From Polyangia bacterium (GTDB lineage: Bacteria; Myxococcota_A; Polyangia; Nannocystales; Nannocystaceae), in the NCBI GenBank assembly GCA_030424595.1, contig JAUHWG010000003.1, positions 248,001 to 312,000 on the forward strand: 64,000 bases of DNA, written 5' to 3'. The position numbers and the translations under genes are program-made. Shown in pieces: positions 1 to 64,000 of the stretch. The notes beneath the pieces were generated by a model. It ran no database searches and had not been told where the DNA came from. It saw only the letters and a list, made by a program, of their open reading frames with translations. Within the stretch, counting starts at the first letter, position 1; every line of letters starts with the position of its first letter.

Positions 1-1
1 G

Positions 2-1678
2 CGGGTCCGCTTTGACCGCGAAGCGCGGGCGCTGGGGGTGCTCCGGCATCCCGCGATCCCAAGGCTCGTCGAATGTCGGACCGGTGCAGAGCGACGCCGG
101 CCCTTCATCGCGATGGAGCTCTGTCCGGGTCAACGCGCTGCGGATCTCGGGCCTGAGCCGCTGGCGGTCGACGAGGTGATCGCTGTCAGTCGGCAACTCG
201 CGGGGGCGCTTGAGGCCATGCATAGCGCCGGCATCGTCCACCGCGATCTCAACCGGACGAACGTGCTGATCGAGCGCGGCGAGCAGGGAAGGGCGCTGCG
301 GGCTTCGATCATCGATCTGGGTCAGGTCGAGCTTCTCGACACGTTCTACGCCGGGACCGACGAACGCTACCCGACCCCTCCAGAGGCGCGGACGCGGCTC
401 GGCTCGGGTGGGCTGGAGCGCGTCGACTGGACCGCTCCCGAGGCCAGGGCAGGGGAGGGGTGGACGGCGCAGAGCGACGTGTACTCGCTGGGCCTGCTGC
501 TGCATCTGCTGCTCACCGGGAAGCGGCCGGCCGAGGATGCCGATGGAGGCTGGGTGTCGCCTGTGGAGCGGGTGCCGGAGTGCGAGGGGATGCTCGCGGA
601 GGCGATCCTTGGGGCGCTCCAGGTCGATCCGAGGTATCGGCTCGACGCGAAGAGGCTCGGGGGGTACCTGGAGGATGCCGCCGCTGATCGGATCGCGATC
701 TTGGCGGAGGAGGAGCTGCTTCGAGGTTCCAGTGAGCGCCCGTTGGAGGTGCGAGCAGACCGCTCTTCGGTTGGTCGGCGGGAGCCTTGGTCGCGGAAGG
801 GCGCGGCCAATCGCCCACTCGATGGTGGCGAGGGGGACAGGCGTCGCGTCTCGGCATCGACGAGTTGCGAGCGCGTGAACGAGAGGGGGAGCGGACCCGC
901 GAAACCGTCGAGCTGGATCGCCCCCATCATGGCCTGCGTCTCTTTGGTCGCGGTGGGGGTGCTCCTGACTCTCCTCGTGACGGAGGCGAGTCGCGACCGG
1001 AGCAGTGCGATCGCCGCGGCGACGCGGGCGGCGAGGGCCGGGGAGCTGTCCCCTGAGGTACCTCGCACTCGCCCGATGACCAGCTCAGCAGTCCCCCATC
1101 GCAGGACAGGTGAGCATGGTGCTGAGGTCGCCGTGGAGCGTGACCTCGACGAGACGAGCACCATCACTGGCGAGAGCGCTGGCGCAGAGGAGTGTCAACC
1201 AACAGGCACGGTTGAATCGACGGAGGGGATGGGCCGGGAACCAGCGGGCCCGGCTGCGCTCTCCCTTGGTAGGGAGGCTGCGGCGAGCACCGGCCAGTCA
1301 CGGGCGGGCTCGGATGCGGCTCCAGCTGGCGGCAAGGCAGCGGCGAGCAGCGGCCAGCAACCCACAACGCACGCTCCTGCGAACCCCTCTGACGGTCATC
1401 CTGCGGGGAGCAGAGGGCCGTCCCTCTCGAGCGCCGCCTTCAAGAAGCGGCTCCAGAGACACCGCGCGGAGCTCCGCGAGTGTGCCCGCGGAGCGGCGGC
1501 GGTCGACGTCACCGTCGCGGTCTCCGCAGGCGGATCGGCCACGCAGGTCGCCGCTGATCCTGCGTCACCGCTTGTGCAGCTGTGTTTGCGTGATGTGCTG
1601 ACGTCGATCGACTTCCCATCGGCGGAGCGCCCGAGCACGCACCGACTCAAGCTCGGGGGCGGAGGCCCCCGCAACTAG
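2..1678 (+). CDS. Ser/Thr protein kinase, N-terminus cut by window edge
   Basis: The frame is open from base 2, so the gene starts outside the window; the internal GTG at 38 is not a convincing start. The visible part begins inside the kinase N-lobe with the RFxREARALG and HPAIPRL pattern. It has the catalytic loop HRDLNRTN, a DLG in place of DFG, and the later DVYSLG element of Hanks-type kinases. A hydrophobic segment (about residues 296-317, counting from the GTG) should span the inner membrane. A Gly/Ala/Ser-rich linker follows, then a short C-terminal domain (RAELRECARGAA ... LRDVLTSIDFPSA) resembling the AgmX/TonB-like C-terminal module of myxobacterial proteins. The next gene starts 12 bases after the stop, so they probably share an operon. 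Substrate unknown. Confidence 0.85.
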   Translation, partial: RVRFDREARALGVLRHPAIPRLVECRTGAERRRPFIAMELCPGQRAADLGPEPLAVDEVIAVSRQLAGALEAMHSAGIVHRDLNRTNVLIERGEQGRALRASIIDLGQVELLDTFYAGTDERYPTPPEARTRLGSGGLERVDWTAPEARAGEGWTAQSDVYSLGLLLHLLLTGKRPAEDADGGWVSPVERVPECEGMLAEAILGALQVDPRYRLDAKRLGGYLEDAAADRIAILAEEELLRGSSERPLEVRADRSSVGRREPWSRKGAANRPLDGGEGDRRRVSASTSCERVNERGSGPAKPSSWIAPIMACVSLVAVGVLLTLLVTEASRDRSSAIAAATRAARAGELSPEVPRTRPMTSSAVPHRRTGEHGAEVAVERDLDETSTITGESAGAEECQPTGTVESTEGMGREPAGPAALSLGREAAASTGQSRAGSDAAPAGGKAAASSGQQPTTHAPANPSDGHPAGSRGPSLSSAAFKKRLQRHRAELRECARGAAAVDVTVAVSAGGSATQVAADPASPLVQLCLRDVLTSIDFPSAERPSTHRLKLGGGGPRN

Positions 1679-1690
1679 GAAGGCGACGTG

Positions 1691-2767
1691 ATGGAGCGAG
1701 TCAGGCTATGTTCGGGTGCGCGAATGCGACCGCCTAGCACCTCCTCGACCTCTCCGATGGGCTCTCCGCGGACGGCTCGATCGTCGCGCGCTCTCGCCTT
1801 CGTCCTCAGCGTGCTCTCTGCGGGGGTCCTGGCCTTTGCGCCGGTGATCGCCTCGGCGAGCGGCGTGGATGAGCGCACGGTCGATGACGCGGCCGCTGAG
1901 GCCGAGGCGCGGGAGCTCTCGCGCCTCGGCGAGTTTGTGGCTGCCAGTCGAGCGTGGGCGGCCATCGCCGCCTCGAGCGAGGACCCACAGACCCGCGCGG
2001 TCGCGGCGTTTCGCGGCTATCAGGCCTCGGTCTCCGCGTACGAGGCCGAGGGGGATGTCGCGTCGCTCTGTGTGGCGCGAGGACTGGTCTCGGGACTGGC
2101 AGCAGACGCTGAGGTGGACCTGCCGATCCGCGAAGATGCGGAGCGGAGGCTCGCGGAGATCGAGGGGCTGCTGAGCGACGGAGAGCTCGCCGGCACGTGC
2201 GAGCTCGAGCCTCAGCCTCAGTCTCCGGCCGATCCCTCTCCGCTCGAGGCGGACCCTCCTGTGGGCCCCGCGCTCTTGCCTGTCCGGACTCCGAGCGCCG
2301 AGCCTCCGGGGCGTGGGGCGGGAGCTGCATCGGCGACCGGCGAATTCGACGACGTCCGCGACCCCTCGGCTTCCTCAGAACAGGTCCGCCGCTTTCGCGT
2401 CGCCGGTGTGTTCACCGTCACCGCTGGTGCAGCGCTCCTGGGCGCGATGACCTACGGTCTCGTCGTCGACGCCCGTGCGGCCGCAGACCTTCGCGAGTAC
2501 CTGTCCAAGGCCGAGCAGGGATCGCTGAGCGCGGCCGACTGGTGGCGGATCGAGGGTCTCCGCTCGGAGGGCCGCTCCGCCACCCAGCTCGCGACCGCGA
2601 CTGGGATCGCCGGTGGTGTCGCGCTGGTATCCGGCGCTGCGCTGCTCTTGGCTGGCCGTCGCCTTGATCGCCGCGGTCGCGGCGCATTCGCTTCCTCTCC
2701 CACTCCTCGCGTCGGCTTTGGCGTCGGCAGGGGGAACGCATCGCTCATGCTCAGGGGCCGATTCTGA
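1691..2767 (+). CDS. Membrane-anchored hypothetical protein with TPR-like N-terminus
   Basis: About 358 residues. An AGGAAGG ribosome-binding site at 1677-1683 sits seven bases before ATG 1691; a GTG directly before it is a weaker alternative. A Sec-type signal or anchor lies near residues 32-56. A helical Ala/Glu-rich stretch follows (RELSRLGEFVAASRAW and on), like a degenerate TPR pair, then a Pro-rich linker. Two hydrophobic segments near the C-terminus flank an acidic loop. Its TGA overlaps the next gene's ATG, so translation is probably coupled. The neighbouring kinase and lipoprotein suggest a shared envelope-signalling role, which is inference. I recognise no family. Confidence 0.75.
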   Translation: MERVRLCSGARMRPPSTSSTSPMGSPRTARSSRALAFVLSVLSAGVLAFAPVIASASGVDERTVDDAAAEAEARELSRLGEFVAASRAWAAIAASSEDPQTRAVAAFRGYQASVSAYEAEGDVASLCVARGLVSGLAADAEVDLPIREDAERRLAEIEGLLSDGELAGTCELEPQPQSPADPSPLEADPPVGPALLPVRTPSAEPPGRGAGAASATGEFDDVRDPSASSEQVRRFRVAGVFTVTAGAALLGAMTYGLVVDARAAADLREYLSKAEQGSLSAADWWRIEGLRSEGRSATQLATATGIAGGVALVSGAALLLAGRRLDRRGRGAFASSPTPRVGFGVGRGNASLMLRGRF

Positions 2768-4515
2768 TGGCACGTACGCATTCCAACGGACCCCTTTCCA
2801 GTCTCGCGATCATCACCGCTGTGACCACCACAGCGTTGATGCTATCTGCCTGCCAAGCGGAGAGCGCCTACCAGGCCCTGACGAGTCCGCCCTCGGAAGA
2901 CTTCGAAGGAGACACGACCGGGCTCACGGGCGTGAGCGGTGTGGAGTCCAGTGGAGAGTCTGCGAGCGTGACGATCACCGCGGTCACGAGCGACACGGGC
3001 AGCGGCGGATCATCAGCGACCCTCGATACGGACGGGGTCAGCGACACAGACGGGACTGACGGCGGCGACACGGACGACACTGAAGGGAGCGATGCTGGTC
3101 CGCCCGAGCTCGTCGGCGTCTCTCTAGCGCCGCAGCCGATCGTCGACAACGGACTCATCACCGCAGAGGTCCACGCGACGGCCAGCGACGGTGTTCGATT
3201 AACGCTCGACACCGGAGCGACTATCGAACTCGACGAGGCCGCTCCGGGGACCTTCACGGGGGCTTTTCCCGTCCTCACCGGCCTCGACAACGGGCCGCAC
3301 ATCGCCACGGTCACGCCCTGGCGCGGCGACATCGACGGCGAGTCTGCGGATGCCGCCTACACCATCGCGCTGCCCGAGCCCGGCACGGAGCTCTACTGGG
3401 AGACCGGGGACTTGCTCCTCGGCAAAGGCTGGGTCGACGCGGTGGGGCTGCTGTCCACAGGCGAGCTCATCGAGCTGGGTACGCGCCTCGACGACCAGGA
3501 CGTCCGTCGCTGCTATCTCCGGCGCCGCAACCCGGACGGCGGCTGGGGATCGCAGGACGTCATCGACATCATGCCCGGGCAGGAGTGCAAGGGCGTCGAT
3601 CTGGTCGTCCGCGAGAACGGAACGATCCACGCGCTCGTCTCCTGGAAGGTCAACGCCGACGAGTGGAGCTGGTGGCTCAGCGACATCCCGCAGTGGGGGA
3701 CCAACCCGCTGACGATGGCCTCGGGTGCGGCTGGCGAGGACGCCACAGCGCTCGCGTATCGCGATGGGGTGCTCGCGATCTGCGGGGCAGTGCCGAGCGG
3801 GTTTGGGGATCTGGACGCTTTCATTCGCGTCCTTGGCCTCGAGGCGGGGCCTATGTCTCGGACGTTCGACTATCTGCCCCAGGCGTGGGCGGATGAGGAT
3901 GTGCACTGGTTCGACGAGACTCCCTTGGACTGCGCTCTCTCGGACGCTGACACAGAGATGCTAGTCCTTGTCGGTGAAGCAAGGGGGGAGCACGTCAAAG
4001 AGATCGTGCGTTCGCGGCGGTTCATGCTCCCAGTTGATCTGGGGGGCGACGAGGTGCCCGTCTACTCCGTCGGAGAGGCGGGGCTCGTCTCGCAGAGCTA
4101 CGCGACCGCTGTCGACGTCAGTCCTGACGGCGAAGTCGTCGCCACCGGCTACATCTGCGGCTACCCGTGCGATCAGGAGGTCGAAGGGCGGCTGTGGCTC
4201 TACGATCTCGCAGGTGATGAAGAGTGGGAGAGTGCGCTGGGGGTCTTCTCCTACCCATTCCTCGCGCCGCATGCCTTGAGGTGGAGCTTCGCTGGTTACA
4301 TGGTCATCGGCCACGGGGGGCTCATCGGTGACGACAACACCTTCATGGTCCGGGCCTTCAAGCCGTTGCTCAAGGAGCCTCTGTGGACCTATTCACGGGT
4401 CGATCCGTTCGCGACCCACTGGTCTACGGCGCTCACGGTCGGTCCCTTCGGTCGCCTGTGTGCCGGTGGGTTTGGGGCGTCGACGTACCCCGCGGTGGCC
4501 TGCTTCGGGAGCTAG
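2767..4515 (+). CDS. Lipoprotein, probable beta-propeller-like surface protein
   Basis: 582 residues. The signal peptide ends in lipobox LSAC with Cys29 as the likely lipidated residue. A Thr/Ser/Asp/Gly-rich linker (about 35-112) follows, of the kind myxobacteria use to hold a domain away from the membrane. The rest reads as beta strands with repeated Trp/Gly/Asp spacing, such as YDLAGDEEWESALGVF and DVSPDGEVVATGY. The second matches the SPDG turn of WD40/PD40 blades, so a propeller is likely but unproven. The start codon overlaps the upstream stop. It is the last gene of the operon and converges on the next gene with only seven bases between stops. Confidence 0.75.
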   Translation: MARTHSNGPLSSLAIITAVTTTALMLSACQAESAYQALTSPPSEDFEGDTTGLTGVSGVESSGESASVTITAVTSDTGSGGSSATLDTDGVSDTDGTDGGDTDDTEGSDAGPPELVGVSLAPQPIVDNGLITAEVHATASDGVRLTLDTGATIELDEAAPGTFTGAFPVLTGLDNGPHIATVTPWRGDIDGESADAAYTIALPEPGTELYWETGDLLLGKGWVDAVGLLSTGELIELGTRLDDQDVRRCYLRRRNPDGGWGSQDVIDIMPGQECKGVDLVVRENGTIHALVSWKVNADEWSWWLSDIPQWGTNPLTMASGAAGEDATALAYRDGVLAICGAVPSGFGDLDAFIRVLGLEAGPMSRTFDYLPQAWADEDVHWFDETPLDCALSDADTEMLVLVGEARGEHVKEIVRSRRFMLPVDLGGDEVPVYSVGEAGLVSQSYATAVDVSPDGEVVATGYICGYPCDQEVEGRLWLYDLAGDEEWESALGVFSYPFLAPHALRWSFAGYMVIGHGGLIGDDNTFMVRAFKPLLKEPLWTYSRVDPFATHWSTALTVGPFGRLCAGGFGASTYPAVACFGS

Positions 4516-4522
4516 CTATGGG

Positions 4523-5716
4523 CTACTGCGGGATGAAGGTCTCGCAGGCATCTTCGATCAGGTCGGTCGCTGCTGCGAACGCCTGAGTGTAGTTTGGCGC
4601 ATCAAAGTCCTCGATGACATGGTGCGTGAACATCTTGACCAGCTGACAGGGGTAGTTCTCCGTCAGTGGGCACTCCTCGTTGCCGATGAGCATCGACACG
4701 ACGGATGAGGCGTCGCCGTTCTTCGCCTCGACCACGGCGGCGTGCCAATCCCACGGGTAGATCACCTTGGTAGACCCCTCGACCGCGGTGGCGACGACCG
4801 TGAGCATCAGGAGAGCATCGTCCCGAAGAAAACCCTCATTGCAGGCCCCCGGTCGGTTGATGTCCCAGTCCATGGCATGAACGAGTGCGTCCCCGATCCT
4901 GTTGCCGCCGTTCGTCCCGACCTGAGCCGCGCAAGCGAACGTCTCCGCGAGATCTGGCTGACCCTTCGTCATGTAGCGCCGACCGTTGGCGATCTTGCAG
5001 ATCGTGTTGCTCGCATAGGAGCCTGCTGGGAAGACTGAGCCCGCGCCCAGCGTGAGGTCGCAGGACGTCACCTGGTCCAAGAGCCCGCATGGATAGTTCG
5101 GGATTGTGCAGCAGGGCTCGCCCTCCTTGTCGGGATCATTCTTGGGGCAGCACGGATCTCCGAATTTGCAGCCCGGCGACTCACAGAGGGCACTACAGGA
5201 TGCGGAGCCCCATTGTGGATCCGCATCGACGACCATGATGTGGTAGTCGAAGTCCTCGAACTTCTCTTCTATTGTCGCGATAAACTCAGGAAACGCGTCG
5301 ACAAGCTTCGGCTGGATCGACTTGAGGACATGAGCCTGCGAGATCACGAAGAGAAAGTCGATCTTCCCCTTGCAGCCCGCAGGCTTTCCGTCGCCAACAT
5401 CTGCTTCCCATCCGACATCGTCCTTGGGAGGGGAGTCCGACGTCACCGCCGAGTCGTCCGAGGCCGTGCTGTCTTCGGTCGTCGCGGTTGCGTTGGTCGC
5501 TGAACTCCCTACCGGGTTGGTCGTACTTGAGCTGGACGAAGTCGAGGTCGGATTGGCCTCGTTCATCGTCGTGGATGTCGTGAATTCCGCCGAGGCCGGG
5601 CGATTGCAGCCAGCCACCGCGAGCAGCCCAGCCACACCGAGGGCGCTCCACGCGGAGCGACCCCGCAGGGGGCGAGGCACCTCAGGCCACGGCTGCAGGA
5701 CTGCACGTGGAGACAT
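4523..5716 (-). CDS. Lipoprotein with degenerate vWA-like domain
   Basis: 397 residues from ATG 5716. The frame stays open upstream to about 5985, but that extension belongs to another gene fragment, and the signal peptide with lipobox AVAGC supports 5716. A long Ser/Thr/Asn linker precedes a Cys-rich domain. The strand DFLFVIS and a later VVDAD recall the vWA-like lipoproteins of myxobacteria, where the first motif is normally DxSxS. Here that metal-binding site is lost. Many Cys residues (about 200-330) suggest disulphides outside the cell. It lies directly downstream of the truncated brxC, so its promoter may have been inherited from the junction. Function unknown. Confidence 0.7.
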   Translation of the reverse strand: MSPRAVLQPWPEVPRPLRGRSAWSALGVAGLLAVAGCNRPASAEFTTSTTMNEANPTSTSSSSSTTNPVGSSATNATATTEDSTASDDSAVTSDSPPKDDVGWEADVGDGKPAGCKGKIDFLFVISQAHVLKSIQPKLVDAFPEFIATIEEKFEDFDYHIMVVDADPQWGSASCSALCESPGCKFGDPCCPKNDPDKEGEPCCTIPNYPCGLLDQVTSCDLTLGAGSVFPAGSYASNTICKIANGRRYMTKGQPDLAETFACAAQVGTNGGNRIGDALVHAMDWDINRPGACNEGFLRDDALLMLTVVATAVEGSTKVIYPWDWHAAVVEAKNGDASSVVSMLIGNEECPLTENYPCQLVKMFTHHVIEDFDAPNYTQAFAAATDLIEDACETFIPQ

Positions 5717-5985
5717 CACCTCGAAGCCTACTCCAAGCCCGGCGCGAGATCGAGCACCGACCACCGGCGCCGAGAAGTCCGTGCCAGGCGTCGCGTCAGC
5801 CATCCGCTCAGCCTCGAGGAAGCGCAACATCTCAGTCCCGAGATACGGGTTGAAGTCGCCGATCTGCCGGGTGAACATCACCCGTGAGCCGTCCCCCGTC
5901 AGCGTCGACCAGCGCTCCGACTTCTGGGTGTTGAGGTTCGCGAGGATGGTCGGCGACGACCATGAGCCACCATGCCGAGCTCATC
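5717..5985 (-). pseudogene. Fragment of a PD40-type beta-propeller gene fused to broken brxC
   Basis: Read in the frame of the downstream lipoprotein, this stretch encodes ILANLNTQKSERWSTLTGD, then SRVMFTRQIGDFNPYLGTEM and TDFSAPVV. The arrangement (LNT..E......DG.R.MFTR, later FSAPVV) matches one blade of PD40/TolB-like proteins common in myxobacteria. It has no start codon of its own and no signal sequence. It joins upstream coding DNA for brxC in another frame near 5960-5985. I read it as a chimeric deletion junction between two unrelated genes; the family assignment is inference. Confidence 0.35.
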
Positions 5986-7152
5986 GATCATGATCGGGGC
6001 ATCCAAGGATCCGTCGGTCAGGTCGGTCCAAGAGTCGGCGATGATCGTCTGGCCGTCCAGGAGTAGATAGGGCTGGTCATGATGGACCATCCGGCTCATC
6101 GGTGACTTGTCCTCTGCGCTGAGCCACGCCAGAAAGCTGCCAGCGTTCGCGAGTTCAGCCTCCATCGCCAGGGTGTTGCACTTGTCATCGGCGCCCGGGA
6201 GCCCGCCGAGCGACGAGGCGAATGCGCGCAGGCGATCGGTCCGGTCGTTGTGGTGGAGTACGTACTGGGATACCTCATCGACGACCAAGAAGAGGTGCGG
6301 CTTTTGCCGCGGGCGCCGGAACTTGAGCATGTCCCTGATCGCCGTTACGGCCTCGTCTGGCGACTCTAGGCGGGCGTGGGTCCCGGCCCGGCTGACGTAC
6401 CAGGCCATCGGATCGATGTAGCGCTCGGGGTACATCTCGGCCATGACCATGGAGAAATCCTCCTCGGCCATGTCCCTGTCCCTCACAACCTCCCACGGGG
6501 CGTCGAGGAGGCGCCCTGCGGTGTCGATGAAGCGGTCCCACTGACCGTCGCGCTCCAGCTTGAGCTCGAAGTCAGCGACCAAGGGATCGGTGCTGCAATA
6601 GCCGAGGCGGCGTTGGACCATCCGCACGGCGGCCGCGTGGATGTGCTCACCATCGCGGGCGACCCCGCCGATGTCGAAGACTACGGCGATGGGATCGATC
6701 TTGCTGCGCAGGTCGGTCCACGCCTGCTCGAGCTCGGCGCGGCGCGGCGTGTGGTCGCGATCGAGGAGCGCGCGGGCCACGGAGCGACCGTCGGGCAGCT
6801 CATCGCCGTTGAGCGCGAGGCCGAGGAGTTTGGCGAAGCTCGACTTTCCAGATCCGTAGAAGCCCGAGATCCAGCAGGTCGGGAGATCAGGGCCGCCCTT
6901 GCGATCGAGCTCCTCGGAGATGCCGCGGAGCAGCTTGACGTAGCTCTCGTGGATCCCTTCGGGGTTGCGGTTGCGGGCTTTCGCGCCCTCACGGTGGCCG
7001 CCCGTGATGATGTACTCGTCGACCTCGACCGCGATCTTCTCAGGGCTCTGCTCGTGAAAGTAGACGACCGGCGGGATGTCGCGGGTGACGTTCGCGACGA
7101 AGAGGTCACGGATCCGGGACGGGCTCGACTTCGGGGTCTTCGAGGTGCTCAT
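5899..7152 (-). CDS. brxC: BREX ATPase BrxC, truncated
   Basis: The N-terminal third of BrxC, the large AAA-type P-loop ATPase of BREX phage-defence systems. A Walker A motif GFYGSGKS is at residues 97-104, and a Walker B-like FLVVDEVSQYV lies near 290. The N-terminus has the family pattern DIPPVVYFHEQSPEKIAVEV. BrxC is normally about 1200 residues; this frame ends after 417, and its last ~25 residues (Arg/Ser-rich) look out of frame. The start overlaps the brxB stop by four bases, as expected in an intact operon. No pglX, pglZ, brxD or brxHI follows, so the system cannot work as a standard BREX from this locus alone. Confidence 0.85.
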   Translation of the reverse strand: MSTSKTPKSSPSRIRDLFVANVTRDIPPVVYFHEQSPEKIAVEVDEYIITGGHREGAKARNRNPEGIHESYVKLLRGISEELDRKGGPDLPTCWISGFYGSGKSSFAKLLGLALNGDELPDGRSVARALLDRDHTPRRAELEQAWTDLRSKIDPIAVVFDIGGVARDGEHIHAAAVRMVQRRLGYCSTDPLVADFELKLERDGQWDRFIDTAGRLLDAPWEVVRDRDMAEEDFSMVMAEMYPERYIDPMAWYVSRAGTHARLESPDEAVTAIRDMLKFRRPRQKPHLFLVVDEVSQYVLHHNDRTDRLRAFASSLGGLPGADDKCNTLAMEAELANAGSFLAWLSAEDKSPMSRMVHHDQPYLLLDGQTIIADSWTDLTDGSLDAPIMIDELGMVAHGRRRPSSRTSTPRSRSAGRR

Positions 7153-7793
7153 GGGTAGATCCGGGGTCTGTAGTCGCTCTCAGGGTCGAGGACCCCCATG
7201 AACGAGAGGGCGGTCGGTCCCTTGCGAGAGCCGGGGTAGAGGAGGACGACGGGGACCTGAAACTGGCGCTGTCGTCCGTCAAGATGGCGCAGCAGCGCGG
7301 ACGAGCGGAAGAAAGGGTAGAGGGCGCCCGCCCGGCCGATCAGCGCGAGCGTCCGATCGACGTCGTGGGGGTAGCGCTCGGCGTGTTCGTCGAGGACTCG
7401 GGCACAATCGGACGCGATCCCCTCGGGACCCTCGATGAGGGGCGTAATCTTCGACTTTAGGTACTTGAGGCCCCGCTCTGGGCTGATCGAGCTGGTCCGT
7501 CGCTCCATCTCGATGACCCGTCGCACCCACTCGTCCCCTTGGCGTCGGACACGCTCGAGGAAGAGGCTCTGAAGCGACAGCGGGAGCACCCGCCAGCCGC
7601 TCGACTGAAGATCCTCGCTGAGGCTCTGGACCTCCCGGCGTAGCGCGAACTCAGCGGCGGGGTCGTACTGGACGATCGCAAAGCGGTAGTTGCGCATCGT
7701 CGAGATTTTCGGGCCCTCTGCGTGGATGAGATCGCCGCGGAGAGCCGCGAACGCATCCTTGAGCGCCGCGGTCGAGTAGGACGAGGTTGTCAT
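7149..7793 (-). CDS. brxB: BREX protein BrxB (DUF1788)
   Basis: 214 residues, full length for the DUF1788/BrxB family. The C-terminal block VVLLYPGSRKGP followed by LSFMGVLDPESDYRPRIYP is the family signature. BrxB is a small core component of BREX phage-defence systems that restrict phage without killing the host; its exact biochemical role is unsettled. It overlaps brxA upstream and brxC downstream by four bases each, so the three were co-translated. No frameshift or missing segment is visible, so it outlived the damage on both sides. Confidence 0.88.
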   Translation of the reverse strand: MTTSSYSTAALKDAFAALRGDLIHAEGPKISTMRNYRFAIVQYDPAAEFALRREVQSLSEDLQSSGWRVLPLSLQSLFLERVRRQGDEWVRRVIEMERRTSSISPERGLKYLKSKITPLIEGPEGIASDCARVLDEHAERYPHDVDRTLALIGRAGALYPFFRSSALLRHLDGRQRQFQVPVVLLYPGSRKGPTALSFMGVLDPESDYRPRIYP

Positions 7794-8605
7794 CGGACGC
7801 CTCCTTCGGGGCGAGTCGCTACGTGGTCGACCCAGCCGGCGAGGTTGACGAACTCCCAGCTAAGGTCGCGGTTGTCGCCCTGGCGTCGGTAACCGACGCC
7901 CTCGAGACCACGTAGCCGGTCATCGAGGGCAGCGCCGACAAGACCGACCGAGGCGAGGTACGGGTTGTCGAGGAGAGTGCCCGCGAAGTCGACCTCGCGC
8001 AGGAGATAGAGCAGGTAGGTCAGGGCTCCATCGGGAATCGCGGGGAAGGAGAGCGGCCGAGGATCGCGGTTGGAGCTGACCAGCCCCGCCGCGAGCGCCG
8101 CTGTGAGGAGCTTGCTCGCGAACTGGATCCGGGTCGCCATCGTCCATCGACCGGGCCCTTGGTCGCCGACCCAAGTGATGACGGCGTCCCGGTACACCTC
8201 AGGGCGGGGCTTGTCGCGGCGGATGCGGAGAAAGTCGCCCGTGAAGGCGCGATAGAGCGGGTCCGAGAGCTGGAGGTGCCAGTGACAGATCAGGCGTCGG
8301 CTCTCGAGGTCGAGGGCAGGCAGGCGCTGCAGGGCCTCAAACGCGGTCGGAAAGGCGTCGAAACGGGCGCGGAAGTTGGTCAGGAAGAGCTTTACACGGG
8401 GGAGAGAGCGCGCGCCGAACCAGTACTCCTCGAACGCTCGCTCCGGCGTGGCTCGCTCGGCGTGCTCCGCACTGTGCCGCCAGTAGGCGCGCGACTCCTC
8501 GACCTCCAGCGAGCACTTCAGCAGCCGCGTGTGGATCGCTGTCGTCTCGCTCGGCCGGGCCGCGCTGGCGGCTGGAAGCTGGGCCTCCTGGCGCTGAGGG
8601 ATCAC
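7790..8605 (-). CDS. brxA: BREX protein BrxA (DUF1819)
   Basis: 271 residues from GTG 8605. An AGGGGG site lies just upstream, and this GTG overlaps the restored brxE stop as GTGA. The frame is open further upstream, but that part is antisense-like noise over brxE. The protein shows the DUF1819/BrxA pattern: LLKCSLEVEESRAYW near the N-terminus, FEEYWFGARSLPRVKLFL in the middle, and a helical C-terminal half. BrxA is a small core BREX protein thought to bind nucleic acid. It appears intact. The four-base overlaps on both sides show it belongs to one operon with brxE, brxB and brxC. Confidence 0.85.
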   Translation of the reverse strand: MIPQRQEAQLPAASAARPSETTAIHTRLLKCSLEVEESRAYWRHSAEHAERATPERAFEEYWFGARSLPRVKLFLTNFRARFDAFPTAFEALQRLPALDLESRRLICHWHLQLSDPLYRAFTGDFLRIRRDKPRPEVYRDAVITWVGDQGPGRWTMATRIQFASKLLTAALAAGLVSSNRDPRPLSFPAIPDGALTYLLYLLREVDFAGTLLDNPYLASVGLVGAALDDRLRGLEGVGYRRQGDNRDLSWEFVNLAGWVDHVATRPEGGVR

Positions 8606-9242
8606 CGCGCCCCCTGAAAGTACGGGAGGGGGTAGCTTTCGCTGAGGGGGGCGAGGGCGGCCACCAACCGCTTGACTCGCTCGAGCAGCGTGTCTGGAAT
8701 AGCTCCTTTGATCCTGCGACCGCTCGGCTCCAGCGTGTAGTCGACCTTGCCGTGGCTCTTGACCCAAGCCGTGAACGCGTCTGGGTCCCAGGGGGCGTCT
8801 GGTCTGGGGCGTCTGGATCGTCCTGGACGAGGAACTCGCGAAGATCGGGCAGTGCCTCCTCGGGGGGGAGACCGCTCCGCTTGAGCTCCTGGAGGCGCTC
8901 ATCGACCCGCTCATCGACCCGAAAGCCCATGTGAAACAGCGACACGAGCTTGTCTGGGCTCTTCGCTCGGCCTCGCATCTGCGCATCGCGTCGGAGGGCC
9001 ACCTCTCGAACAGCCTGGAGGGTGGCCCAGCGGAACGTCTTGGGGAGGAGCCGCTTCAGGAGATCTCGCCCGCCGTACTCGCTCACGAGGTCGGAGCGCC
9101 ACCAGCCCAGTCGCGGTTCGTCGCTGAGGTGACCCTCTCCAGCCCAGGCGACCGCGATCTGCGCGGTCAGCAGGGCGTCGATCTCGGCGAGCGAGGGGAG
9201 CGAGGACGTTGATGGCTTCGAGGGGGCTGGATCACCAAGCAT
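8602..9242 (-). pseudogene. brxE: BREX protein BrxE, frameshifted by a tandem duplication
   Basis: First gene of the BREX operon. The N-terminal part is BrxE-like: LLTAQIAVAWAGE, GWWRSDLVSEYGGRDLL, then LVSLFHMGFRVDERVDERL. ATG 9242 is chosen; a GTG at 9263 is also possible. The frame breaks after LVQDDPDAP, where a 14-bp tandem duplication (8792-8816) inserts an extra copy. Deleting one copy restores WDPDAFTAWVKSHGKVDY and a C-terminus ending SYPLPYFQGAR, with a stop that overlaps the brxA start. The gene was therefore functional recently. BrxE marks BREX type 6 in the published classification. Without repair it would produce a protein with a scrambled C-terminus. Confidence 0.75.
8792..8816. 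repeat. 14-bp tandem duplication inside brxE
   Basis: GGGGCGTCTGG occurs at 8792-8802 and again at 8806-8816, separated by TCT, so a 14-bp unit is repeated. Fourteen is not a multiple of three, so the second copy shifts the brxE frame. Removing one copy gives a clean reading frame on both sides. Confidence 0.85.
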
Positions 9243-9263
9243 CGTGCGCTCTTTGCGTGTCAC

Positions 9264-9621
9264 GCTCGTTACTGAACATCTGAGTGTCTACGGGGCACTG
9301 GAGGCGGTTCTGGAGGCGGTTCTGGAGGCTCGGCTCGGTCAGGGAGTTCTCGCCCATCCATCGGGCGGCCAAGGATAACAGGTCTTGCGGCCGGAGGGCT
9401 CAGGCCGGGCTGTCCACTAACTTGGACGCCGAGGTCGAGCTTGTGCCGAGCGTCGACGTCGGCCCGGTCGGGATGCTGCCTAGACGAGCACAAGAGGGAG
9501 CTGTGCGCGCGCGAGGCACATTTCGCGCTCGGGATCGCGAGGCCGATCGTCCCGCCGAGGCAGTGTCGCGGAGGACCTGCTCTCCAGGTACAGTCGGAGT
9601 TCGCTGCGCTTTGGGGGGGGA
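9264..9621. other. Divergent intergenic region between BREX operon and kinase gene
   Basis: No convincing gene. It should hold promoters for both the leftward brx operon and the rightward kinase. A 12-bp tandem repeat TGGAGGCGGTTC begins at 9299 and 9311, with a partial third copy from 9323. I see no clear sigma-70 boxes. Confidence 0.4.
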
Positions 9622-12291
9622 GTGAATACGGAGGAGAAACCGGGTGAGGCTGAGGCGATGACTCCGGAGTCGGGCCTCGCCGCGACATGGGCGGGGTCCC
9701 CGAGCGACGTTGGGGTCCGTCTGACGCGCGGCCCTGTCGCGACGCGACTCGGACGCTACATCATTCTCGACTTGCTCGGGAGCGGAGGGATGGGCCTCGT
9801 CTACTCCGCTTTTGATCCACAGCTCGACCGCCGGGTGGCCGTCAAAGTGCTCAGGCCAGAAGTCGGCGATCTGGCGGACCGACAGCGCCTCCTCCGCGAG
9901 GCGAAGGCCATGGCGAGGCTTGCCCATCCCAATGTCGTCGCTGTCTACGATGCGGGGGAAGAGGAGGGGCAGGCGTATGTCGCGATGGAGTTTGTTCGGG
10001 GCGCATCTCTCCGCCAGTGGTTGCGAGGGGAGCGATCTTGGGAAGACGTGATTTCTGTCTTCATCCAAGCAGGACAAGGTCTACAGGCCGCTCATGAGGT
10101 CGGTCTTGTCCACCGCGACTTCAAGCCTGACAATGTCCTGCTTACCGAGGATGGAGTCGCCAAGGTCGCTGACTTCGGCCTAGCCCGAGGTGGAGAGGCG
10201 ACTGTCGCGGAGGCGAAACCGGCAGGGGACGCCGACACCATCAAGGCCAGCCAAGAGATCGTCACGCAGGACGGAATGTTGGTTGGAACGCCAGCGTACA
10301 TGTCCCCTGAGCAGTTCCTAGGCTCGGTTGCCGACGCGAGATGCGACCAGTTTAGCTACTTTGTAGCCCTCTATGAGGCTCTATATGGTCATCTCCCATT
10401 CGAAGGCAGAACGCTCTCTGACCGCGTGATCAACATTACTAGCGGCCATCGTGCTCCTCGTCCGGCGACCACGTCAGTGCCACGGGCTGTCGACAGAGTG
10501 CTTGACCGCGGGCTCAGAGCGCGTCGAGAGGAGCGCTGGCCGACGATGAAGCTTGCGCTTGAGGCGTTGCGAGCTGCGGCTGGTAGAAGACGAGGCTGGT
10601 GGCGGCGACAAGTTGCATGGGGGGTGGGCAGCGTTGCAGTCGTTGGGGCTGTCATATTGGGTGTTCAGTGGCGAGTCCAGCGTGCTCTTGACGAGCGAAT
10701 GGAACTCTGCAAGGGGGCGGAAAGGGCTCTCGCGGGTGCCTGGGACGTTGAACGGCGGGGCAAGGTAAAGAAGGCGTTCCTGGATACGGGGTTGCCGTAC
10801 GCGCAGGACTCATGGATGAGCGTAGAGAAGCGTCTTGACGCGTTCTCTGCCGCCTGGGTCGAGATGCATACCGAGAGTTGCGAGTCTACCCACCTTCGTG
10901 GCGAGCAGTCGAATGCACTTCTGGATCTTCGAATGGCATGCTTGCAGCGAAGTCGCCTGGAAATGCGATCCCTTGTCGATGTATACGTGGATGCTGACGA
11001 TGGGGTTGTAGAACATGCCGTTGAGGCCCTGGAAGGGCTTTCGAGGCTTGAGAGGTGCGCCGATGTTACAACACTGCTTGCTTCTCCCAAGAGAACTCTC
11101 GACGACTCAGATCCGGTCGTAGTCGCTACTTTTGAGGGCCTTGCTCAGGCAAGAGCACTCGAGTTCTCCGCCAACTACGCGCTTGCTCTGGAACATGCCA
11201 TACAGACCCGAGAGAAGGCGTCGTCTACAGGAGATCGCGCACTCGTTGCAGAGGCTCGGTTGCTGGAGGGGCAGATACGTGACTCTCTTGGGGAGTTGAC
11301 CGCCGGTGAAGTTCTGGAAGATGCCTTCTTCCTCGCCGAGGAGTTGGACGACCCATTTCTCCCCGCGCTGGCCTCTCTCGACCTCATGAGTCACACAACC
11401 GTGCTGCGAGACACCGCTGGCGCCGATATGTGGGCTCGTCATACGAGAGCTTTGCTAGAGCGGGTTCGAGCCCGCAAACGGTCTGAGTACGACTGGCTCA
11501 ATGTCTCATATTTGTTCACTCTAGGGACGCTCAGCGTAAACAAGGGCCTTCTTGCTGAGGCCGAGGATCAGTACCGCAGCGGCCTTCGTCAGGCGAAGGC
11601 GTTGCTCGATACGACTCCTCTCGTGATGGCGGGAGCTCGCAATAATTTCGGAAACCTTCTGGTTCTACGGGGCGATCTTGAGGAGGCTGCGAAAGAACTC
11701 CACATTGCCGCTGCTCTCTACAGAGAGCAGCTCGGTGAGCATCACCCCTTATACGGGGCATCGCTCAACAACCTGGCCACATTGGATATGCACAGGGGGG
11801 AGTGGGGGCGTGCTCGGGACTCGTTCGAGCGGGTCCTTTCCATATTCACCGCGGCGCTTGGCGCCGGGCATCCGAACGTGGGAGTTGCTGAAAACAACCT
11901 AGGTGATGTCGCGCTCCACTTTGGTAAAAAGGGGCCTGCGCTTGAGCACTACAGTCGGTCTCTTGAGATATTCGTCGCATCCCTCGGTCCTGACGCGCCG
12001 GCCCTCGCGTATCCCCTTACAGGAATTGGTGAGATCGAGCTGGAGAGAGGGGATCTTGTTGAGGCTCGTGCTTTGCTGGAGCGTGCGTTGGTGCTGCGAG
12101 GCGCCGATAGAAGCCATGAGAGCGCTCGCACGCGATTTGCCTTGGCTCGCGCTCTTGATGAGGAGTCGCGGCCTCGGGCGCTTCAGCTCGCTGCCGAGGC
12201 TCGGACATTGTACGAAGACGGAGGGGCTGCATATGCGAGCGAACTGGAGGGGGTCGTGTCGTGGATCGCGAAGGTGTCGCTCGGTCCGTGA
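9622..12291 (+). CDS. Membrane Ser/Thr kinase with TPR sensor/effector tail
   Basis: 889 residues from GTG 9622, behind a run of Gs that could serve as ribosome-binding site; ATG 9658 is an alternative. Kinase domain about 45-320: glycine loop GSGGMGLV 53-60, Lys75, HRDFKPDN 164-171, DFG 184-186, GTPAYMSPEQ. One transmembrane segment near 330-348 would leave the kinase in the cytoplasm. The C-terminal half contains kinesin-light-chain-type TPRs, with the recurring LGEHHPLYGASLNNLA and LGAGHPNVGVAENNLG pattern. Third codon positions are clearly less G/C-rich than in flanking genes, suggesting transfer. It is a close paralogue in layout of the kinase at 51497-54244. Substrate unknown. Confidence 0.85.
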   Translation: MNTEEKPGEAEAMTPESGLAATWAGSPSDVGVRLTRGPVATRLGRYIILDLLGSGGMGLVYSAFDPQLDRRVAVKVLRPEVGDLADRQRLLREAKAMARLAHPNVVAVYDAGEEEGQAYVAMEFVRGASLRQWLRGERSWEDVISVFIQAGQGLQAAHEVGLVHRDFKPDNVLLTEDGVAKVADFGLARGGEATVAEAKPAGDADTIKASQEIVTQDGMLVGTPAYMSPEQFLGSVADARCDQFSYFVALYEALYGHLPFEGRTLSDRVINITSGHRAPRPATTSVPRAVDRVLDRGLRARREERWPTMKLALEALRAAAGRRRGWWRRQVAWGVGSVAVVGAVILGVQWRVQRALDERMELCKGAERALAGAWDVERRGKVKKAFLDTGLPYAQDSWMSVEKRLDAFSAAWVEMHTESCESTHLRGEQSNALLDLRMACLQRSRLEMRSLVDVYVDADDGVVEHAVEALEGLSRLERCADVTTLLASPKRTLDDSDPVVVATFEGLAQARALEFSANYALALEHAIQTREKASSTGDRALVAEARLLEGQIRDSLGELTAGEVLEDAFFLAEELDDPFLPALASLDLMSHTTVLRDTAGADMWARHTRALLERVRARKRSEYDWLNVSYLFTLGTLSVNKGLLAEAEDQYRSGLRQAKALLDTTPLVMAGARNNFGNLLVLRGDLEEAAKELHIAAALYREQLGEHHPLYGASLNNLATLDMHRGEWGRARDSFERVLSIFTAALGAGHPNVGVAENNLGDVALHFGKKGPALEHYSRSLEIFVASLGPDAPALAYPLTGIGEIELERGDLVEARALLERALVLRGADRSHESARTRFALARALDEESRPRALQLAAEARTLYEDGGAAYASELEGVVSWIAKVSLGP

Positions 12292-12400
12292 GACCGTCTG
12301 GCGAGGGCAGCGCACCAGGATGCTCCGTCGTCGCTCGGAGTCGTTCACAGAGTTGCGGCCGGTCGACGAGGATTCTGTCCCGGTTCGGTGATCAAGGCAC

Positions 12401-13657
12401 CTACTTGCGGTTCTTCAGCCGCTTCCCAGTCCGCGCTCCATGGCGAATCGCCCGCGACATCGCCTGCACAGCATCGCTGACCACTGAATCCGCGATATGC
12501 GCGTAGCGAGCGGTCGTCTCCGGCCGGCGGTGGCCGAGGATCTTCCCGACCACGGCGAGCGGAACCCCGGCCATCAGCGCATCGCTGGCGGCGGAGTGGC
12601 GCAGGTCGTGGAGGCGAACCCCCTCGAAGCCTGGAATGCGGTCGCGGACCCGCTCGCACCAGGTCCTCGTGAGCGACGAGGAGAAGATCCGCTTGCCGAC
12701 GCGGGAGTAGACCACGTGTCTGGGCTTGGGGCTGTGCTGGCAGGCCTCCCAGACCTTCCGACACTCGCGGACGAGCGCGAGCGTGTCGTCGGAGACGGGG
12801 ACGATCTTCTGCCCGGTCTTGGAGTCGGGGAGGCGGAAGCAGCGGTGGCGGGTGTCGACCATGTCCCAGGTGAGGTCGAGGATCTCGTCGCGTCGCATCC
12901 CGGTCATCGCCAGGAGGCGAATCGCTGCGACCGCGTGCCAGCTCAGGTGGCCTCGCTCGTTGGGCTTGCGCTCCAGGGCCTGGTCGAGGAAGCGCTCGAG
13001 CTTGGCCCGCTCTCGCGGTCCGAGGAAGCGCTCGCGCCTCCGTCGGGGGAACCTCGGGACGCCCCGGGTGGGCGGGGTGAAGCTGTGATCGAGGACTCGC
13101 CACGCGATCGCCTTGGAGTAGATGGAGCTCAGGAGCTGGAGGTTCGCGTTCGCGGTGCTCGGCGTATCTGCGAGTGATGCGTGGAATCGGGTGACGTCGA
13201 CGTTGTCGATCGAGTCAAGCGGCATCGCCCCGAATGCGGGGACCAGGTAGCGCTTGACCATATGTCGATAGTCTTTGAGCGTGCTGGGCTTCAGTCGTAT
13301 CGCCGCGTGTTCTCGTAGGAATCGAGCCGCGAAATCTCGAAAATTGGGGCACTTGACAGGCCGATCGGTCTGAAATGCCCCGTTGCGGGCGCCGCGCAGG
13401 GGCCGTTCTGGGGCTCCTGATGACCCCGCGAGGTGGTCCCTGGCGAGGCGTGATGCATCGTCGATGCTGAGCTCTGTGGTGGCCCCGAGGCGGAGCCTGC
13501 GGTCCCTCCCGTGCTGGTCGCGGAACCGCACGTAGTAGGCCTTCTTGCCGCTCGGAAGCACGCGGAGGAAGAAGCCGACGACGCGCGAACACGACACTTC
13601 GTACTTGGTCTTGCGCGGCTTTGATCGCGCGACAATTCGCTCTGTCAGACGAGGCAT
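12401..13657 (-). CDS. Tyrosine recombinase / phage-type integrase
   Basis: 418 residues from ATG 13657; the open frame extends upstream over an AT-rich repeat region that is more likely attachment-site DNA. Layout: an N-terminal arm-binding-like region (RFRDQHGRDRRLRLGA), a SAM-like core-binding domain (about 115-200), and a catalytic domain. Catalytic residues are visible: Arg in TGMRRDEIL, HDLRHS at 350-355, His376 in GHRRPETT, and nucleophile Tyr385 in TARYAH. All are present, so the enzyme may be active. It converges on the kinase gene and sits beside a gene that has lost its 5' end, as expected for the edge of an integrated element. Confidence 0.9.
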   Translation of the reverse strand: MPRLTERIVARSKPRKTKYEVSCSRVVGFFLRVLPSGKKAYYVRFRDQHGRDRRLRLGATTELSIDDASRLARDHLAGSSGAPERPLRGARNGAFQTDRPVKCPNFRDFAARFLREHAAIRLKPSTLKDYRHMVKRYLVPAFGAMPLDSIDNVDVTRFHASLADTPSTANANLQLLSSIYSKAIAWRVLDHSFTPPTRGVPRFPRRRRERFLGPRERAKLERFLDQALERKPNERGHLSWHAVAAIRLLAMTGMRRDEILDLTWDMVDTRHRCFRLPDSKTGQKIVPVSDDTLALVRECRKVWEACQHSPKPRHVVYSRVGKRIFSSSLTRTWCERVRDRIPGFEGVRLHDLRHSAASDALMAGVPLAVVGKILGHRRPETTARYAHIADSVVSDAVQAMSRAIRHGARTGKRLKNRK

Positions 13658-13790
13658 GGGCCGCGAACCAAAATCGAACCAAAATCGAACCAAGACAAGC
13701 CAAAAAACAGTACCCAAATTGGAACGTAAATTCAAGAATTTGGGCCCGTAGGGCGGTTCTGCGCGAAGCGTTCTCATTCTCGATCAGACC
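13658..13790. other. Probable attachment-site region beside the integrase
   Basis: This AT-rich patch stands out from its surroundings. GAACCAAAATC is directly repeated at 13665-13675 and 13676-13686 with a partial third copy, as integrase arm sites often are. CCCAAATT at 13713-13720 and AATTTGGG at 13737-13744 form an inverted repeat. Coding DNA of the truncated Cys-rich gene resumes right after 13751. No tRNA gene is present, and I could not find the partner site in the window. Confidence 0.45.
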
Positions 13791-14459
13791 GACGAGCCGA
13801 ACGACACTCGCGGCGACTGTAAGCGCTCGGTCTGCGACGCAGATGGGGGCGTAGAGGAGGTCATCGATGAGACGGACCTGCCGAACGATGGCCTGGAGTG
13901 CACGGTTGACATGTGCGTGGGCGGGATGGCTGTATCTACCCCAGTCGAGGTGAACAGCTCATGCAGCTCAGACAGAGGATCGTACTGTCACCCCGACGGA
14001 CAATGCCGCCCTTGTCCGACCTATGCAGAGTGTACGAACGAGGCGAGCGAGTCGAACAACACGCAGTCGAGCGCGGTGCAGCTGGGGACGATCACCGACG
14101 ACGACGACGACGGCGGTGCGGTGTGTGGTGTGCTAGACGGGCCTGATGATGTCGACTGGTACGTATTTGGCGGCGAGGACAAGGTGCTGCATGTCGTCAA
14201 CCCGACGCGCTCTCTGTCGGCGAACGCGAACGCGAAGCTCTGTGTGTACGCGCGGTGCGTAAATAGCGGGACTTCGGTCGCATGCTTTGGCGAGAGCAAA
14301 GACACGGCGCCTCAGGGGCAGCTCGGCTGCTGCTCGTTCGGAAAGGTGACGCCGACGATCGAGTGCGATGGGCTCGATGACAGCGCGACGATCTGGATCA
14401 AGGTAGAGAACTCGGACGCATTGCAGTGCGTCGAGTACGAACTCGAATATCACTTCTGA
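13752..14459 (+). pseudogene. Cys-rich secreted protein, C-terminal remnant
   Basis: Coding sequence runs open from a TAG at 13749 without an N-terminal start or signal peptide. Upstream of the first ATG (13911) the frame still encodes family-like sequence, EPNDTRGDCKRSVCDADGG then DLPNDGLECTVDMC. This matches the repeated Cys-rich units of large myxobacterial surface proteins, in which an unit of the form DxDxPxDGxxCTxDxC recurs. The remaining C-terminal domain (about residues 45-180 from ATG 13911) has paired Cys residues and a VDWYVF strand. The missing 5' part coincides with the integrase boundary, so insertion of the element most likely cut it. Translation from 13911 would give a cytoplasmic fragment. 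Confidence 0.6.
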
Positions 14460-14496
14460 TGCGTGACGCCTCGCGAGAAGGGGTTATCATGGGTCG

Positions 14497-15141
14497 ATGG
14501 GCAAAGTTCCACGCAACCTACTCCTCTCCGTCCCCCTAGCGTTCGTCATCGCATGCACGGGCGACGATGGGGCGACAAGCGCATCCACGACCCAGGTGTC
14601 AATGAGCAACACTTCGTCGAGCGCGTCGAGCGCGTCGAGCGCGTCGAGCGCGTCGAGCGCGTCGACCTCGTCGGGCTCGGGCACCGCCACGAGCTCAGGC
14701 AGCTCAGGCAGCTCAGGCAGCTCAGGCAGCTCAGGCAGCTCGTCGACCTCGACCGGCGACAGCAGCCCTTCGTCGACCTCGTCGACCGCGGCTGGGGATA
14801 GCGACGGCTCGTCGACCTCGACCGGGGACAGCGACGGCTCGACGTCGACCGGCGGTGCAATTCGGAGCTGCGACGACCTATACCCGGCCTTTTCGGCCGA
14901 GGTGGCGGCGATCCGTGGGTGTACAAACGACTCAGAGTGCGGGCAGGTCCTCGAGGGCACGAGCTGCGGCTGTACCCGCGACTGGGTGGCCCGCCTCGAT
15001 GCCAACACCGAAACGTTCTACGAACTTGTCGACCTTGCCGGGGAGCTCGCGTGTGAGCTCCCCTTCATCAGCACCTGCGACTGCCCCGCGACCGACGGAT
15101 ACAGCTGCACAGACGACATCTGCGGGTGGAACTACATTTAG
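14497..15141 (+). CDS. Small Cys-rich lipoprotein with Ser-repeat linker
   Basis: 214 residues. A signal peptide ends in lipobox VIAC, giving an N-terminal lipid anchor. Residues about 30-120 are almost only Ser, Ala, Gly, Thr and Asp, built from two tandem 9-bp repeat blocks. The C-terminal domain (about 122-214) holds ten Cys residues, with pairs such as CDDLY, CTNDSECG, CGCTRDW and CDCPATDGYSC. It resembles many single-domain myxobacterial lipoproteins of unknown function. The linker length should vary easily because the repeats are perfect at DNA level. No partner genes are obvious. Confidence 0.75.
   Translation: MGKVPRNLLLSVPLAFVIACTGDDGATSASTTQVSMSNTSSSASSASSASSASSASTSSGSGTATSSGSSGSSGSSGSSGSSSTSTGDSSPSSTSSTAAGDSDGSSTSTGDSDGSTSTGGAIRSCDDLYPAFSAEVAAIRGCTNDSECGQVLEGTSCGCTRDWVARLDANTETFYELVDLAGELACELPFISTCDCPATDGYSCTDDICGWNYI
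14613..14741. repeat. Two 9-bp tandem repeat blocks in a lipoprotein linker
   Basis: TCGAGCGCG is repeated about five times from 14617, and CTCAGGCAG about five times from 14693. Both have a 9-bp period, so copy number can change without a frameshift, altering only linker length (Ser-Ser-Ala and Ser-Gly-Ser units). Confidence 0.8.
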
Positions 15142-15361
15142 CTCTTGTCCATCAGGGCCTCGCCGAGCAGACCGCACATGCGGGTTGAGCTCGACGATCT
15201 CGAGGGTCGCGAGCCCGGCGTAGACCTGGCCGGTGGATGCGTCGTGGCTGAGACTGGTGATATCCGCCATCAGATCGCGGACGAGGTCGGCCGTCGTGCA
15301 TGCGAACCGGCGGTGCCCTACAAGGCGAGGGCGCTGGCCGAGGGCGTCGCGGGGTAGCAAG

Positions 15362-16468
15362 CTACGGAAACTGGATCCTGGTCACCCTGACCTGAACGGA
15401 CTCGGGGGGGGCAGCTGCGTGAAGCCCTACCGTGATGAGGTATCGGCCAGCGCTGAGCTCAATGAGGTGAGGAGCGTCTGCCTGGACATTCCAAAATTGA
15501 GGCGCCTGTGTCGTGCCGCAGGAGCTCCCGACGAGCGCGGTTCCGGTGAGGGAGCCTCCAAGAGCCAGAAATTCATAGAACCCGTCCTCGACCACTTCAA
15601 CCGTGAACCGTCGGTGGAAGACGAGCGGATCGAGGGCCACGGGGCCTGTCGAGCCGTCATCCTCGCATCGACCGCCGGTGGTGAATTCCAGCAGGTCAGC
15701 GTTGATCCAAGGGACAGGGGGCGTGACACAGCGAGTCAGCGGATCTCCGATGGTTTCATGTGTAGCGATGAGCGAGAGCGCCGCATCGAGACTCTCTGAG
15801 TATGTCGACTCGTAGGAGGCTCGGAAGTCGTCTCCGGAGGCGTTCTCTGGCGTGTCTCTCCAGAAGTCCTTGAAGAGCGCTATTCCATGGCGCTCGATGG
15901 TCGCACCGACGAAGCGTCGTCCGAAAGCGTAGTCAGGAAACTCGATAGAGTCGACGGGATCTAGGAGCTGAGCTATCTTCTCCCCGAAGTTCGATGCGTC
16001 GAGACCGTGATCGAGGTACGCATTCCCGTAGTAGCTGGCGAGTCCCTCTCGGAGCAGAGGGTGCCCTGGACCCAGCGTCCTGAGGTGAACCGCATGTACC
16101 AGTTCATGCCGATGCTCGATGTCGAGCGAGGCGATCTTGACGAGGGGTTCTGTGTTGAGGGTGCACCCGTGCGCGTTTACTGAGCATGGCCAGTCCTCGG
16201 AGCGGTCCCTGTCCTCGGGCGAGAACCACAGTAGCTCAACAAACCGAGTCGAGGGGGCGGGCTCATCCAGCGCGATGAAGACTTCATCGATGAAGGTGTC
16301 GAGCTCAGGCAGAGTGGATCGGCATGGGGCGAAGTCCGCCCTGCTGGTGAGCTCGATGTAGCGGCTGGCACCGCGAAGCTCCGGAGGATCCGCGCCGCAC
16401 GCGGCGAGGGTGCACACCAGGAGCGTCGCGAGGAGTCGAAACATCGTTGGACTGTGCAAGGATCTCAT
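15362..16468 (-). CDS. Lipoprotein with HExxH metallopeptidase motif
   Basis: 368 residues from ATG 16468, which has an AGGGGA site about nine bases upstream; ATG 16444 is the alternative. Lipobox LAAC anchors it. The motif HELVH lies inside HRHELVHAVHLRTLG, followed some 20 residues later by REGLASYYG, whose Glu is placed like the third zinc ligand of gluzincins. A zinc peptidase with its active site outside the membrane is therefore likely. The C-terminal ~110 residues form a beta-rich domain (SAGRYLITVGLHA) like bacterial pre-peptidase domains. Codon use is less G/C-rich than in later genes. Substrate unknown. About 220 bases upstream of it, on the 3' side, hold nothing recognisable. Confidence 0.7.
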   Translation of the reverse strand: MRSLHSPTMFRLLATLLVCTLAACGADPPELRGASRYIELTSRADFAPCRSTLPELDTFIDEVFIALDEPAPSTRFVELLWFSPEDRDRSEDWPCSVNAHGCTLNTEPLVKIASLDIEHRHELVHAVHLRTLGPGHPLLREGLASYYGNAYLDHGLDASNFGEKIAQLLDPVDSIEFPDYAFGRRFVGATIERHGIALFKDFWRDTPENASGDDFRASYESTYSESLDAALSLIATHETIGDPLTRCVTPPVPWINADLLEFTTGGRCEDDGSTGPVALDPLVFHRRFTVEVVEDGFYEFLALGGSLTGTALVGSSCGTTQAPQFWNVQADAPHLIELSAGRYLITVGLHAAAPPESVQVRVTRIQFP

Positions 16469-16647
16469 GGTTGGGAGTCCCCTGCCCAATTCTGGGATGG
16501 ATGTGCGAAATCGACCGTGCTATGACCGGGGGCATGACGAGCAAGAAGACCAGCGGCGGCGAACTCGGGGTGGTCTTGCCCTTCCCTTCAGTCCATCGCT
16601 AGAAGGAGGCCGGTGGTGAGTGGATCCTCGCCGCTCTTCCGCTGCCG

Positions 16648-17420
16648 ATGACGATCGCCTCGGAGCCTGATGCTGAGCCGGTCGGGCTCTTCTTCGTCGG
16701 GGTTTCGAGCGGGCTGGTCGCCGTCGGAGGGATCGTCGGAGAGGACTTGGAGGAGTCCGTCTTCTCCGCTTGGCGGTCTTTCTCGGCGGAGCTCGCCGAG
16801 AAGGGGAGGCCCACGCCGGCCAAGGTGAGGACCGAAGACGAGGCGAGCGCTGCGGCGCTCCGGAGGGTCGTGGGCGAGGAGGTCGAGGTCACGTCAGGGC
16901 CGACGCCAGAGGCCGCGGAGCTGGAGGCTTCGCTCCGCGGACGGGGCGTCCCGGCCTCGTACTTCCACGGTCAGTCGTTGGACACCGCGCTCTCGCGGAC
17001 GATCTGGATCCGGAGGACGGCGAGTACACGGTCCGCTCGCAGGGGGAGGAGATCGAGGTCTTCACGGGCCTCTGCGAGGCCGCCGACCTGGAGGGCGGGA
17101 GCTCGCTCGGAGCGCTCGAAGGGGAGGGGGAGCGGCCCTCCTTTGGATCGGTGCATCGTCTCAAGCTCCGGCTCGTCGGCGCCAAGCCGCCGATCTGGCG
17201 GCGCCTGGAGGTGCCCAGCGAGATCACGTTCGGCGAGCTTCACGAGGTGATCCAGGCCGCGATGGGCTGGCAGGACGAACACTTGCACTGCTTCAACCAT
17301 CAAGGTCGCAAGATCGCTTCGATCTACGAAGAGCACGAAGCCTACGACGAGGACGAGACCGAGCTTTGGCTTCGCGCCGACCAGGACGAGTCACAGCGCC
17401 TGAGTGTGTCGATCCAATGA
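16648..17420 (+). pseudogene. DUF6930-like / pRiA4b ORF-3-like fusion, frameshifted and shortened
   Basis: The first frame (from ATG 16648) encodes a two-layer domain (VGLFFVGVSSGLVAVGGIV ... RPTPAKVRTEDEASAAALR) like the DUF6930/DUF7309 group. Near 16995-17005, in CTCTCGCG, the frame must shift to continue as LADDLDPEDGEYTVRSQGEE. That second frame then enters the plasmid pRiA4b ORF-3 domain: LKLRLVGAKPPIWRRLEVPS, TFGELHEVIQAAMGWQDEHLH. The domain is only about half its usual length and stops at 17420. The shift and the short end mark a decayed gene; a sequencing error could explain the shift alone. Confidence 0.55.
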
Positions 17421-17653
17421 TTGGCGACCTCTTCGCGCTCGACGATGCGGTTGCGAGCATGCCCGCCCATCGCCATGCCAAAGGGGTTGAGCCGGTCTCC
17501 TCCACCGTAGTGGTCGGCGTTGAAGAGGCGCATCAGCTGGATTCGCTGGTCGGCGGAGAGCGAGCACCCGTCGCGCTCAATCGGCTTCGCGCCGCCGCGC
17601 TCGTGCAAGGTGCTCGCTGAGGTGAGGCGGGCGCAAGTGACCGTTCGCTCCAT
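17342..17653 (-). CDS. Small hypothetical protein, possibly a gene fragment
   Basis: 103 residues. The middle part (LMRLFNADHYGGGDRLNPFG, GGHARNRIVEREEVANHW) reads like real protein and uses G/C-ending codons throughout. The last ~22 residues are Ser-rich and lie antisense to the end of the pRiA4b-like pseudogene, so they are probably not native. I read this as a fragment joined to another remnant by recombination. No family recognised and no ribosome-binding site stands out. Confidence 0.35.
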   Translation of the reverse strand: MERTVTCARLTSASTLHERGGAKPIERDGCSLSADQRIQLMRLFNADHYGGGDRLNPFGMAMGGHARNRIVEREEVANHWIDTLRRCDSSWSARSQSSVSSSS

Positions 17654-17717
17654 TGGAGCCGAAGCCGACCCCCAAGGGGCCCGGGACGATCCTAGTCAGA
17701 CGAGCGCAGTCGCCCGA

Positions 17718-18983
17718 TCAGCGCCAGCGGCCGATCGTGTAGAGGTGCTCGCCCGTCCCGAGGTCGAAGGCCTCGAGCCACGTCCAGTGGGCGACGAAGA
17801 CGCGGCTGGCGCTGGCGGCCATGAGCCGCGGCCCCGACGAGACCTCCCCGCTGTGGGGGATCTCGACGTCCCAGCGCACCGCGCCGCGCTCGACGTCGCG
17901 AGCGACGAGGCGCCCCGGCTGGTCGGCGCCCTTGACCGCGTAGGTCGTGACGAGCACGCCGTCGCGGAGAACGGCGAGGCCGTCGTCCCCCTCCTCGGCG
18001 GCGAGCGGGTCGCCGGTGGGGATCGGGCTCGCCCACAGGAGATCCTCGCCGCGGTACACCGCGACCATCGGCACCCGCGTCCCGGGCTCCTTGATCCCGA
18101 GGGCGACGTGGAGCTCGCCCGAGGCTGTGAAGCCGCGATCGATCCGCATTCCCTTCGCCGGCTCGACGGCGGGATCGCCTTCGCCGGGGAGCCAGGGCTC
18201 GACCGCGTTGTCGCGGAAGGCCCCGCCGTCGTCGGTGATCCCGTACGTGCCAGGTGTCCGCGGCGGCGCGTCGCAGTCGGCCGGTGCGTCGCCGGGGCGG
18301 AACGCGCCGTCGGCGAGAGAGACGACGCGGGTGACCTCGTCGGCGGTCACGACGATCGCCTCGCCGTCGCCACCAGGGCAAAGGTGATCGACCTGCTCGC
18401 CGAGGCTCACCTTCCAGCGCGGCTGACCGTCGGCGAGCGCGAAGGCGTGGAGCTGGCCGCGGCTGTCCCCCGCGACGACGACGTCGCCGACCACGCGGCT
18501 CTTCGCGCTGTGCTCCTCGCTGAAGGTGCCGAAGGAGGTCGTCCGCCACAGCTCATGGCCGCCGATCCCGTCGTAGGCCGCGAAGTGAACGACCTGCTCG
18601 CTCTTCTCGAAGGTGTTGACGCGGCCGACGACGTCGAGCTTGCCGTCGCCGTTGACGTCGCAGAGCTCGAGGGGCGCGCCGGAGCTCCACTGGAGGATCC
18701 CGCCGAGGCCCGGCGCCTGACCGCTGATGACACCGTAGATCGCGCCGCCGATCCCGAGCAGCACGCCGGCGAAGGGGAGGACATAGAAGATATAGGCCCA
18801 GCGCGGGAGCTTGTACTGGGCGACCGGCATCCCCTGGCGTACGGGCGGTCGTCCCTGCTTCGGCACGCGCGGTCGCTCGAGCGCCGCGGTGACGCCACAG
18901 TAGACGCAGGCGACCTCTGTTGCGTTCGCCGGGGGCGGGTCGAGCTGGGCGCCGCAGCTCGGGCAGCGGAGTTGCTTGAGCAT
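17718..18983 (-). CDS. Zinc-ribbon membrane protein with PQQ-like beta-propeller
   Basis: 421 residues from ATG 18983; a TTG six bases upstream is less likely. The N-terminus is a zinc ribbon, CPSCGAQL ... CVYCG (about 6-30). A transmembrane segment (about 65-92) follows. The rest is a PQQ-like or quinoprotein-type beta-propeller: repeated strands such as LHAFALADGQPRWKVSLG, VRWDVEIPHSGEV and LEAFDLGTGEHLYTIG, plus an FG-GAP-like DVNGDGKLDVVG. The ribbon should be cytoplasmic and the propeller periplasmic. Such proteins are frequent in myxobacteria and their role is unknown. It stands alone in the locus. Confidence 0.8.
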   Translation of the reverse strand: MLKQLRCPSCGAQLDPPPANATEVACVYCGVTAALERPRVPKQGRPPVRQGMPVAQYKLPRWAYIFYVLPFAGVLLGIGGAIYGVISGQAPGLGGILQWSSGAPLELCDVNGDGKLDVVGRVNTFEKSEQVVHFAAYDGIGGHELWRTTSFGTFSEEHSAKSRVVGDVVVAGDSRGQLHAFALADGQPRWKVSLGEQVDHLCPGGDGEAIVVTADEVTRVVSLADGAFRPGDAPADCDAPPRTPGTYGITDDGGAFRDNAVEPWLPGEGDPAVEPAKGMRIDRGFTASGELHVALGIKEPGTRVPMVAVYRGEDLLWASPIPTGDPLAAEEGDDGLAVLRDGVLVTTYAVKGADQPGRLVARDVERGAVRWDVEIPHSGEVSSGPRLMAASASRVFVAHWTWLEAFDLGTGEHLYTIGRWR

Positions 18984-19348
18984 CGCCAAGAGTATAGTAG
19001 GCCGCGGTTGAGAGTTGCGAGCTGCGAGCTTCGGCGAGGCCGGGTACTCGTGCGCTCGTAGAGGCGGGGCGCGCGAGGGAGGTTCATGCCCAGAAGAGGT
19101 CTCGAGGCAGGCCTGGATTGGAGGCCGAGCTGCGGCGACCGCCCCTCAAGCGTCGCATCGCGGACAAGCGTTTCGGGCTGCGGATCTCGGCGAGGCGCCG
19201 AGAGGGCTCAGAGCCCGACTCGGGTCCGAAGAGCCAGATCGTCGACCTCGGCTGAGAAGACCAGCGTCGCCCCTGCGCGATCTTGCGACCCAGGAGAGCT
19301 GGGAGGCTCGCTCGTCTCGGATCCGCTGGATGACCCGCAGCCGGGCTC
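18984..19348. other. Intergenic region without recognisable gene
   Basis: 365 bases between two leftward genes. Open frames on the plus strand here are Arg/Ser-rich and lack motifs or ribosome-binding sites. I see no hairpin or repeat of note. Confidence 0.5.
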
Positions 19349-19840
19349 CTAGCGCGCGATGGTCGCGTAGAAGGCGTAGGTCAGGCGATCCGGGTGGTCA
19401 TAGGTCGTGACGGGAGGCGCTTCGCGGGTCAGCGTGCCTGCCATGCGGATCGTGGTGTCGTCGGGGTTCCCATCCATGATGTAGCCGACGAAGGTCTGTA
19501 CGGTGTAGCCACCTTTGCCATCGGCGTGAGTGCGGTGAAATGTCGCCTTGCGCTCAGTCTCACTCCACCCCCCTTGGATGGCCTCTCCGTTGTAATAACC
19601 GTAGAACCAGCCGCCAGCGACGTCGATCCCGAGCACCTCTAGGGTGTGGAGCCGGCCGTTGGCGATGACGTCCCACTCGCCCTCAATGAGGTGGTTGTTG
19701 GGGTCAGACTGACCGTTTGGGAAGGACTCTGTCCAATTGACCTCGGGGAAGCAACCAGGGCCGTCGGCTGCGTGGGCGAGGCTGGAGATGGTCGCAGAGG
19801 CGATGGAGAGAGAGAGGGCGAGGAGGCTGACGATACGCAT
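19349..19840 (-). CDS. Secreted hypothetical protein
   Basis: 163 residues from ATG 19840. AAGGAA lies eight bases upstream, and the signal peptide (cleavage near SLAHA) starts right at this codon; the longer frame upstream lacks support. The mature part is a small beta-rich domain (GEWDVIANGRLHTLEVLG, GGWFYGYYNGEAIQGGW, TTIRMAGTL) resembling a single lipocalin- or calycin-like barrel that responds to or binds something outside the membrane. That fold guess is weak. No operon partner is evident. Confidence 0.65.
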   Translation of the reverse strand: MRIVSLLALSLSIASATISSLAHAADGPGCFPEVNWTESFPNGQSDPNNHLIEGEWDVIANGRLHTLEVLGIDVAGGWFYGYYNGEAIQGGWSETERKATFHRTHADGKGGYTVQTFVGYIMDGNPDDTTIRMAGTLTREAPPVTTYDHPDRLTYAFYATIAR

Positions 19841-20489
19841 GACTCTGTTCCTTGTGGTCGTGTGTCCACGATGCTCGCGGCTCGCGAGAGCTGGTCCCGC
19901 GGTCGCTGTGCTCAGCGTGACTGCCAACAGAGTGACGGTGGGCGAACGATCAATTGGCCGAGCGGGTGTCAAGGGTCGTGAGGCGCCGCACTGGAGCCTT
20001 TCAAGGGCCTAGTCTAGTAGTCGTTCCCTCTGGGAGTTCGGGCGGCGGGTGCCTGCGGAGCAGGGCGTCGCAGAGACGGAGCCGACGCCCCGTTGTCGTC
20101 GTCGATGGCGGTGAGCCTCCCCCGCTCAGGGAGAGATCGAGCGCGACTGCCAGACCTCGCGCCGCGCTCCGAGCCGGCGGCGGGGCGGGACCGCTGATGG
20201 GCTCGGTGTCGTCGGCGCGGAGCATCGCGGCCTTCATCGCGAACCCGCGGAGCTTGGGCTCCGGGAGGGGCTTGTCACGGCACCACAATCGGTTGGGCAG
20301 ACCCGATGGGACGGATGGAGGCGCTTTCGCTGGAGCAAGCTCGACCGGTGGCGCGGAGATGTAGGGTCGCTGGACCGGCGGCCGGGGACGCCGCGCCGAT
20401 CCGGCGCGCAAGCGCCCGCAGAGGGCGCCGAGCCGAAAAATAGAAGGCGCCAGCGGTCGCCGGAATTGCTAGGCTCGGCGGGAGTTCCG
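19841..20489. other. Long intergenic region upstream of the tubulin neighbourhood
   Basis: About 650 bases separate a leftward gene from the rightward 20490-26784 gene row, so it must contain promoters in both directions. A Pro-rich minus-strand frame (20001-20411) has fair codon bias in its middle part, but no start, ribosome-binding site or motif I trust. No repeats stand out. Confidence 0.4.
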
Positions 20490-21047
20490 GTGACCACACA
20501 CCTCCTGCTCCTCTCTCTCAGTGCTCTTGTTCTCCTCAGCGGGGCTGGCGTTGCCGAGCACGCCGCCGAAGCTCCAGAGCTGTCGTCGATCGAGGTCCTC
20601 CGGATCACCCGAGACTTCGGCAAACCCCACTTCGATCTCGCGCTCGACGCCTTCGCCTCGGCCGGGGAGGTCGGTCTTCGCGACGTCCGCCTCCACTGGG
20701 TGAACACCAGCGCTCGGGATCGCCGAAAGCCGCTGGGTCCGCTCACCGATCGCTTGGTGAAGGTGAACCTTCGCCCCGAGAACGACCGAGCGGCCACGGT
20801 CACGGTCACCGGCGACTCCAAGGAATTCGCCTTCGCGCTCGAGCTCCGCGACGACAGCGTGATCGATGTCTATGTCGCGGCCCTCGCTGAAGGAGGTCAG
20901 GTGATCCCCCGCTGCCACGTGACCCGGGCCCGACTGATCGCCCGCCGGATCCTCGGGGTCGCCGCCGGGCTCGATCATATCGCGGTCGAGTGCACGGACA
21001 GCTTCGGGCACGCGCGGGCCGCCCGGATCCACCATCGCGACCTCTAA
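20490..21047 (+). CDS. Secreted hypothetical protein near the tubulin genes
   Basis: 185 residues from GTG 20490, with GGGAG six bases upstream. A signal peptide (LLLLSLSALVLLSGAGVA) directs it out of the cytoplasm. The mature domain is mixed alpha/beta with strands LRDVRLHWVN, TVTVTGDSKEFAFALEL and SVIDVYVAAL, and two Cys residues. No family is recognised. It is the first gene in the same-strand row leading to the tubulin pair, but 530 bases separate it from the next gene, so operon membership is unlikely. Association with tubulin is only by position. Confidence 0.65.
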   Translation: MTTHLLLLSLSALVLLSGAGVAEHAAEAPELSSIEVLRITRDFGKPHFDLALDAFASAGEVGLRDVRLHWVNTSARDRRKPLGPLTDRLVKVNLRPENDRAATVTVTGDSKEFAFALELRDDSVIDVYVAALAEGGQVIPRCHVTRARLIARRILGVAAGLDHIAVECTDSFGHARAARIHHRDL

Positions 21048-21579
21048 CAGCCCGTGGTGGAGCTCCCGTGTTCCCGTGTGCTCTCGCGGTGAGTCGTCGG
21101 TGACGACCGCACTGGCTCTGTCGGTCTGTCACCCTCGACAGGTAGCTATCATCCGCCGTCATGGTGTGAGGGGAGAGCTCCTCCGTATCCACCTTGCCGT
21201 GGTGTGAGGCGTCGACGGACCACGGCCCGTGCCCGGTGAGCAGGTGAGCCTCGGCGGCGGCGAGTCGCCGACGATCACTTCAGTAGAGAAGAGGCTGTTC
21301 GACTCGGACTTGAGCGGGACTGTCGGCTCCTCGCCCGCGGTCGTCCTGCTCTCGACCATCTCTCGACCATCTCTCGACCATCTCCGCTCCTCGGAGTTGG
21401 CTCGATCTTCGAGGTGCTCGCCCTGGCCACGATCGCGCTCACGATCACCTTCGCCCTGAGCGCATTCGGAGTGCACAGGAGCGATCTCTAGCGCGGCTGA
21501 TATCCGCCACTTGTCGCCTCCGCAGGTGGTCTATGCTCGCGGACCTGCGGTCGGCAAGGCCACCGCGAGAGGACGATCC
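21048..21579. other. Intergenic region with 11-bp triplet repeat, possible broken small gene
   Basis: CTCTCGACCAT is repeated three times at about 21350-21383. With two copies, a plus-strand frame would run from SSPAVVLLSTIS into a hydrophobic end (IFEVLALATIALTITFAL) stopping at 21491; with three copies it is broken. This may be a decayed small membrane-protein gene or chance. The promoter of the next gene is expected here. Confidence 0.3.
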
Positions 21580-23655
21580 ATGCAGCTCCCTGGCCCGACC
21601 GATCTCACCAACCGCGACGCCTTCGCCGAGCTCTGCGCGGCGATCCGACGACGCTTCGCCGACCACGCGGACGGACCGCTCTTCGTCACTGCGGCGGCGG
21701 ATCTCTGGGAGCTCTTCCTCGAGACGATACCGGCGGAGCTGCGGGCGGGCTACACCTGCAACACCTGTCGACGCTTCATCGAGCGCTACGGGGCGATGGT
21801 GACGGTCGACGACGCTGGGCGCCTGAACGCAGCGCTCTGGCCGAGCGAAGCGCCCCAGGGCTTTGAGCGTGCCTTTGCCAGCCTCGCCGAGGCCGTGACC
21901 GCGGCGCCGATCCGCGACGTTCTCCTGCCGCCGACGACGGTGCTCGGCATCCCGGCATCGCCGCCCACGGCCGACGGCAAGGTCTGGGACCACATCTCTG
22001 TCGAGGTCCCGCAGGCCCACGCCCATCCGCTCCGAAACGCCGGGCAGGTCGCGGCGGAGCGTCGTCAGGACTGGCAGATGCTCGCGCGGGCGCTGGCCGA
22101 GTTCCCGCAGGAGATCGTCGAGCGCGCGCTCATCCTCCTCAAGTCGGGCACGCTCTACCGGTCGGAGAAGTGTATCGGCGTCGCGACCTGGCTCTTCGAT
22201 CTGCACCGGAGCCGCGCTGCCCTCTCCTCCGCTCGGCAGCGTGACGCGCTCCTGTGGCGGGCTGTCGCGACCGCGCCCGCCGGCTACGCGCACGTCCGCG
22301 GCGGGATGATCGGTACGCTCCTGGAGGATCTCGCGAGCGGTCTCGACAGCGCGGCGATCAAGCGGCGCTTCGACGAGAAGATGGATCCGAGCCAGTACAT
22401 GCGCGCCCAGGTCGCGCCGACCGCTGGCAACATCGCCCAGGCCGAGCAGGCGATCGCTGGCCTCAAGGCGAGCGGCGCGCTCGCCCGCCGCTACGCCCGG
22501 CTCAGCGACGTCGCCGAGCACCTCCTCTGGCGACCGCCGCCGCCTCAGCCGAGCGTCGCGCCCGGTGGGGTCTTCAGTCATCTGACACCAAAGGCCCCGC
22601 GGCGGCCCGAGCTGGAGCTGCCGGCTCAGACCCTGACATGGGAGAAGTTCGCGCGGACCGTCCTCGACGACGCCCGGACCATCGAGGTCCAGATCCCGGC
22701 CAACTCAGCGCGCTTTGTCGCCCTTGTCACGGCCGCGGAGCCCGAATCGCCGCCGATCCTTCAGTGGGACTCCGAGGACGAGCGCAACCAAGTGAGCTGG
22801 TACTACCACGCGGGGATCGACGCCGAGATGCGGCGACGGGTCGAGGGCGCCGGCGGCCAGTACGAGGGGGTGGACATCCGCGCTTCGCTGCGCTGGGACA
22901 ACCGCAACGATCTCGATCTTCATATGATCACTCCCCGCCGCGAGCACATCTACTACGGTGCGAAGCGGTCGTCCTGCGCCGGCTGGCTCGACGTCGACAT
23001 GAACGTGAGGGGCGAGACCACCGTCCCTGTCGAGAACATCCGCTGGGGCCGCGGCAAGGCTCAGCGAGGGCGCTACTCGGTCTACGTCCAGAACTACCGC
23101 TTCCACGAGCGCGGCCGAGCGCCTACGCCTTTCAACGTCGAGATCGAGATCAGCGGCGAGATCTATCACTTCGCCGGTGTCGCCTCGCCGCGTGGCGAGA
23201 CGGGCGCCTCGTCGAACGTGCAAATCCTCGACTTTGACTATGTCCCCGGCCAGCCCCTCGCGACCCCTCCGCGGGGCACGACGGCGGCATCGACCAGCGA
23301 GCGCTGGAGCGTCGCACCTGGGGCCTGGGTCCCCGTGATGGGCATCGTCCCTTCGCCGAACCTCTGGGGCGAGCGACCGCAGGTCCGCCACGGCCGCCAC
23401 ACCTTCTTCCTCCTGAAGGACTGTCGCGATACGGCGGAAGGGCAGGGCCGAGGCTTCTTCACCGAGACCCTTCGCAGCGAGCTTCACAGCGTCCGAGCCA
23501 CGCTCGAGGCGTTCACCCAGAGCGCGACGATCGCCGGCGCTGATGAGGCCGACGCCTGTGGCCTCGGCATGACCGACCAGCAGCCGTGGGATCTCCTGCT
23601 GCGGGTCACCACCGCCAACTCGGTGGCGCACTATCGGCTTGACCGCTGGGACTGA
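21580..23655 (+). CDS. Large protein with DUF2135-type C-terminal domain, upstream of tubulins
   Basis: 691 residues from ATG 21580 (GAGAGGA about seven bases upstream). No signal peptide or membrane segment, so it is probably cytoplasmic. The N-terminal half is helical with a CNTC pair near residue 60 and no recognised family. Residues about 433-545 match DUF2135/YfaP: LRWDNRNDLDLHMITP, HIYYGAKRSSCAGWLDVDMN, PVENIRWGRG, GRYSVYVQNYRF. This beta-sandwich is usually found in proteins linked to surface or tellurium-type modules; its ligand is unknown. It is the nearest gene upstream of the tubulin pair on the same strand (307 bases), so a functional link is plausible but unproven. Confidence 0.75.
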   Translation: MQLPGPTDLTNRDAFAELCAAIRRRFADHADGPLFVTAAADLWELFLETIPAELRAGYTCNTCRRFIERYGAMVTVDDAGRLNAALWPSEAPQGFERAFASLAEAVTAAPIRDVLLPPTTVLGIPASPPTADGKVWDHISVEVPQAHAHPLRNAGQVAAERRQDWQMLARALAEFPQEIVERALILLKSGTLYRSEKCIGVATWLFDLHRSRAALSSARQRDALLWRAVATAPAGYAHVRGGMIGTLLEDLASGLDSAAIKRRFDEKMDPSQYMRAQVAPTAGNIAQAEQAIAGLKASGALARRYARLSDVAEHLLWRPPPPQPSVAPGGVFSHLTPKAPRRPELELPAQTLTWEKFARTVLDDARTIEVQIPANSARFVALVTAAEPESPPILQWDSEDERNQVSWYYHAGIDAEMRRRVEGAGGQYEGVDIRASLRWDNRNDLDLHMITPRREHIYYGAKRSSCAGWLDVDMNVRGETTVPVENIRWGRGKAQRGRYSVYVQNYRFHERGRAPTPFNVEIEISGEIYHFAGVASPRGETGASSNVQILDFDYVPGQPLATPPRGTTAASTSERWSVAPGAWVPVMGIVPSPNLWGERPQVRHGRHTFFLLKDCRDTAEGQGRGFFTETLRSELHSVRATLEAFTQSATIAGADEADACGLGMTDQQPWDLLLRVTTANSVAHYRLDRWD

Positions 23656-23962
23656 CCGCTGGACTGACCGCTGGACTGACCGCTGGGACAGGATGACCCG
23701 AGCGCGGAGGCGATGACGGCTCGCGGACGCGCCGTACTCGCGGGTCCTATGGAAGCGCGGGGACGGGACCAGGGCGCAGGGGCGCCCCAGGAAGGGGCCC
23801 GTGGACATGTGCGCGAAGCGGCGACTCGGGGCGAGGGCCTTGAAGTCGACCCGAACGGCGAGCCGCGTGACGTGATGTCGACGGTCGGGCGCGCGAAGCC
23901 GACCGCGACAGCGTCGGTCGCACCTTCGCCCGCGTGTGCTTGATAGAGTCGGAGCCGCGCTC
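23656..23962. other. Gap before the first tubulin gene, with short tandem repeats
   Basis: GACCGCTGGACT-type units recur about four times around 23640-23690, including the last codons of the upstream gene and its stop. The remaining ~270 bases show no gene. A promoter for the tubulin genes is likely here, but I cannot define boxes. Confidence 0.5.
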
Positions 23963-25279
23963 ATGGCCCGAGAAATCATCTGCATCCACGTCGGCGGCTG
24001 CGGGCTCCGGCTCGGCCTCGACTTTTGGGACATGCTCCGCGACGAGCACGGCCTCGAGAACGACGGCAAGTTCGTCGTCCGCGACGACGGCCTCGACGAC
24101 GAGCGCCGCGCCAAGATCGAGGTCTTCTTCCGCAAGGCGAGCGGCGACCGCTATGTGCCGCGCGCGGTGCTCGTCGACCTCGATCCGGGCACTCTCGACG
24201 AGATCAGGGCCAGCCCGATAGGCTCGCTCTTCCGGCCCGACAACTACGTGTTCGGTCAGTCAGGCGCGGGCAACAACTGGGCGAAGGGCCACTACACCGA
24301 GGGCGCCGAGCTCATCGCCGCGGTCGTCGACGTCGCGCGTCGCGAGATCGAGGCCTGCGACGCGCCCCAGGGCTTCATCCTCTTCCACGCGCTGGGCGGC
24401 GGGACCGGCTCGGGCCTCGGCACGCTGGTCGTGTCCAAGCTCCGCGAAGAGTACCCAAGCCTGCTCCGGGCGAGCGTGTCGGTGTTCCCCTCGGCCAAGG
24501 TCAGCGACGTCGTCGTCGAGCCCTACAACGCGACCCTCAGCGTCCACCAGTTGATCGAGAACGCCGACCTGACCCTGGTGATCGACAATGAGGCGGTCTT
24601 CAACCTGGCCCGCCGCGCCGGAGCCAGCGCGCCGCGCTACTCCGATCTCAACGCCCTCATCATCCAGGCGCTCAGCGGTGCGACAGCCTCGCTGCGCTTC
24701 CCGGCCCACGCCAACGCTGATCTCCGGGCGCTGGCGACCAACCTCGTGCCTCTCCCCCGGCTGCACTTCATTCACGTCGCCCACGCTCCGCTCGCGCTCC
24801 CCGGCGCACGGCCTGGGAGGACCTCGATCCAGCAGCTGAGCGCGCTGCTGGCCGAAGGCGGGCGGAGCTCGATCAGCGCGACGACCCTGGGCCCGACCTG
24901 GGCGGCGACGCCCCTCTACCGCGGAGGGCTGACCGACCGCGCGGTCCATGAGCTCGTCCGCGACGGTCAGTCCAGCATGGCGGGAGCGCGGGTCGGCTGG
25001 ATCCCCACGGGGCTGACGCCCGCTCGCGTGCGTCCGCCGGCCCGCGGATCGAGCCTCAGCGCGACGCTGCTGGCGAACAGCCAGGGGATCAGAGACGTCT
25101 TCCAGCGGCTCAGCGACCAGTTCGCCGTCCTCTACAAGCGCAAGGCCTTCCTTCACTGGTACACGGGCGAGGGCATGGACGCGATGGAGCTCCAGGAGGC
25201 CGCTCACAACCTGCGCCAGCTCGTCGCCGAGTACGTCCTGCGCGCCGATCTCCCCCCAACCCCCAACGAGGGGTCGTAG
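23963..25279 (+). CDS. Bacterial tubulin, beta-tubulin-like
   Basis: 438 residues from ATG 23963 (GGAG about nine bases upstream). The whole chain aligns by eye with eukaryotic beta-tubulin, far closer than FtsZ, TubZ or CetZ. GTP site: GGCG 11-14, VDLDP 71-75, GAGNNWAKGHYTEGAEL 101-117, T4 loop GGGTGSG 145-151, VEPYNATLSVHQL from 185, IDNEA 207-211, Asn230. C-terminal half: NLVPLPRLHF, WIPTG, short S9-S10 loop as in beta, RKAFLHWYTGEGMD, and helices to the end without a long acidic tail. At the T7 loop it has DLRAL; beta-tubulins have DLRKL. It should bind GTP and polymerise, probably with the alpha-like product of the next gene. Codon use matches neighbours, with no introns. Confidence 0.93.
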   Translation: MAREIICIHVGGCGLRLGLDFWDMLRDEHGLENDGKFVVRDDGLDDERRAKIEVFFRKASGDRYVPRAVLVDLDPGTLDEIRASPIGSLFRPDNYVFGQSGAGNNWAKGHYTEGAELIAAVVDVARREIEACDAPQGFILFHALGGGTGSGLGTLVVSKLREEYPSLLRASVSVFPSAKVSDVVVEPYNATLSVHQLIENADLTLVIDNEAVFNLARRAGASAPRYSDLNALIIQALSGATASLRFPAHANADLRALATNLVPLPRLHFIHVAHAPLALPGARPGRTSIQQLSALLAEGGRSSISATTLGPTWAATPLYRGGLTDRAVHELVRDGQSSMAGARVGWIPTGLTPARVRPPARGSSLSATLLANSQGIRDVFQRLSDQFAVLYKRKAFLHWYTGEGMDAMELQEAAHNLRQLVAEYVLRADLPPTPNEGS

Positions 25280-25440
25280 CCTGTGGCGAGAGTATCGCGT
25301 GCTCTCGCGCCGCAGTCGTGGGCCCTCTCGGCCGTCGACAAAACACCGCTGTACCGGGCAGGGCTGCAGGTCTCGGCGGGGCTGAGAGGACGACGAGGGC
25401 GAGCGAGCGCGCGCGGGACTATTGCTACGGGCTGTCAAGA
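25279..25440. repeat. Dispersed ~150-bp palindromic repeat, copy A
   Basis: Fills most of the 185-bp gap between the two tubulin genes. It aligns along its full length, at roughly three quarters identity by eye, with the reverse complement of 39321-39484. The shared core is CCGCTGTACCGGGC (25346-25359), and outer arms carry GCTCTCGCG and a rough inverse (GCGAGCGCGCGCGGGACT). The element looks like a non-coding REP/MITE-type repeat. It ends just before the strong ribosome-binding site of the alpha-like gene. Confidence 0.7.
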
Positions 25441-25464
25441 GCAGCCCTCGGGAGGTGAAGACGA

Positions 25465-26784
25465 ATGACGCGCGAGATCATCACGATCGCGGTCGGCGGC
25501 GCGGGCTGCCGCATGGCCTTGGAGTTTTGGCGTCGGCTCATGGCCGAGCACGGCATCGCCGCGAACGGCCGCAGCGCGAGGCGCTCGAGCGCGGGGGAGA
25601 GGCCGCGCACCTTCTTCGTCGAGACCCGCGCGGGTCACTTTGCGCCGCGGGCCCTCTTCGTCGACCTCGACCCCGAGACCCGCGAAGAGCTTGGCGCGCA
25701 CGAGCTGCGCCAAGTTCTCCACCCCGAATTCATCGTCGTAGGTGAGGCCGACGCAGCCAGCAACTTCGCCCGCGGCCGCGACCTCGGGGGGGAGGGGCTC
25801 CTCGACCGCGTCCGTGACCGCGTCCGCCGGCTCGTCGACAACACCGAGAACCTCCAGGGCTTCGTCCTCTTTCACGCCGCTGGAGGCGGCACGGGCTCGG
25901 GCGTCGCTGCGGCGCTCCTCGACCGTCTCGCCGCCGACTACCGGAAGAAGAGCGTCGTCAGCTTCACGCTCATGCCCTCGCTCGTGTTTCAGCGCGCTGC
26001 GACCGAGCCCTACAACGCGATGCTCGCCCTGGGCACGCTGCGGACCCGGAGCGCGCTCAGCTTCGTGTTCGACAACGACGCGCTCTATCGGATGTGCCAG
26101 CGCTCGCTCGGCGTCAAGGACCCGAGCCTCGCCGACCTCAACCGCCTCATCGGCCAGGCCGCCGCCGACGTCACCGCGGTGCTGCGCTACGCCGACGCCG
26201 AAGCCGACCTTGGCACCCTCCAGACCAGCCTCGTCTGCGCGCCGGGCCGCCACTTTATCACGATCTCGATCGCGCCCGTCGAGACCCCCGCCAAGCTCGC
26301 TACGGACCACCCCGACGTGTCGGCGATCTCCGACAACGCGCGCTCTCCTCAGGCCTGCCTCGCCGCGCTCGACACGGGCGATCCGAGCGCCGAGAAGACC
26401 ATCGCTGCGCTGCTCATCTACCGAGGAAAGATCGCCGCCAAGGAGATCCACGCGAGCCTGACCACGCTCAGGGCCCAGGGCTGGCCGAGCTTCGTCGAGG
26501 GCATCCCCGGCGCTCTGAAGGCCTTTCAAGTCGAGGCCCAGGCGACCGGCCTCAAGGGCGACGCCCGTGCCCCCGCGGGCAGGACAGTCACCCTGCTCGC
26601 TGCGACCACGGCGATGGCCGGCTACCTCCGCGAGCGCGTCGAGAACAGCGCCGGGCCCATGTTCGCCGGCCAGGCCTACACGCACTGGTTTGCCGGGGCA
26701 GGGGTCGACGCCGACGAGCTCCTCACGGCGCGGGGCGAGCTCCTCGGCCTCATCGAGGGCTACGCCAGCTTCCTCGACGCCTGA
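25465..26784 (+). CDS. Bacterial tubulin, alpha-tubulin-like
   Basis: 439 residues from ATG 25465, behind a strong GGGAGGTG site. It aligns by eye with alpha-tubulin: GGAG 11-14 (alpha has GQAG, beta GQCG), PRALFVDLDP 61-70, HPEFIVVGEADAASNFARG 86-104, T4 loop GGGTGSG 140-146, TEPYNAML, FDNDALY 202-208, DLNRLI, and HWFAGAGVDADEL near the end. The S9-S10 loop is about five residues longer than in the beta-like partner, as in alpha-tubulins. The T7 segment reads EADLGTLQTSLV: Asp248 is kept, but Thr251 replaces the catalytic Glu254 that triggers GTP hydrolysis on beta. Divergence from eukaryotes is larger than for the first gene. Expected partner: the beta-like protein upstream. Confidence 0.9.
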   Translation: MTREIITIAVGGAGCRMALEFWRRLMAEHGIAANGRSARRSSAGERPRTFFVETRAGHFAPRALFVDLDPETREELGAHELRQVLHPEFIVVGEADAASNFARGRDLGGEGLLDRVRDRVRRLVDNTENLQGFVLFHAAGGGTGSGVAAALLDRLAADYRKKSVVSFTLMPSLVFQRAATEPYNAMLALGTLRTRSALSFVFDNDALYRMCQRSLGVKDPSLADLNRLIGQAAADVTAVLRYADAEADLGTLQTSLVCAPGRHFITISIAPVETPAKLATDHPDVSAISDNARSPQACLAALDTGDPSAEKTIAALLIYRGKIAAKEIHASLTTLRAQGWPSFVEGIPGALKAFQVEAQATGLKGDARAPAGRTVTLLAATTAMAGYLRERVENSAGPMFAGQAYTHWFAGAGVDADELLTARGELLGLIEGYASFLDA

Positions 26785-26867
26785 GGCGCGTCGAGGTCGA
26801 TCCGGCCTCCACGAGGCTCCGAGTACCCGGCGCCTCGCCGAACGTCCGGCTGGACGTCGGTGCTCCC

Positions 26868-27377
26868 TCAGGGGGCGACGATCATCGCCTCGGCGCTGAG
26901 CTTGACGATCCGCAGCTCGTGGTCGACCGAGTCGTCCTCGCCGAGGAAGCGGACGACGCCCGTCGCCGGGTCGATCTCACAGCGCGCGGGCTTCATCGCG
27001 TGAGCGTCGGTCGGCGCGAGCCAGAGCCACTCACAGCTGCCGTCTGCGGCGAAGGTGTAGCGCTGACGAAAGCGTGAGGGCGGGAACTCGCGGCCGTCCT
27101 CCGGCTGGAAGAGGAGCCCCCCGGTCGCCTCCGTCTCGCTCTCGCGGGCGTGCGACCAGCCGGGCACCGCGGAGAGGAGCTTTGGGTCGATCGACGTGGT
27201 CGCGGGGTCAGGGGGGGTCGGCGCGTCGGGGCTGGCCGCGTCGCTCTCGCCCGGCGGAGCCTCCTCTCCGGCGGATGCGGCCTGGTCGGCCGGCGGGGAG
27301 ACGGGCTTGGCGTCCGCGCAGGCGACGACGAGGCTGCCGAGGGTACAGAGGGCGAAGGGGATCGATGCGATGCGCAT
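26868..27377 (-). CDS. Small lipoprotein
   Basis: 169 residues with a clear signal peptide and lipobox VVAC. A Pro/Ala/Glu-rich linker (about 22-60) leads to a compact C-terminal domain: RQRYTFAADGSCEWLWLAPTD, ARCEIDPATGVVRFLGED, LRIVKLSAEAMIV. The two Cys residues may pair. The pattern of a value printed against a reference suggests a lipocalin-like beta fold, but no family is recognised. It converges on the alpha-like tubulin gene with an 83-base gap and has no same-strand partner, so a link to tubulin is not indicated. Confidence 0.7.
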   Translation of the reverse strand: MRIASIPFALCTLGSLVVACADAKPVSPPADQAASAGEEAPPGESDAASPDAPTPPDPATTSIDPKLLSAVPGWSHARESETEATGGLLFQPEDGREFPPSRFRQRYTFAADGSCEWLWLAPTDAHAMKPARCEIDPATGVVRFLGEDDSVDHELRIVKLSAEAMIVAP

Positions 27378-27438
27378 GAACGTTGTCCAGAGGTGGCAGG
27401 GGAAGGTAGCACGTGGTCGCTACCCTTGGTCATCGAGC

Positions 27439-29583
27439 TCAGCCAGATGTTCGTAGGGGGGATACGTTTGCAGCCTCGCGTCGTCCACGGCTGCGCCGAC
27501 CGTGAAGTGGTAGAGCACCTGAAAGCGATCGCCTTCGAGGCCAAAAGGTGTGGTGAGTCAGGTCGTCGAAGAAGCAGCCAATTCCGGTGCCGCGAAGCCC
27601 CGAGGCCTCGGCTTCGAGGTAGAGGACTTGACCGATGACGCCGGTCTCCCAGTACAGGCGGCGGTAGAACCAGGGGCCGTGTGTCTGCAGAGGGTCGCGG
27701 AACTCGGCGAGCATGGCGACGGTGAAGACTCCGTCGGCGGCGATGGCCTGGTTGCAGCTCGTGTGCCGGGCGACAGCGCGCGCGTCTCCTCCTTCGAGAA
27801 GATAGAGACCGAGCGAGCGCGGGCACGCCTCGCTCCGGGTCCACACAAAGCTCGGATCCATCGCCTCTCGCAGCGCGGGCAGGCGCGTGGCGTCACGCAC
27901 AAGCGCGTAGAGGCCCGGCGGCAGACCTTCGACGCGGTGGACAAAGAGCAGGAGGTCGATCGCTGGTCGCCAAGGCAAGCTGGAGAACGGGATCTGGTCG
28001 GTGCCTGGCACGGTCTTGAGCAAGATTTGATGAAAGGCCTCGCGCGTGAGCCCGCTGCGTCCGTCGAACGCGACCGCACTCCGCCGCTGATGGATCACCT
28101 GGCGCAGCGAGAGCGGAGCGTCGCCCAGCTCGAGCGACCTGTTCTCGACCCGCGACGCGTCCCACAGTCCAGGGCCAGGCGGCCGGTGTTTCCTCGTCGC
28201 GCCGGCCACCTCGTCGATGATGGGCCAGTCCTGGTGATCCTGGCTGAGCTGGTTCGGCTCGCCTTGCCAGGGTCCGCGACGCAGTCCGGCGACAAGCTCG
28301 TCGCCGATGCAAACGTGTTCGAGGTCCCCAGGCGCGCCGCCGCCCGGGAACACGGCGATGAGGCAATCGGGATGCTCTGCCTCCGCGCCGCTCTGGCGAT
28401 CGATGCCGAGGAGCGACGCGAGCTCATCGTCGACCACGCTCTCGAGCAGCCGCGCGTCCCAACCGAGACCCGCCGCTGCGACCGAGACGCAGGCGATCGC
28501 GTGGCCGACGTCGTGCTGGCAGTATCGAAACGCTCGCTCCCCGTACTTCCACGACTCGCGCCAATGGATTGAGCTCAGTCCGATCAGCAGCGCGCCCGTC
28601 GGCAGCTGGTCTCGGAGGGCTCGCCACACGTCACCGTCTAGCTGGGCGCGAAGCTCCAACGCGTGGAGGTAGGGCGCGTAGTGGTAGACCGCCGGGCCCT
28701 GGAGCAGGCCCTGGAGCGGGCCCGAGATCAGATAGCCCTCAGTGGGGTGGAGGTTGCCGCTCGACGGGTTGACCCGCAGGGCCCATCGTGCGCCGGCCAC
28801 CGCCTTCCAGGCTGACAGCCCGAGCGCGTCTTGGAAGAGCCGGCCGACCGTCGCCGCGTTGACGGGGGCCGGCTCGATCTGCCCGAGGACAAAAGCCGGC
28901 TCGTAGCGAGGTGTGGGGCCCACGGGCTCGAGCGCGAGCGCGAAGCTCCGCGCTCCTTCGAAGCGGCGAAATGGATCTGGCTGACTCTCCCAGTCCATGT
29001 AGCCGAGTGAGGCTGCGAAGCGCCCGGGCATGTGCTTCGAGCGGTCGTGGTAGGCGAGCGTGAGCTCCAACGCTGCTTGGACCTCGTCATTGAGCAGCGC
29101 CCCCTCGAAGACGATCGCCACCGGCTCCGACGGGTTCGCCTGAATCGGCCCGACAGCGTTCGCCTGGCGCGAGAGCGCCTCGAGGCGCGAGAAGGTCAGA
29201 CCAGCCAGCTGCTGGGACCCGCATGTTGCTTGGGCGCGGCTGAAACACGCGGACGCCTTTGCGCCGAGACGGCTCGCCTGGGGGGCCAGGCCTTGACGGA
29301 TCTTGATCCCTGCCGCGGCCAATTTGATCAGCCCGCTGAGCAGATCCCCCACCACTCCCGTGCGCCCCGCCGCGATCCAGAGCCGCTCCCACGCCTCGTG
29401 GGCCTCCCAGTAGTACCCGCGATCGAAGAGCTCGATGCCCTCGACCCAGGTCGTGTTTGATCGCCATGCCTCGGGCTCGAGCGGCGCAGGGGGCAGCTCC
29501 TCGCGCCCGAAGGCGTGCCCCTTCGGGTCCCTCGTCGGGTGCGGCCAGAAACCAGGCACGTACGCATAGGGCGGGAAGCTCAT
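27439..29583 (-). CDS. DUF309 / SagB-type double nitroreductase fusion, frameshifted near its end
   Basis: 714 residues from ATG 29583. Residues about 40-140 form a DUF309 domain (YYWEAHEAWERLW). Two nitroreductase-fold halves of the SagB/ThcOx type follow: the first with NPSSGNLHPTEGYL and RAFRYCQHDVGHAIACV, the second with RRSAVAFDG, ASGLRGTGIGCFFDD. These use FMN and, in peptide pathways, oxidise azolines. Near 27543-27546 an A4 run (T4 on the coding strand) breaks the frame. Reading past it with one base fewer gives FGLEGDRFQVLYHFTVGAAV ... TYPPYEHL, ending at 27420, as the family expects. The annotated 3' end therefore carries ~33 wrong residues; a homopolymer sequencing error is possible. 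No cyclodehydratase partner is nearby. Confidence 0.8.
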   Translation of the reverse strand: MSFPPYAYVPGFWPHPTRDPKGHAFGREELPPAPLEPEAWRSNTTWVEGIELFDRGYYWEAHEAWERLWIAAGRTGVVGDLLSGLIKLAAAGIKIRQGLAPQASRLGAKASACFSRAQATCGSQQLAGLTFSRLEALSRQANAVGPIQANPSEPVAIVFEGALLNDEVQAALELTLAYHDRSKHMPGRFAASLGYMDWESQPDPFRRFEGARSFALALEPVGPTPRYEPAFVLGQIEPAPVNAATVGRLFQDALGLSAWKAVAGARWALRVNPSSGNLHPTEGYLISGPLQGLLQGPAVYHYAPYLHALELRAQLDGDVWRALRDQLPTGALLIGLSSIHWRESWKYGERAFRYCQHDVGHAIACVSVAAAGLGWDARLLESVVDDELASLLGIDRQSGAEAEHPDCLIAVFPGGGAPGDLEHVCIGDELVAGLRRGPWQGEPNQLSQDHQDWPIIDEVAGATRKHRPPGPGLWDASRVENRSLELGDAPLSLRQVIHQRRSAVAFDGRSGLTREAFHQILLKTVPGTDQIPFSSLPWRPAIDLLLFVHRVEGLPPGLYALVRDATRLPALREAMDPSFVWTRSEACPRSLGLYLLEGGDARAVARHTSCNQAIAADGVFTVAMLAEFRDPLQTHGPWFYRRLYWETGVIGQVLYLEAEASGLRGTGIGCFFDDLTHHTFWPRRRSLSGALPLHGRRSRGRREAANVSPLRTSG

Positions 29584-29643
29584 CGGCCCGAGTACCCCGG
29601 CCACCCTCAATTTGCGATATCAAGGGGGACGAGCGCTGGAACC

Positions 29644-31629
29644 ATGCCGCCGCAGCCAAAGCCGTCCGGAGCGCCGCCCAAGGCGTCTCTTGGGCCCGTC
29701 GCGGCCTTGGCCTGCTCGATCGCGGCGTGGATCGGGATAAACTCGGTCGTGATCCTGAGCACGAGCGAGAGCGCTCGACTGGATCTCCCCGAGCTCGCGG
29801 AGCTGCTCGTCCTCGACGCGAGCGGCCTCCTCGCGATCGGCCTCGCCGGCGGTCTGCTGCTCAGGCTCGGAGGGCGCCTCGTCGGCGGCGGTCGGGCGGC
29901 GATCGGCCTCGGCTTCGCCGGCCTCTTCGGGCTCGGGCTCGGGGTCATGCGTGACGACGCTCTGGGGATGGCCGAGGAGCTCGCAGGGGGTCCGCAGCTC
30001 GGGCTTGTGCTCTTCGCTGGGATCGTCGCGGCGGTCGCGGGGGCGGTCGTCGCCGCGGCCCTCGTCGGGCGCCGGCTCCAGGGTGTCGGGGTCGCCTGGC
30101 TCGGCCTCCTGTGCGGGCTCGGGGCGCTCGCCCTCAACCATTTCGTCCTCGTCGGCGACTTCCCCTCGGCCCACCTCTACGTCGGCTTCGCCGGCCTCGC
30201 GCTCGCGGGCGGCTCGCTCACGGGCGCTCCCTGGCCCGGCTGGATCCCGCTGCGGCGGCGACGTGGCCTGGGGTGGTCGCTGTGGATCGTCGCTGCGGTG
30301 GCGACCGCGACCCTCGCGACCGCCCGCCCGAGCATGGAGGTGGTGCTCCACCAGCTCCGCTTCGCCGGCTCGGTGATGGCGCCCTATGTCACCCGCGCCC
30401 GCGCGGAGCGGGCGAGCTTCGGCGGGGGGCTGCCGAGCGAGTGGGAGCCCTGGTTTCGTGATCGCGCGTCGCTCCCCTCGATCGGCGCAGGCCCGCCGAT
30501 CCTCGGCGCAGGGCCGCCGATCGTCATCCTCTGGACCATCGACTCCCTGCGGGCTGACGTTCTCCTGGGCGGGGAGTACGACGCGAGGCTGCCGAACCTC
30601 GCGGCGCTCCGGGATCGCTCGTTCACCTTCACCGAGGCCCGGGCCCCGGGATCGCAGACCGTCGTCACCTTCACGTCGATCTTCGCCGGGACCTACTACT
30701 CGTCGCAGGATTGGAGCAAGCACCGGGGGATCCGCGATCTCTGGCCCGACGATGACGAGAGCGTGCGCTTCCCGGAGCGGCTCCGCGAGGCGGGGGTCAC
30801 GACCGTCAACCTCGCCGCCGCGCGCTGGCTCACCGGCCCCTTTGGGGTCGTCCGCGGCTTCTCGGACGAGGCCTTTGTCCCGCCGAAGGGGACCCACTTC
30901 ACGGTCGCCTCGCGGATCCTGCCGGAGCTGCGGGGGCGCCTCGAGGCGATCGGGGACAGGCCGCTCTTCGCCTTTGTCCACGCCCTCGACGCCCACAGCT
31001 CGACCCGCCCGCGCAAGCGGCACAAGGACCCCTGGGAGCGCTACATCGACAACCTGGCCCTGGTCGATGAGGGCCTAGGCTCGCTCCTGGCGATGATCGA
31101 GGAGCTCGGGTTGGCGGAGCGGACGATCCTGATCATCTCCTCGGATCACGGCGAAGCCTTCGGCGAGCACGGGGTCACGGCCCACGGGCGGACGCTCTAC
31201 GACGAGCTCCTCCGGGTGCCGCTGCTGATCCACGTTCCCGGGGCGGAGGGCCGCAGGATCGCTACGCCGGTGAGCCTGATGGACCTCGGGCCGACGATCC
31301 TCGAGATCTTCGGCGCGCCGACCCCCGCCGCCCACCTCGGCGAGAGCCTCGTCCCCGCCCTGAGGGGGCGGGAGCTGGCCCCGACGCGGCCGATCATCGC
31401 CGAGGGTCGCCTGAAGAAGTCCCTGATCTTCCCCGACGGTCGCAAGCTCATCGTCGACGATCGCCTCCACACGACGGAGCTCTACGATCTGCGCGCAGAC
31501 CCGCAGGAGCTGGAGAACCTCGTCGATCGCGACGACGAGGAGGTGGAGCGGCGGATCTCGATCCTGCGTGAGTTTTTCTCGATCCACCGCAACAAGCGCG
31601 ATGGGTACGAGGTGCCCTATCGCAAGTAG
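29644..31629 (+). CDS. Membrane-anchored sulfatase-fold hydrolase/transferase
   Basis: 661 residues from ATG 29644. Six or so hydrophobic segments occupy residues 15-250. A sulfatase/alkaline-phosphatase-fold domain follows, starting VILWTIDSLRADVL and ending with YDLRADPQELENL. Metal ligands appear in IDSLRAD and in SSDHGEAFGEHG. The usual sulfatase C/S-x-P-S-R site is absent: the segment APGSQTVVTFTSIFAG offers Ser or Thr as nucleophile, as in LtaS-type phosphoglycerol transferases. It may therefore move phospho-groups in the envelope rather than cleave sulfate; that is inference. The RNase D-like gene starts nine bases downstream, so they are likely co-transcribed. Confidence 0.8.
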   Translation: MPPQPKPSGAPPKASLGPVAALACSIAAWIGINSVVILSTSESARLDLPELAELLVLDASGLLAIGLAGGLLLRLGGRLVGGGRAAIGLGFAGLFGLGLGVMRDDALGMAEELAGGPQLGLVLFAGIVAAVAGAVVAAALVGRRLQGVGVAWLGLLCGLGALALNHFVLVGDFPSAHLYVGFAGLALAGGSLTGAPWPGWIPLRRRRGLGWSLWIVAAVATATLATARPSMEVVLHQLRFAGSVMAPYVTRARAERASFGGGLPSEWEPWFRDRASLPSIGAGPPILGAGPPIVILWTIDSLRADVLLGGEYDARLPNLAALRDRSFTFTEARAPGSQTVVTFTSIFAGTYYSSQDWSKHRGIRDLWPDDDESVRFPERLREAGVTTVNLAAARWLTGPFGVVRGFSDEAFVPPKGTHFTVASRILPELRGRLEAIGDRPLFAFVHALDAHSSTRPRKRHKDPWERYIDNLALVDEGLGSLLAMIEELGLAERTILIISSDHGEAFGEHGVTAHGRTLYDELLRVPLLIHVPGAEGRRIATPVSLMDLGPTILEIFGAPTPAAHLGESLVPALRGRELAPTRPIIAEGRLKKSLIFPDGRKLIVDDRLHTTELYDLRADPQELENLVDRDDEEVERRISILREFFSIHRNKRDGYEVPYRK

Positions 31630-31638
31630 AGTGGGGCG

Positions 31639-32691
31639 ATGATCACGGACGACGCCGAGCTCGCGAAGCTGCTGCCAGGGTTGGAGGCCTCGCCCTGGAT
31701 CGCGGTCGACACCGAGGCGGACAGCCTCCACTCCTACCCGGAGAAGCTCTGCCTCATCCAGATCAGCTTCGCCGGCGGCGACAGGCTCGTCGATCCGCTG
31801 GCTTCGCTCTCGCTGGAGCCGCTCTTCGATCTCCTGAGCACCCGCGAGCTGCTCCTCCACGGCGCGGACTTCGACCTTCGGCTCCTCCGGCGGAGCCAGG
31901 GCTTCGTCGCCAGCGCGGTGTTCGACACGATGCTCGCCGCGCGGCTGCTCGGCTTTGAGAAGTTCGGCCTCCGCGACCTGGCGCGCGATCTGCTGGACGT
32001 CCACCTCGACAAGGGATCGCAGCGGGCGAACTGGTCGCGGCGCCCCCTGACCCCGCGGATGATCGACTACGCGATCGCGGACACGCGGCACCTCGAGCCG
32101 CTCGCGAGTCGGCTCCGGCAGCAGCTCGCCGAGCTCGGCCGGTTGGACTGGCACAAGGAGTCCTGCGCCCGCCTGGTGGCGGCCTGTCAGGAGGTCTCGG
32201 AGCCCGATCCGGAGCGGGTCTGGCGGATCAAGGGCAGCTCGCGCCTCGATCCGCAGTCGCTCGCGGTGCTCCGGGCGCTCTGGCATTGGCGCGAGGGGGA
32301 GGCCTTGGCCCGCAACCGTCCGCCCTACTTCGTCGTCAGCCACGAGCACCTGCTCGGGATCGCCAAGCGCTCCCAGGAGGAGGGGGCGCCGCTGCCCGAC
32401 GCGTTGCGGCCGCGGCAGCGTCGCGAGGTCGCGGCGGAGGTAGAGCGGGCGCTCGCCCTGCCGCCCGCGGAGCTGCCGAAGCGGGACGTCGCGTCCCGTC
32501 CTCCGCGCCTCGCACCGGACGTTCGTCGACGGGTCGACGAGCTCCGGGCCCGCCGCGACAAGCTCGCCGAGGAGCTCGCGATCAACCCGACGCTTATCGC
32601 CAACAAAGCCGAGCTCACCGGGCTGGCGGAGCGACCTGAGGAGCAGGCGGCGGCGATGATGGCGTGGCAGCGCTCGCTCCTCGGCCTCTGA
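31639..32691 (+). CDS. rnd: RNase D-like 3'-5' exonuclease with HRDC domain
   Basis: 350 residues. The DEDDy exonuclease signature is complete: Asp24 and Glu26 in VDTEADS, Asp near 79 in HGADFDLRLL, and DYAIADTRHL with the Tyr and last Asp. ANWSRRPLTPRM before it is typical of RNase D. An HRDC domain occupies about 195-290 (RIKGSSRLDPQSLAVLRALW). RNase D trims 3' ends of tRNA precursors and other small RNAs in the cytoplasm. Length is near the E. coli enzyme. It probably shares a transcript with the preceding membrane hydrolase. Confidence 0.88.
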   Translation: MITDDAELAKLLPGLEASPWIAVDTEADSLHSYPEKLCLIQISFAGGDRLVDPLASLSLEPLFDLLSTRELLLHGADFDLRLLRRSQGFVASAVFDTMLAARLLGFEKFGLRDLARDLLDVHLDKGSQRANWSRRPLTPRMIDYAIADTRHLEPLASRLRQQLAELGRLDWHKESCARLVAACQEVSEPDPERVWRIKGSSRLDPQSLAVLRALWHWREGEALARNRPPYFVVSHEHLLGIAKRSQEEGAPLPDALRPRQRREVAAEVERALALPPAELPKRDVASRPPRLAPDVRRRVDELRARRDKLAEELAINPTLIANKAELTGLAERPEEQAAAMMAWQRSLLGL

Positions 32692-32922
32692 TCGCGGCGG
32701 GTGTTCGGGGCCGCGAGGGGCGCGAATTGGCCCCATCGGCCGGCGGTCCAGCCGCACTGTGATCGCCGACACGGGGAGCGCTCGGGCTCGCGCGTGGGGG
32801 CTTGGCGACGATCGGCGGAGGGCCGGAGAGAACGGCCTCTGTGGGGGGGAGCGAGCAGCGCTCGAAAGCCGACGTCCTCTTCGGCGGCCTCACGCGAGCG
32901 CCGCGGCTAGCATGCCTATGCA

Positions 32923-35763
32923 ATGAAGCGGGTGAAAGGGCGAGCGCCGATGCGGTCGGCGCTCATGGGCGCCTTCGCGGCGCTCATCGTCTCTGGTTGC
33001 GGCGCGGGAGCGCAGGCGCCGACGGTCGTGATCGACATGTCGAGCGGCCTGGACGAGGGGATCGTCATGGCCCTGGGCGATGTCCGCGACGATCTCGAGC
33101 GGGTGACCGGAGAGGCGCCCCTTCGCGGCGTCGGCCGGCGAGCGATCGGCTGCGTGGATCGCCGGATCCGCCTGACCGTCGTCGACGCTGAGGCCGCAGC
33201 GGGGACCCCTCTCCTCGCCGATCTCGGGCCGCAGGAGTACGCGATCCACGAGCAGCGCTGCGGCAACGACGGTCGCTGGCTGCGGGTCGCGGGGGGCTCG
33301 GCTCTGGCGGTTCAATGGGCGCTCTACGACCTGCTGCAACGCCTCGGGGTCCGCTACTTCCACCCGGAGTCGACCTTCTACCCTGACGCGTTGGAGTGGC
33401 CCGCCGCGCCGATCCGAGCGCGAGAGGGCCCGTCGATGGGGCGACGGACGATGCACGCCCATCGACGCCACCCGATCGAGCTGTCGGGGCCGCTCGGCGA
33501 GAGCGAGCTCGACATGGCGGGCTACCAGCGGCGCTGGATCGACTGGAGCGTGAAGATGCGGCAGACCGCGGTCGACGGCTGGGATCGGGCGCTCGTCGGC
33601 GACTACGCCTACCGCCGCGGCTTTCCGCGGATCGTCGGGCTCAACCTGGCGAACAGCCAGCAGGGCGCCGAGCCGCTGCTCGACGCCGACGATCCGAGGC
33701 CCGAGGCGGAGCAGCTCGCGAGCGCGGTCGACCGGCTGATGACGGGCGCCCCGGACCTGCCGACGCCGCGGCGCTTGGAGGTGCAGTTCAACCCGAGCGA
33801 GTTCACCGAGATCGACCACGAGCGGACCCTCGCTCGGCTCTCAGCCCTGACTGAGCATTTTGCCCGCGCCTATCCCGAGGCGACGATCGAGGCGATCAAC
33901 CACGGGACCTACGCCGAGCCGCAACCGCCCTACGGTCGGCGCTTCTTCGACCTCCCCGCGCTCGCCCCCTCGGCGCTCGGGGTCCAGCTGCACACGCTGA
34001 TGTTCTACGATTTGGAGCGCAGCGCCGCCGGGGTCTACGGCAACGCCGACTACAGGGGGCTCTATCGCTTCCTCCAGGAGGAGCAGTCGCGGCGGCGGAT
34101 CGTCCACTACCCCGAGAGCTCCTGGTGGCTGACCTTTGATCTGCCGGTGCCGCTCTACCTGGCGCCTGTGACGATCGACGCCCGCGCCCGTGATATCGCC
34201 CTGCTGAGGCCCTATCTGGCCGATGATCCGCAGGCGAAGTCCGGCGTCGTCGGCCACCATCTCTTCACCAGCGGGCAAGAGTGGGGCTATTGGATGGTCG
34301 ACTACTGTGTCGCCCAAATGACCTGGGATGTGGAGCTCTCCGGGGACGAGTGTGTCGAGAACATTGTCGATAGTTTCGCCGAGCCCGAGGTGTTGATGGA
34401 CGTTCTCAGCGCGGTCCGCGAGCGCCAGGTCGAGGATCTGCGGGACCCACGGCTGCTGCGCCTCCTCGTCGGCAGCGACGATGAGACCGAGGCTGGCGCT
34501 GCGCTGGGGATCGTCGTCCACCCGCTGCCGCCGCGGCCCTCCGAGGTCGCCGCGCTGGACGATCGCGGGGCGCTGGAGCTTGAGCGCGATCTCGCGGCGA
34601 TGGGGGCGATGGCCGCGGACTTCCACGACTGGGCGGATCGCGTCGAGGCTACGCTGCCGGCTCAGTCCTCGGAGGCGGGGCCGTGGGTCGAGGAGATCGC
34701 GGACGGACTCCGCGTATTCGCGTTGCGGGCGGAGCATTCCGTCGCGATCTACCGCGGGGCGCTCGCCCTCCGGGGCGGCGACCTCGCCCGGGGCGCGGCG
34801 GAGCGGGCGCTGCAAGCGGCGCGATCGCTGACGAGCTCGGCGCGCGAGGTGATCCGGCGGCGCGAGGGCAACTATCGCTATCCGCCTGCGCTGACGATCG
34901 ACGGCGACGAGCGGGGCAGGCCAGGGGCGGTGCCAAACCGCACTGTCTATCCCTTTCGCGTCCTCTCTCGCGCCCATCGGCTCTTCTACTGGGAGCGGCC
35001 CGAGCGACAGCTCGCGGCGCTCCTCGAGGCCGATCGGCGCTGGTTGGTCCCGTCTGCGACGATCGTGCCGCTCGGGGGACCGCTGAGCCTTCGGGTCGAC
35101 TCGGCGCTGCGCGGGGCGCTGCGGGTCCGCTGGGGCGACGAGAGCGTCGAGTCTGGGGCCACAGAGCACGTCTACACGGCGACCGGTCGCTACGCCTGGC
35201 GGGCGCAGGCGCAGGAGGGGGAGCGCACCTGGCTCGCCGAGGGCGAGGCTGTCGTGGTCGAGCGCTGCCTCGCGTTCCCCCAGGGCTCCGTCGTCGTCGA
35301 CGAGCCCCTGGCCGCGGCCCAGGTCGAGGGGCTCCTCCCCGGGCTCCTCCTCGGGGTCAGCGTCGATCCGCGCGGTGAGCCGGCGATGGTCCTCGCCGAG
35401 GTCGACCATGAGCGGACGACGCCCGCTCCAGGGCTGGCCTGGCGGCCCTTCGACGGCGGTCAGAGCGGTCCGTCGCCGCTCGCGGTGCGTCTTCGCGGGA
35501 TCGGCGAGCTCGAGATCGCCGACGCCACCCTCAGCATCGACGCAGAGCCGGGCGGCGAGGCGTCTCCCCGCCTCGAGATCACAGGCTCGCTGGTGACCGA
35601 CAACCTCGTGCGCTTGCTGGTCGGCAGCGGATCTTTCGAGCCGGCGGGCGCCCGTTCTCTGCTCGCGGAGCTCTTCGGCTACAGCGACGATGAGCTGCCG
35701 GCGACGCTGCCCCTGCGGGCCCACGCGCTCGGGTCGGGGGAGTGCGACGACGGGGGGCGTTGA
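32923..35763 (+). CDS. Large lipoprotein with glycosidase-like domains
   Basis: 946 residues; signal peptide with lipobox VSGC. ATG 32923 is used, while ATG 32950 has a better AAAGGG site upstream. The N-terminal region (ALAVQWALYDLLQRLGVRYF then HPESTF) matches the domain that precedes the barrel in GH67 and hexosaminidase-like glycosidases. A long middle part (about 170-480) with WSVKMRQTAVDGWDRAL, GHHLFTSGQEWGYWMVDY and paired Glu/Asp resembles DUF4838-type barrels. The C-terminal third is beta-rich, including a PKD-like ATGRYAWRAQAQ. A carbohydrate-active enzyme or sensor on the outer envelope is likely; substrate unknown. The ~230 bases before it hold nothing I recognise. Confidence 0.7.
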   Translation: MKRVKGRAPMRSALMGAFAALIVSGCGAGAQAPTVVIDMSSGLDEGIVMALGDVRDDLERVTGEAPLRGVGRRAIGCVDRRIRLTVVDAEAAAGTPLLADLGPQEYAIHEQRCGNDGRWLRVAGGSALAVQWALYDLLQRLGVRYFHPESTFYPDALEWPAAPIRAREGPSMGRRTMHAHRRHPIELSGPLGESELDMAGYQRRWIDWSVKMRQTAVDGWDRALVGDYAYRRGFPRIVGLNLANSQQGAEPLLDADDPRPEAEQLASAVDRLMTGAPDLPTPRRLEVQFNPSEFTEIDHERTLARLSALTEHFARAYPEATIEAINHGTYAEPQPPYGRRFFDLPALAPSALGVQLHTLMFYDLERSAAGVYGNADYRGLYRFLQEEQSRRRIVHYPESSWWLTFDLPVPLYLAPVTIDARARDIALLRPYLADDPQAKSGVVGHHLFTSGQEWGYWMVDYCVAQMTWDVELSGDECVENIVDSFAEPEVLMDVLSAVRERQVEDLRDPRLLRLLVGSDDETEAGAALGIVVHPLPPRPSEVAALDDRGALELERDLAAMGAMAADFHDWADRVEATLPAQSSEAGPWVEEIADGLRVFALRAEHSVAIYRGALALRGGDLARGAAERALQAARSLTSSAREVIRRREGNYRYPPALTIDGDERGRPGAVPNRTVYPFRVLSRAHRLFYWERPERQLAALLEADRRWLVPSATIVPLGGPLSLRVDSALRGALRVRWGDESVESGATEHVYTATGRYAWRAQAQEGERTWLAEGEAVVVERCLAFPQGSVVVDEPLAAAQVEGLLPGLLLGVSVDPRGEPAMVLAEVDHERTTPAPGLAWRPFDGGQSGPSPLAVRLRGIGELEIADATLSIDAEPGGEASPRLEITGSLVTDNLVRLLVGSGSFEPAGARSLLAELFGYSDDELPATLPLRAHALGSGECDDGGR

Positions 35764-35883
35764 TCGTGGAGGAGATCGTGGAGGAGCTCGCCTCGTCGAG
35801 AGCTGGGACGAAGCGGCATCGGCCGGTCGGCGGAGGATAGGCGTCGGTATGGGGGCCTGACCCCGACGGCGGACCGGTCCGTG

Positions 35884-35930
35884 TTTACAGGATCTTGAGG
35901 CTCGGTCGTCGATCTTTACGGGGTCCTGAG
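35884..35930. promoter_or_regulatory. Imperfect direct repeat, candidate response-regulator operator
   Basis: TTTACAGGATCTTGAG at 35884-35899 and TTTACGGGGTCCTGAG at 35915-35930 match at 13 of 16 positions and are 31 bases apart, about three helical turns. They lie 25-70 bases before the KdpD-like gene. Direct TTTAC-type repeats are typical for OmpR/KdpE-class regulators, so autoregulation by the downstream KdpE-like protein is a reasonable inference. Confidence 0.45.
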
Positions 35931-35954
35931 TCGATCTGCTGCATAGTTCGGTCG

Positions 35955-37682
35955 ATGGATCCGGACGAGATCATTCGCTACGTGGTGATCTCTGTGTTCG
36001 TCGCGCTGGTGATCTACGCCCTGACGCACCCCGAAGTGCTCCTCGGGGAGGTCCGGGAGGACGGGGCGCCGACGGGCGGCGACACCGACGTCGGCGGGGA
36101 TGAGCTCGCGAGGGCGCTGCCCTCGGGCGGCCTCCCACAGCGGCTCGCCGAACCGCGGCCGAAGACCGCGAGCCGCAGTCGCCTCCGCGACTACCTCCTC
36201 GGCGGGCTCGCGATCGGAGCGGCGGGCACGATCGTCTGGCTCATCCGCGACTACATCGCGGAGCCCGATCGGGTGATGGTGTTCCTCCTCGCGGTCGGCC
36301 TCGTCGCGTTTCGTGTCCGACTCGGCCCCGCGCTCGCGACCGCGCTGCTCAGCGTCGCCGCCTACGACTTCTTCTTCGTCGAGCCCTTCTTCACCTTCGC
36401 GGTCGACGACGCCCGCTACCTCCTGACCTTCGCGGCTATGGCCGCGGTCGGGGCCGTGCTGAGCTCGCTCACGGCGCGGCTCCGACTGCAGACAAAGCGG
36501 GCGCTCGACGCTGAGGCGAGAACGACCGAGCTCTACCGCCTCACCCACGAGCTCGTCGGCACGGATGATCCCACGGACCTGGCGATGACCGCGGCGAGCG
36601 CGATCCAGCGCGCCTTCCCCGGCGATGTCTCTGTCTTCCTCCGCGACGCAGGCGGCAGCGACGTCCGCGTCGCTCAATGCGGCGCGCCGATCGAGCCCCT
36701 GCCGCGCTCGGCCGGCGCGTCCGCCTCTGACATGATCGTCCGCCCCCGCGACGCTGAGGGGGCGGATGAGCTGACGCTGCCGCTCGTCGGCCAAGCGGGG
36801 GTGCTCGGGGCGGTCGTGGTCCGCGGGCGAGGATCAGGGGAGCTGGGCGATGCCCAGGCGCGTCGTCTCCTCGGCACCTTTGTCGGCCAGATCGCGCTCG
36901 CCCTCGAGCGGACGCGCCTCTCGGTCGCCCACTCCGAGGCCGAGCGCGACGCGGAGGCCGAGCGCCTGCGCAGCACCCTGCTGGCGTCGATCAGCCACGA
37001 CCTGCGAACCCCGCTGGGGTCAGTCCTGGGCTCCGCGTCGACCCTCCTCGATAGCGACGCGAACATCGAGGCGACAGTCCGGCGCGACCTCCTGCGCTCG
37101 ATCTATGACGAGGCGGAGGGCCTCGCCCGTCTCCTCAACAACCTGCTGACGATGACACGGGTCGAGGGCGGCGGAGTCCGGGTGAAGGCGGAGTGGCAGG
37201 TCCCCGAGGAGGTGATCGGCGTCGCGATCGCCCGCCTCCGCGAGCGCCGTGGTGATCGCGAGCTGAGGGTGACGATCGATCCGTCGATCGAGCTCGTCGC
37301 CTTCGACGGGCTTCTGATCGAGCTGGTGCTGACGAACCTCCTCGACAACGCGATCAAGTACACCCCGGCGGGCTCCCCTGTTGAGATCCGGGTCCGCCGC
37401 GGGGCCGCGGGGACGACCTTTGAGGTGCTCGACCGCGGGCCTGGGGTCGCGGCTGAAGAGCGGGGCCGCGTCTTCGACAAGCTCTACCGCGGGCGACGCA
37501 CGGAGGGGCTCCCGGGGGCCGGGCTCGGCCTCGCGATCGCGCGGGCGATCGTCGTCTCCCACGGGGGGACGATAGAGGTCGGTGATCGCGAGGATGGCCC
37601 GGGCGCGGTCTTCTCCTTTACCCTGCCAGGATCCTCGGACCTCCCTCCGGGCGACGACGACCTCGATGAGGTGCAGCCATGA
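35955..37682 (+). CDS. KdpD-like sensor histidine kinase without the N-terminal K+ sensor part
   Basis: 575 residues from ATG 35955. One N-terminal membrane helix is followed by the four-helix DUF4118 bundle (about 70-170), containing YDFFFVEPFFTF as in KdpD. A GAF-like domain comes next (about 190-310), then HisKA with SISHDLRTPLGSVLG (His near 347) and HATPase with NLLDNAIKYTPAG, DRGPGV and GLGLAIARAI. The cytoplasmic KdpD and USP domains normally at the N-terminus are missing, and no kdpFABC pump genes are nearby. It may therefore sense something other than potassium limitation. Its stop overlaps the next start, so both are translated together. Confidence 0.88.
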   Translation: MDPDEIIRYVVISVFVALVIYALTHPEVLLGEVREDGAPTGGDTDVGGDELARALPSGGLPQRLAEPRPKTASRSRLRDYLLGGLAIGAAGTIVWLIRDYIAEPDRVMVFLLAVGLVAFRVRLGPALATALLSVAAYDFFFVEPFFTFAVDDARYLLTFAAMAAVGAVLSSLTARLRLQTKRALDAEARTTELYRLTHELVGTDDPTDLAMTAASAIQRAFPGDVSVFLRDAGGSDVRVAQCGAPIEPLPRSAGASASDMIVRPRDAEGADELTLPLVGQAGVLGAVVVRGRGSGELGDAQARRLLGTFVGQIALALERTRLSVAHSEAERDAEAERLRSTLLASISHDLRTPLGSVLGSASTLLDSDANIEATVRRDLLRSIYDEAEGLARLLNNLLTMTRVEGGGVRVKAEWQVPEEVIGVAIARLRERRGDRELRVTIDPSIELVAFDGLLIELVLTNLLDNAIKYTPAGSPVEIRVRRGAAGTTFEVLDRGPGVAAEERGRVFDKLYRGRRTEGLPGAGLGLAIARAIVVSHGGTIEVGDREDGPGAVFSFTLPGSSDLPPGDDDLDEVQP

Positions 37683-38377
37683 GCGACTCCCCGGTGATCT
37701 TGATGATCGAAGACGAGCGCTCGATGCGGCGCTTCCTCCTGGCGCTGCTCGTCGGTCATGGGTTTCGCGTCTTCGAGGCGACCAGCGGCGAGGAGGGCCT
37801 GACGCTCGCCGCGAGCCATAGCCCCGACGTGATCCTGCTCGACATCGGCCTCCCGGGGATCGACGGCCTCGAGGTGACCCGGAGGATCCGGGAGTGGACG
37901 CAGACCCCGATCATCGTCCTCTCCGCGCGCGGTCTCGAGGAGGACAAGGTCCGCGCGCTCGACCTCGGCGCCGATGACTATCTGACCAAGCCCTTCGGCG
38001 CCTCCGAGCTGCTCGCCCGCGTCCGGGTCGCGCTGCGCCATGCGGCTCGTCGAGCCTCCGCGGAGGCCGATCCGCTGATCGTCATCGCCGATCTCGAGAT
38101 CGACCTCGCGGCCCGGATCGTCCGAGCGCGCGGCGAGGAGGTCCATCTCACGCCGACCGAGTACCGGCTCCTCTCGCTGCTCGCCCGCTACGCTGGCCGC
38201 GTTCTCACGCACCACCAGATCCTCGAGGAGGTCTGGGGACCGAGCGCCCGCGGCCGCGAACACTACGTCCGCGTCCACATGTCCCAGCTCCGGCGCAAGA
38301 TCGAAGAGGACCCGGCGCAGCCGCAGTACATCCTCACGGAGATCGGCGTCGGCTACCGGCTCCGCGCTGAGCTCTAG
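37679..38377 (+). CDS. KdpE-like response regulator
   Basis: 232 residues. Receiver domain with acidic pocket EDE 11-13, phospho-acceptor Asp55 in LLDIGLPG, and the conserved Lys in LTKPFGASELL. A winged-helix OmpR/PhoB DNA-binding domain ends RRKIEEDPAQPQYILTEIGVGYRL, closest to KdpE. The start codon lies inside the kinase stop (ATGA), so the pair is a translationally coupled two-component system. Likely targets are its own promoter, where direct repeats occur, and possibly the small stress-type genes downstream. Confidence 0.9.
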   Translation: MSDSPVILMIEDERSMRRFLLALLVGHGFRVFEATSGEEGLTLAASHSPDVILLDIGLPGIDGLEVTRRIREWTQTPIIVLSARGLEEDKVRALDLGADDYLTKPFGASELLARVRVALRHAARRASAEADPLIVIADLEIDLAARIVRARGEEVHLTPTEYRLLSLLARYAGRVLTHHQILEEVWGPSARGREHYVRVHMSQLRRKIEEDPAQPQYILTEIGVGYRLRAEL

Positions 38378-38468
38378 GACGGTGCTCGAGCGGCGCCTTC
38401 GAGGTACACAGTGCGATCTAGTTAGTATGTCCCATGGGTCATGTCTTTCCAGACACGGGCCGGGCAGC

Positions 38469-38497
38469 TTGCATATTTAGGCCCGTTCGTGTATGTT
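38469..38497 (+). promoter_or_regulatory. Candidate sigma-70 promoter for the CsbD gene
   Basis: TTGCAT at 38469-38474 and TATGTT at 38492-38497 are separated by exactly 17 bases. They lie about 60 bases before ATG 38556 in a locally AT-richer stretch. A GGGAGG follows further down, though it is a little far from the start codon. Confidence 0.5.
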
Positions 38498-38555
38498 TCG
38501 GGTCGAACAGAAAGGAACCTCCCGACCATTCACCACAGGGAGGCCGTGAATCCAC

Positions 38556-38753
38556 ATGAACAAAGATCAGATCCAAGGGAACTTTGAGCAGATCAAGGGA
38601 CGAGCCAAGAGCGTCTGGGGGGAACTCACAGATGACGATGTCCGCAGGGCCGAAGGCTCTACAGACAGGCTCTACGGGATTATCCAAGAGCGCTTCGGCG
38701 ACACCAAGGAGTCGATCAAAGAGAAGATCGACTCAGTTCAGCTTCCGAGCTAG
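38556..38753 (+). CDS. CsbD family stress protein
   Basis: 65 residues. It matches the CsbD family over its whole length: MNKDQIQGNFEQIKGRAKS, WGELTDDDVRRAEGSTDRLY, then GIIQERFGDTKESIKEKID. CsbD-like proteins are small, charged, helical cytoplasmic proteins induced in general stress; their biochemical role is not known. It sits ~180 bases after the KdpE-like gene and has its own candidate promoter. The ~300 bases after it contain only a short open remnant (to 38838) I cannot assign. Confidence 0.9.
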   Translation: MNKDQIQGNFEQIKGRAKSVWGELTDDDVRRAEGSTDRLYGIIQERFGDTKESIKEKIDSVQLPS

Positions 38754-39049
38754 CGACCCGCAGGGTCTGCGCTGCCACCCGGATCTCGACGATGACGGCA
38801 CCTACGCCGCGGTCGAGAACGAGGCGCAGCCGCACTAGTTCGTCTGACACTCCGTCAACCTCCGACAGGTGTCGACCAGAGAGGTCGCGCCCATGTCGAA
38901 GCACGGACGACGGTCGACCTCCTGCCGCCCTCGCTCACTCGAGTTGAGCGGCGATGTCCGACCTCGGCGCACGCCGGCTCTCTCGAGCCGGGGCCTGCGG
39001 CGAGATGTCTGTCTGTGCATCATCCACCCCTCCACGAATCGAACCTTCA

Positions 39050-39217
39050 ATGCTCCACTACACAGTCATCTTCTTCGTCCTCGCGCTCGTCGCCGCTCTT
39101 CTCGGCTTCGGCGGGATCGCAGCGGGAGCTGCGACGATCGCGAAGTTTCTCTTTGTCGGCTTTATGATCGTCGCGGTGCTCACAGGGGTCAAACACCTCG
39201 CAGCTGACGCGTCGTAG
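39050..39217 (+). CDS. DUF1328 small membrane protein
   Basis: 55 residues from ATG 39050. A full match to the DUF1328 (YtjA) family: [46 protein letters not shown]. It has two closely spaced membrane helices. These proteins are common beside other stress or envelope genes, often with CsbD, and lack a defined function. The longer open frame upstream is not supported. Being third in a row of small stress-type genes suggests co-regulation. Confidence 0.88.
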
Positions 39218-39320
39218 AGCGCACCGGCCGCGGGGGGGGAACTCTATCCTGCACGGAGCGCGCATCGCTTCGCGAGGGAGCGAGCAGAGTCTCGCTGGTG
39301 GCCTAGGGGCCGTGGCCTAG

Positions 39321-39484
39321 GGGCCGTGGCAAAAGTCCCGAACGCTCTCGCTGGCCCTCGTCGCCCCTCTCGGCCCCGCCGAAGCTCGCGGTACGGCCCG
39401 GTACAGCGGCGTTTCGTCGAAGCCGGGAGGGGCGACAAGGGCGGCGCGAGAGCGCACGGGACTTTCACGACGGCCTCCTAGGGG
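39321..39484. repeat. Dispersed ~150-bp palindromic repeat, copy B
   Basis: Inverted relative to copy A (25279-25440). Its two outer arms are partly complementary: GTCCCGAACGCTCTCGC on the left and GCGAGAGCGCACGGGAC on the right, with GTCGCCCCTC opposite GAGGGGCGAC further in. The core GCCCGGTACAGCGG is at 39396-39409. Just before it, CCTAGGGGCCGTGG is tandemly duplicated (39302-39329). The rest of the 460-base gap (39218-39677) shows no gene. Confidence 0.7.
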
Positions 39485-39677
39485 GCCTCCTCCGTTGTGC
39501 ATTCGCTCCCTGTGGAGGTCCCGTGCCGGGCGAGTCACCAAGGAATTTGCCTCGGGTCGAGCCTCTCTCTAGTGTCCTACGACCACCTGCCCAGCTGCGG
39601 ACCGTCAACCCCAAGAACCAACCGTCCGCAGGAGCACAGCTCCAGCCAGGCAGCCCCACATCACCGAAAGATCGAAA

Positions 39678-39983
39678 ATGATGACAATCAAGAAGACTTC
39701 ATGGACCCGCGCTTCGCTCGTCGCCGCGAGCATCCTGCTCGCCACCGCCTGTGGCAAGGAGGGGTCCGCAGAAGAGGCCGGCAAGAAGGCCGGAGCGAAG
39801 ATCGACAAGGCTGCCGCCGAGGCTGGTGAGGCCGCTGACAAGGCGGGGGACAAGGCCGCTGAGGCGGCCGACAAGGTCGAAGACAAGGCCGAGGAAGCTG
39901 CCGACAAGCTCGAGGCCGCCGGCGAGAAGGCGGAGGCCGTCGCTGAGGGCGCGGTCGAGGGCGCCAAAGAAGAGGTCGAGTAG
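39678..39983 (+). CDS. Amphipathic Ala/Glu/Lys-rich lipoprotein
   Basis: 101 residues. Signal peptide with lipobox ATAC. The mature part is a regular array of 11-residue-like units rich in Ala, Glu, Lys and Asp (KIDKAAAEAGEAADKAGDKA, ADKVEDKAEEAADKLE). This should form a long amphipathic helix or coiled coil, as in LEA-type or apolipoprotein-like stress proteins. Lipid-anchored helices of this type may stabilise membranes under desiccation or osmotic stress, which fits the nearby CsbD, DUF1328 and KdpDE-like genes, but this is inference. A strong hairpin follows 35 bases after the stop. Confidence 0.8.
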   Translation: MMTIKKTSWTRASLVAASILLATACGKEGSAEEAGKKAGAKIDKAAAEAGEAADKAGDKAAEAADKVEDKAEEAADKLEAAGEKAEAVAEGAVEGAKEEVE

Positions 39984-40017
39984 TCGAGCTTGACCGACCC
40001 CGGAGGGCTCCCGTCGT

Positions 40018-40038
40018 GCGCAGGTCTTCGACCTGCGC
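40018..40038 (+). terminator. Stem-loop with UUCG loop
   Basis: GCGCAGGTC and GACCTGCGC form a perfect 9-bp stem around TTC, effectively a C(UUCG)G tetraloop, 35 bases after the lipoprotein stop. AAGGGGGG follows, not a T-run, so it may halt or protect RNA without classic intrinsic termination. Confidence 0.6.
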
Positions 40039-40412
40039 AAGGGGGGAGCTTCCCCGTTCCCTCCGTCGTTTTGCGGCGCGAAGCTCCGACACGAGTCGGG
40101 CGACGACCGCGACAATCACCGTAGCCCTCGGCTCCGTCGAGACCTCGAGCAGATCGGGGCCCACGTCGGGGCCCACGTCGGGGCCCACGTTGGGGCTAGT
40201 CGAGGGGCTCTGCTTCGCGCACGCCAGCAGGATCCGGCCGAGCAAGCTCGCTCGCCGGGCGAGGAATGGCCGGCGTCGCGCCAACCTAGCCTAGCCAGCG
40301 CACTGAGGTGTACGGGGCTAGCTGTCGACGGTGAGCGCGGGTCGCGACGCTGCGGTCGCGCAAGCTCGTCCTCGTCAACGAGGAGAGGAGCCTCGATCCC
40401 TGGAGCGGGTCG
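40039..40412. other. Intergenic region with 12-bp tandem repeat
   Basis: CGGGGCCCACGT is repeated three times with a degenerate fourth copy at about 40153-40195. A minus-strand frame with a lipobox-like start crosses it, but lacks any other sign of being a gene. Convergent region between the stress lipoprotein and the decarboxylase. Confidence 0.5.
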
Positions 40413-41915
40413 TTAGAGCTCCCTCAGGGCGGCGTCGAGATCGGCGAGGGCCGCCTCGATCCGTGACCTGTGCGTCCTGAAGGAGAGGACGCAGACCCTG
40501 GATGTATGGGCGAGGCCGTCGTCCACCGGTAGCATCGTGCTCGAGAGATAGACCCGCTCGCGCGCGTTGATCCCGGCGATCAGGGCCGCGTTGCGGGCGT
40601 TCCAAGCCTCGAGCGGCTCGCCTTCGCGGCGGCGCAGGCGGAAGGTGACGATGCTCAGCGCCGTGGGGGTCGGGATCTCGAGGGCTGCACCGTCGGCGAT
40701 CCGTCGGCGCAGGCCCGCGTCAAAGATCCGCGCTAGCTCGATCTTCTCGTCGAGTGCCTCGCGGAAGGCCGCCACGCCGTGGACCATCAGGGGCAGCCAC
40801 AGGCGCAGGCCGCGAAAGGAGCGGCTGAGCTCGGGCCCGTAGTCGCAGGGGCTCGGCGGCTCTTCGTCGCGCTCTAGGAGCGTGAAGTCCTGGAGGTAGT
40901 GGGCGTCGCCGCCGTGGGCCCTCGCGAGGTGATGTCCTTCCTTCACCAAGAGGCAGCCTGTTCCATAGGGCAGGAAGAGGCCCTTGTGCGGATCGAAGGT
41001 GATCGAGTCGGCGCGATGGATCCCCTCCAGGCGCTGGCGGGCGCTCGGGCTCAGGACAAAGGCTCCGCCGTAGGCCCCGTCGACGTGGAACCAGATCTCC
41101 TCTTCGGCGCAGAGATCGGCGATGCTGTGGAGGGGATCGACCGCGCCCGTGTTGGTCGTCCCCGCGGCGCCGACGACCAGGAAGGGGCGGAGGCCGGCGG
41201 CACGATCGGAGCGGATCGTCGCGGCGAGGGCGTCGAGGCGCAGGCGGAGGCCGGCGTCGACGTCGACGGTCCGCAGGTTCGCGCTGGGGATCCCGGCCAG
41301 GCGCAGCGCCTTGGCCACGCTGTGGTGGGCTTGGCTCGAGGTGTAGGCGATCGCGGGGCGCAGGTCTCCGTCCTCGCCGAAGGCGTGGTGGCGGGCGGTG
41401 CAGATCGCGGCGAGGTTGGCGATCGAGCCGCCCGAGGTGAGGATCCCGCGGGAGCGCTCGCCGTAGCCGAACTCGCGCGCGAGCCAGCGCAAGACGTCGT
41501 CCTCGAGGCGGGCGAAGCCGGGGGCGGCCGTCGACATGCCGGTGTAGCGGTTGCAGGCGCCGGCGATCAGATCGGCGACGCCGGCGAGGGGGAGGCCTCC
41601 GCCGGGGATGTAGGCGAGATAGCCGGGGCCGGGGGCGTTGAGCGAGAGGGGCAGCGCCTGGGCGAGCAGATCGAGCGCCGCTGGCAGACCGCCGGCGAGC
41701 GGCGCCTCGCCCAGCGGTCGGCTGATCGCCGCCGCTCGACGGTTGGCCTCGGCGCCGAGGGTCCCGACCGCAGGGGCCGCCTCCATCCCGTCGAGCTGCG
41801 CCCGGGCGAAGGCCGAGGCGGCGAGGATCCAGGCCTCGCGCTCAGGCGGCGTCCCTTCGAGCGGGTAGGGGGTCGCGTCTCGGCGGGCGGAGGTTGGCGG
41901 GGCTGCGTCGGTCAT
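40413..41915 (-). CDS. PLP-dependent group II amino acid decarboxylase
   Basis: 500 residues. Aromatic-amino-acid/histidine/glutamate decarboxylase superfamily: GYLAYIPGGGLP near 98, TSGGSIANLAAI 160-171 (phosphate binding), His197/His198 for ring stacking, HVDGAYGG with Asp279, and DPHKGLFLPYG with the PLP-binding Lys311. It removes the carboxyl group from an L-amino acid to give an amine; the substrate (tryptophan, tyrosine, DOPA or other) cannot be read from sequence. Length fits the aromatic decarboxylases. It is divergent from the M24 peptidase gene with about 30 bases between starts, so the two share a promoter region. Confidence 0.88.
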   Translation of the reverse strand: MTDAAPPTSARRDATPYPLEGTPPEREAWILAASAFARAQLDGMEAAPAVGTLGAEANRRAAAISRPLGEAPLAGGLPAALDLLAQALPLSLNAPGPGYLAYIPGGGLPLAGVADLIAGACNRYTGMSTAAPGFARLEDDVLRWLAREFGYGERSRGILTSGGSIANLAAICTARHHAFGEDGDLRPAIAYTSSQAHHSVAKALRLAGIPSANLRTVDVDAGLRLRLDALAATIRSDRAAGLRPFLVVGAAGTTNTGAVDPLHSIADLCAEEEIWFHVDGAYGGAFVLSPSARQRLEGIHRADSITFDPHKGLFLPYGTGCLLVKEGHHLARAHGGDAHYLQDFTLLERDEEPPSPCDYGPELSRSFRGLRLWLPLMVHGVAAFREALDEKIELARIFDAGLRRRIADGAALEIPTPTALSIVTFRLRRREGEPLEAWNARNAALIAGINARERVYLSSTMLPVDDGLAHTSRVCVLSFRTHRSRIEAALADLDAALREL

Positions 41916-41947
41916 CGGGCGGGGGCTGTGGTAAGCAGCATCCTATC

Positions 41948-43267
41948 GTGCGTTATTGGTCACGTCGTCGGCTTCTCGGGGGGCTCGCGCTGTCAGGGTG
42001 GGCCGCGAGCGGCGGTTGCGGTCGACCTGCGCGGCTCGTCACGCCGGATCCTGAGGAGGGATCCGCGGGGGTGCAGGATCCCGCGCTCGGGGCGGGCGAG
42101 GAATTCCCCGGTCTCGCTGGTTTTTGCGACGGTGTCCCCGAGATCACCGGAGAGGAGCACGCGGCCCGCCGTCGACGGCTCTGCGAGCGGGCCCGCGAGG
42201 CGGGCTTTGACGCGATCGTGGTCGAGGCGGGGGCGAGCCTCCTCTACCTCACCGGCGTGCGCTGGGGGCTGAGCGAACGGCCGCTCCTCTTCGTCCTCCC
42301 GGTCGACGGCGAGCCGCGCTGGGTGGGCCCTGCGTTCGAGGCGGGCACCCTCGGCGAGCAGGCGGAGGGGACCGGCTCTCTCGATCTCTGGGAGGAGCAC
42401 GAGGGCCCCTACGAGCGGGCCTTGCCGGGAACGAGCGGCGGCGGTCCACGGCGGGTCGCCGTCGATCCGGCGATGCGCCTCTTCGTCGTCTCGGGGCTCC
42501 GCGCCGCCGCGTCGGGGGTCGAGGTCGTGATCGATCCGGGTCTCCTCCGGGCGGCGCGGATGATCAAGAGCCCGGCCGAGCTCGCGCTCCTGCGGCGGGC
42601 GAACGAGGCGACCAAGGCCGCCCTCGCGGAGGTCTCGCGGTCGGTCGTCCCGGGGATGCGAGAGTCGGAGATCGCGGCGATGGTCCGCGCAGCCCAGGGC
42701 GCGGCGGGCCTCGGCGAGATCTGGGCCCTGGTGCTCTCCGGCGCCAACGCAGCCTTCCCCCACGGGACCGAGCATGAGGGGGTGCTCAAGGAGGGGGAGG
42801 GGCTGCTCATCGACACCGGCGGAGCGCTCCACGGCTACCGCTCCGACATCAGCCGCACGTGGTTTCTCGGCGACCCGCCTTCGGAGGTTGCCGCGGCCTG
42901 GGAGGCGGTCCGCGAGGCCCAGTCGCAGGCGCTCGCGGCGATGCGCCCCGGGGCGAGCTGCGGGTCGATCGACGCCATCGCCCGCGGGGTCATCGACGGC
43001 GCCGGCTACGGTCCCGGCTATCGCCGCTTCACCCACCGTCTGGGGCACGGCATCGGCCTCCAGGTCCACGAGGATCCCTACCTCGTCGGCGGAGGGCCGG
43101 AGCTCCTCGCCCCCGGGATGGTGATGTCCAACGAGCCCGGGATCTACGTCGCCGGCGAGTGGGGGATCCGGATCGAGGACATCGTCGCGATCACCGAGGA
43201 CGGGGCCGAGGTGTTCGGCCCTCGGATCGGGCCGCGGAGCGACCCCTTCGGCGACGGAGGCGGTTGA
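41948..43267 (+). CDS. M24 family metallopeptidase (Xaa-Pro aminopeptidase-like), exported
   Basis: 439 residues from GTG 41948; the open frame reaches back to 41894, into the decarboxylase gene. The N-terminus (RRRLLGGLALSGWAASGGC) looks like a twin-arginine signal ending in a lipobox. A creatinase N-domain follows (about 55-190), then the pita-bread catalytic domain. All five metal ligands are visible: Asp in IDTGG, Asp in SDISRTW, His in LGHGIGLQVHE, Glu in SNEPGIY, Glu in IRIEDI. Such enzymes remove the residue before proline from peptides. Export would place it in the periplasm or envelope, which is unusual but seen in myxobacteria. Confidence 0.82.
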   Translation: MRYWSRRRLLGGLALSGWAASGGCGRPARLVTPDPEEGSAGVQDPALGAGEEFPGLAGFCDGVPEITGEEHAARRRRLCERAREAGFDAIVVEAGASLLYLTGVRWGLSERPLLFVLPVDGEPRWVGPAFEAGTLGEQAEGTGSLDLWEEHEGPYERALPGTSGGGPRRVAVDPAMRLFVVSGLRAAASGVEVVIDPGLLRAARMIKSPAELALLRRANEATKAALAEVSRSVVPGMRESEIAAMVRAAQGAAGLGEIWALVLSGANAAFPHGTEHEGVLKEGEGLLIDTGGALHGYRSDISRTWFLGDPPSEVAAAWEAVREAQSQALAAMRPGASCGSIDAIARGVIDGAGYGPGYRRFTHRLGHGIGLQVHEDPYLVGGGPELLAPGMVMSNEPGIYVAGEWGIRIEDIVAITEDGAEVFGPRIGPRSDPFGDGGG

Positions 43268-43350
43268 GCCCGAGGATCCGCGGGGGCGGGGAGGGGGCTG
43301 CAGCTCGGCGCGCCGGTGAGGCGTCTGTCGCGGGGCCTTGACCGTCGTTC

Positions 43351-43380
43351 GGCGGGCATCGGCGGGCATCGGCGGGCATC
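43351..43380. repeat. 10-bp tandem repeat
   Basis: GGCGGGCATC occurs three times in a row, about 70 bases before the following lipoprotein gene and possibly within its 5' untranslated region. Confidence 0.8.
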
Positions 43381-43452
43381 GGCCGAGTCGGGGACGCACA
43401 GGCGCGCTTGCGCTCCTGCGCGGAGTCGCGCGATAGTGCCCCCGAGGCACCC

Positions 43453-44322
43453 ATGCAGACATCCTTCGCTCTCTCGCTCCTCGTCGCGGTCGTCGCGGCC
43501 GTAGGTCTCGCTAGCTGCGCCGAGGAGGGGCGCCCGTCGTCGACGTCCTTCAGCGGCGGTGGGGGGCTCACTACCCTGAGCTCGGGCTCGGCGGCGGACA
43601 GCGACAGCGACGCCAGCAGCGGAGGGGAGGGCAGCGGCGACGACTCCGAAGGCTCGTCGTCGACGGGGACCTCCGCGGGCACGTCGGCGTCCGACACTGT
43701 CACCACCGGCGGTACGACCAACCCGAACCCCGACGGCGCGGCCAACGGCTCTGAGTGCTCGAGCCCGGGCGAGTGTGCGAGCGGCAATTGCTATCTCATC
43801 CCGCTGCCGGTCGGCGACCTCCCTGACGGTGTCTGCGGCATCTGCGACGAGGATCAGGACTGCGTCGACGCCGGCCTCGGGATCGCCTGCTCGGTCGACG
43901 TCATCACCCGTCAGACGACCTGCACCGACGGCGACGTCGGCTCCTTCTGCGAGTCCCAGGCCGGATGCATGGGCGGGCTCTACTGCACGGAGCTGATCGA
44001 CGGCGTCGGCGGCCTCCTGCCGATGGCCTGCGGCACCTGCCAGACCGACGCGGACTGCCCCGGGACGGATCGCTGCGCCCCCTCCGTGGACGTCGTGAAC
44101 TACAGCGGCAACCGCTACTGTGCGCCGCTCGGCTCGGTCGCCAACGACGGCCTCTGCCCGCAGGGCGCAGACGAGGTCTGCGCGTCGAACCACTGCACGC
44201 TGCTCGATCTCCAGTTCCTCAAGGTCGGGGTCTGCGGCCAGTGCTCCAGCGACGACGACTGTCCGGGGAGCTGCACGCCGGCCGAGTTCAAGGATGGTTT
44301 CATCGGCTCGGTCTGCGGTTGA
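43453..44322 (+). CDS. Cys-rich lipoprotein
   Basis: 289 residues from ATG 43453. Signal peptide with lipobox LASC, then a Ser/Asp/Gly/Thr linker to about residue 100. The rest has ~24 Cys residues in repeated units: CSSPGECASGNC, CGICDEDQDC, CGTCQTDADCPGTDRC, CGQCSSDDDCPGSC. These CxxDxDC units are like the dickkopf/EB-type modules in many myxobacterial surface proteins and should be disulphide-bonded outside the cell. Function unknown. A clear hairpin follows 17 bases after the stop. Confidence 0.78.
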   Translation: MQTSFALSLLVAVVAAVGLASCAEEGRPSSTSFSGGGGLTTLSSGSAADSDSDASSGGEGSGDDSEGSSSTGTSAGTSASDTVTTGGTTNPNPDGAANGSECSSPGECASGNCYLIPLPVGDLPDGVCGICDEDQDCVDAGLGIACSVDVITRQTTCTDGDVGSFCESQAGCMGGLYCTELIDGVGGLLPMACGTCQTDADCPGTDRCAPSVDVVNYSGNRYCAPLGSVANDGLCPQGADEVCASNHCTLLDLQFLKVGVCGQCSSDDDCPGSCTPAEFKDGFIGSVCG

Positions 44323-44338
44323 TCGAGCAGGCAGCGCA

Positions 44339-44364
44339 CCGCGAGGCCGTGCTACGCCTCGCGG
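44339..44364 (+). terminator. Stem-loop after the Cys-rich lipoprotein gene
   Basis: CCGCGAGGC (44339-44347) and GCCTCGCGG (44356-44364) form a perfect 9-bp stem with an 8-base loop, starting 17 bases after the stop codon. There is no T-run behind it. Confidence 0.6.
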
Positions 44365-44733
44365 GATTGCTGACCACGAGAGACAAAGAGCGTTCGTGCC
44401 GCGAGCTCGGGCTGGGCCGAGCGAGCAGGGCCGCCGAGCTCCGTCGCGCGGGCCTGCGCTCCGTGAGGTGGCCTTGGGGCGCGGCGACGAGCTGGGACGC
44501 TCGGCCGCTCGGCGGCGGAGGCAGGTCCTGACGAAGGTCCGGGCGCTCTGACCCGGCGCCGACGAGCGAGCGTACGCGGGAGAGCGTACGCGGGAGGGCG
44601 AAGCGGGGGCCTTGCCGCAGGATCGTCCTCCCGTTGATCGGTCCCACCGGCCGTCGCTGAGCTGCGCCCATCGCAGATCACAGCGGGCGAAACCGGCATA
44701 GCGCAGGGCCCATCCCTGGACTACGATCGCCGG
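44365..44733. other. Intergenic region with a 14-bp direct repeat
   Basis: About 370 bases without a gene. GAGCGTACGCGGGA occurs twice in tandem near 44569-44596. The promoter of the following lipoprotein operon is expected here, but no boxes are clear. Confidence 0.45.
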
Positions 44734-45570
44734 GTGCCGCAGCGCGCACCCGCCCTCTTCGCCGCGATGGCCACGGTCTTCTGTGGCTGCGGCTACACCT
44801 CGACCTACGTGCCGCCCGACGGCTGGCGGGCGCGCCCGCTCTACAACGGCAACGAGGTCGTCATGGTCGGCTCGACGGAGCTCCCGGAGTGCGCGACCGA
44901 TGACGAGGAGGAGTACGGCGACGAAGACCTGCCGCCGCGGATGATGCTCGACGACGACGGCTACTGGGTCCCCGCGCCGAGGGTTCATGTCGTCTTCTGG
45001 GGGCCGGTCTTTCACCCACACCCCTTCTTCTTTCACCCGCCGGGTCCGCACAACCTGCTCCTCGGGTCGCTCTTCAAGGGCAGCGGCGGTGTCAGCAGCG
45101 GGGGCAATGGCAAGGGAGCCGGGATGGTCTTCGCGTTCGCCGCTGCGGTCGCCGTCGTCGCCTCCTCGGGCGTCGCGATCGGACTCGCCGCCGACCCGCC
45201 CGAGGACGACGATGTCGCCGAGGGGATCGACCAGGTGAACCGCCACAACGATCTCGTCCGCGAGCGGATCGCCGAGTGCATCCGTCTGGCGGAGGCCCGA
45301 CGTGCGTCACCGCCGACGGCGGCTGCGGAGGTCGCTCCTGCGGCGACCAGCCCGGAGCCGGAGGTCGTGATCGAGGTCGAGGCTCCCGCGCCCGCGCCTA
45401 CACCAGCTCCGGCCCAGGCCTCGCCTTCGCTGAGACCCGCCGACCCGAGCGCCCCGTCGCTCCGGGCTGCTCCCGCGGCGACGGTCGCCGATGAGGGGGA
45501 CCCCGCGTCGCCGGCGACGAGTCCGGGATCCCGCTCGAGCTCGGCGAGCGATGAGGAGGTGCCCTGGTGA
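44734..45570 (+). CDS. Lipoprotein with His/Pro-rich segment and membrane helix
   Basis: 278 residues from GTG 44734. A short signal peptide ends near lipobox VFCGC. Residues about 85-105 are unusually rich in His, Phe and Pro (FWGPVFHPHPFFFHPPGPH). A hydrophobic helix near 130-152 follows, and a Pro/Ala/Glu tail of about 80 residues that could cross the cell wall. It is coupled to the next gene by a GTGA overlap; both encode a lipoprotein with an internal helix and a long Pro-rich tail, so they may act together. No family recognised. Confidence 0.7.
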   Translation: MPQRAPALFAAMATVFCGCGYTSTYVPPDGWRARPLYNGNEVVMVGSTELPECATDDEEEYGDEDLPPRMMLDDDGYWVPAPRVHVVFWGPVFHPHPFFFHPPGPHNLLLGSLFKGSGGVSSGGNGKGAGMVFAFAAAVAVVASSGVAIGLAADPPEDDDVAEGIDQVNRHNDLVRERIAECIRLAEARRASPPTAAAEVAPAATSPEPEVVIEVEAPAPAPTPAPAQASPSLRPADPSAPSLRAAPAATVADEGDPASPATSPGSRSSSASDEEVPW

Positions 45571-46340
45571 TCCGCTCCTCCGCCCGCACAGCGCTCGTCA
45601 GCCTGCTCGCTTCGGCCTTGGGCTGCGCCCCGGCGATGACCGGCTACGACCCCGTCCACGTCGGTCCGGCAGAGCTGACGCTGCGCTACGAGAAGGGGGT
45701 GCAGGTCCACAGCGGTCGTCAGCACCTCACCAACGGTCCGGTCTACCGCGGCCTCGCCGAGCACGTACGCTGCGTCCCGAAGGCCTACGAGCACGCGCGC
45801 TACGCAGAGAAGCACGGGCGAGCGCGACGCGGTCTCGCCTGGTCGGGGGGAGCGATGGGGGTCGCGTCGCTCGGAGGGCTCAGCGGCTTCGCCTTCCTCG
45901 AGGAGGAGCCGAAGACCGCCTTTGCCCTCCTCGGCGCGGGCCTCGGGGTCGCGGTCCTCGGAATCGTTCTCGCCGGGGCCTCGCGCTCGGCTGGCAATCA
46001 GGCCCACGGAAACGCGATCGACGCGATCAATTACTACAATGATGCGGTCGGCTCGGTCGGCGGCTCCTGTGCCGATGTCGCCGATGTTGTCGATGTCGAT
46101 GTTGTCGATGTTGCAGAGGCGAAGACCGGGGCGCCGCCGATCGCCCTCCTGCGCGCGCCCCAGCGCAGACCCCAGCGCGGACCGGCGGATGGTAAGGGCC
46201 CTAGAGGATCGGTCGCTGCACCCGTCGAGGGTCCAACGCCACCGCCGGCCGGGCTCGTCGGCGCGCCACCGCCGAGCAGCTCGGAGCTCGATCGCGTCGC
46301 CCCGAGCTTCGGCGCGTTGGGTCCACGAGGCGAGCTCTGA
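45567..46340 (+). CDS. Lipoprotein, partner of the preceding gene
   Basis: 257 residues; GTG 45567 overlaps the upstream stop. Signal peptide with lipobox ALGC. The mature N-terminal part (LTLRYEKGVQVHSGRQHLTN, GLAEHVRCVPKAYEHARYA) is followed by a pair of hydrophobic segments (about 92-140), then a repeated VADVVDVDVVDVAE stretch encoded by short GATGTTGTC-type repeats, and a Pro-rich C-terminus. The arrangement mirrors that of its neighbour. Function unknown. Confidence 0.7.
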   Translation: MIRSSARTALVSLLASALGCAPAMTGYDPVHVGPAELTLRYEKGVQVHSGRQHLTNGPVYRGLAEHVRCVPKAYEHARYAEKHGRARRGLAWSGGAMGVASLGGLSGFAFLEEEPKTAFALLGAGLGVAVLGIVLAGASRSAGNQAHGNAIDAINYYNDAVGSVGGSCADVADVVDVDVVDVAEAKTGAPPIALLRAPQRRPQRGPADGKGPRGSVAAPVEGPTPPPAGLVGAPPPSSSELDRVAPSFGALGPRGEL

Positions 46341-46474
46341 GCCGCGCTCGCCAGCCCTGTGGCCAGCGAGATGCTCTGCATGAGACTCTCCGGTGAAGCC
46401 TTCACCTGCGGGTTATGGCGTGCACCCCTGACCCTGACCTGGCCCTGACCCCCTGACCCTGACCATCGCCCCGA

Positions 46475-47614
46475 GTGCTCCACGCCAACCGAAGCCGCGA
46501 TCGCGGGGCGCCCCTCATCGCCGTGATCGAGTCGACGGACGAGCTCTTCTCCGAGCACCGGGGGGTCGCAGAGGCGGCCGCAGAGCGGATCCGAGAGGCG
46601 CTCGCGGACGCCCCGCTGACCATCCTCGCGACCCTCGACCGCGCGCTCCGAGACCGCCGCAGGCACCGTCAGCTCGGCTGCGACTTCGTCTCGCTCGACG
46701 CCTCGCAGCTCGGCCGCGCGGACAGGCTTCGTCCTGAGGACCGTCGTCTCGCGCTCCTCTTGGCCTGCTCGCTCCGCAGCGGCTACACCCGCGCGGACGC
46801 CCTGCGCCGCCTGGGGACGGGCTTCGATCCGTGGATCGCCGGCGCGGCGATCGTCCGCCTGACCGACTTTGTCCCGGCCATCGCCGAGGACGCCTGGCGG
46901 ATCCTCAAGGCGCACATGCGGCCGAACAAGGCGGCGATCTTCGTCCGCACCCTCCCGCTCCTGGACAGGCTCGAGGGGTGGACGCGGGCGACGCGGGCCC
47001 TCGCGGAGATCCGGCAATTGCTCACGGGCCCGAGCCCTCTCTGCGAGGCTGCGCTCTGGGGCGGCGCTCGCTCCGAGGAGCCGGGGCTCAGGCTGCCCGC
47101 CTGCCGGCTCCTCCGCGAGCGCATCGGCGAGGATCCCAGGGTGGGCGAGGTCTATGCGCTCGCGCTCGCGGATCCCTCGCCCGTGACCCGGCGATGGGCG
47201 GCGGAGTCGATCGCCGCGCGCGGGGCCGGCCTGGAGCTACGTCGGCGCTTCCTCCCGCAGCTCTCACGGGACAGGTCGCCGGCGATCCGCGCCGTCGCGG
47301 TGCGCCTTTGGGATCGCGAAGAGCAGGGGACACCTCACCTGGTCACCGCCGCCTTCGACGTCAACGCCGGAGTACGTCACCACGCGCGCGTCGCCCTGGC
47401 GGGCAGGAACGCTTCGGTCGACTACCGGGGTCGAGCGCTCGCGACCCTCGAGGGGACGGCGACGAAGGCGGCATTGCTCAGCGCCTTGGCGACGCTCTCG
47501 GACTTCGGTCGCCGGCCTGATCGGCCCCGCGTCGAGGCCTTCTGCGAGGATCCGCGGGCGCGGGTGGCAAAGCAGGCCCGCCGCACTGCGGATCTGCTGG
47601 CAGCGCTCCCGTAG
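46475..47614 (+). CDS. HEAT-like repeat protein
   Basis: 379 residues, no signal peptide or membrane segment, so cytoplasmic. From about residue 90 it is built of helical pairs with HEAT/PBS-lyase-like spacing: LADPSPVTRRWAAESIAARG, LSRDRSPAIRAVAVRLWDRE, FDVNAGVRHHARVALAGR, FCEDPRARVAKQARR. Such solenoids usually bind proteins. The start (GTG 46475) is uncertain because no strong ribosome-binding site precedes it; CCCTGACC-type short repeats lie just upstream. Partner unknown. Confidence 0.65.
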   Translation: MLHANRSRDRGAPLIAVIESTDELFSEHRGVAEAAAERIREALADAPLTILATLDRALRDRRRHRQLGCDFVSLDASQLGRADRLRPEDRRLALLLACSLRSGYTRADALRRLGTGFDPWIAGAAIVRLTDFVPAIAEDAWRILKAHMRPNKAAIFVRTLPLLDRLEGWTRATRALAEIRQLLTGPSPLCEAALWGGARSEEPGLRLPACRLLRERIGEDPRVGEVYALALADPSPVTRRWAAESIAARGAGLELRRRFLPQLSRDRSPAIRAVAVRLWDREEQGTPHLVTAAFDVNAGVRHHARVALAGRNASVDYRGRALATLEGTATKAALLSALATLSDFGRRPDRPRVEAFCEDPRARVAKQARRTADLLAALP

Positions 47615-47653
47615 GGGCTGTGGGCGAGGATCCGTTCGAACGGGCATGTCGGT

Positions 47654-47709
47654 GAGACAGCGAGACAGCGAGACAGCGAGACAGCGAGCCGGCGAGACAG
47701 CGAGCCGGC
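47654..47709. repeat. 8-bp tandem repeat
   Basis: GAGACAGC occurs four times in tandem, then alternates with the variant GAGCCGGC for three more units. It lies 84 bases before the next gene. The period is not a multiple of three, so it is unlikely to be coding. Confidence 0.8.
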
Positions 47710-47792
47710 GAGACCCGGCGCGCGCATGCGGAAGGGCCACTCTCTTCGCAGTGTCCGGCGCGGATCGTCCTTGCTACGATTGCGCCCGAGCG

Positions 47793-48137
47793 ATGCGGCG
47801 AGACAGGGACCGACGGGAACCTCCAGGCCCGGAGACTGAGGGCGTACGCCCCTTGCAGGTCGTCTGTATCCTCGGGGTCTTCGCGGCGGCGCTGATCGGC
47901 GTCCTCGCCTTTGACGAGGTGTCGCTCAAGGCGGTCGTCGTCAGCCTCGGCTTTGCGGTGATCCTGCTCTCGAACGCTCTCTGGCGCGGTCTTCGGAGCG
48001 GCAAGCTCGCCCATCGCGGGGTCCTGATCGACGGTGTCCAGGAGCCCTTCGCCTACTTCGGCATGGCGCTCTTCTACCTCGTGATGATCGGCGTGATGAT
48101 CTACTTCGGGGTCGACCTCTGGCTCACCGACAGCTGA
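47793..48137 (+). CDS. Small integral membrane protein
   Basis: 114 residues from ATG 47793. A short charged, Arg/Glu/Pro-rich N-terminus is followed by three hydrophobic segments (about 22-37, 42-60 and 86-108): VVCILGVFAAALIGVLAF, AVVVSLGFAVILLSNAL, FGMALFYLVMIGVMIYFG. No motif is recognised. It stands alone, followed at once by a hairpin. Confidence 0.65.
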   Translation: MRRDRDRREPPGPETEGVRPLQVVCILGVFAAALIGVLAFDEVSLKAVVVSLGFAVILLSNALWRGLRSGKLAHRGVLIDGVQEPFAYFGMALFYLVMIGVMIYFGVDLWLTDS

Positions 48138-48140
48138 GCC

Positions 48141-48158
48141 CCTCCTCGGGCGAGGAGG
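48141..48158 (+). terminator. Short hairpin between convergent genes
   Basis: CCTCCTCG (48141-48148) and CGAGGAGG (48151-48158) are perfectly complementary, three bases after a stop codon and about 40 before the end of the convergent histidine kinase gene. It could serve both strands. Confidence 0.55.
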
Positions 48159-48197
48159 CCGTGGCAAGGTCTCGGGCGGGACGCTCGCTACGGGCTG

Positions 48198-50744
48198 CTA
48201 TCGCGCCGGTTCGGCGCCGGCGAGGGGCCAGCCGCGGGCCTCGCAGTGCTCGCGCAGCGCGGCGAGGTAGCGCTGGTGGGCGGCTGCGAGCGTTTGGATC
48301 TGGGACGTCACCGGCGCGAGTGATCCCTCGGCAGTGCTCTCCTCGATCGCGGCGGCGAGGGACCTCAGCTCGGCGGCGCCGAGGGTCGCACAGTTGGACT
48401 TGAGGGTGTGGGCCGCGCGGTGGGCCGCGGCCACATCACCCGCCTGGGCGGCGATCCTCAGCTCGTCGAGCAGCTCAGAGATCCCGGGCAAGAACTGGTC
48501 GATGAAGCCGCCAAGCTCCGCTGGATCATCGCCGAGCAGCTCGAGCAGCTCCTCAAGGGCGCTGGGATCGAGCAATCGCGCGAGGTCGACCGCGCCCGCG
48601 GCGGTCGCCTCGGCTCCCCTCGACTCCTCCAACTCGGCGCGGAGCCGGTTGTAGGCGACGAGGACTCGCCGGAGGTCACGGAGTCGGTAGGGCTTGCTGA
48701 TGTACGCGTTCATGCCCGCCTCGATGCAGGCCTCGCGATCCGCGATCGTCGCGTTGGCGGTGACGGCGATGATGTACGGCTGATGAGAGGAGCTGTCTCC
48801 GCGGATCCGACGGGTGGCGTCGAGCCCGTCCAGCTCCGGCATGTGCATGTCCATCAGGACAATGTCGTAGGCGGAGCGCCGGACCGCGTCGACCGCCTCG
48901 AGCCCCGTCGACACCACGTCGGCGCGAAATCCCAGGCGTTCGAGCGAGAGGCACGCGACCTTCTGGTTGTTCAGGTTGTCCTCGGCCAAGAGGATCCTTG
49001 TGTGCCCGAGCTCCGCGAACTCTGCCGGCGGCGGGCTGGAGTCTGCCTTCGACGCCTCCGCCTGCGTCTTCTCCGGCTTGCTCACGGAGACGAGCGTGTT
49101 GAAGAGCCGCGACGGCTTGATCGGCTTGGTCAAGAAGGCGCTGAAGAGCTTCAGGTGCGGTTGTTGCTCGCCTTGACCGAGCGAGGTCAACATGATGCGC
49201 GGAGCCGCGGCGACCCGAGGACGAGCGCTCAGCGCGGTCGCTAGCTCGATCCCGTTCATCCCCGGCATGTTCATGTCGAGGAGGGCGCAGTCGAAGCGGA
49301 GCTCGCCGCTGTCGATCCGCCGCAGCGCCTCGGCGGCGGAGTCGATGACGATGGGGGTCATACCCCAGGAGCGGAGGTGATGCTCGATGATCTCGCGGTT
49401 GGTCTGGTTGTCGTCGACGGCCACGACGCGGAGCCCCCCGAGGGCGTCGAGGTGTCCGTCGAGATACTCGGCCTTCGGGAGGTTGGCCTCCGCCCCGACG
49501 ATCGAGAAGCGAAACGTCGATCCTCGGCCGTGCTGACTCTCGACGGAGACGCTCCCCCCCATGGCCTCGGAGAGGCGCCGGCAGATCGTCAGGCCGAGCC
49601 CGGTCCCGCCGAAGCGGCGCGTGGTCGATCGCTCCGCCTGGCTGAAGGCGTCGAAGATGCCCGCGATCGCCTCTGGCTTGATACCGATCCCGGTGTCGCT
49701 GACCGAGAAGAGGATCCTGTGCCCCTCGTCGCCGGTCGGCAGGGCGCAGCGTTCTGCGCGGACGTCGATCGCGACCTCCCCGGCCGCCGTGAACTTGACC
49801 GCGTTGGTGAGGAGGTTGACGAGGACCTGCTGGACTCGGGTGGCATCCCCGTAGATCCCGTCGGGGACCGAGGGATCGATGCGAAAGGTCAGCTCGAGGT
49901 TCTTCTGGGCGGCCGCGACCGAGAGCACGTCGACGGAGTTCTCGACACAGTCCGAGATCCTCATCGGCGCGCGCTCGATCTGGAGCTCTCCGGCCTCGAT
50001 CTTGGAGAAGTCGAGGATGTCGTTGATGAGCGCGAGGAGGGACTCTCCGCTGCCCCGGACCACCTCCGTGAAGCCGCGCTGGACGGCGTCGAGGTTGGTG
50101 TCGAGGAGGAGGCCCGTCATGCCGATGATGGCGTTCATCGGCGTCCGGATTTCATGGCTCATGTTGGCGAGGAACTCGCTCTTGGCCGCGCTCGCCAGCT
50201 CGGCTCGCTGTCTCGCCGCGCGCTCGGCATCGCTCAAGGAGGCGAGCTGCGAGACGGTCGCGCGGAGCTCGAGCTGGGTGATGACCTGCCGGCCGAGGAC
50301 GAGGAGGGTCTGGGTCTGGAGCGGTGTGAGTCGGCGGACCGCGCGGTCGATGACGCAGAGGGTGCCGAGGCGATGGCCGTCGGCGGTGATGAGCGGGACC
50401 CCGGCGTAGAAGCGAATGTGCGGGGCGTCCGTGACCAGGGGGTTGTCGGCGAAGCGCTCGTCGTTGTGGGCGTCCGGGATCTCAAAGACGCCCTCTTCGA
50501 GGATCGCGTGGGAGCAGAAGGCGAGATCGCGGTGGGTCTCCGTCGCGTCGAGTCCGACGCGGGCCTTGAACCATTGCCGCTCGGCGTCGACGAGGCTCAC
50601 GAGGGCGATCGGGGTCTCGCAGATCTGACTCGCGAGCTCGGCGAGCTCGTCGAACGCGGCCTCGGCAGGGGTGTCGAGGACCCCATACCGACGGAGGGCG
50701 GAGAGCCGCGCCTCCTCGTTGTCTGGCTTCTCGGCTGCGATCAT
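48198..50744 (-). CDS. Hybrid sensor histidine kinase with GAF, two receivers and Hpt
   Basis: 848 residues from ATG 50744. A GAF domain (about 20-165, [25 protein letters not shown]) has no membrane anchor, so signals are sensed in the cytoplasm. HisKA carries His197 in [14 protein letters not shown], then HATPase with [16 protein letters not shown] and GGTGLGLTI. The first receiver ([21 protein letters not shown]) and second receiver ([24 protein letters not shown]) follow, and a C-terminal Hpt with His in [13 protein letters not shown]. This is a full intramolecular phosphorelay; the output regulator is unknown. Upstream lies a run of 5-bp repeats. The longer reading frame into those repeats is not supported. 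Confidence 0.9.
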
Positions 50745-50754
50745 GAGCGTGGGC

Positions 50755-50799
50755 GAGGAGAGGAGAGGAGAGGAGAGGAGAGGAGAAGAGAAGAGAAGT
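50755..50799. repeat. 5-bp tandem repeat upstream of the hybrid kinase gene
   Basis: Purine-only GAGAG/GAGGA units run without interruption for about 45 bases, starting about ten bases before the ATG of the leftward kinase gene. On the coding strand it is a C/T tract in the leader, with no ribosome-binding site visible inside it. Confidence 0.8.
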
Positions 50800-50868
50800 A
50801 TAGCGGGCTTGGTGGCTGAGCTGGGCGTGCGTCTGCACAGAGGGCGGAGCACGCGGGATGAGGGAAGG

Positions 50869-51156
50869 TCAGTCCGTGTCGACCCAGGGCTCGTTGAGGT
50901 CGGCCTCGCCGAGTCCGCCGTGGTGCTCCGCCCATGTCGCGGCCTCGCGCGCCGGCGCTGTCCGGTCGATCGGCGCGGGCGCGGCGACCCCGGGCAGCGT
51001 GCTCTCGAGGCCGGCGATCAGCATGGCCGCGACCGGTCCGCCCTCTTTCGGGCAGCCGCACGGGACCCCGCTCCGAGACCTCGCGGGCGAGCGTGCGACA
51101 GACGCGGTGTGTTCAACCAGCACCCGAGGACTGTGACCGACGGCCCCTCTAGACAC
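50869..51156 (-). CDS. Small hypothetical protein
   Basis: Up to 95 residues from GTG 51156; a later start near residue 10 is possible. The C-terminal 60 residues use G/C-ending codons almost without exception and read like protein: [40 protein letters not shown]. The CGCP motif could bind metal. It lies upstream of the hybrid kinase on the same strand, separated by the 5-bp repeat tract. No family recognised; a competing plus-strand frame exists but has no motifs. Confidence 0.35.
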
Positions 51157-51257
51157 AAGCGGTGTGGCCTTCGCGGCTGGATCGGAGCGCCCTCAGGGGC
51201 GCGCTCGCGCAGAGGTCGGCGGAGCGACATTGCTCGCGGCGGCTCGTCACGGTCGGC

Positions 51258-51480
51258 TCACGCCGAACCGGGCGGACGCGTCGGGTCTTCGGGCTGCGCT
51301 GGATCGACGATGTCGATGACCTCGTGCATCCGCCGGACGACGATACCCAGGACGCGCACGGTGCCCTCGTTGATGACCCGTCGACCGCTCGCGTCGAGCG
51401 CCGGGGAGCGCAGATCTGCGCCACGGTCGATGGAGCTGCGGGTCCCGGCGCGAAGTAGTCGATCCGCGATCGACTCGCGG
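51258..51480 (-). other. Short coding-like stretch without start codon
   Basis: A minus-strand frame of about 74 codons ends at a TGA at 51258-51260 and reads ESIADRLLRAGTRSSIDRG, VINEGTVRVLGIVVRRMHEV, IDIVDPAQPEDP, with strong G/C third positions. No ATG, GTG or TTG in frame would cover it, so it is either a remnant or starts unusually. It lies just before the rightward kinase gene. Confidence 0.3.
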
Positions 51481-51496
51481 AGGGATACTCGGAGGC

Positions 51497-54221
<2,725 letters not shown>

Positions 54222-54244
<23 letters not shown>

Positions 54245-55226
54245 CAGACCGTGGTAGAGGTCCCGCGCACTCTCGCTTGCCCCTATCGATCGCAGCTCGA
54301 AGCGCGTAGCGCAGGCTCCCATGGGTCTCGAGGTCCTTCGGTGTCCGATCCTGCTCGACGAGAAAGCAGGCGAGCGCGGGGCTGATACCGGCGAGGACAG
54401 AGCGGGCGCCGAGGAGATCGAGGGCGCGGACGAGCCTGCCGAGCTGCTCGGCTGAGGTCGCGCTGTCGATCCGAGCCCCGGTCAGGTCGATGATCACGAC
54501 CCGCGAGCTGCGCTGCGTGACCGCCCGCAGGGTGCTCTCCAGGAGCTCGCGGCCGCGTCCTTGGTCGATCGCGCCGACGACGGGGACGACGAGGATCTGG
54601 TCCCACACCTCGAGGGCAGGCGCGGAGAGCTCGAGCACCATCTCCTCGAGCCTGGCGATGAGCTCCTGCCTCTCCAGGTCACGCTGGCGCAGCGCCTCGG
54701 TCTGAGCCGCCAACGCGCGCTCGTTGGCCCGCTCCTCGGTGATGTCGCGGACGGTGTTGATCACCCCGAGCAGCGCGCCGCGCTCGTCGTGGACGGGCGT
54801 CGCCTCGCCGTGGAGCCACCGCTGCACTCCGCTCCTGTCGTCGATGTGGAGGGCTACGCATTTGTGCGGGCCGGGTCCCTCCTCGTGGATCGCGCGCCAC
54901 GTCGGCACCTCTTCGACCTTGAACTCGCGCCCGTCTTCGTGCAGGTAGCGCCATCGTTGCGCGGCTACGTCGATGTCCTCGACCCGCTCGACGTTCATCC
55001 AGCTCAGGGCGACGGGGTTGGCGTAGAGGTTGCGGTGGTCGGGGCCTCGGATATTGACCGAGTCGGAGAGCACGTCGAGGCCCCTGCGGAAGAGCTTGAG
55101 GTCGGCCGCCAACCTCGCTTCGCGAGCGAGGCTCTCCGCTAGCTGGTCGGTCAACGAGGCGACCTGTCCTCGGAGCCTCGCGAGCTCGTCGACCCCGTCG
55201 CTCTCGTCATGTCCAGACTCGCCCAA
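54222..55226 (-). CDS. PAS-STAS protein (RsbR-like stressosome or anti-anti-sigma type)
   Basis: About 334 residues from a TTG at 55226; the frame is open to 55493, but that part looks non-coding and no ATG or GTG fits. A coiled coil (about 15-55, ELARLRGQVASLTDQLAES) leads into a PAS/PAC domain (about 60-175, LYANPVALSWMNVERVEDID, GVINTVRDITEERAN) and a second coiled coil. The C-terminal STAS domain (about 215-325: QILVVPVVGAIDQGRGRELL, VVIIDLTGARIDSATSAEQL) is RsbR-like. Such proteins pass a sensed signal to partner-switching kinases controlling sigma factors. An 8-base G run just upstream makes the start uncertain. Confidence 0.7.
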
Positions 55227-55659
55227 CTTCGCCGAGATCCCCCCCCGGGTCGGAGAGTACTGCTGCGACGCTTGGATGTACGGATCTTTTCGGCGATGTC
55301 GCGCGCCCCGTCGGCGCCGGTGTCCGAAGTCGTACGCGGTGAGCGTCGATGCGCGCTCCTGCCCCTGACCGACTTGGGCGGATCCTGGCCGACCGTGCCG
55401 CTGGCGAGGAGATCGGCGGCCGTTCGAGGAGGCGGGCGGGCAGGCGGGTAGGCGCGTGTGTGACCCGGGGCCCGAGAGTCCAGAGCACCCCAACAGGCCC
55501 CGATAGGGCGCTCGGGCGGATCCTGGGCGGTTTTCGCCGCTCCTGCACGGGTCGCGAGGGCCTCGGGGATCCGACCGCAGAGTGTGGTGGGGAGCACCTG
55601 GTCGCAGGCTCTGTTGTGTCCAGCTTTGGCGATGCGCTTTGGTTTGCTAGCGTAGTGCC
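55227..55659. other. Divergent intergenic region
   Basis: Lies between the leftward PAS-STAS gene and the rightward repeat lipoprotein. It includes a run of eight Cs near 55241-55248. The minus-strand frame here is Arg/Pro/Ser-rich and probably not translated. No defined promoter. Confidence 0.4.
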
Positions 55660-56565
55660 ATGCGCTGGATCGAAACGCTGCGGGCTGCGCTCGCCGGATC
55701 GATCCTGGCCTGCGGGCTCGGAGGTTGCGGCGTCAATTGCCAAGACGACGGGGTCCTGGAGAGCGCCTACCAAGACGGGCAGGCCCGCGCCGACACGGTC
55801 AACGACGGTGAGTACGAGCGTGGCCGCGTCCTCGGCCTCAGCCTGAGCTTTGACGAGGGCGAGGACGACGGTCGCCACGACGGCTACGCGAACGGCTACA
55901 ACGACGGTTACTACGGTCCCTATGGGTATTCCGTCGGCTTTTCGGCGGGCTACGGCGACGGCAACCGGGACGGATACGTCGACCCCGTCGCCTGCCAGAC
56001 CGGCGCAGACGCTGGCTTTGCGGCGGGTGACGCCGACGGCCTGGACGTCGGCTATGACGACGCCTACGGTCCGGCCTACGACGACGGCTATGACGACGGC
56101 TACTACGACGGCAGCGGCAGCTGCGGCTTCCGGTCTGCGGGGGGAGGGGGCGAGGGCCGCCGAGGCAAGGCCGACGATGAGGTCGATCCCGAGGACATCG
56201 AGCTGTGCGAGCGTCGCGGCTACCGGCGCAGGCTCGACGGAGGCGCCTACGCCAAGGGGCTCGAGTCGGGCAAGCGCGATAACCCCGACTACCAAGCCGG
56301 CTACAACCTCGGCTACCCCGACGCCTATGGCGTAGGCCTCCTCGACGGCGAGTACAACGGGTGGAACGACGGCTATCATGACGGCTACGGCGTCGGCTAT
56401 ATCGACGGCTACGAGGTCGCCTACGCGTCGTGCTACGACGCCGGGTACGACGACGGCTTCAACGCGGGCTACGACGCGGGCTACGACGAGGGGGCGACCG
56501 TCGGCTATGACTTCGGCTACGAAGACGGCTTTTACGACGGCTTCGCGGACTACTGTCAGTATTAG
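55660..56565 (+). CDS. Lipoprotein made of Gly-Tyr / Asp-Gly repeats
   Basis: 301 residues; signal peptide with lipobox LGGC. Nearly all of the mature chain consists of four-residue steps of the form GY-x-DGY-x-DG, for example YANGYNDGYYGPYGYSVGF, YDDGYDDGYYDGSG and WNDGYHDGYGVGYIDGYEV. A charged break with Arg/Lys (about 165-200, GRRGKADDEVDPEDIELCER) splits it in two. Every fourth residue being Gly with alternating Tyr and Asp suggests a beta-type repeat that could bind calcium or assemble into fibres; this is inference. It belongs to no family I can name. Only a few Cys residues are present. Confidence 0.75.
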   Translation: MRWIETLRAALAGSILACGLGGCGVNCQDDGVLESAYQDGQARADTVNDGEYERGRVLGLSLSFDEGEDDGRHDGYANGYNDGYYGPYGYSVGFSAGYGDGNRDGYVDPVACQTGADAGFAAGDADGLDVGYDDAYGPAYDDGYDDGYYDGSGSCGFRSAGGGGEGRRGKADDEVDPEDIELCERRGYRRRLDGGAYAKGLESGKRDNPDYQAGYNLGYPDAYGVGLLDGEYNGWNDGYHDGYGVGYIDGYEVAYASCYDAGYDDGFNAGYDAGYDEGATVGYDFGYEDGFYDGFADYCQY

Positions 56566-56622
56566 CTCGGGACAGAGGTGAAGCGGGGTCGCTATCGCCC
56601 GCGGGGTGGTAGAGTGCGGCCC

Positions 56623-58023
56623 ATGTTGAGGGCCCCCGTCCACGTCGTACTCGCATCGTCGCCGCTCCCACGGCGGCGGTGGCCCTTCTCCGTGACGACG
56701 GCGGCGGCGGTGGCCCTGGCGGCGTCGTCGGTCCTGACGGGCTGTGGAGGTGACGACAGCGGCGCCTCGGCGACCGATGCGGGGTCTTCCTCCGGGGGGA
56801 CGACCGAGCTCCCCGCGACCGCTGGCGGAGGCTCTTCGTCCTCCTCTGCGAGCTCGACGACCGACGCGGGCGGGACGATGTCAGGCGGCGAGACGACTGG
56901 GACCTCGGGGACCGGCGCGACGACCCGCGACTCGGAGAGCAGCACGGGGCCGGCGGAGCCCGTCTGCGGCGACGGAGCGCTCGATCCTGGAGAGGAGTGC
57001 GATGACGGTGACGATGACGACTTCGACGGGTGCCGCAGCGACTGCACCGCGGTCGAGCTCCTCACCCCGCCCGAGCTCGAGTGGGACTATATCGACATCG
57101 AGGGCACGGCCTGCCTCAACGGCTCGACCGCGGGCTTCGCCGTCAACCACAACCCCGACTCGAAGAACGTGATGATCTACCTCGAGGGGGGCGGCGCCTG
57201 CTTCAGCGACGCCTGCGACTTCACGGCCTTCAACATCCCCTTTGTCCCGCCGATCGACGGGGTCTTCAGCCGGAGCAACGACAACAACCCCGTCCGCGAC
57301 TGGACGATGATCTACGTGCCCTACTGCACCGGGGACATCCACTCCGGCGACAACGAGGCGGAGCTCGGCGGCCAGCTCCGTTACTTCCACGGCTACCGCA
57401 ACGTCACCCGCTACCTCGAGCGGATCGTCCCCAGCTTCGACACCGAGCGGGTGCTCCTGACGGGGATCAGCGCCGGGGGCTTCGGCGCGGCGATCAACGC
57501 CACCCAGGTCGCGAACGCCTACGGGGACGGGGTGGAGCTGACGGTCGTCGACGACTCGGGCCCGCCGCTCAGCAACGAGGTCATCCCTCCCTGCCTCCAG
57601 CAGCTCTTCCGCGAGACCTGGGGGCTCGACGGGACGGTGCTCGCGGAGTGCCCGGAGTGCGACGGGGACGACTTCGCCAGCAGCCTCCTGGCGCACGTCC
57701 TGGGCGAGTACCCCGAGGTCCGCTTCGCCCTCTACTCGAACACCGCCGACCAGATCATCCGCACGTACATGGGCGCGGGCTGGGGCGGGGGCGAATACGA
57801 CAACTGCGAGGGGCTCTCCTCCGCCGTGCCGATCGCCACCTACGCGGACGGCCTCGAGGCGATCCGCGCCGAGAACCACCCGTCGATCTCGACCTTCTAC
57901 CGCACAGGGATCGCCCACACCGTTCTCCGCTTCGGCTTCAACACGACCTGGGTCGACGGCACGAGCGTCCCCGAGTGGCTCGCGGAGGTGCTGGAGGGCA
58001 AGGTCCTCCACGTCGGGCCGTGA
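56623..58023 (+). CDS. Pectinacetylesterase/NOTUM-family lipoprotein
   Basis: 466 residues from ATG 56623. Signal peptide with lipobox LTGC, a Ser/Thr/Gly linker, and one myxobacterial Cys-rich repeat (CGDGALDPGEECDDG ... FDGCRSDC). The catalytic domain matches the pectinacetylesterase family: WDYIDIEGTACLNGSTAGF, NVMIYLEGGGACFSDACDF, nucleophile Ser in TGISAGGFGA, and His in GIAHTVLRF. These alpha/beta hydrolases remove acetyl or acyl groups from polysaccharides or lipids; the substrate here is unknown. It should sit on the cell surface. A perfect hairpin follows the stop. Confidence 0.85.
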   Translation: MLRAPVHVVLASSPLPRRRWPFSVTTAAAVALAASSVLTGCGGDDSGASATDAGSSSGGTTELPATAGGGSSSSSASSTTDAGGTMSGGETTGTSGTGATTRDSESSTGPAEPVCGDGALDPGEECDDGDDDDFDGCRSDCTAVELLTPPELEWDYIDIEGTACLNGSTAGFAVNHNPDSKNVMIYLEGGGACFSDACDFTAFNIPFVPPIDGVFSRSNDNNPVRDWTMIYVPYCTGDIHSGDNEAELGGQLRYFHGYRNVTRYLERIVPSFDTERVLLTGISAGGFGAAINATQVANAYGDGVELTVVDDSGPPLSNEVIPPCLQQLFRETWGLDGTVLAECPECDGDDFASSLLAHVLGEYPEVRFALYSNTADQIIRTYMGAGWGGGEYDNCEGLSSAVPIATYADGLEAIRAENHPSISTFYRTGIAHTVLRFGFNTTWVDGTSVPEWLAEVLEGKVLHVGP

Positions 58024-58030
58024 TCGTCGC

Positions 58031-58065
58031 GACCGCGACGGCCTGGCTCACGCGCCGTCGCGGTC
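58031..58065 (+). terminator. 12-bp perfect stem-loop
   Basis: GACCGCGACGGC (58031-58042) pairs exactly with GCCGTCGCGGTC (58054-58065) across an 11-base loop, seven bases after the esterase stop. There is no T-run, so termination efficiency is uncertain. Confidence 0.7.
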
Positions 58066-58181
58066 TTGACGAGGTGGGGCGGCGACCCGAATGGACCTCG
58101 GGCGGCGAGTGACGCGGGTGAGCGGATCTCCTCTTCTCTGGGCTTGTCCCGAGTTTGGCCGTGGATTATGGTCCACGCGCG

Positions 58182-59375
58182 ATGCGGACGTTCTCACTCG
58201 GCTTGCTGCTGCCGGTCCTCGGCTCTGCGATCCTGGCCTCCGGCTGCGACGATCTCCAGACCGAGAGCGGCGCCTTCGGCGTATCCTTCCCCGACTTCGT
58301 CCAGGTGCCCGGCACGTCGCCGTTCCCTGCGGTCGAGAGCACGCTCCTGTGCGACGCTGAGTCGCGCTGCGACGCCTGCGAGAGCGAGAACGGGGACGAG
58401 AACGCGGCGGCGATCTGCGCGGAGCTTTCGCTGACGATCGACGGCGCCGTGGCGGACGAGAATGGCTGCTATCCCGTCGAGCTTGGCGCCCCGCTGACCT
58501 TCCTCTTCACGCCGCAGATGTGCACCGAGGAGGTCGCGGCCGAGTCCCTCCTCGTCGAGGCCATCCCCCTGACGCAGGTCGAGGGGCGCTTCAACGCCGG
58601 CTTTTTCGAGATCGAGAGCCTCACGTCCTATATCGGCGGAGCGAGCGAGGTGTTCGGCGATCCGCTGCTCGCCCGCGCAGCCCTCGCGCCCCTGCAGATC
58701 CTCGCCGACCATCGAGCCACGCTCAACATTCACCTCGACGACGGGGGCAGCGGTCGCGAGGTCGGTTGGAACCCGAGCCGGAGCTCGCTCGCCGTCGACT
58801 CCCTCGCAGGTGACCCCGCGACGGTCGAGAACGACCTGCCCTCCCTCTACGTGGAGGCGAGCGCAGGCGCTCGATCGAGCGCCACACTGACCCTCTACGG
58901 GCAGCCTGTCTCCCTGCCCGACATCGTCGCCGTCGACGAGGAGGCGATCGACCACATCGCCATCAGCGCGATTTTTAGCGATGAGGGGGACGATGGTCAG
59001 CGCCCGCTCGGCCTCGAGGCGCACGTGTTTGACGCTGCTGGCAAGGTGATCGCCGGCGTGCCGGTCGCGTGGCGGATCGCCGAGGGGTCTCTCGAACTCG
59101 ACGAGAATTATGAGAACGTCGGCGCCTACGCGGAGGTCAACGAGTGCGTCCCTCGCCGGCGCAAGGATCAGCAGCGTGCGGTCGTTGAGGCCTCCTTCGG
59201 CGCACATACGGCCTCGTTGGAGTTCGAGTGGCGGGCCTACCAGGGTCCAGACGTCTACGTCACCGAGGAGTGCGCCGACGATGGCTGTGGCTGCCGCACG
59301 GGCTCCCCCTCCGGCGGGGGTGCGTTGCTCCTCGCGATGGGCCTGCTTCTCTTCCGCCGGTCCGGCCGTAGCTAG
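58182..59375 (+). CDS. Surface lipoprotein with MYXO-CTERM-like anchor
   Basis: 397 residues from ATG 58182. Signal peptide with lipobox ASGC. The mature chain is beta-rich, with a Cys-rich start (CDAESRCDACES) and an Ig-like domain near 270-350 (PLGLEAHVFDAAGKVIAGVP). The C-terminus reads CGCRTGSPSGGGALLLAMGL followed by LLFRRSGRS. A Cys-containing motif, a hydrophobic helix and an Arg cluster match the MYXO-CTERM sorting signal handled by myxosortase. Having both a lipobox and this signal is noteworthy. Function unknown. Confidence 0.75.
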   Translation: MRTFSLGLLLPVLGSAILASGCDDLQTESGAFGVSFPDFVQVPGTSPFPAVESTLLCDAESRCDACESENGDENAAAICAELSLTIDGAVADENGCYPVELGAPLTFLFTPQMCTEEVAAESLLVEAIPLTQVEGRFNAGFFEIESLTSYIGGASEVFGDPLLARAALAPLQILADHRATLNIHLDDGGSGREVGWNPSRSSLAVDSLAGDPATVENDLPSLYVEASAGARSSATLTLYGQPVSLPDIVAVDEEAIDHIAISAIFSDEGDDGQRPLGLEAHVFDAAGKVIAGVPVAWRIAEGSLELDENYENVGAYAEVNECVPRRRKDQQRAVVEASFGAHTASLEFEWRAYQGPDVYVTEECADDGCGCRTGSPSGGGALLLAMGLLLFRRSGRS

Positions 59376-59468
59376 GGCCGTAGCTAGCTGCCCGAGCCTG
59401 AGCATCCCAGGGGTCAGTTCACAGGGCGCCCGATAGACAAACGCGACTTCGCTCGCTACTTTCCATGG

Positions 59469-61568
59469 ATGTCTGAACGGCGCCGAAGAGCCCCCCACGT
59501 GGCGCCGCTGGCCATCGTCCCGCTGGCGATCTTGGCGATTGTCGGGGTCGGCTGCTACACCGGCGTGGACACGCCCAACGTCGCCACCACGACGAGCGGT
59601 GGGGTCGCCAGCGACGGGGCGGACAGCTCGGGGACCGCGGGGAGCACGGGGGAGCCCGACACAGCCCCCGCGCTGCCGTGGACGCCGATGCACCGGCTGA
59701 ACCGCCTCGAGTACAACAACACGGTCCGCGACCTCCTCGGCACGACGCTCCGCCCGGCCGACGCGTTTGGGCCGGATCCGGAGGCCAACGGCTTCGACAA
59801 CATGGCCGCGCAGCTCACGATCTCGCCGAGCCTGATCGACGCCTACGATCAAGCGGCGCGGGCGGTGATCGACGAGGCCCTCGATCCGCAGCCGGCCTTC
59901 CGCGTCTCCTTCACCGGCGACGCCCTCGCGGTCGAGGACGGCTACCCGGTCGGCGATCTCTGGGCCCTCAGCGGCCACCCCCTGACGGTCAGCGTCGAGG
60001 TCCCCGAGGAGCTCGACGCGGAGCTGGTGCTCACCGCGGGGATGACCGTCGGCGGCGCTGCGCCGGCGCCCGAGGCCCGCTTCCAGGTCGACGGCGCCGC
60101 CCTGCCGACCTTCGCGGTCCTGGGGAGCGCGGCCACCCCGACGGCCCACGTCCAGCCGATCGCCCTCACCGCGGGGACCCACACCGTCGAGGTGATCCCG
60201 ACAAACCACGTCAACAAGGCGGCGGAGAACACCTTCAACAATGTGTTTGTTCTCAGCCTCGAGATCCGATCCGTCGAGCAGGCCCCCGGCCCCGGGCGGG
60301 CGCGCGTCTACGTCTGCGAGCCGGCCGAGGACGCCGACGCGGCCTGCTACGCCGAGGTGATCCAGACCTTCGCCGCGCGAGCCTGGCGACGGCCGCTCAG
60401 CGACGATGAGGCGGCGTCCTTGGTCGCCCTCTGGAGCGAGCTCCAGGGCGAAGGGGAGGGCGCCGAGGCGGCCCTGCGCCTGGTGCTGCGGGCGGTGATG
60501 CTCTCGCCGAAATTCTTCTACCGGTCCCGGACGACCGCCGACGCCGACGCCGACGCCTGGCTCGACGACTACGTCCTCGCGAGCCGCCTCTCGTACTTCC
60601 TGTGGAGCTCGATGCCAGACGAGCGCCTCTTCGACATGGCGGCTGAGGGGCGCCTGGCGACCGACGAGGGGCTCTCGGAGGCGGTCGCGTTCATGCTCGA
60701 GGATCCGCGGGCCGACGCGCTCCTCGACGGCTTCGCCGAGCAGTGGCTCGCGCTGCGCCACCTCGCCATGTACAGCCCGGATCCGGTGATGTTCCCCGCC
60801 TTCAACGAGGCGGTGCGGGCGGCGATGGCCGAGGAGTCCCGCCTCTTCTTCGCCGACTTCCTCAGCAACGACGATCCGGTCTCGTCGCTGATCCTCCCCG
60901 ACTTCGCCTACCGCAACGACGTGCTCGCGGCCCACTACGGCGACGCGCCGGTCGACTCGGCGACGATGATCCGCGTGCCCGCACAGGGGGAGCAGCGCCG
61001 CGGCCTCTTGGCCCTCGGCGGCTGGCTGACCGCGACCTCCCACGCCGATCACTCGTCGCCGATCCGCCGCGGTCGCTGGCTCTCCGAGCGCCTCACCTGC
61101 ATCCCGGTCCCGCCGCCGCCGCCCGGCCTCGAGTTCGAGCCGCCGGCGCTCGGCGAGGCCGACTCGGTCCGCGAAGCCCTGGAGAAGCACCGCGAGGATC
61201 CGGGCTGCGCGAACTGCCACATCTTCCTCGACATCGTCGGGATCGGCCTCGAAGAGTACGACGCCGTCGCCCAGCCGGTCGCCGACCCCGACGTCGACAA
61301 CCTCGGCGAGCTCCCCGACGGCCGGACCTTCCGCGGCGCCGCCGGCCTCGCGGGCCTCTACGACGACAGCGACGTCTTCGTCGAGTGTTTCTCCCGCACC
61401 CTCTTCACCTACGCGGTCGGCCGACTGCCGATGGCCGGCGACGTGAGGACGCTGCAGACGATCGCCCAGGAGGCGACGGCGACAGGCGCGACCCTGCCAG
61501 AGCTTATCGACGCGCTCGTCCACACCCCGAGCTTCCGCTCGCCCACCCCGCTGGATCCCGGAGAGTGA
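59469..61568 (+). CDS. DUF1592-type lipoprotein (DUF1587/1595/1592/1588/1585)
   Basis: 699 residues. Lipobox VGVGC, a short linker, then the domain series of this family: DUF1587 (MHRLNRLEYNNTVRDLLG), a beta-rich insert, DUF1595, DUF1592 (LASRLSYFLWSSMPDERLF), DUF1588 (RRGLLALGGWLTATSHADHS), and DUF1585 (CFSRTLFTYAVGRLPM). One CxNCH (CANCH) pair could bind haem c or metal. The family occurs in planctomycetes and myxobacteria, almost always next to a DUF1552 protein, and its function is unknown. Here the DUF1552 gene starts five bases after the stop, so they are co-transcribed. Confidence 0.9.
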   Translation: MSERRRRAPHVAPLAIVPLAILAIVGVGCYTGVDTPNVATTTSGGVASDGADSSGTAGSTGEPDTAPALPWTPMHRLNRLEYNNTVRDLLGTTLRPADAFGPDPEANGFDNMAAQLTISPSLIDAYDQAARAVIDEALDPQPAFRVSFTGDALAVEDGYPVGDLWALSGHPLTVSVEVPEELDAELVLTAGMTVGGAAPAPEARFQVDGAALPTFAVLGSAATPTAHVQPIALTAGTHTVEVIPTNHVNKAAENTFNNVFVLSLEIRSVEQAPGPGRARVYVCEPAEDADAACYAEVIQTFAARAWRRPLSDDEAASLVALWSELQGEGEGAEAALRLVLRAVMLSPKFFYRSRTTADADADAWLDDYVLASRLSYFLWSSMPDERLFDMAAEGRLATDEGLSEAVAFMLEDPRADALLDGFAEQWLALRHLAMYSPDPVMFPAFNEAVRAAMAEESRLFFADFLSNDDPVSSLILPDFAYRNDVLAAHYGDAPVDSATMIRVPAQGEQRRGLLALGGWLTATSHADHSSPIRRGRWLSERLTCIPVPPPPPGLEFEPPALGEADSVREALEKHREDPGCANCHIFLDIVGIGLEEYDAVAQPVADPDVDNLGELPDGRTFRGAAGLAGLYDDSDVFVECFSRTLFTYAVGRLPMAGDVRTLQTIAQEATATGATLPELIDALVHTPSFRSPTPLDPGE

Positions 61569-61573
61569 CGCCG

Positions 61574-62908
61574 ATGTCCTTCCCCTCACGACGCCGCTTT
61601 CTCCTCGGTGCCGGCGCTGCGGCCCTCGCCCTGCCGGCCCTCGAGGTCTTCACCCCGCGAACGGCCAGGGCCGCCGGGCCGCCGCCGCGCTTTCTCGCCT
61701 ATTACTTCCCCAACGGGCGCCGGCCCGAGTGGTGGGTGCCGAGCGGCAGCATGGGCGACCTCGTCTTCCCGGCCCAGTCGTCGGCGCTGCAACCCTTCGC
61801 CGGCCAGGCGCTCGCCCTCCAGAACCTGAGCAACAACGCGGCGATCCAGAGCCCAGGAGCGGCGCACGCGATGGGCACAGGGACGGTGATGACAGGCACC
61901 ACGATCTCGACCGTCGCCGGCGGCGTCGTCGAGAACAACGTCTCCATCGATCAGCTCCTCGCCGACCAGCTCGCGCCGCCGACCCGCTTCCGGTCGTTGC
62001 AGTGGAGCGCCGGCGAGCCCGGCCCCTGCGACGTGGGCGGCTCCTCCTGCGCCTACACCCAGAGCCTCTCCTGGACCGGCCCAGCGTCGCCGCTCGTCGC
62101 GACGATCGACCCGCGAGCGGCCTTCGAGCGCCTCTTCGGCCGCGGCGTCGACGGCCTCGAGGGGGACGCCGCGGAGATCCGGCGGACGACCAAGCGCTCG
62201 GTGATCGACATGGTCGAGGCCGACGCGAAGGCCCTGCAGGGGACCCTCGGCAAGACCGATCAGGCCACGCTAGAGGGCTACTTCGACGCCCTGCGCGACC
62301 TCGAGAAGAGCCTCGACGCGAGCTCTGCCGCCTGTGAGGCGGACCCCGTGCCGCCGGTCCCCGGGCTCGACTATCCGGGCAGGGTCGCCGCCTTCCACGA
62401 GCTCATCCGCCTCGCCTTCCTCTGCGACCAGACCCGCTTCCTCACCTTCATGGTGGAGTTCGGCCTCAGCGGACGATCGCACGACTTCCTCGGCGCGCCC
62501 GGGGGGCACCACGCGCTCTCGCACTACGGCGATCAGGCTGCCAAGGACCGGCTAGAGAAGGTCGAGACCTGGCACAATCAACAGTTCGCGGGGCTCCTCG
62601 GGCTCCTCCGCGACACCCCCGGCCCCCGCGGCGGGACCCTCCTCGACGAGACCGTCGTTCTCGCGATCCCCAGCATGGGCGAGGGCAGCAGCCACGATCA
62701 CGGCCACAACTGCCCGATGCTCTTCGGCGGCAGCGGCGTGCTCAACACCGACGGTCGCAAGATCGCCTTCCCGGCCGAGTCGCCGGCGCGCCTCACCGAT
62801 CTCCACGTCAGCCTCCTCCAGGCCTACGAGATCGAGGGGACCTTCGGCAAGGACGGGGCGATCTTCGGCGATGACGGGGTCTCGCCGATCAGCGGCGTCG
62901 TCGTCTGA
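61574..62908 (+). CDS. DUF1552 protein, Tat-exported
   Basis: 444 residues from ATG 61574. Twin-arginine signal RRRFLLGAGAAALALPALEV. The DUF1552 pattern covers the rest: PRFLAYYFPNGRRPEWW, NNAAIQSPGAAHAMGTGTVM, TRFRSLQWSAG, SLSWTGPASPL, FLTFMVEFGLSGRSHDFLG, GGHHALSHYGD, MGEGSSHDHGHNCPMLFGG. The many conserved His and Asp residues, together with Tat export of a folded protein, point to a metal-binding enzyme related in fold to sulfatase/DUF1501 proteins; the reaction is unknown. Last gene of the two-gene operon with DUF1592. Confidence 0.9.
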   Translation: MSFPSRRRFLLGAGAAALALPALEVFTPRTARAAGPPPRFLAYYFPNGRRPEWWVPSGSMGDLVFPAQSSALQPFAGQALALQNLSNNAAIQSPGAAHAMGTGTVMTGTTISTVAGGVVENNVSIDQLLADQLAPPTRFRSLQWSAGEPGPCDVGGSSCAYTQSLSWTGPASPLVATIDPRAAFERLFGRGVDGLEGDAAEIRRTTKRSVIDMVEADAKALQGTLGKTDQATLEGYFDALRDLEKSLDASSAACEADPVPPVPGLDYPGRVAAFHELIRLAFLCDQTRFLTFMVEFGLSGRSHDFLGAPGGHHALSHYGDQAAKDRLEKVETWHNQQFAGLLGLLRDTPGPRGGTLLDETVVLAIPSMGEGSSHDHGHNCPMLFGGSGVLNTDGRKIAFPAESPARLTDLHVSLLQAYEIEGTFGKDGAIFGDDGVSPISGVVV

Positions 62909-62938
62909 CGTGAGCGTCGCTGGGCGAGCGCCCGAGGC

Positions 62939-62968
62939 AAGGCCCCGCGCGAGAGCGCTCGGGACCTT
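62939..62968. terminator. Hairpin between convergent genes, related to the dispersed palindrome
   Basis: AAGGCCCCGCGCG (62939-62951) and CGCTCGGGACCTT (62956-62968) pair at 11 of 13 positions around AGAG. The sequence GCGAGAGCGCTCGGGACCTTCAC also matches the outer arm of the repeat at 39321-39484, so this looks like a short, internally deleted copy. Likely a two-way terminator. Confidence 0.6.
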
Positions 62969-62979
62969 CACCAAGCCTC

Positions 62980-63891
62980 CTAGCGAGACGCCCGCTGGTT
63001 GAGCTGATCGAAGAGCGCGCTCGCGTGGACGCTCTCGGAGGTCTCCCGCAGCCGGACATAGGTGACGGCTCCGAGCGTCGCCCCGAACGCCCCGGTGATG
63101 AGGCTGAGGAGGATGTCCGCGGCGGGGCCGACGTAGGCGAAGGGGAGGGCGGTGTTCACGAGATGCTCGAGCATCCCTTGGGCGATGCCTGTGACGAAGA
63201 GGGCGGCGAAGATGATGATCCGCGAGCCCTTGGTCAGGGTCCAGCTCCGCGTCAGCGCCTGCGTGATCGAGACGTTCTCGACGATGACTACGGGTACCGC
63301 GACATAGAGCGCGCAGGCGATCGCGCCGGTGCCCATGAAGATCGCGGCGACGCTGAGGATCGCGAGCATCATCGACGGAGGCTCGAGGAAGAAGAGCGCC
63401 GCGAGGCCCAGGCCGCAGAAGACCAGCGGGGCGAAGGTCGCGAGCAACGACACCGCGATCGCCTGCGGGACCCGGCGGATCCCGAGCATGAAGACCTCGC
63501 CGAGGGAGTCTGATCGCTGGGCCATCGACTCGATGGTGCGGCCGATCATCACCGCCTGGGCGATGAAGCCCGAGAGCAACCAGGCCAGGGCGGCGCCGAC
63601 GATCGGCAGGGCGGGGGAGACGACCCGCGGGACCCAGCCCTCGACCATGCCGACGGCGAGCGAGCCCAGGTAGACCGTCCAGAGGACGTTCGGGATGAAG
63701 CAGATGACAGTGATCGCGAGGAAGGCGACGAAGTTGTCACCGAGGACCGTCAGCGATCGCTTGATCACACCGCCCGCGGAGATCGAAGGCGGCGGGAGAT
63801 CGTCGACCTGGTACTCAAACGCGGCGGGGCTCGGACCCCAGGGGCTGCTCGGAGGCTGCGGCTCTGCCCGCTCTGGATGCTCATCGCTCAT
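62980..63891 (-). CDS. Polytopic membrane protein
   Basis: 303 residues. A Pro/Glu-rich cytoplasmic N-terminus (about 1-40) is followed by six hydrophobic segments: VAFLAITVICFIPNVLWTVY, a GAALAWLLSGFIAQAV, LATFAPLVFCGLGLAALFF, ILSVAAIFMGTGAIACALYV, IIIFAALFVTGIAQGML, and DILLSLITGAFGATLGAVTY. The segment PVVIVENVSITQALTRSWTL matches the glycerophosphoryl diester phosphodiesterase membrane-domain-like family (DUF7544/YciC type). Function unknown. The last ~100 bases of the window, upstream of it, hold no gene. Confidence 0.75.
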   Translation of the reverse strand: MSDEHPERAEPQPPSSPWGPSPAAFEYQVDDLPPPSISAGGVIKRSLTVLGDNFVAFLAITVICFIPNVLWTVYLGSLAVGMVEGWVPRVVSPALPIVGAALAWLLSGFIAQAVMIGRTIESMAQRSDSLGEVFMLGIRRVPQAIAVSLLATFAPLVFCGLGLAALFFLEPPSMMLAILSVAAIFMGTGAIACALYVAVPVVIVENVSITQALTRSWTLTKGSRIIIFAALFVTGIAQGMLEHLVNTALPFAYVGPAADILLSLITGAFGATLGAVTYVRLRETSESVHASALFDQLNQRASR

Positions 63892-64000
63892 GCTGTCCTT
63901 GGTATCAGGTGCCCATGTCGGGGTCCATGCGCGGAGCGGTGTTCATGTGCGTAGGCGAACCCCGCCTCCTCGGGTTCCAGCGGGGCGGCCTCAGTGTGCG

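Follow-up and report, generated by a model that had tools for sequence, protein, structure and literature searches.

A eukaryotic-type tubulin gene pair in Myxococcota, with a possible role as a static GTP-bound filament

The gene pair and its surroundings

The window, that is, the whole stretch of 64,000 nucleotides that was analysed, carries two adjacent tubulin genes on the + strand: a beta-type gene of 438 aa at 23963..25279 (gene 1) and an alpha-type gene of 439 aa at 25465..26784 (gene 2), assigned from Pfam, PDB and AlphaFold2 results. Both reading frames are open and uninterrupted from an ATG (23963 and 25465); an in-frame GTG lies upstream of the first, at 23936. The 185-nt intergenic gap (25280..25464, + strand) contains GGGAGGTGA shortly 5' of the alpha start, a putative ribosome-binding site. 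Gene 1 scores 197.1 bits with the Pfam Tubulin model and 30.3 with Tubulin_C, and gene 2 scores 159.9 and 44.5; all four values exceed the curated cut-offs (33 and 26.6). PDB searches return 174 matches at E up to 0.001 for gene 1 and 170 for gene 2. The best 60 of 174 are all named beta tubulin (top match 468.7 bits, residues 3–429); the best 60 of 170 are all named alpha tubulin (top match 287.7 bits, residues 3–433). AlphaFold2 single-chain models have pLDDT 87.1 for gene 1, with a beta chain (7z7d_B) as best solved fold, and 88.9 for gene 2, with an alpha chain (9edr_A); TM is 0.94 in both.

The pair encodes full-length tubulins, beta-type then alpha-type. The sequence-only reading had proposed as much from the open reading frames, and the beta-tubulin motifs it named, GAGNNWAKGHYTEGAEL and RKAFLHWYTGEGMD, are indeed located in gene 1. 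It had followed the alpha likeness of gene 2 through the N-terminal half; the alpha assignment stands and the restriction to one half does not, as the PDB match spans the whole length. Its claim that the pair is not FtsZ also holds: the FtsZ model TIGR00065 gives gene 1 23.7 bits, far below the cut-off of 295.2, and does not match gene 2 at E up to 0.01. By these and the PDB scores, both genes are nearer to eukaryotic alpha/beta tubulin than to FtsZ. A separate FtsZ-like gene, so called by eye, lies elsewhere in the genome, on contig C28.

The Prosthecobacter BtubA/BtubB operon includes bklc, which encodes a TPR protein resembling kinesin light chain, whereas Pfam finds no such gene adjoining this pair. 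The upstream neighbour (21511–23655, 714 aa) was considered as a Bklc counterpart and ruled out, since Pfam yields nothing for it at E up to 5; the same holds for the small downstream gene, beyond which lies a DUF309/nitroreductase gene (27439–29610). A kinase-TPR gene stands ~12 kb upstream of the pair; TPR_12, with 139 matches in the genome, is uninformative. The kinesin motor has no match in the genome, a weak negative, as the cut-off was not reached in any of 14 control genomes either. ORFs of at least 70 aa, taken from seven locus stretches (two being the same contig) and from the window, were compared all against all; nothing conserved was found beside the pair apart from the tubulins and their shadow frames; other matches between stretches are distant from the pair and, where Pfam results existed, overlap two-component genes.

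Ancestry and distribution

An adjacent pair, beta before alpha, occurs in five of the 29 genomes of the host family, which answers the suggestion that it be sought in other Myxococcota; the other 24 have no match. Wider searches returned matches in the host family only (five of 317 genomes of the class; two of 377 in the phylum sample). The myxobacterial host named earlier is borne out: kin match the Myxococcales MAG JAGQIT010000938.1 and the Polyangia MAG JAUIFF010000001.1, and a Nannocystaceae MAG name turned up as well. Two of the kin betas contain one TGA each, their own end stop. NCBI already holds automatically assigned names of this kind, for instance ‘tubulin beta chain [Myxococcales bacterium]’. 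In the open-access literature, among the matches listed, no paper describing a Myxococcota tubulin pair was found, in line with the earlier statement that no such description was known. PMC13394414 reports prokaryotic tubulins of this type in Verrucomicrobia (Prosthecobacter among them), in Asgard archaea and in one doubtful Bathyarchaeia sequence; a 2023 survey, in its accessible portion, names only Prosthecobacter and Odinarchaeota (PMC9871819).

The trees contain a single FtsZ row at most, used as root, and leave out delta and epsilon tubulin, CetZ, TubZ and Odinarchaeota; in them the pair groups with eukaryotic tubulins and apart from BtubA/B and the Asgard proteins; this covers part of the set of groups proposed for such a check. 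AU tests reject union of the beta with AtubA/BtubA (p-AU 0.0001) and of the alpha with AtubB/BtubB (p-AU 0.00002), so the pair looks like a separate acquisition. It was likely acquired from a eukaryote by an ancestor of the myxobacterial family. The myxobacterial betas form one set (SH-aLRT 100) with 15 divergent JGI betas, presumably eukaryotic, inside other betas; within the alpha clade the branching order lacks resolution. Placing the betas of the two most distant pairs (G014 and G018) in the clade of the window beta is not rejected (0.31). Warnings were raised on the trees for long branches that meet and for odd composition, which also concerns the window rows. Naegleria-type mitotic tubulins might, as no more than a guess drawn from reported identity figures, be the source group; PMC9081340 gives them 62–66% identity to flagellar beta.

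By sequence and tree, eukaryotic alpha/beta tubulin is the closest system. The pair resembles it in fold, length, most beta pocket loops and the S9–S10 insert of alpha (absent from BtubB and Loki AtubB), but differs in its bacterial two-gene locus, in lacking Glu254 and Lys254 and acidic tails, in its changed T1 loops and in a drifted alpha pocket. Like the window, Prosthecobacter has a bacterial alpha/beta-type pair in one locus (PMC5372463), although BtubA and BtubB both have Glu at 254. The Asgard AtubA/AtubB of Loki and Heim are likewise a prokaryotic heterodimer pair, which here is predicted from the genes, but with Lys in AtubA and Glu in AtubB at that position.

Other phyla were covered by a pattern search only (92 stretches, four loci), which missed Prosthecobacter and is therefore far from exhaustive. 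Another eukaryotic-type pair found in this analysis (L014) lies on a Methylococcaceae contig, and its alpha shares the S9–S10 insert and a changed T1 loop with the window alpha; it differs in placing alpha before beta and in retaining Glu254 in alpha. A single acquisition shared with this pair was considered: for alpha, the AU test does not reject a joint clade (p-AU 0.446), but the betas reject it (p-AU 0.008).

Nucleotide pocket and T7 loop

The beta GTP pocket is mostly kept. Its T4 loop GGGTGSG (24395..24415, + strand) is the same as in eukaryotic beta, and that of alpha (25882..25902, + strand) the same as in eukaryotic alpha; we take this loop to bind phosphate. Identity to eukaryotic beta is 0.97 in T4, 0.89 in T3, 0.85 in T5 and 0.93 in the H11–H12 segment, the last three presumably forming the longitudinal face of beta, and falls to 0.21 in H9, 0.14 in H10 and 0.24 in S9–S10. 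In the window the T1 loops are altered (GQCGNQ to GGCGLR in beta; Gln11 to Gly in alpha), alpha has Leu in place of Tyr at the base-stacking position, and identity in alpha T5 is 0.28; there is drift, too, in the M-loop, H9 and H10. These changes could make GTP binding or polymerisation weaker. The H11–H12 segment of alpha has also drifted.

In the T7 loop, the alpha codon equivalent to catalytic Glu254 (26215..26217, + strand) encodes Thr (T251), and the beta codon equivalent to Lys254 (24728..24730, + strand) encodes Ala (A256). The window pair thus lacks the two residues expected of the alpha/beta tubulin family at these sites, which characterise the function of tubulin and not its fold. 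In the alignment, alpha has T, A or S here in 9/9 rows of the myxobacterial clade, window included, and E in 8/8 eukaryotic-type rows, in 3/3 AtubB/BtubB rows and in the Methylococcaceae alpha. Beta has A or S in 8/8 rows of the clade and K in 10/10 eukaryotic-type rows; BtubA and the Methylococcaceae beta likewise lack Lys. The loss is not unique, since eight of 262 rows outside the clade also lack E/K at 254. In the two most distant pairs, beta has Glu at this site and alpha is without the S9–S10 insert. Slow catalysis could still come from a neighbouring acid in alpha, E246 or D248. In human alpha, E254A and E254N mutants form stable microtubules that show no GTP hydrolysis and no catastrophes (PMC7018511, PMC8764682); this behaviour may serve, by analogy, as a model for the natural loss of Glu254 here.

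What the pair might build

With both key T7 residues gone, the balance of probability favours a stable filament over a dynamic microtubule. We lean towards a eukaryote-derived, GTP-binding heterodimer whose head-to-tail assembly would yield stable filaments or tubules of few strands. The earlier suggestion of a microtubule-like cytoskeleton thus survives, more probably in the form of such a predicted filament. What we infer, that is, dimer, polymer, loss of GTPase and role, runs as follows: the beta subunit would bind GTP at the inter-dimer interface; the alpha T7 loop would close on it without hydrolysis; and, because of that, no GDP state would accumulate and the filaments would escape catastrophe. 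Turnover would then depend on dilution, GTP exchange or some disassembly factor. The most likely role would be a static scaffold beside FtsZ-based division.

Two other functional accounts are each unlikely. The pair might build a dynamic bacterial microtubule, as do AtubAB and BtubAB, whose heterodimers make tubules of four or five strands that show dynamic instability driven by GTP (PMC13394414, PMC13371889). Gene adjacency, the full predicted fold and the largely intact beta pocket agree with this, but the pair is outside the BtubA/B–Asgard clade, and the Glu254 of BtubB, Loki AtubB and Heim alpha is missing from all nine clade alphas. Alternatively, a GTP-binding heterodimer that does not polymerise might have taken on a new role as regulator, switch or binding protein, which would suit the drift of H9, H10, the M-loop, alpha T5 and alpha H11–H12, the missing acidic tails of the window pair and the lack of a conserved partner gene among the loci compared; yet beta T3, T5 and H11–H12 are near eukaryotic identity, and the kin beta P0041 retains an acidic tail.

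That the genes are transferred eukaryotic copies decaying without function is very improbable. Against the nearest genome, dN/dS is about 0.43 and 0.49 for the two genes, high for tubulin, and most family genomes lack a match; still, such values point to purifying selection on both genes, third codon positions vary most, inner stops are absent from all matches of the five genomes, and beta and alpha stay together even where identity has fallen to 52% or lower. Misassembly or contamination with eukaryotic DNA, which the sequence-only reading had named as one of its two refuters, is very unlikely. The pattern search did bring in one probable case of this kind: in L015, a 3.4-kb contig from a gammaproteobacterial MAG, a beta gene of eukaryotic appearance is split over several frames. 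The present genes are uninterrupted, with GC3 of 0.91 near the 0.81–0.90 of three neighbours; their contig is 413 kb long, contamination of the genome is 0.45%, and the pair recurs in other genomes, once in a 1.55-Mb contig.

The stable filament, if formed, may amount to a third prokaryotic tubulin cytoskeleton, a proposal we advance tentatively: a eukaryotic pair turned into a GTPase-dead, permanently GTP-capped static scaffold. To our knowledge, only engineered E254 mutants have so far offered anything of the kind. A eukaryotic-type pair in Myxococcota suggests that tubulin can be transferred from eukaryotes to bacteria and persist in them. Should it polymerise despite lacking Glu254, the pair would offer a natural test of the purpose of GTP hydrolysis in microtubules, and it might supply stable tubulin for bacterial studies.

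The gene pair and its bacterial setting

Gene 1 (23963-25279, + strand) is an uninterrupted ORF for a beta-type tubulin of 438 aa, and gene 2 (25465-26784, + strand) an uninterrupted ORF for an alpha-type tubulin of 439 aa. That these are two same-strand, full-length tubulins, as the sequence-only reading had it, is borne out by Pfam, PDB and predicted fold alike: Tubulin and Tubulin_C scores (197.1 and 30.3 bits for gene 1; 159.9 and 44.5 for gene 2) all exceed the cut-offs; all 60 listed of 174 PDB matches to gene 1 are beta tubulins and all 60 listed of 170 matches to gene 2 are alpha tubulins, at about full length; and AlphaFold2 single-chain models from 23-sequence alignments (pLDDT 87.1 and 88.9, pTM 0.90 and 0.92) best match the solved beta chain 7z7d_B (TM 0.94, rmsd 1.5) and chain 9edr_A from a tubulin complex (TM 0.94, rmsd 1.6), respectively. 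The host genome has a third Tubulin-domain match, which lies on contig C28 and looks FtsZ-like by eye.

The contig is 413,344 bp long and belongs to a 9.54-Mb genome with 93.07% completeness and 0.45% contamination. Both tubulin genes have a GC3 of 0.91, versus 0.81-0.90 in three neighbours. The search of other Myxococcota proposed from the sequence finds the pair in five Nannocystaceae genomes and, in an even sample of the phylum, in that family only (2 of 377 genomes). The same five are the only matches among 98 relatives (29 from the family) and among 317 genomes of the class. In each (G000, G001, G004, G014, G018) the genes are adjacent, with beta first in all five pairs read. Beta identity is 81% in G001, of the same genus, 52% in G004, where the pair lies in a 1,548,822-bp contig, and 37% and 31% in G014 and G018, whose second genes were read directly and then matched in the class search; the single TGA which that search reported in each of these two betas is the gene's own end stop. 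The G014 and G018 pairs (L017, 8970-11435; L018, 13700-16209) encode proteins of ~400 aa with an altered beta T4 loop and Glu at beta 254; they possibly represent the same acquisition as the window pair, changed further.

Five beta-alpha couples in protein databases have members on same-size contigs (9262, 6000, 37304, 3812 and 54219 bases), so that each couple presumably shares one contig. Automatic database names for such tubulins already exist; no paper describing a myxobacterial tubulin pair was found in the open-access literature, among the matches listed, and the word 'myxo' is absent from the main text of PMC9871819, PMC13394414 and PMC13371889.

Locus comparison found no adjoining gene common to the compared loci, tubulins apart. 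Directly upstream on the same strand, 21511-23655 (+) encodes a 714-aa protein that matches nothing in Pfam at E up to 5. Nearby on the opposite strand, 27439-29610 (-) encodes a DUF309 and a nitroreductase domain and also matches the SagB-type peptide dehydrogenase model TIGR03605 (89.1 bits; cut-off 78.4). A phage-type integrase (12404-13777, -) precedes the tubulin genes by ~10 kb, and a TPR-repeat protein kinase (9622-12288, +) precedes them by ~12 kb.

Origin of the pair

On our own reading of the trees, the pair would have been transferred from a eukaryote with divergent tubulins. In a 50-row tree (IQ-TREE, C20 mixture, rooted on one FtsZ row), the myxobacterial betas group with those of eukaryotes and Methylococcaceae (94/100), as do the alphas with the alphas of these two groups (82/99); Asgard AtubA and Prosthecobacter BtubA are set apart (95/96), and BtubB falls beside the root, a join flagged as long-branch. 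A 54-row alpha tree recovers a eukaryotic-type alpha clade (100/99) that excludes the Asgard and Btub rows; its order is compatible with myxobacterial alphas inside or beside the eukaryotic ones. All trees were built without rows for Odinarchaeota tubulin, CetZ, TubZ, delta or epsilon tubulin.

A common clade with the Asgard and Prosthecobacter tubulins was rejected for both subunits, at a cost of 106.6 log units when the betas are joined to AtubA/BtubA (p-AU 0.000111) and of 53.3 when the alphas are joined to AtubB/BtubB (p-AU 0.00002). A common source with the Methylococcaceae tubulins receives divided answers; uniting the betas is rejected, at a cost of 52.8 log units (p-AU 0.008), and a single clade of alphas is compatible with the data (p-AU 0.446). 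An 89-row beta tree, made by a quick method, puts seven myxobacterial betas and 15 divergent JGI betas in one set (SH-aLRT 100), inside other betas (98) and excluding those of Methylococcaceae. A grouping of the nine eukaryotic-type betas without the bacteria is rejected (p-AU 0.0127), in a test chosen after the tree was seen.

The JGI betas (P0055 and 14 others, a clade with no name that groups with the myxobacterial betas) are presumably eukaryotic. P0055 and P0056 have ~57-62% identity to the ordinary betas listed, keep Lys254 and carry long acidic tails; the rows lacking E or K at 254 include none of the 15, whose contigs measure 1.48-1.94 kb.

A second, different bacterial alpha/beta pair occurs in the Methylococcaceae MAG contig JAIFMS010000145.1 (L014, 8598-11311; 72 kb). 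There alpha comes first and keeps Glu254, whereas myxobacterial pairs have beta first and an alpha without Glu254. Its neighbours, named by eye, are trpE/trpG- and efflux-like genes; a third domain match, on another contig of the MAG, is presumably FtsZ. Metagenomic kin of its alpha are P0234, P0250, P0257, P0277, P0297 and P0314, one on a 254-kb contig. The eukaryotic-looking beta tubulin split into frames in a gammaproteobacterial MAG (L015, JAADDM010000100.1, 2227-3448) is likely contamination.

Selection, conserved surfaces and residue 254

Substitution rates indicate that the pair is under purifying selection: dN/dS against the G001 counterpart (L012) is 0.101/0.237 for beta and 0.118/0.238 for alpha, and against a Polyangia MAG, near saturation, 0.41/1.62 and 0.55/1.48. 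Tubulin is usually under tighter selection than this.

Identity to eukaryotic tubulin was taken element by element, with five sequences per side and limits set by the analyst. In beta it is high in T3 (0.89), T4 (0.97), T5 (0.85) and the H11-H12 segment (0.93), and low in T1/H1 (0.56), T6/H6 (0.47), T7 (0.48), the M-loop (0.34), H9 (0.21) and H10 (0.14); in alpha T4 reaches 0.85, versus 0.53 for T3, 0.28 for T5, 0.40 for T7 and 0.43 for H11-H12. Acidic tails are absent from both window proteins and present in the kin beta P0041. Beta conserves the greater part of its pocket and much of its longitudinal face, which fits a GTP-bound, head-to-tail polymer. A full-size microtubule seems less likely, because the beta M-loop is not conserved.

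In eukaryotic microtubules, according to PMC13394414, alpha Glu254 of the T7 loop completes the beta GTPase site, and beta Lys254 leaves alpha GTP unhydrolysed. The window proteins have Thr in alpha and Ala in beta. Across the myxobacterial clade, window included, the position is T in six alpha rows, A in one and S in two (9 of 9), and A in five beta rows and S in three (8 of 8); three odd rows, P0190 and P0195 with E and P0216 with F, were left out of these counts. Glu254 is kept in all eight eukaryotic-type alphas, BtubB, Loki AtubB, and the Heim and Methylococcaceae alphas; Lys254 in all ten eukaryotic-type betas and both AtubA; BtubA has Glu, and Methylococcaceae-type betas Asp. The most distant pairs, of G014 and G018, have Ala in alpha, in a poorly aligned stretch. 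Among 262 full-length search rows (two references included), E occurs in 159, K in 78, a gap in 2 and another residue in 23, 15 of these from the myxobacterial clade and 8 from outside.

Human microtubules with alpha E254A or E254N are stable, free of catastrophes and without GTP hydrolysis, which E254D slows ~fourfold (PMC8764682, PMC7018511). For the window pair, the analysis establishes sequence, predicted fold, residue loss and selection; dimer, polymer, stability and role are inferred. In the likeliest mechanism, heterodimers carrying GTP in beta would join end to end, the alpha T7 loop would dock on the beta GTP while unable to hydrolyse it, and the filament would remain in the GTP state.
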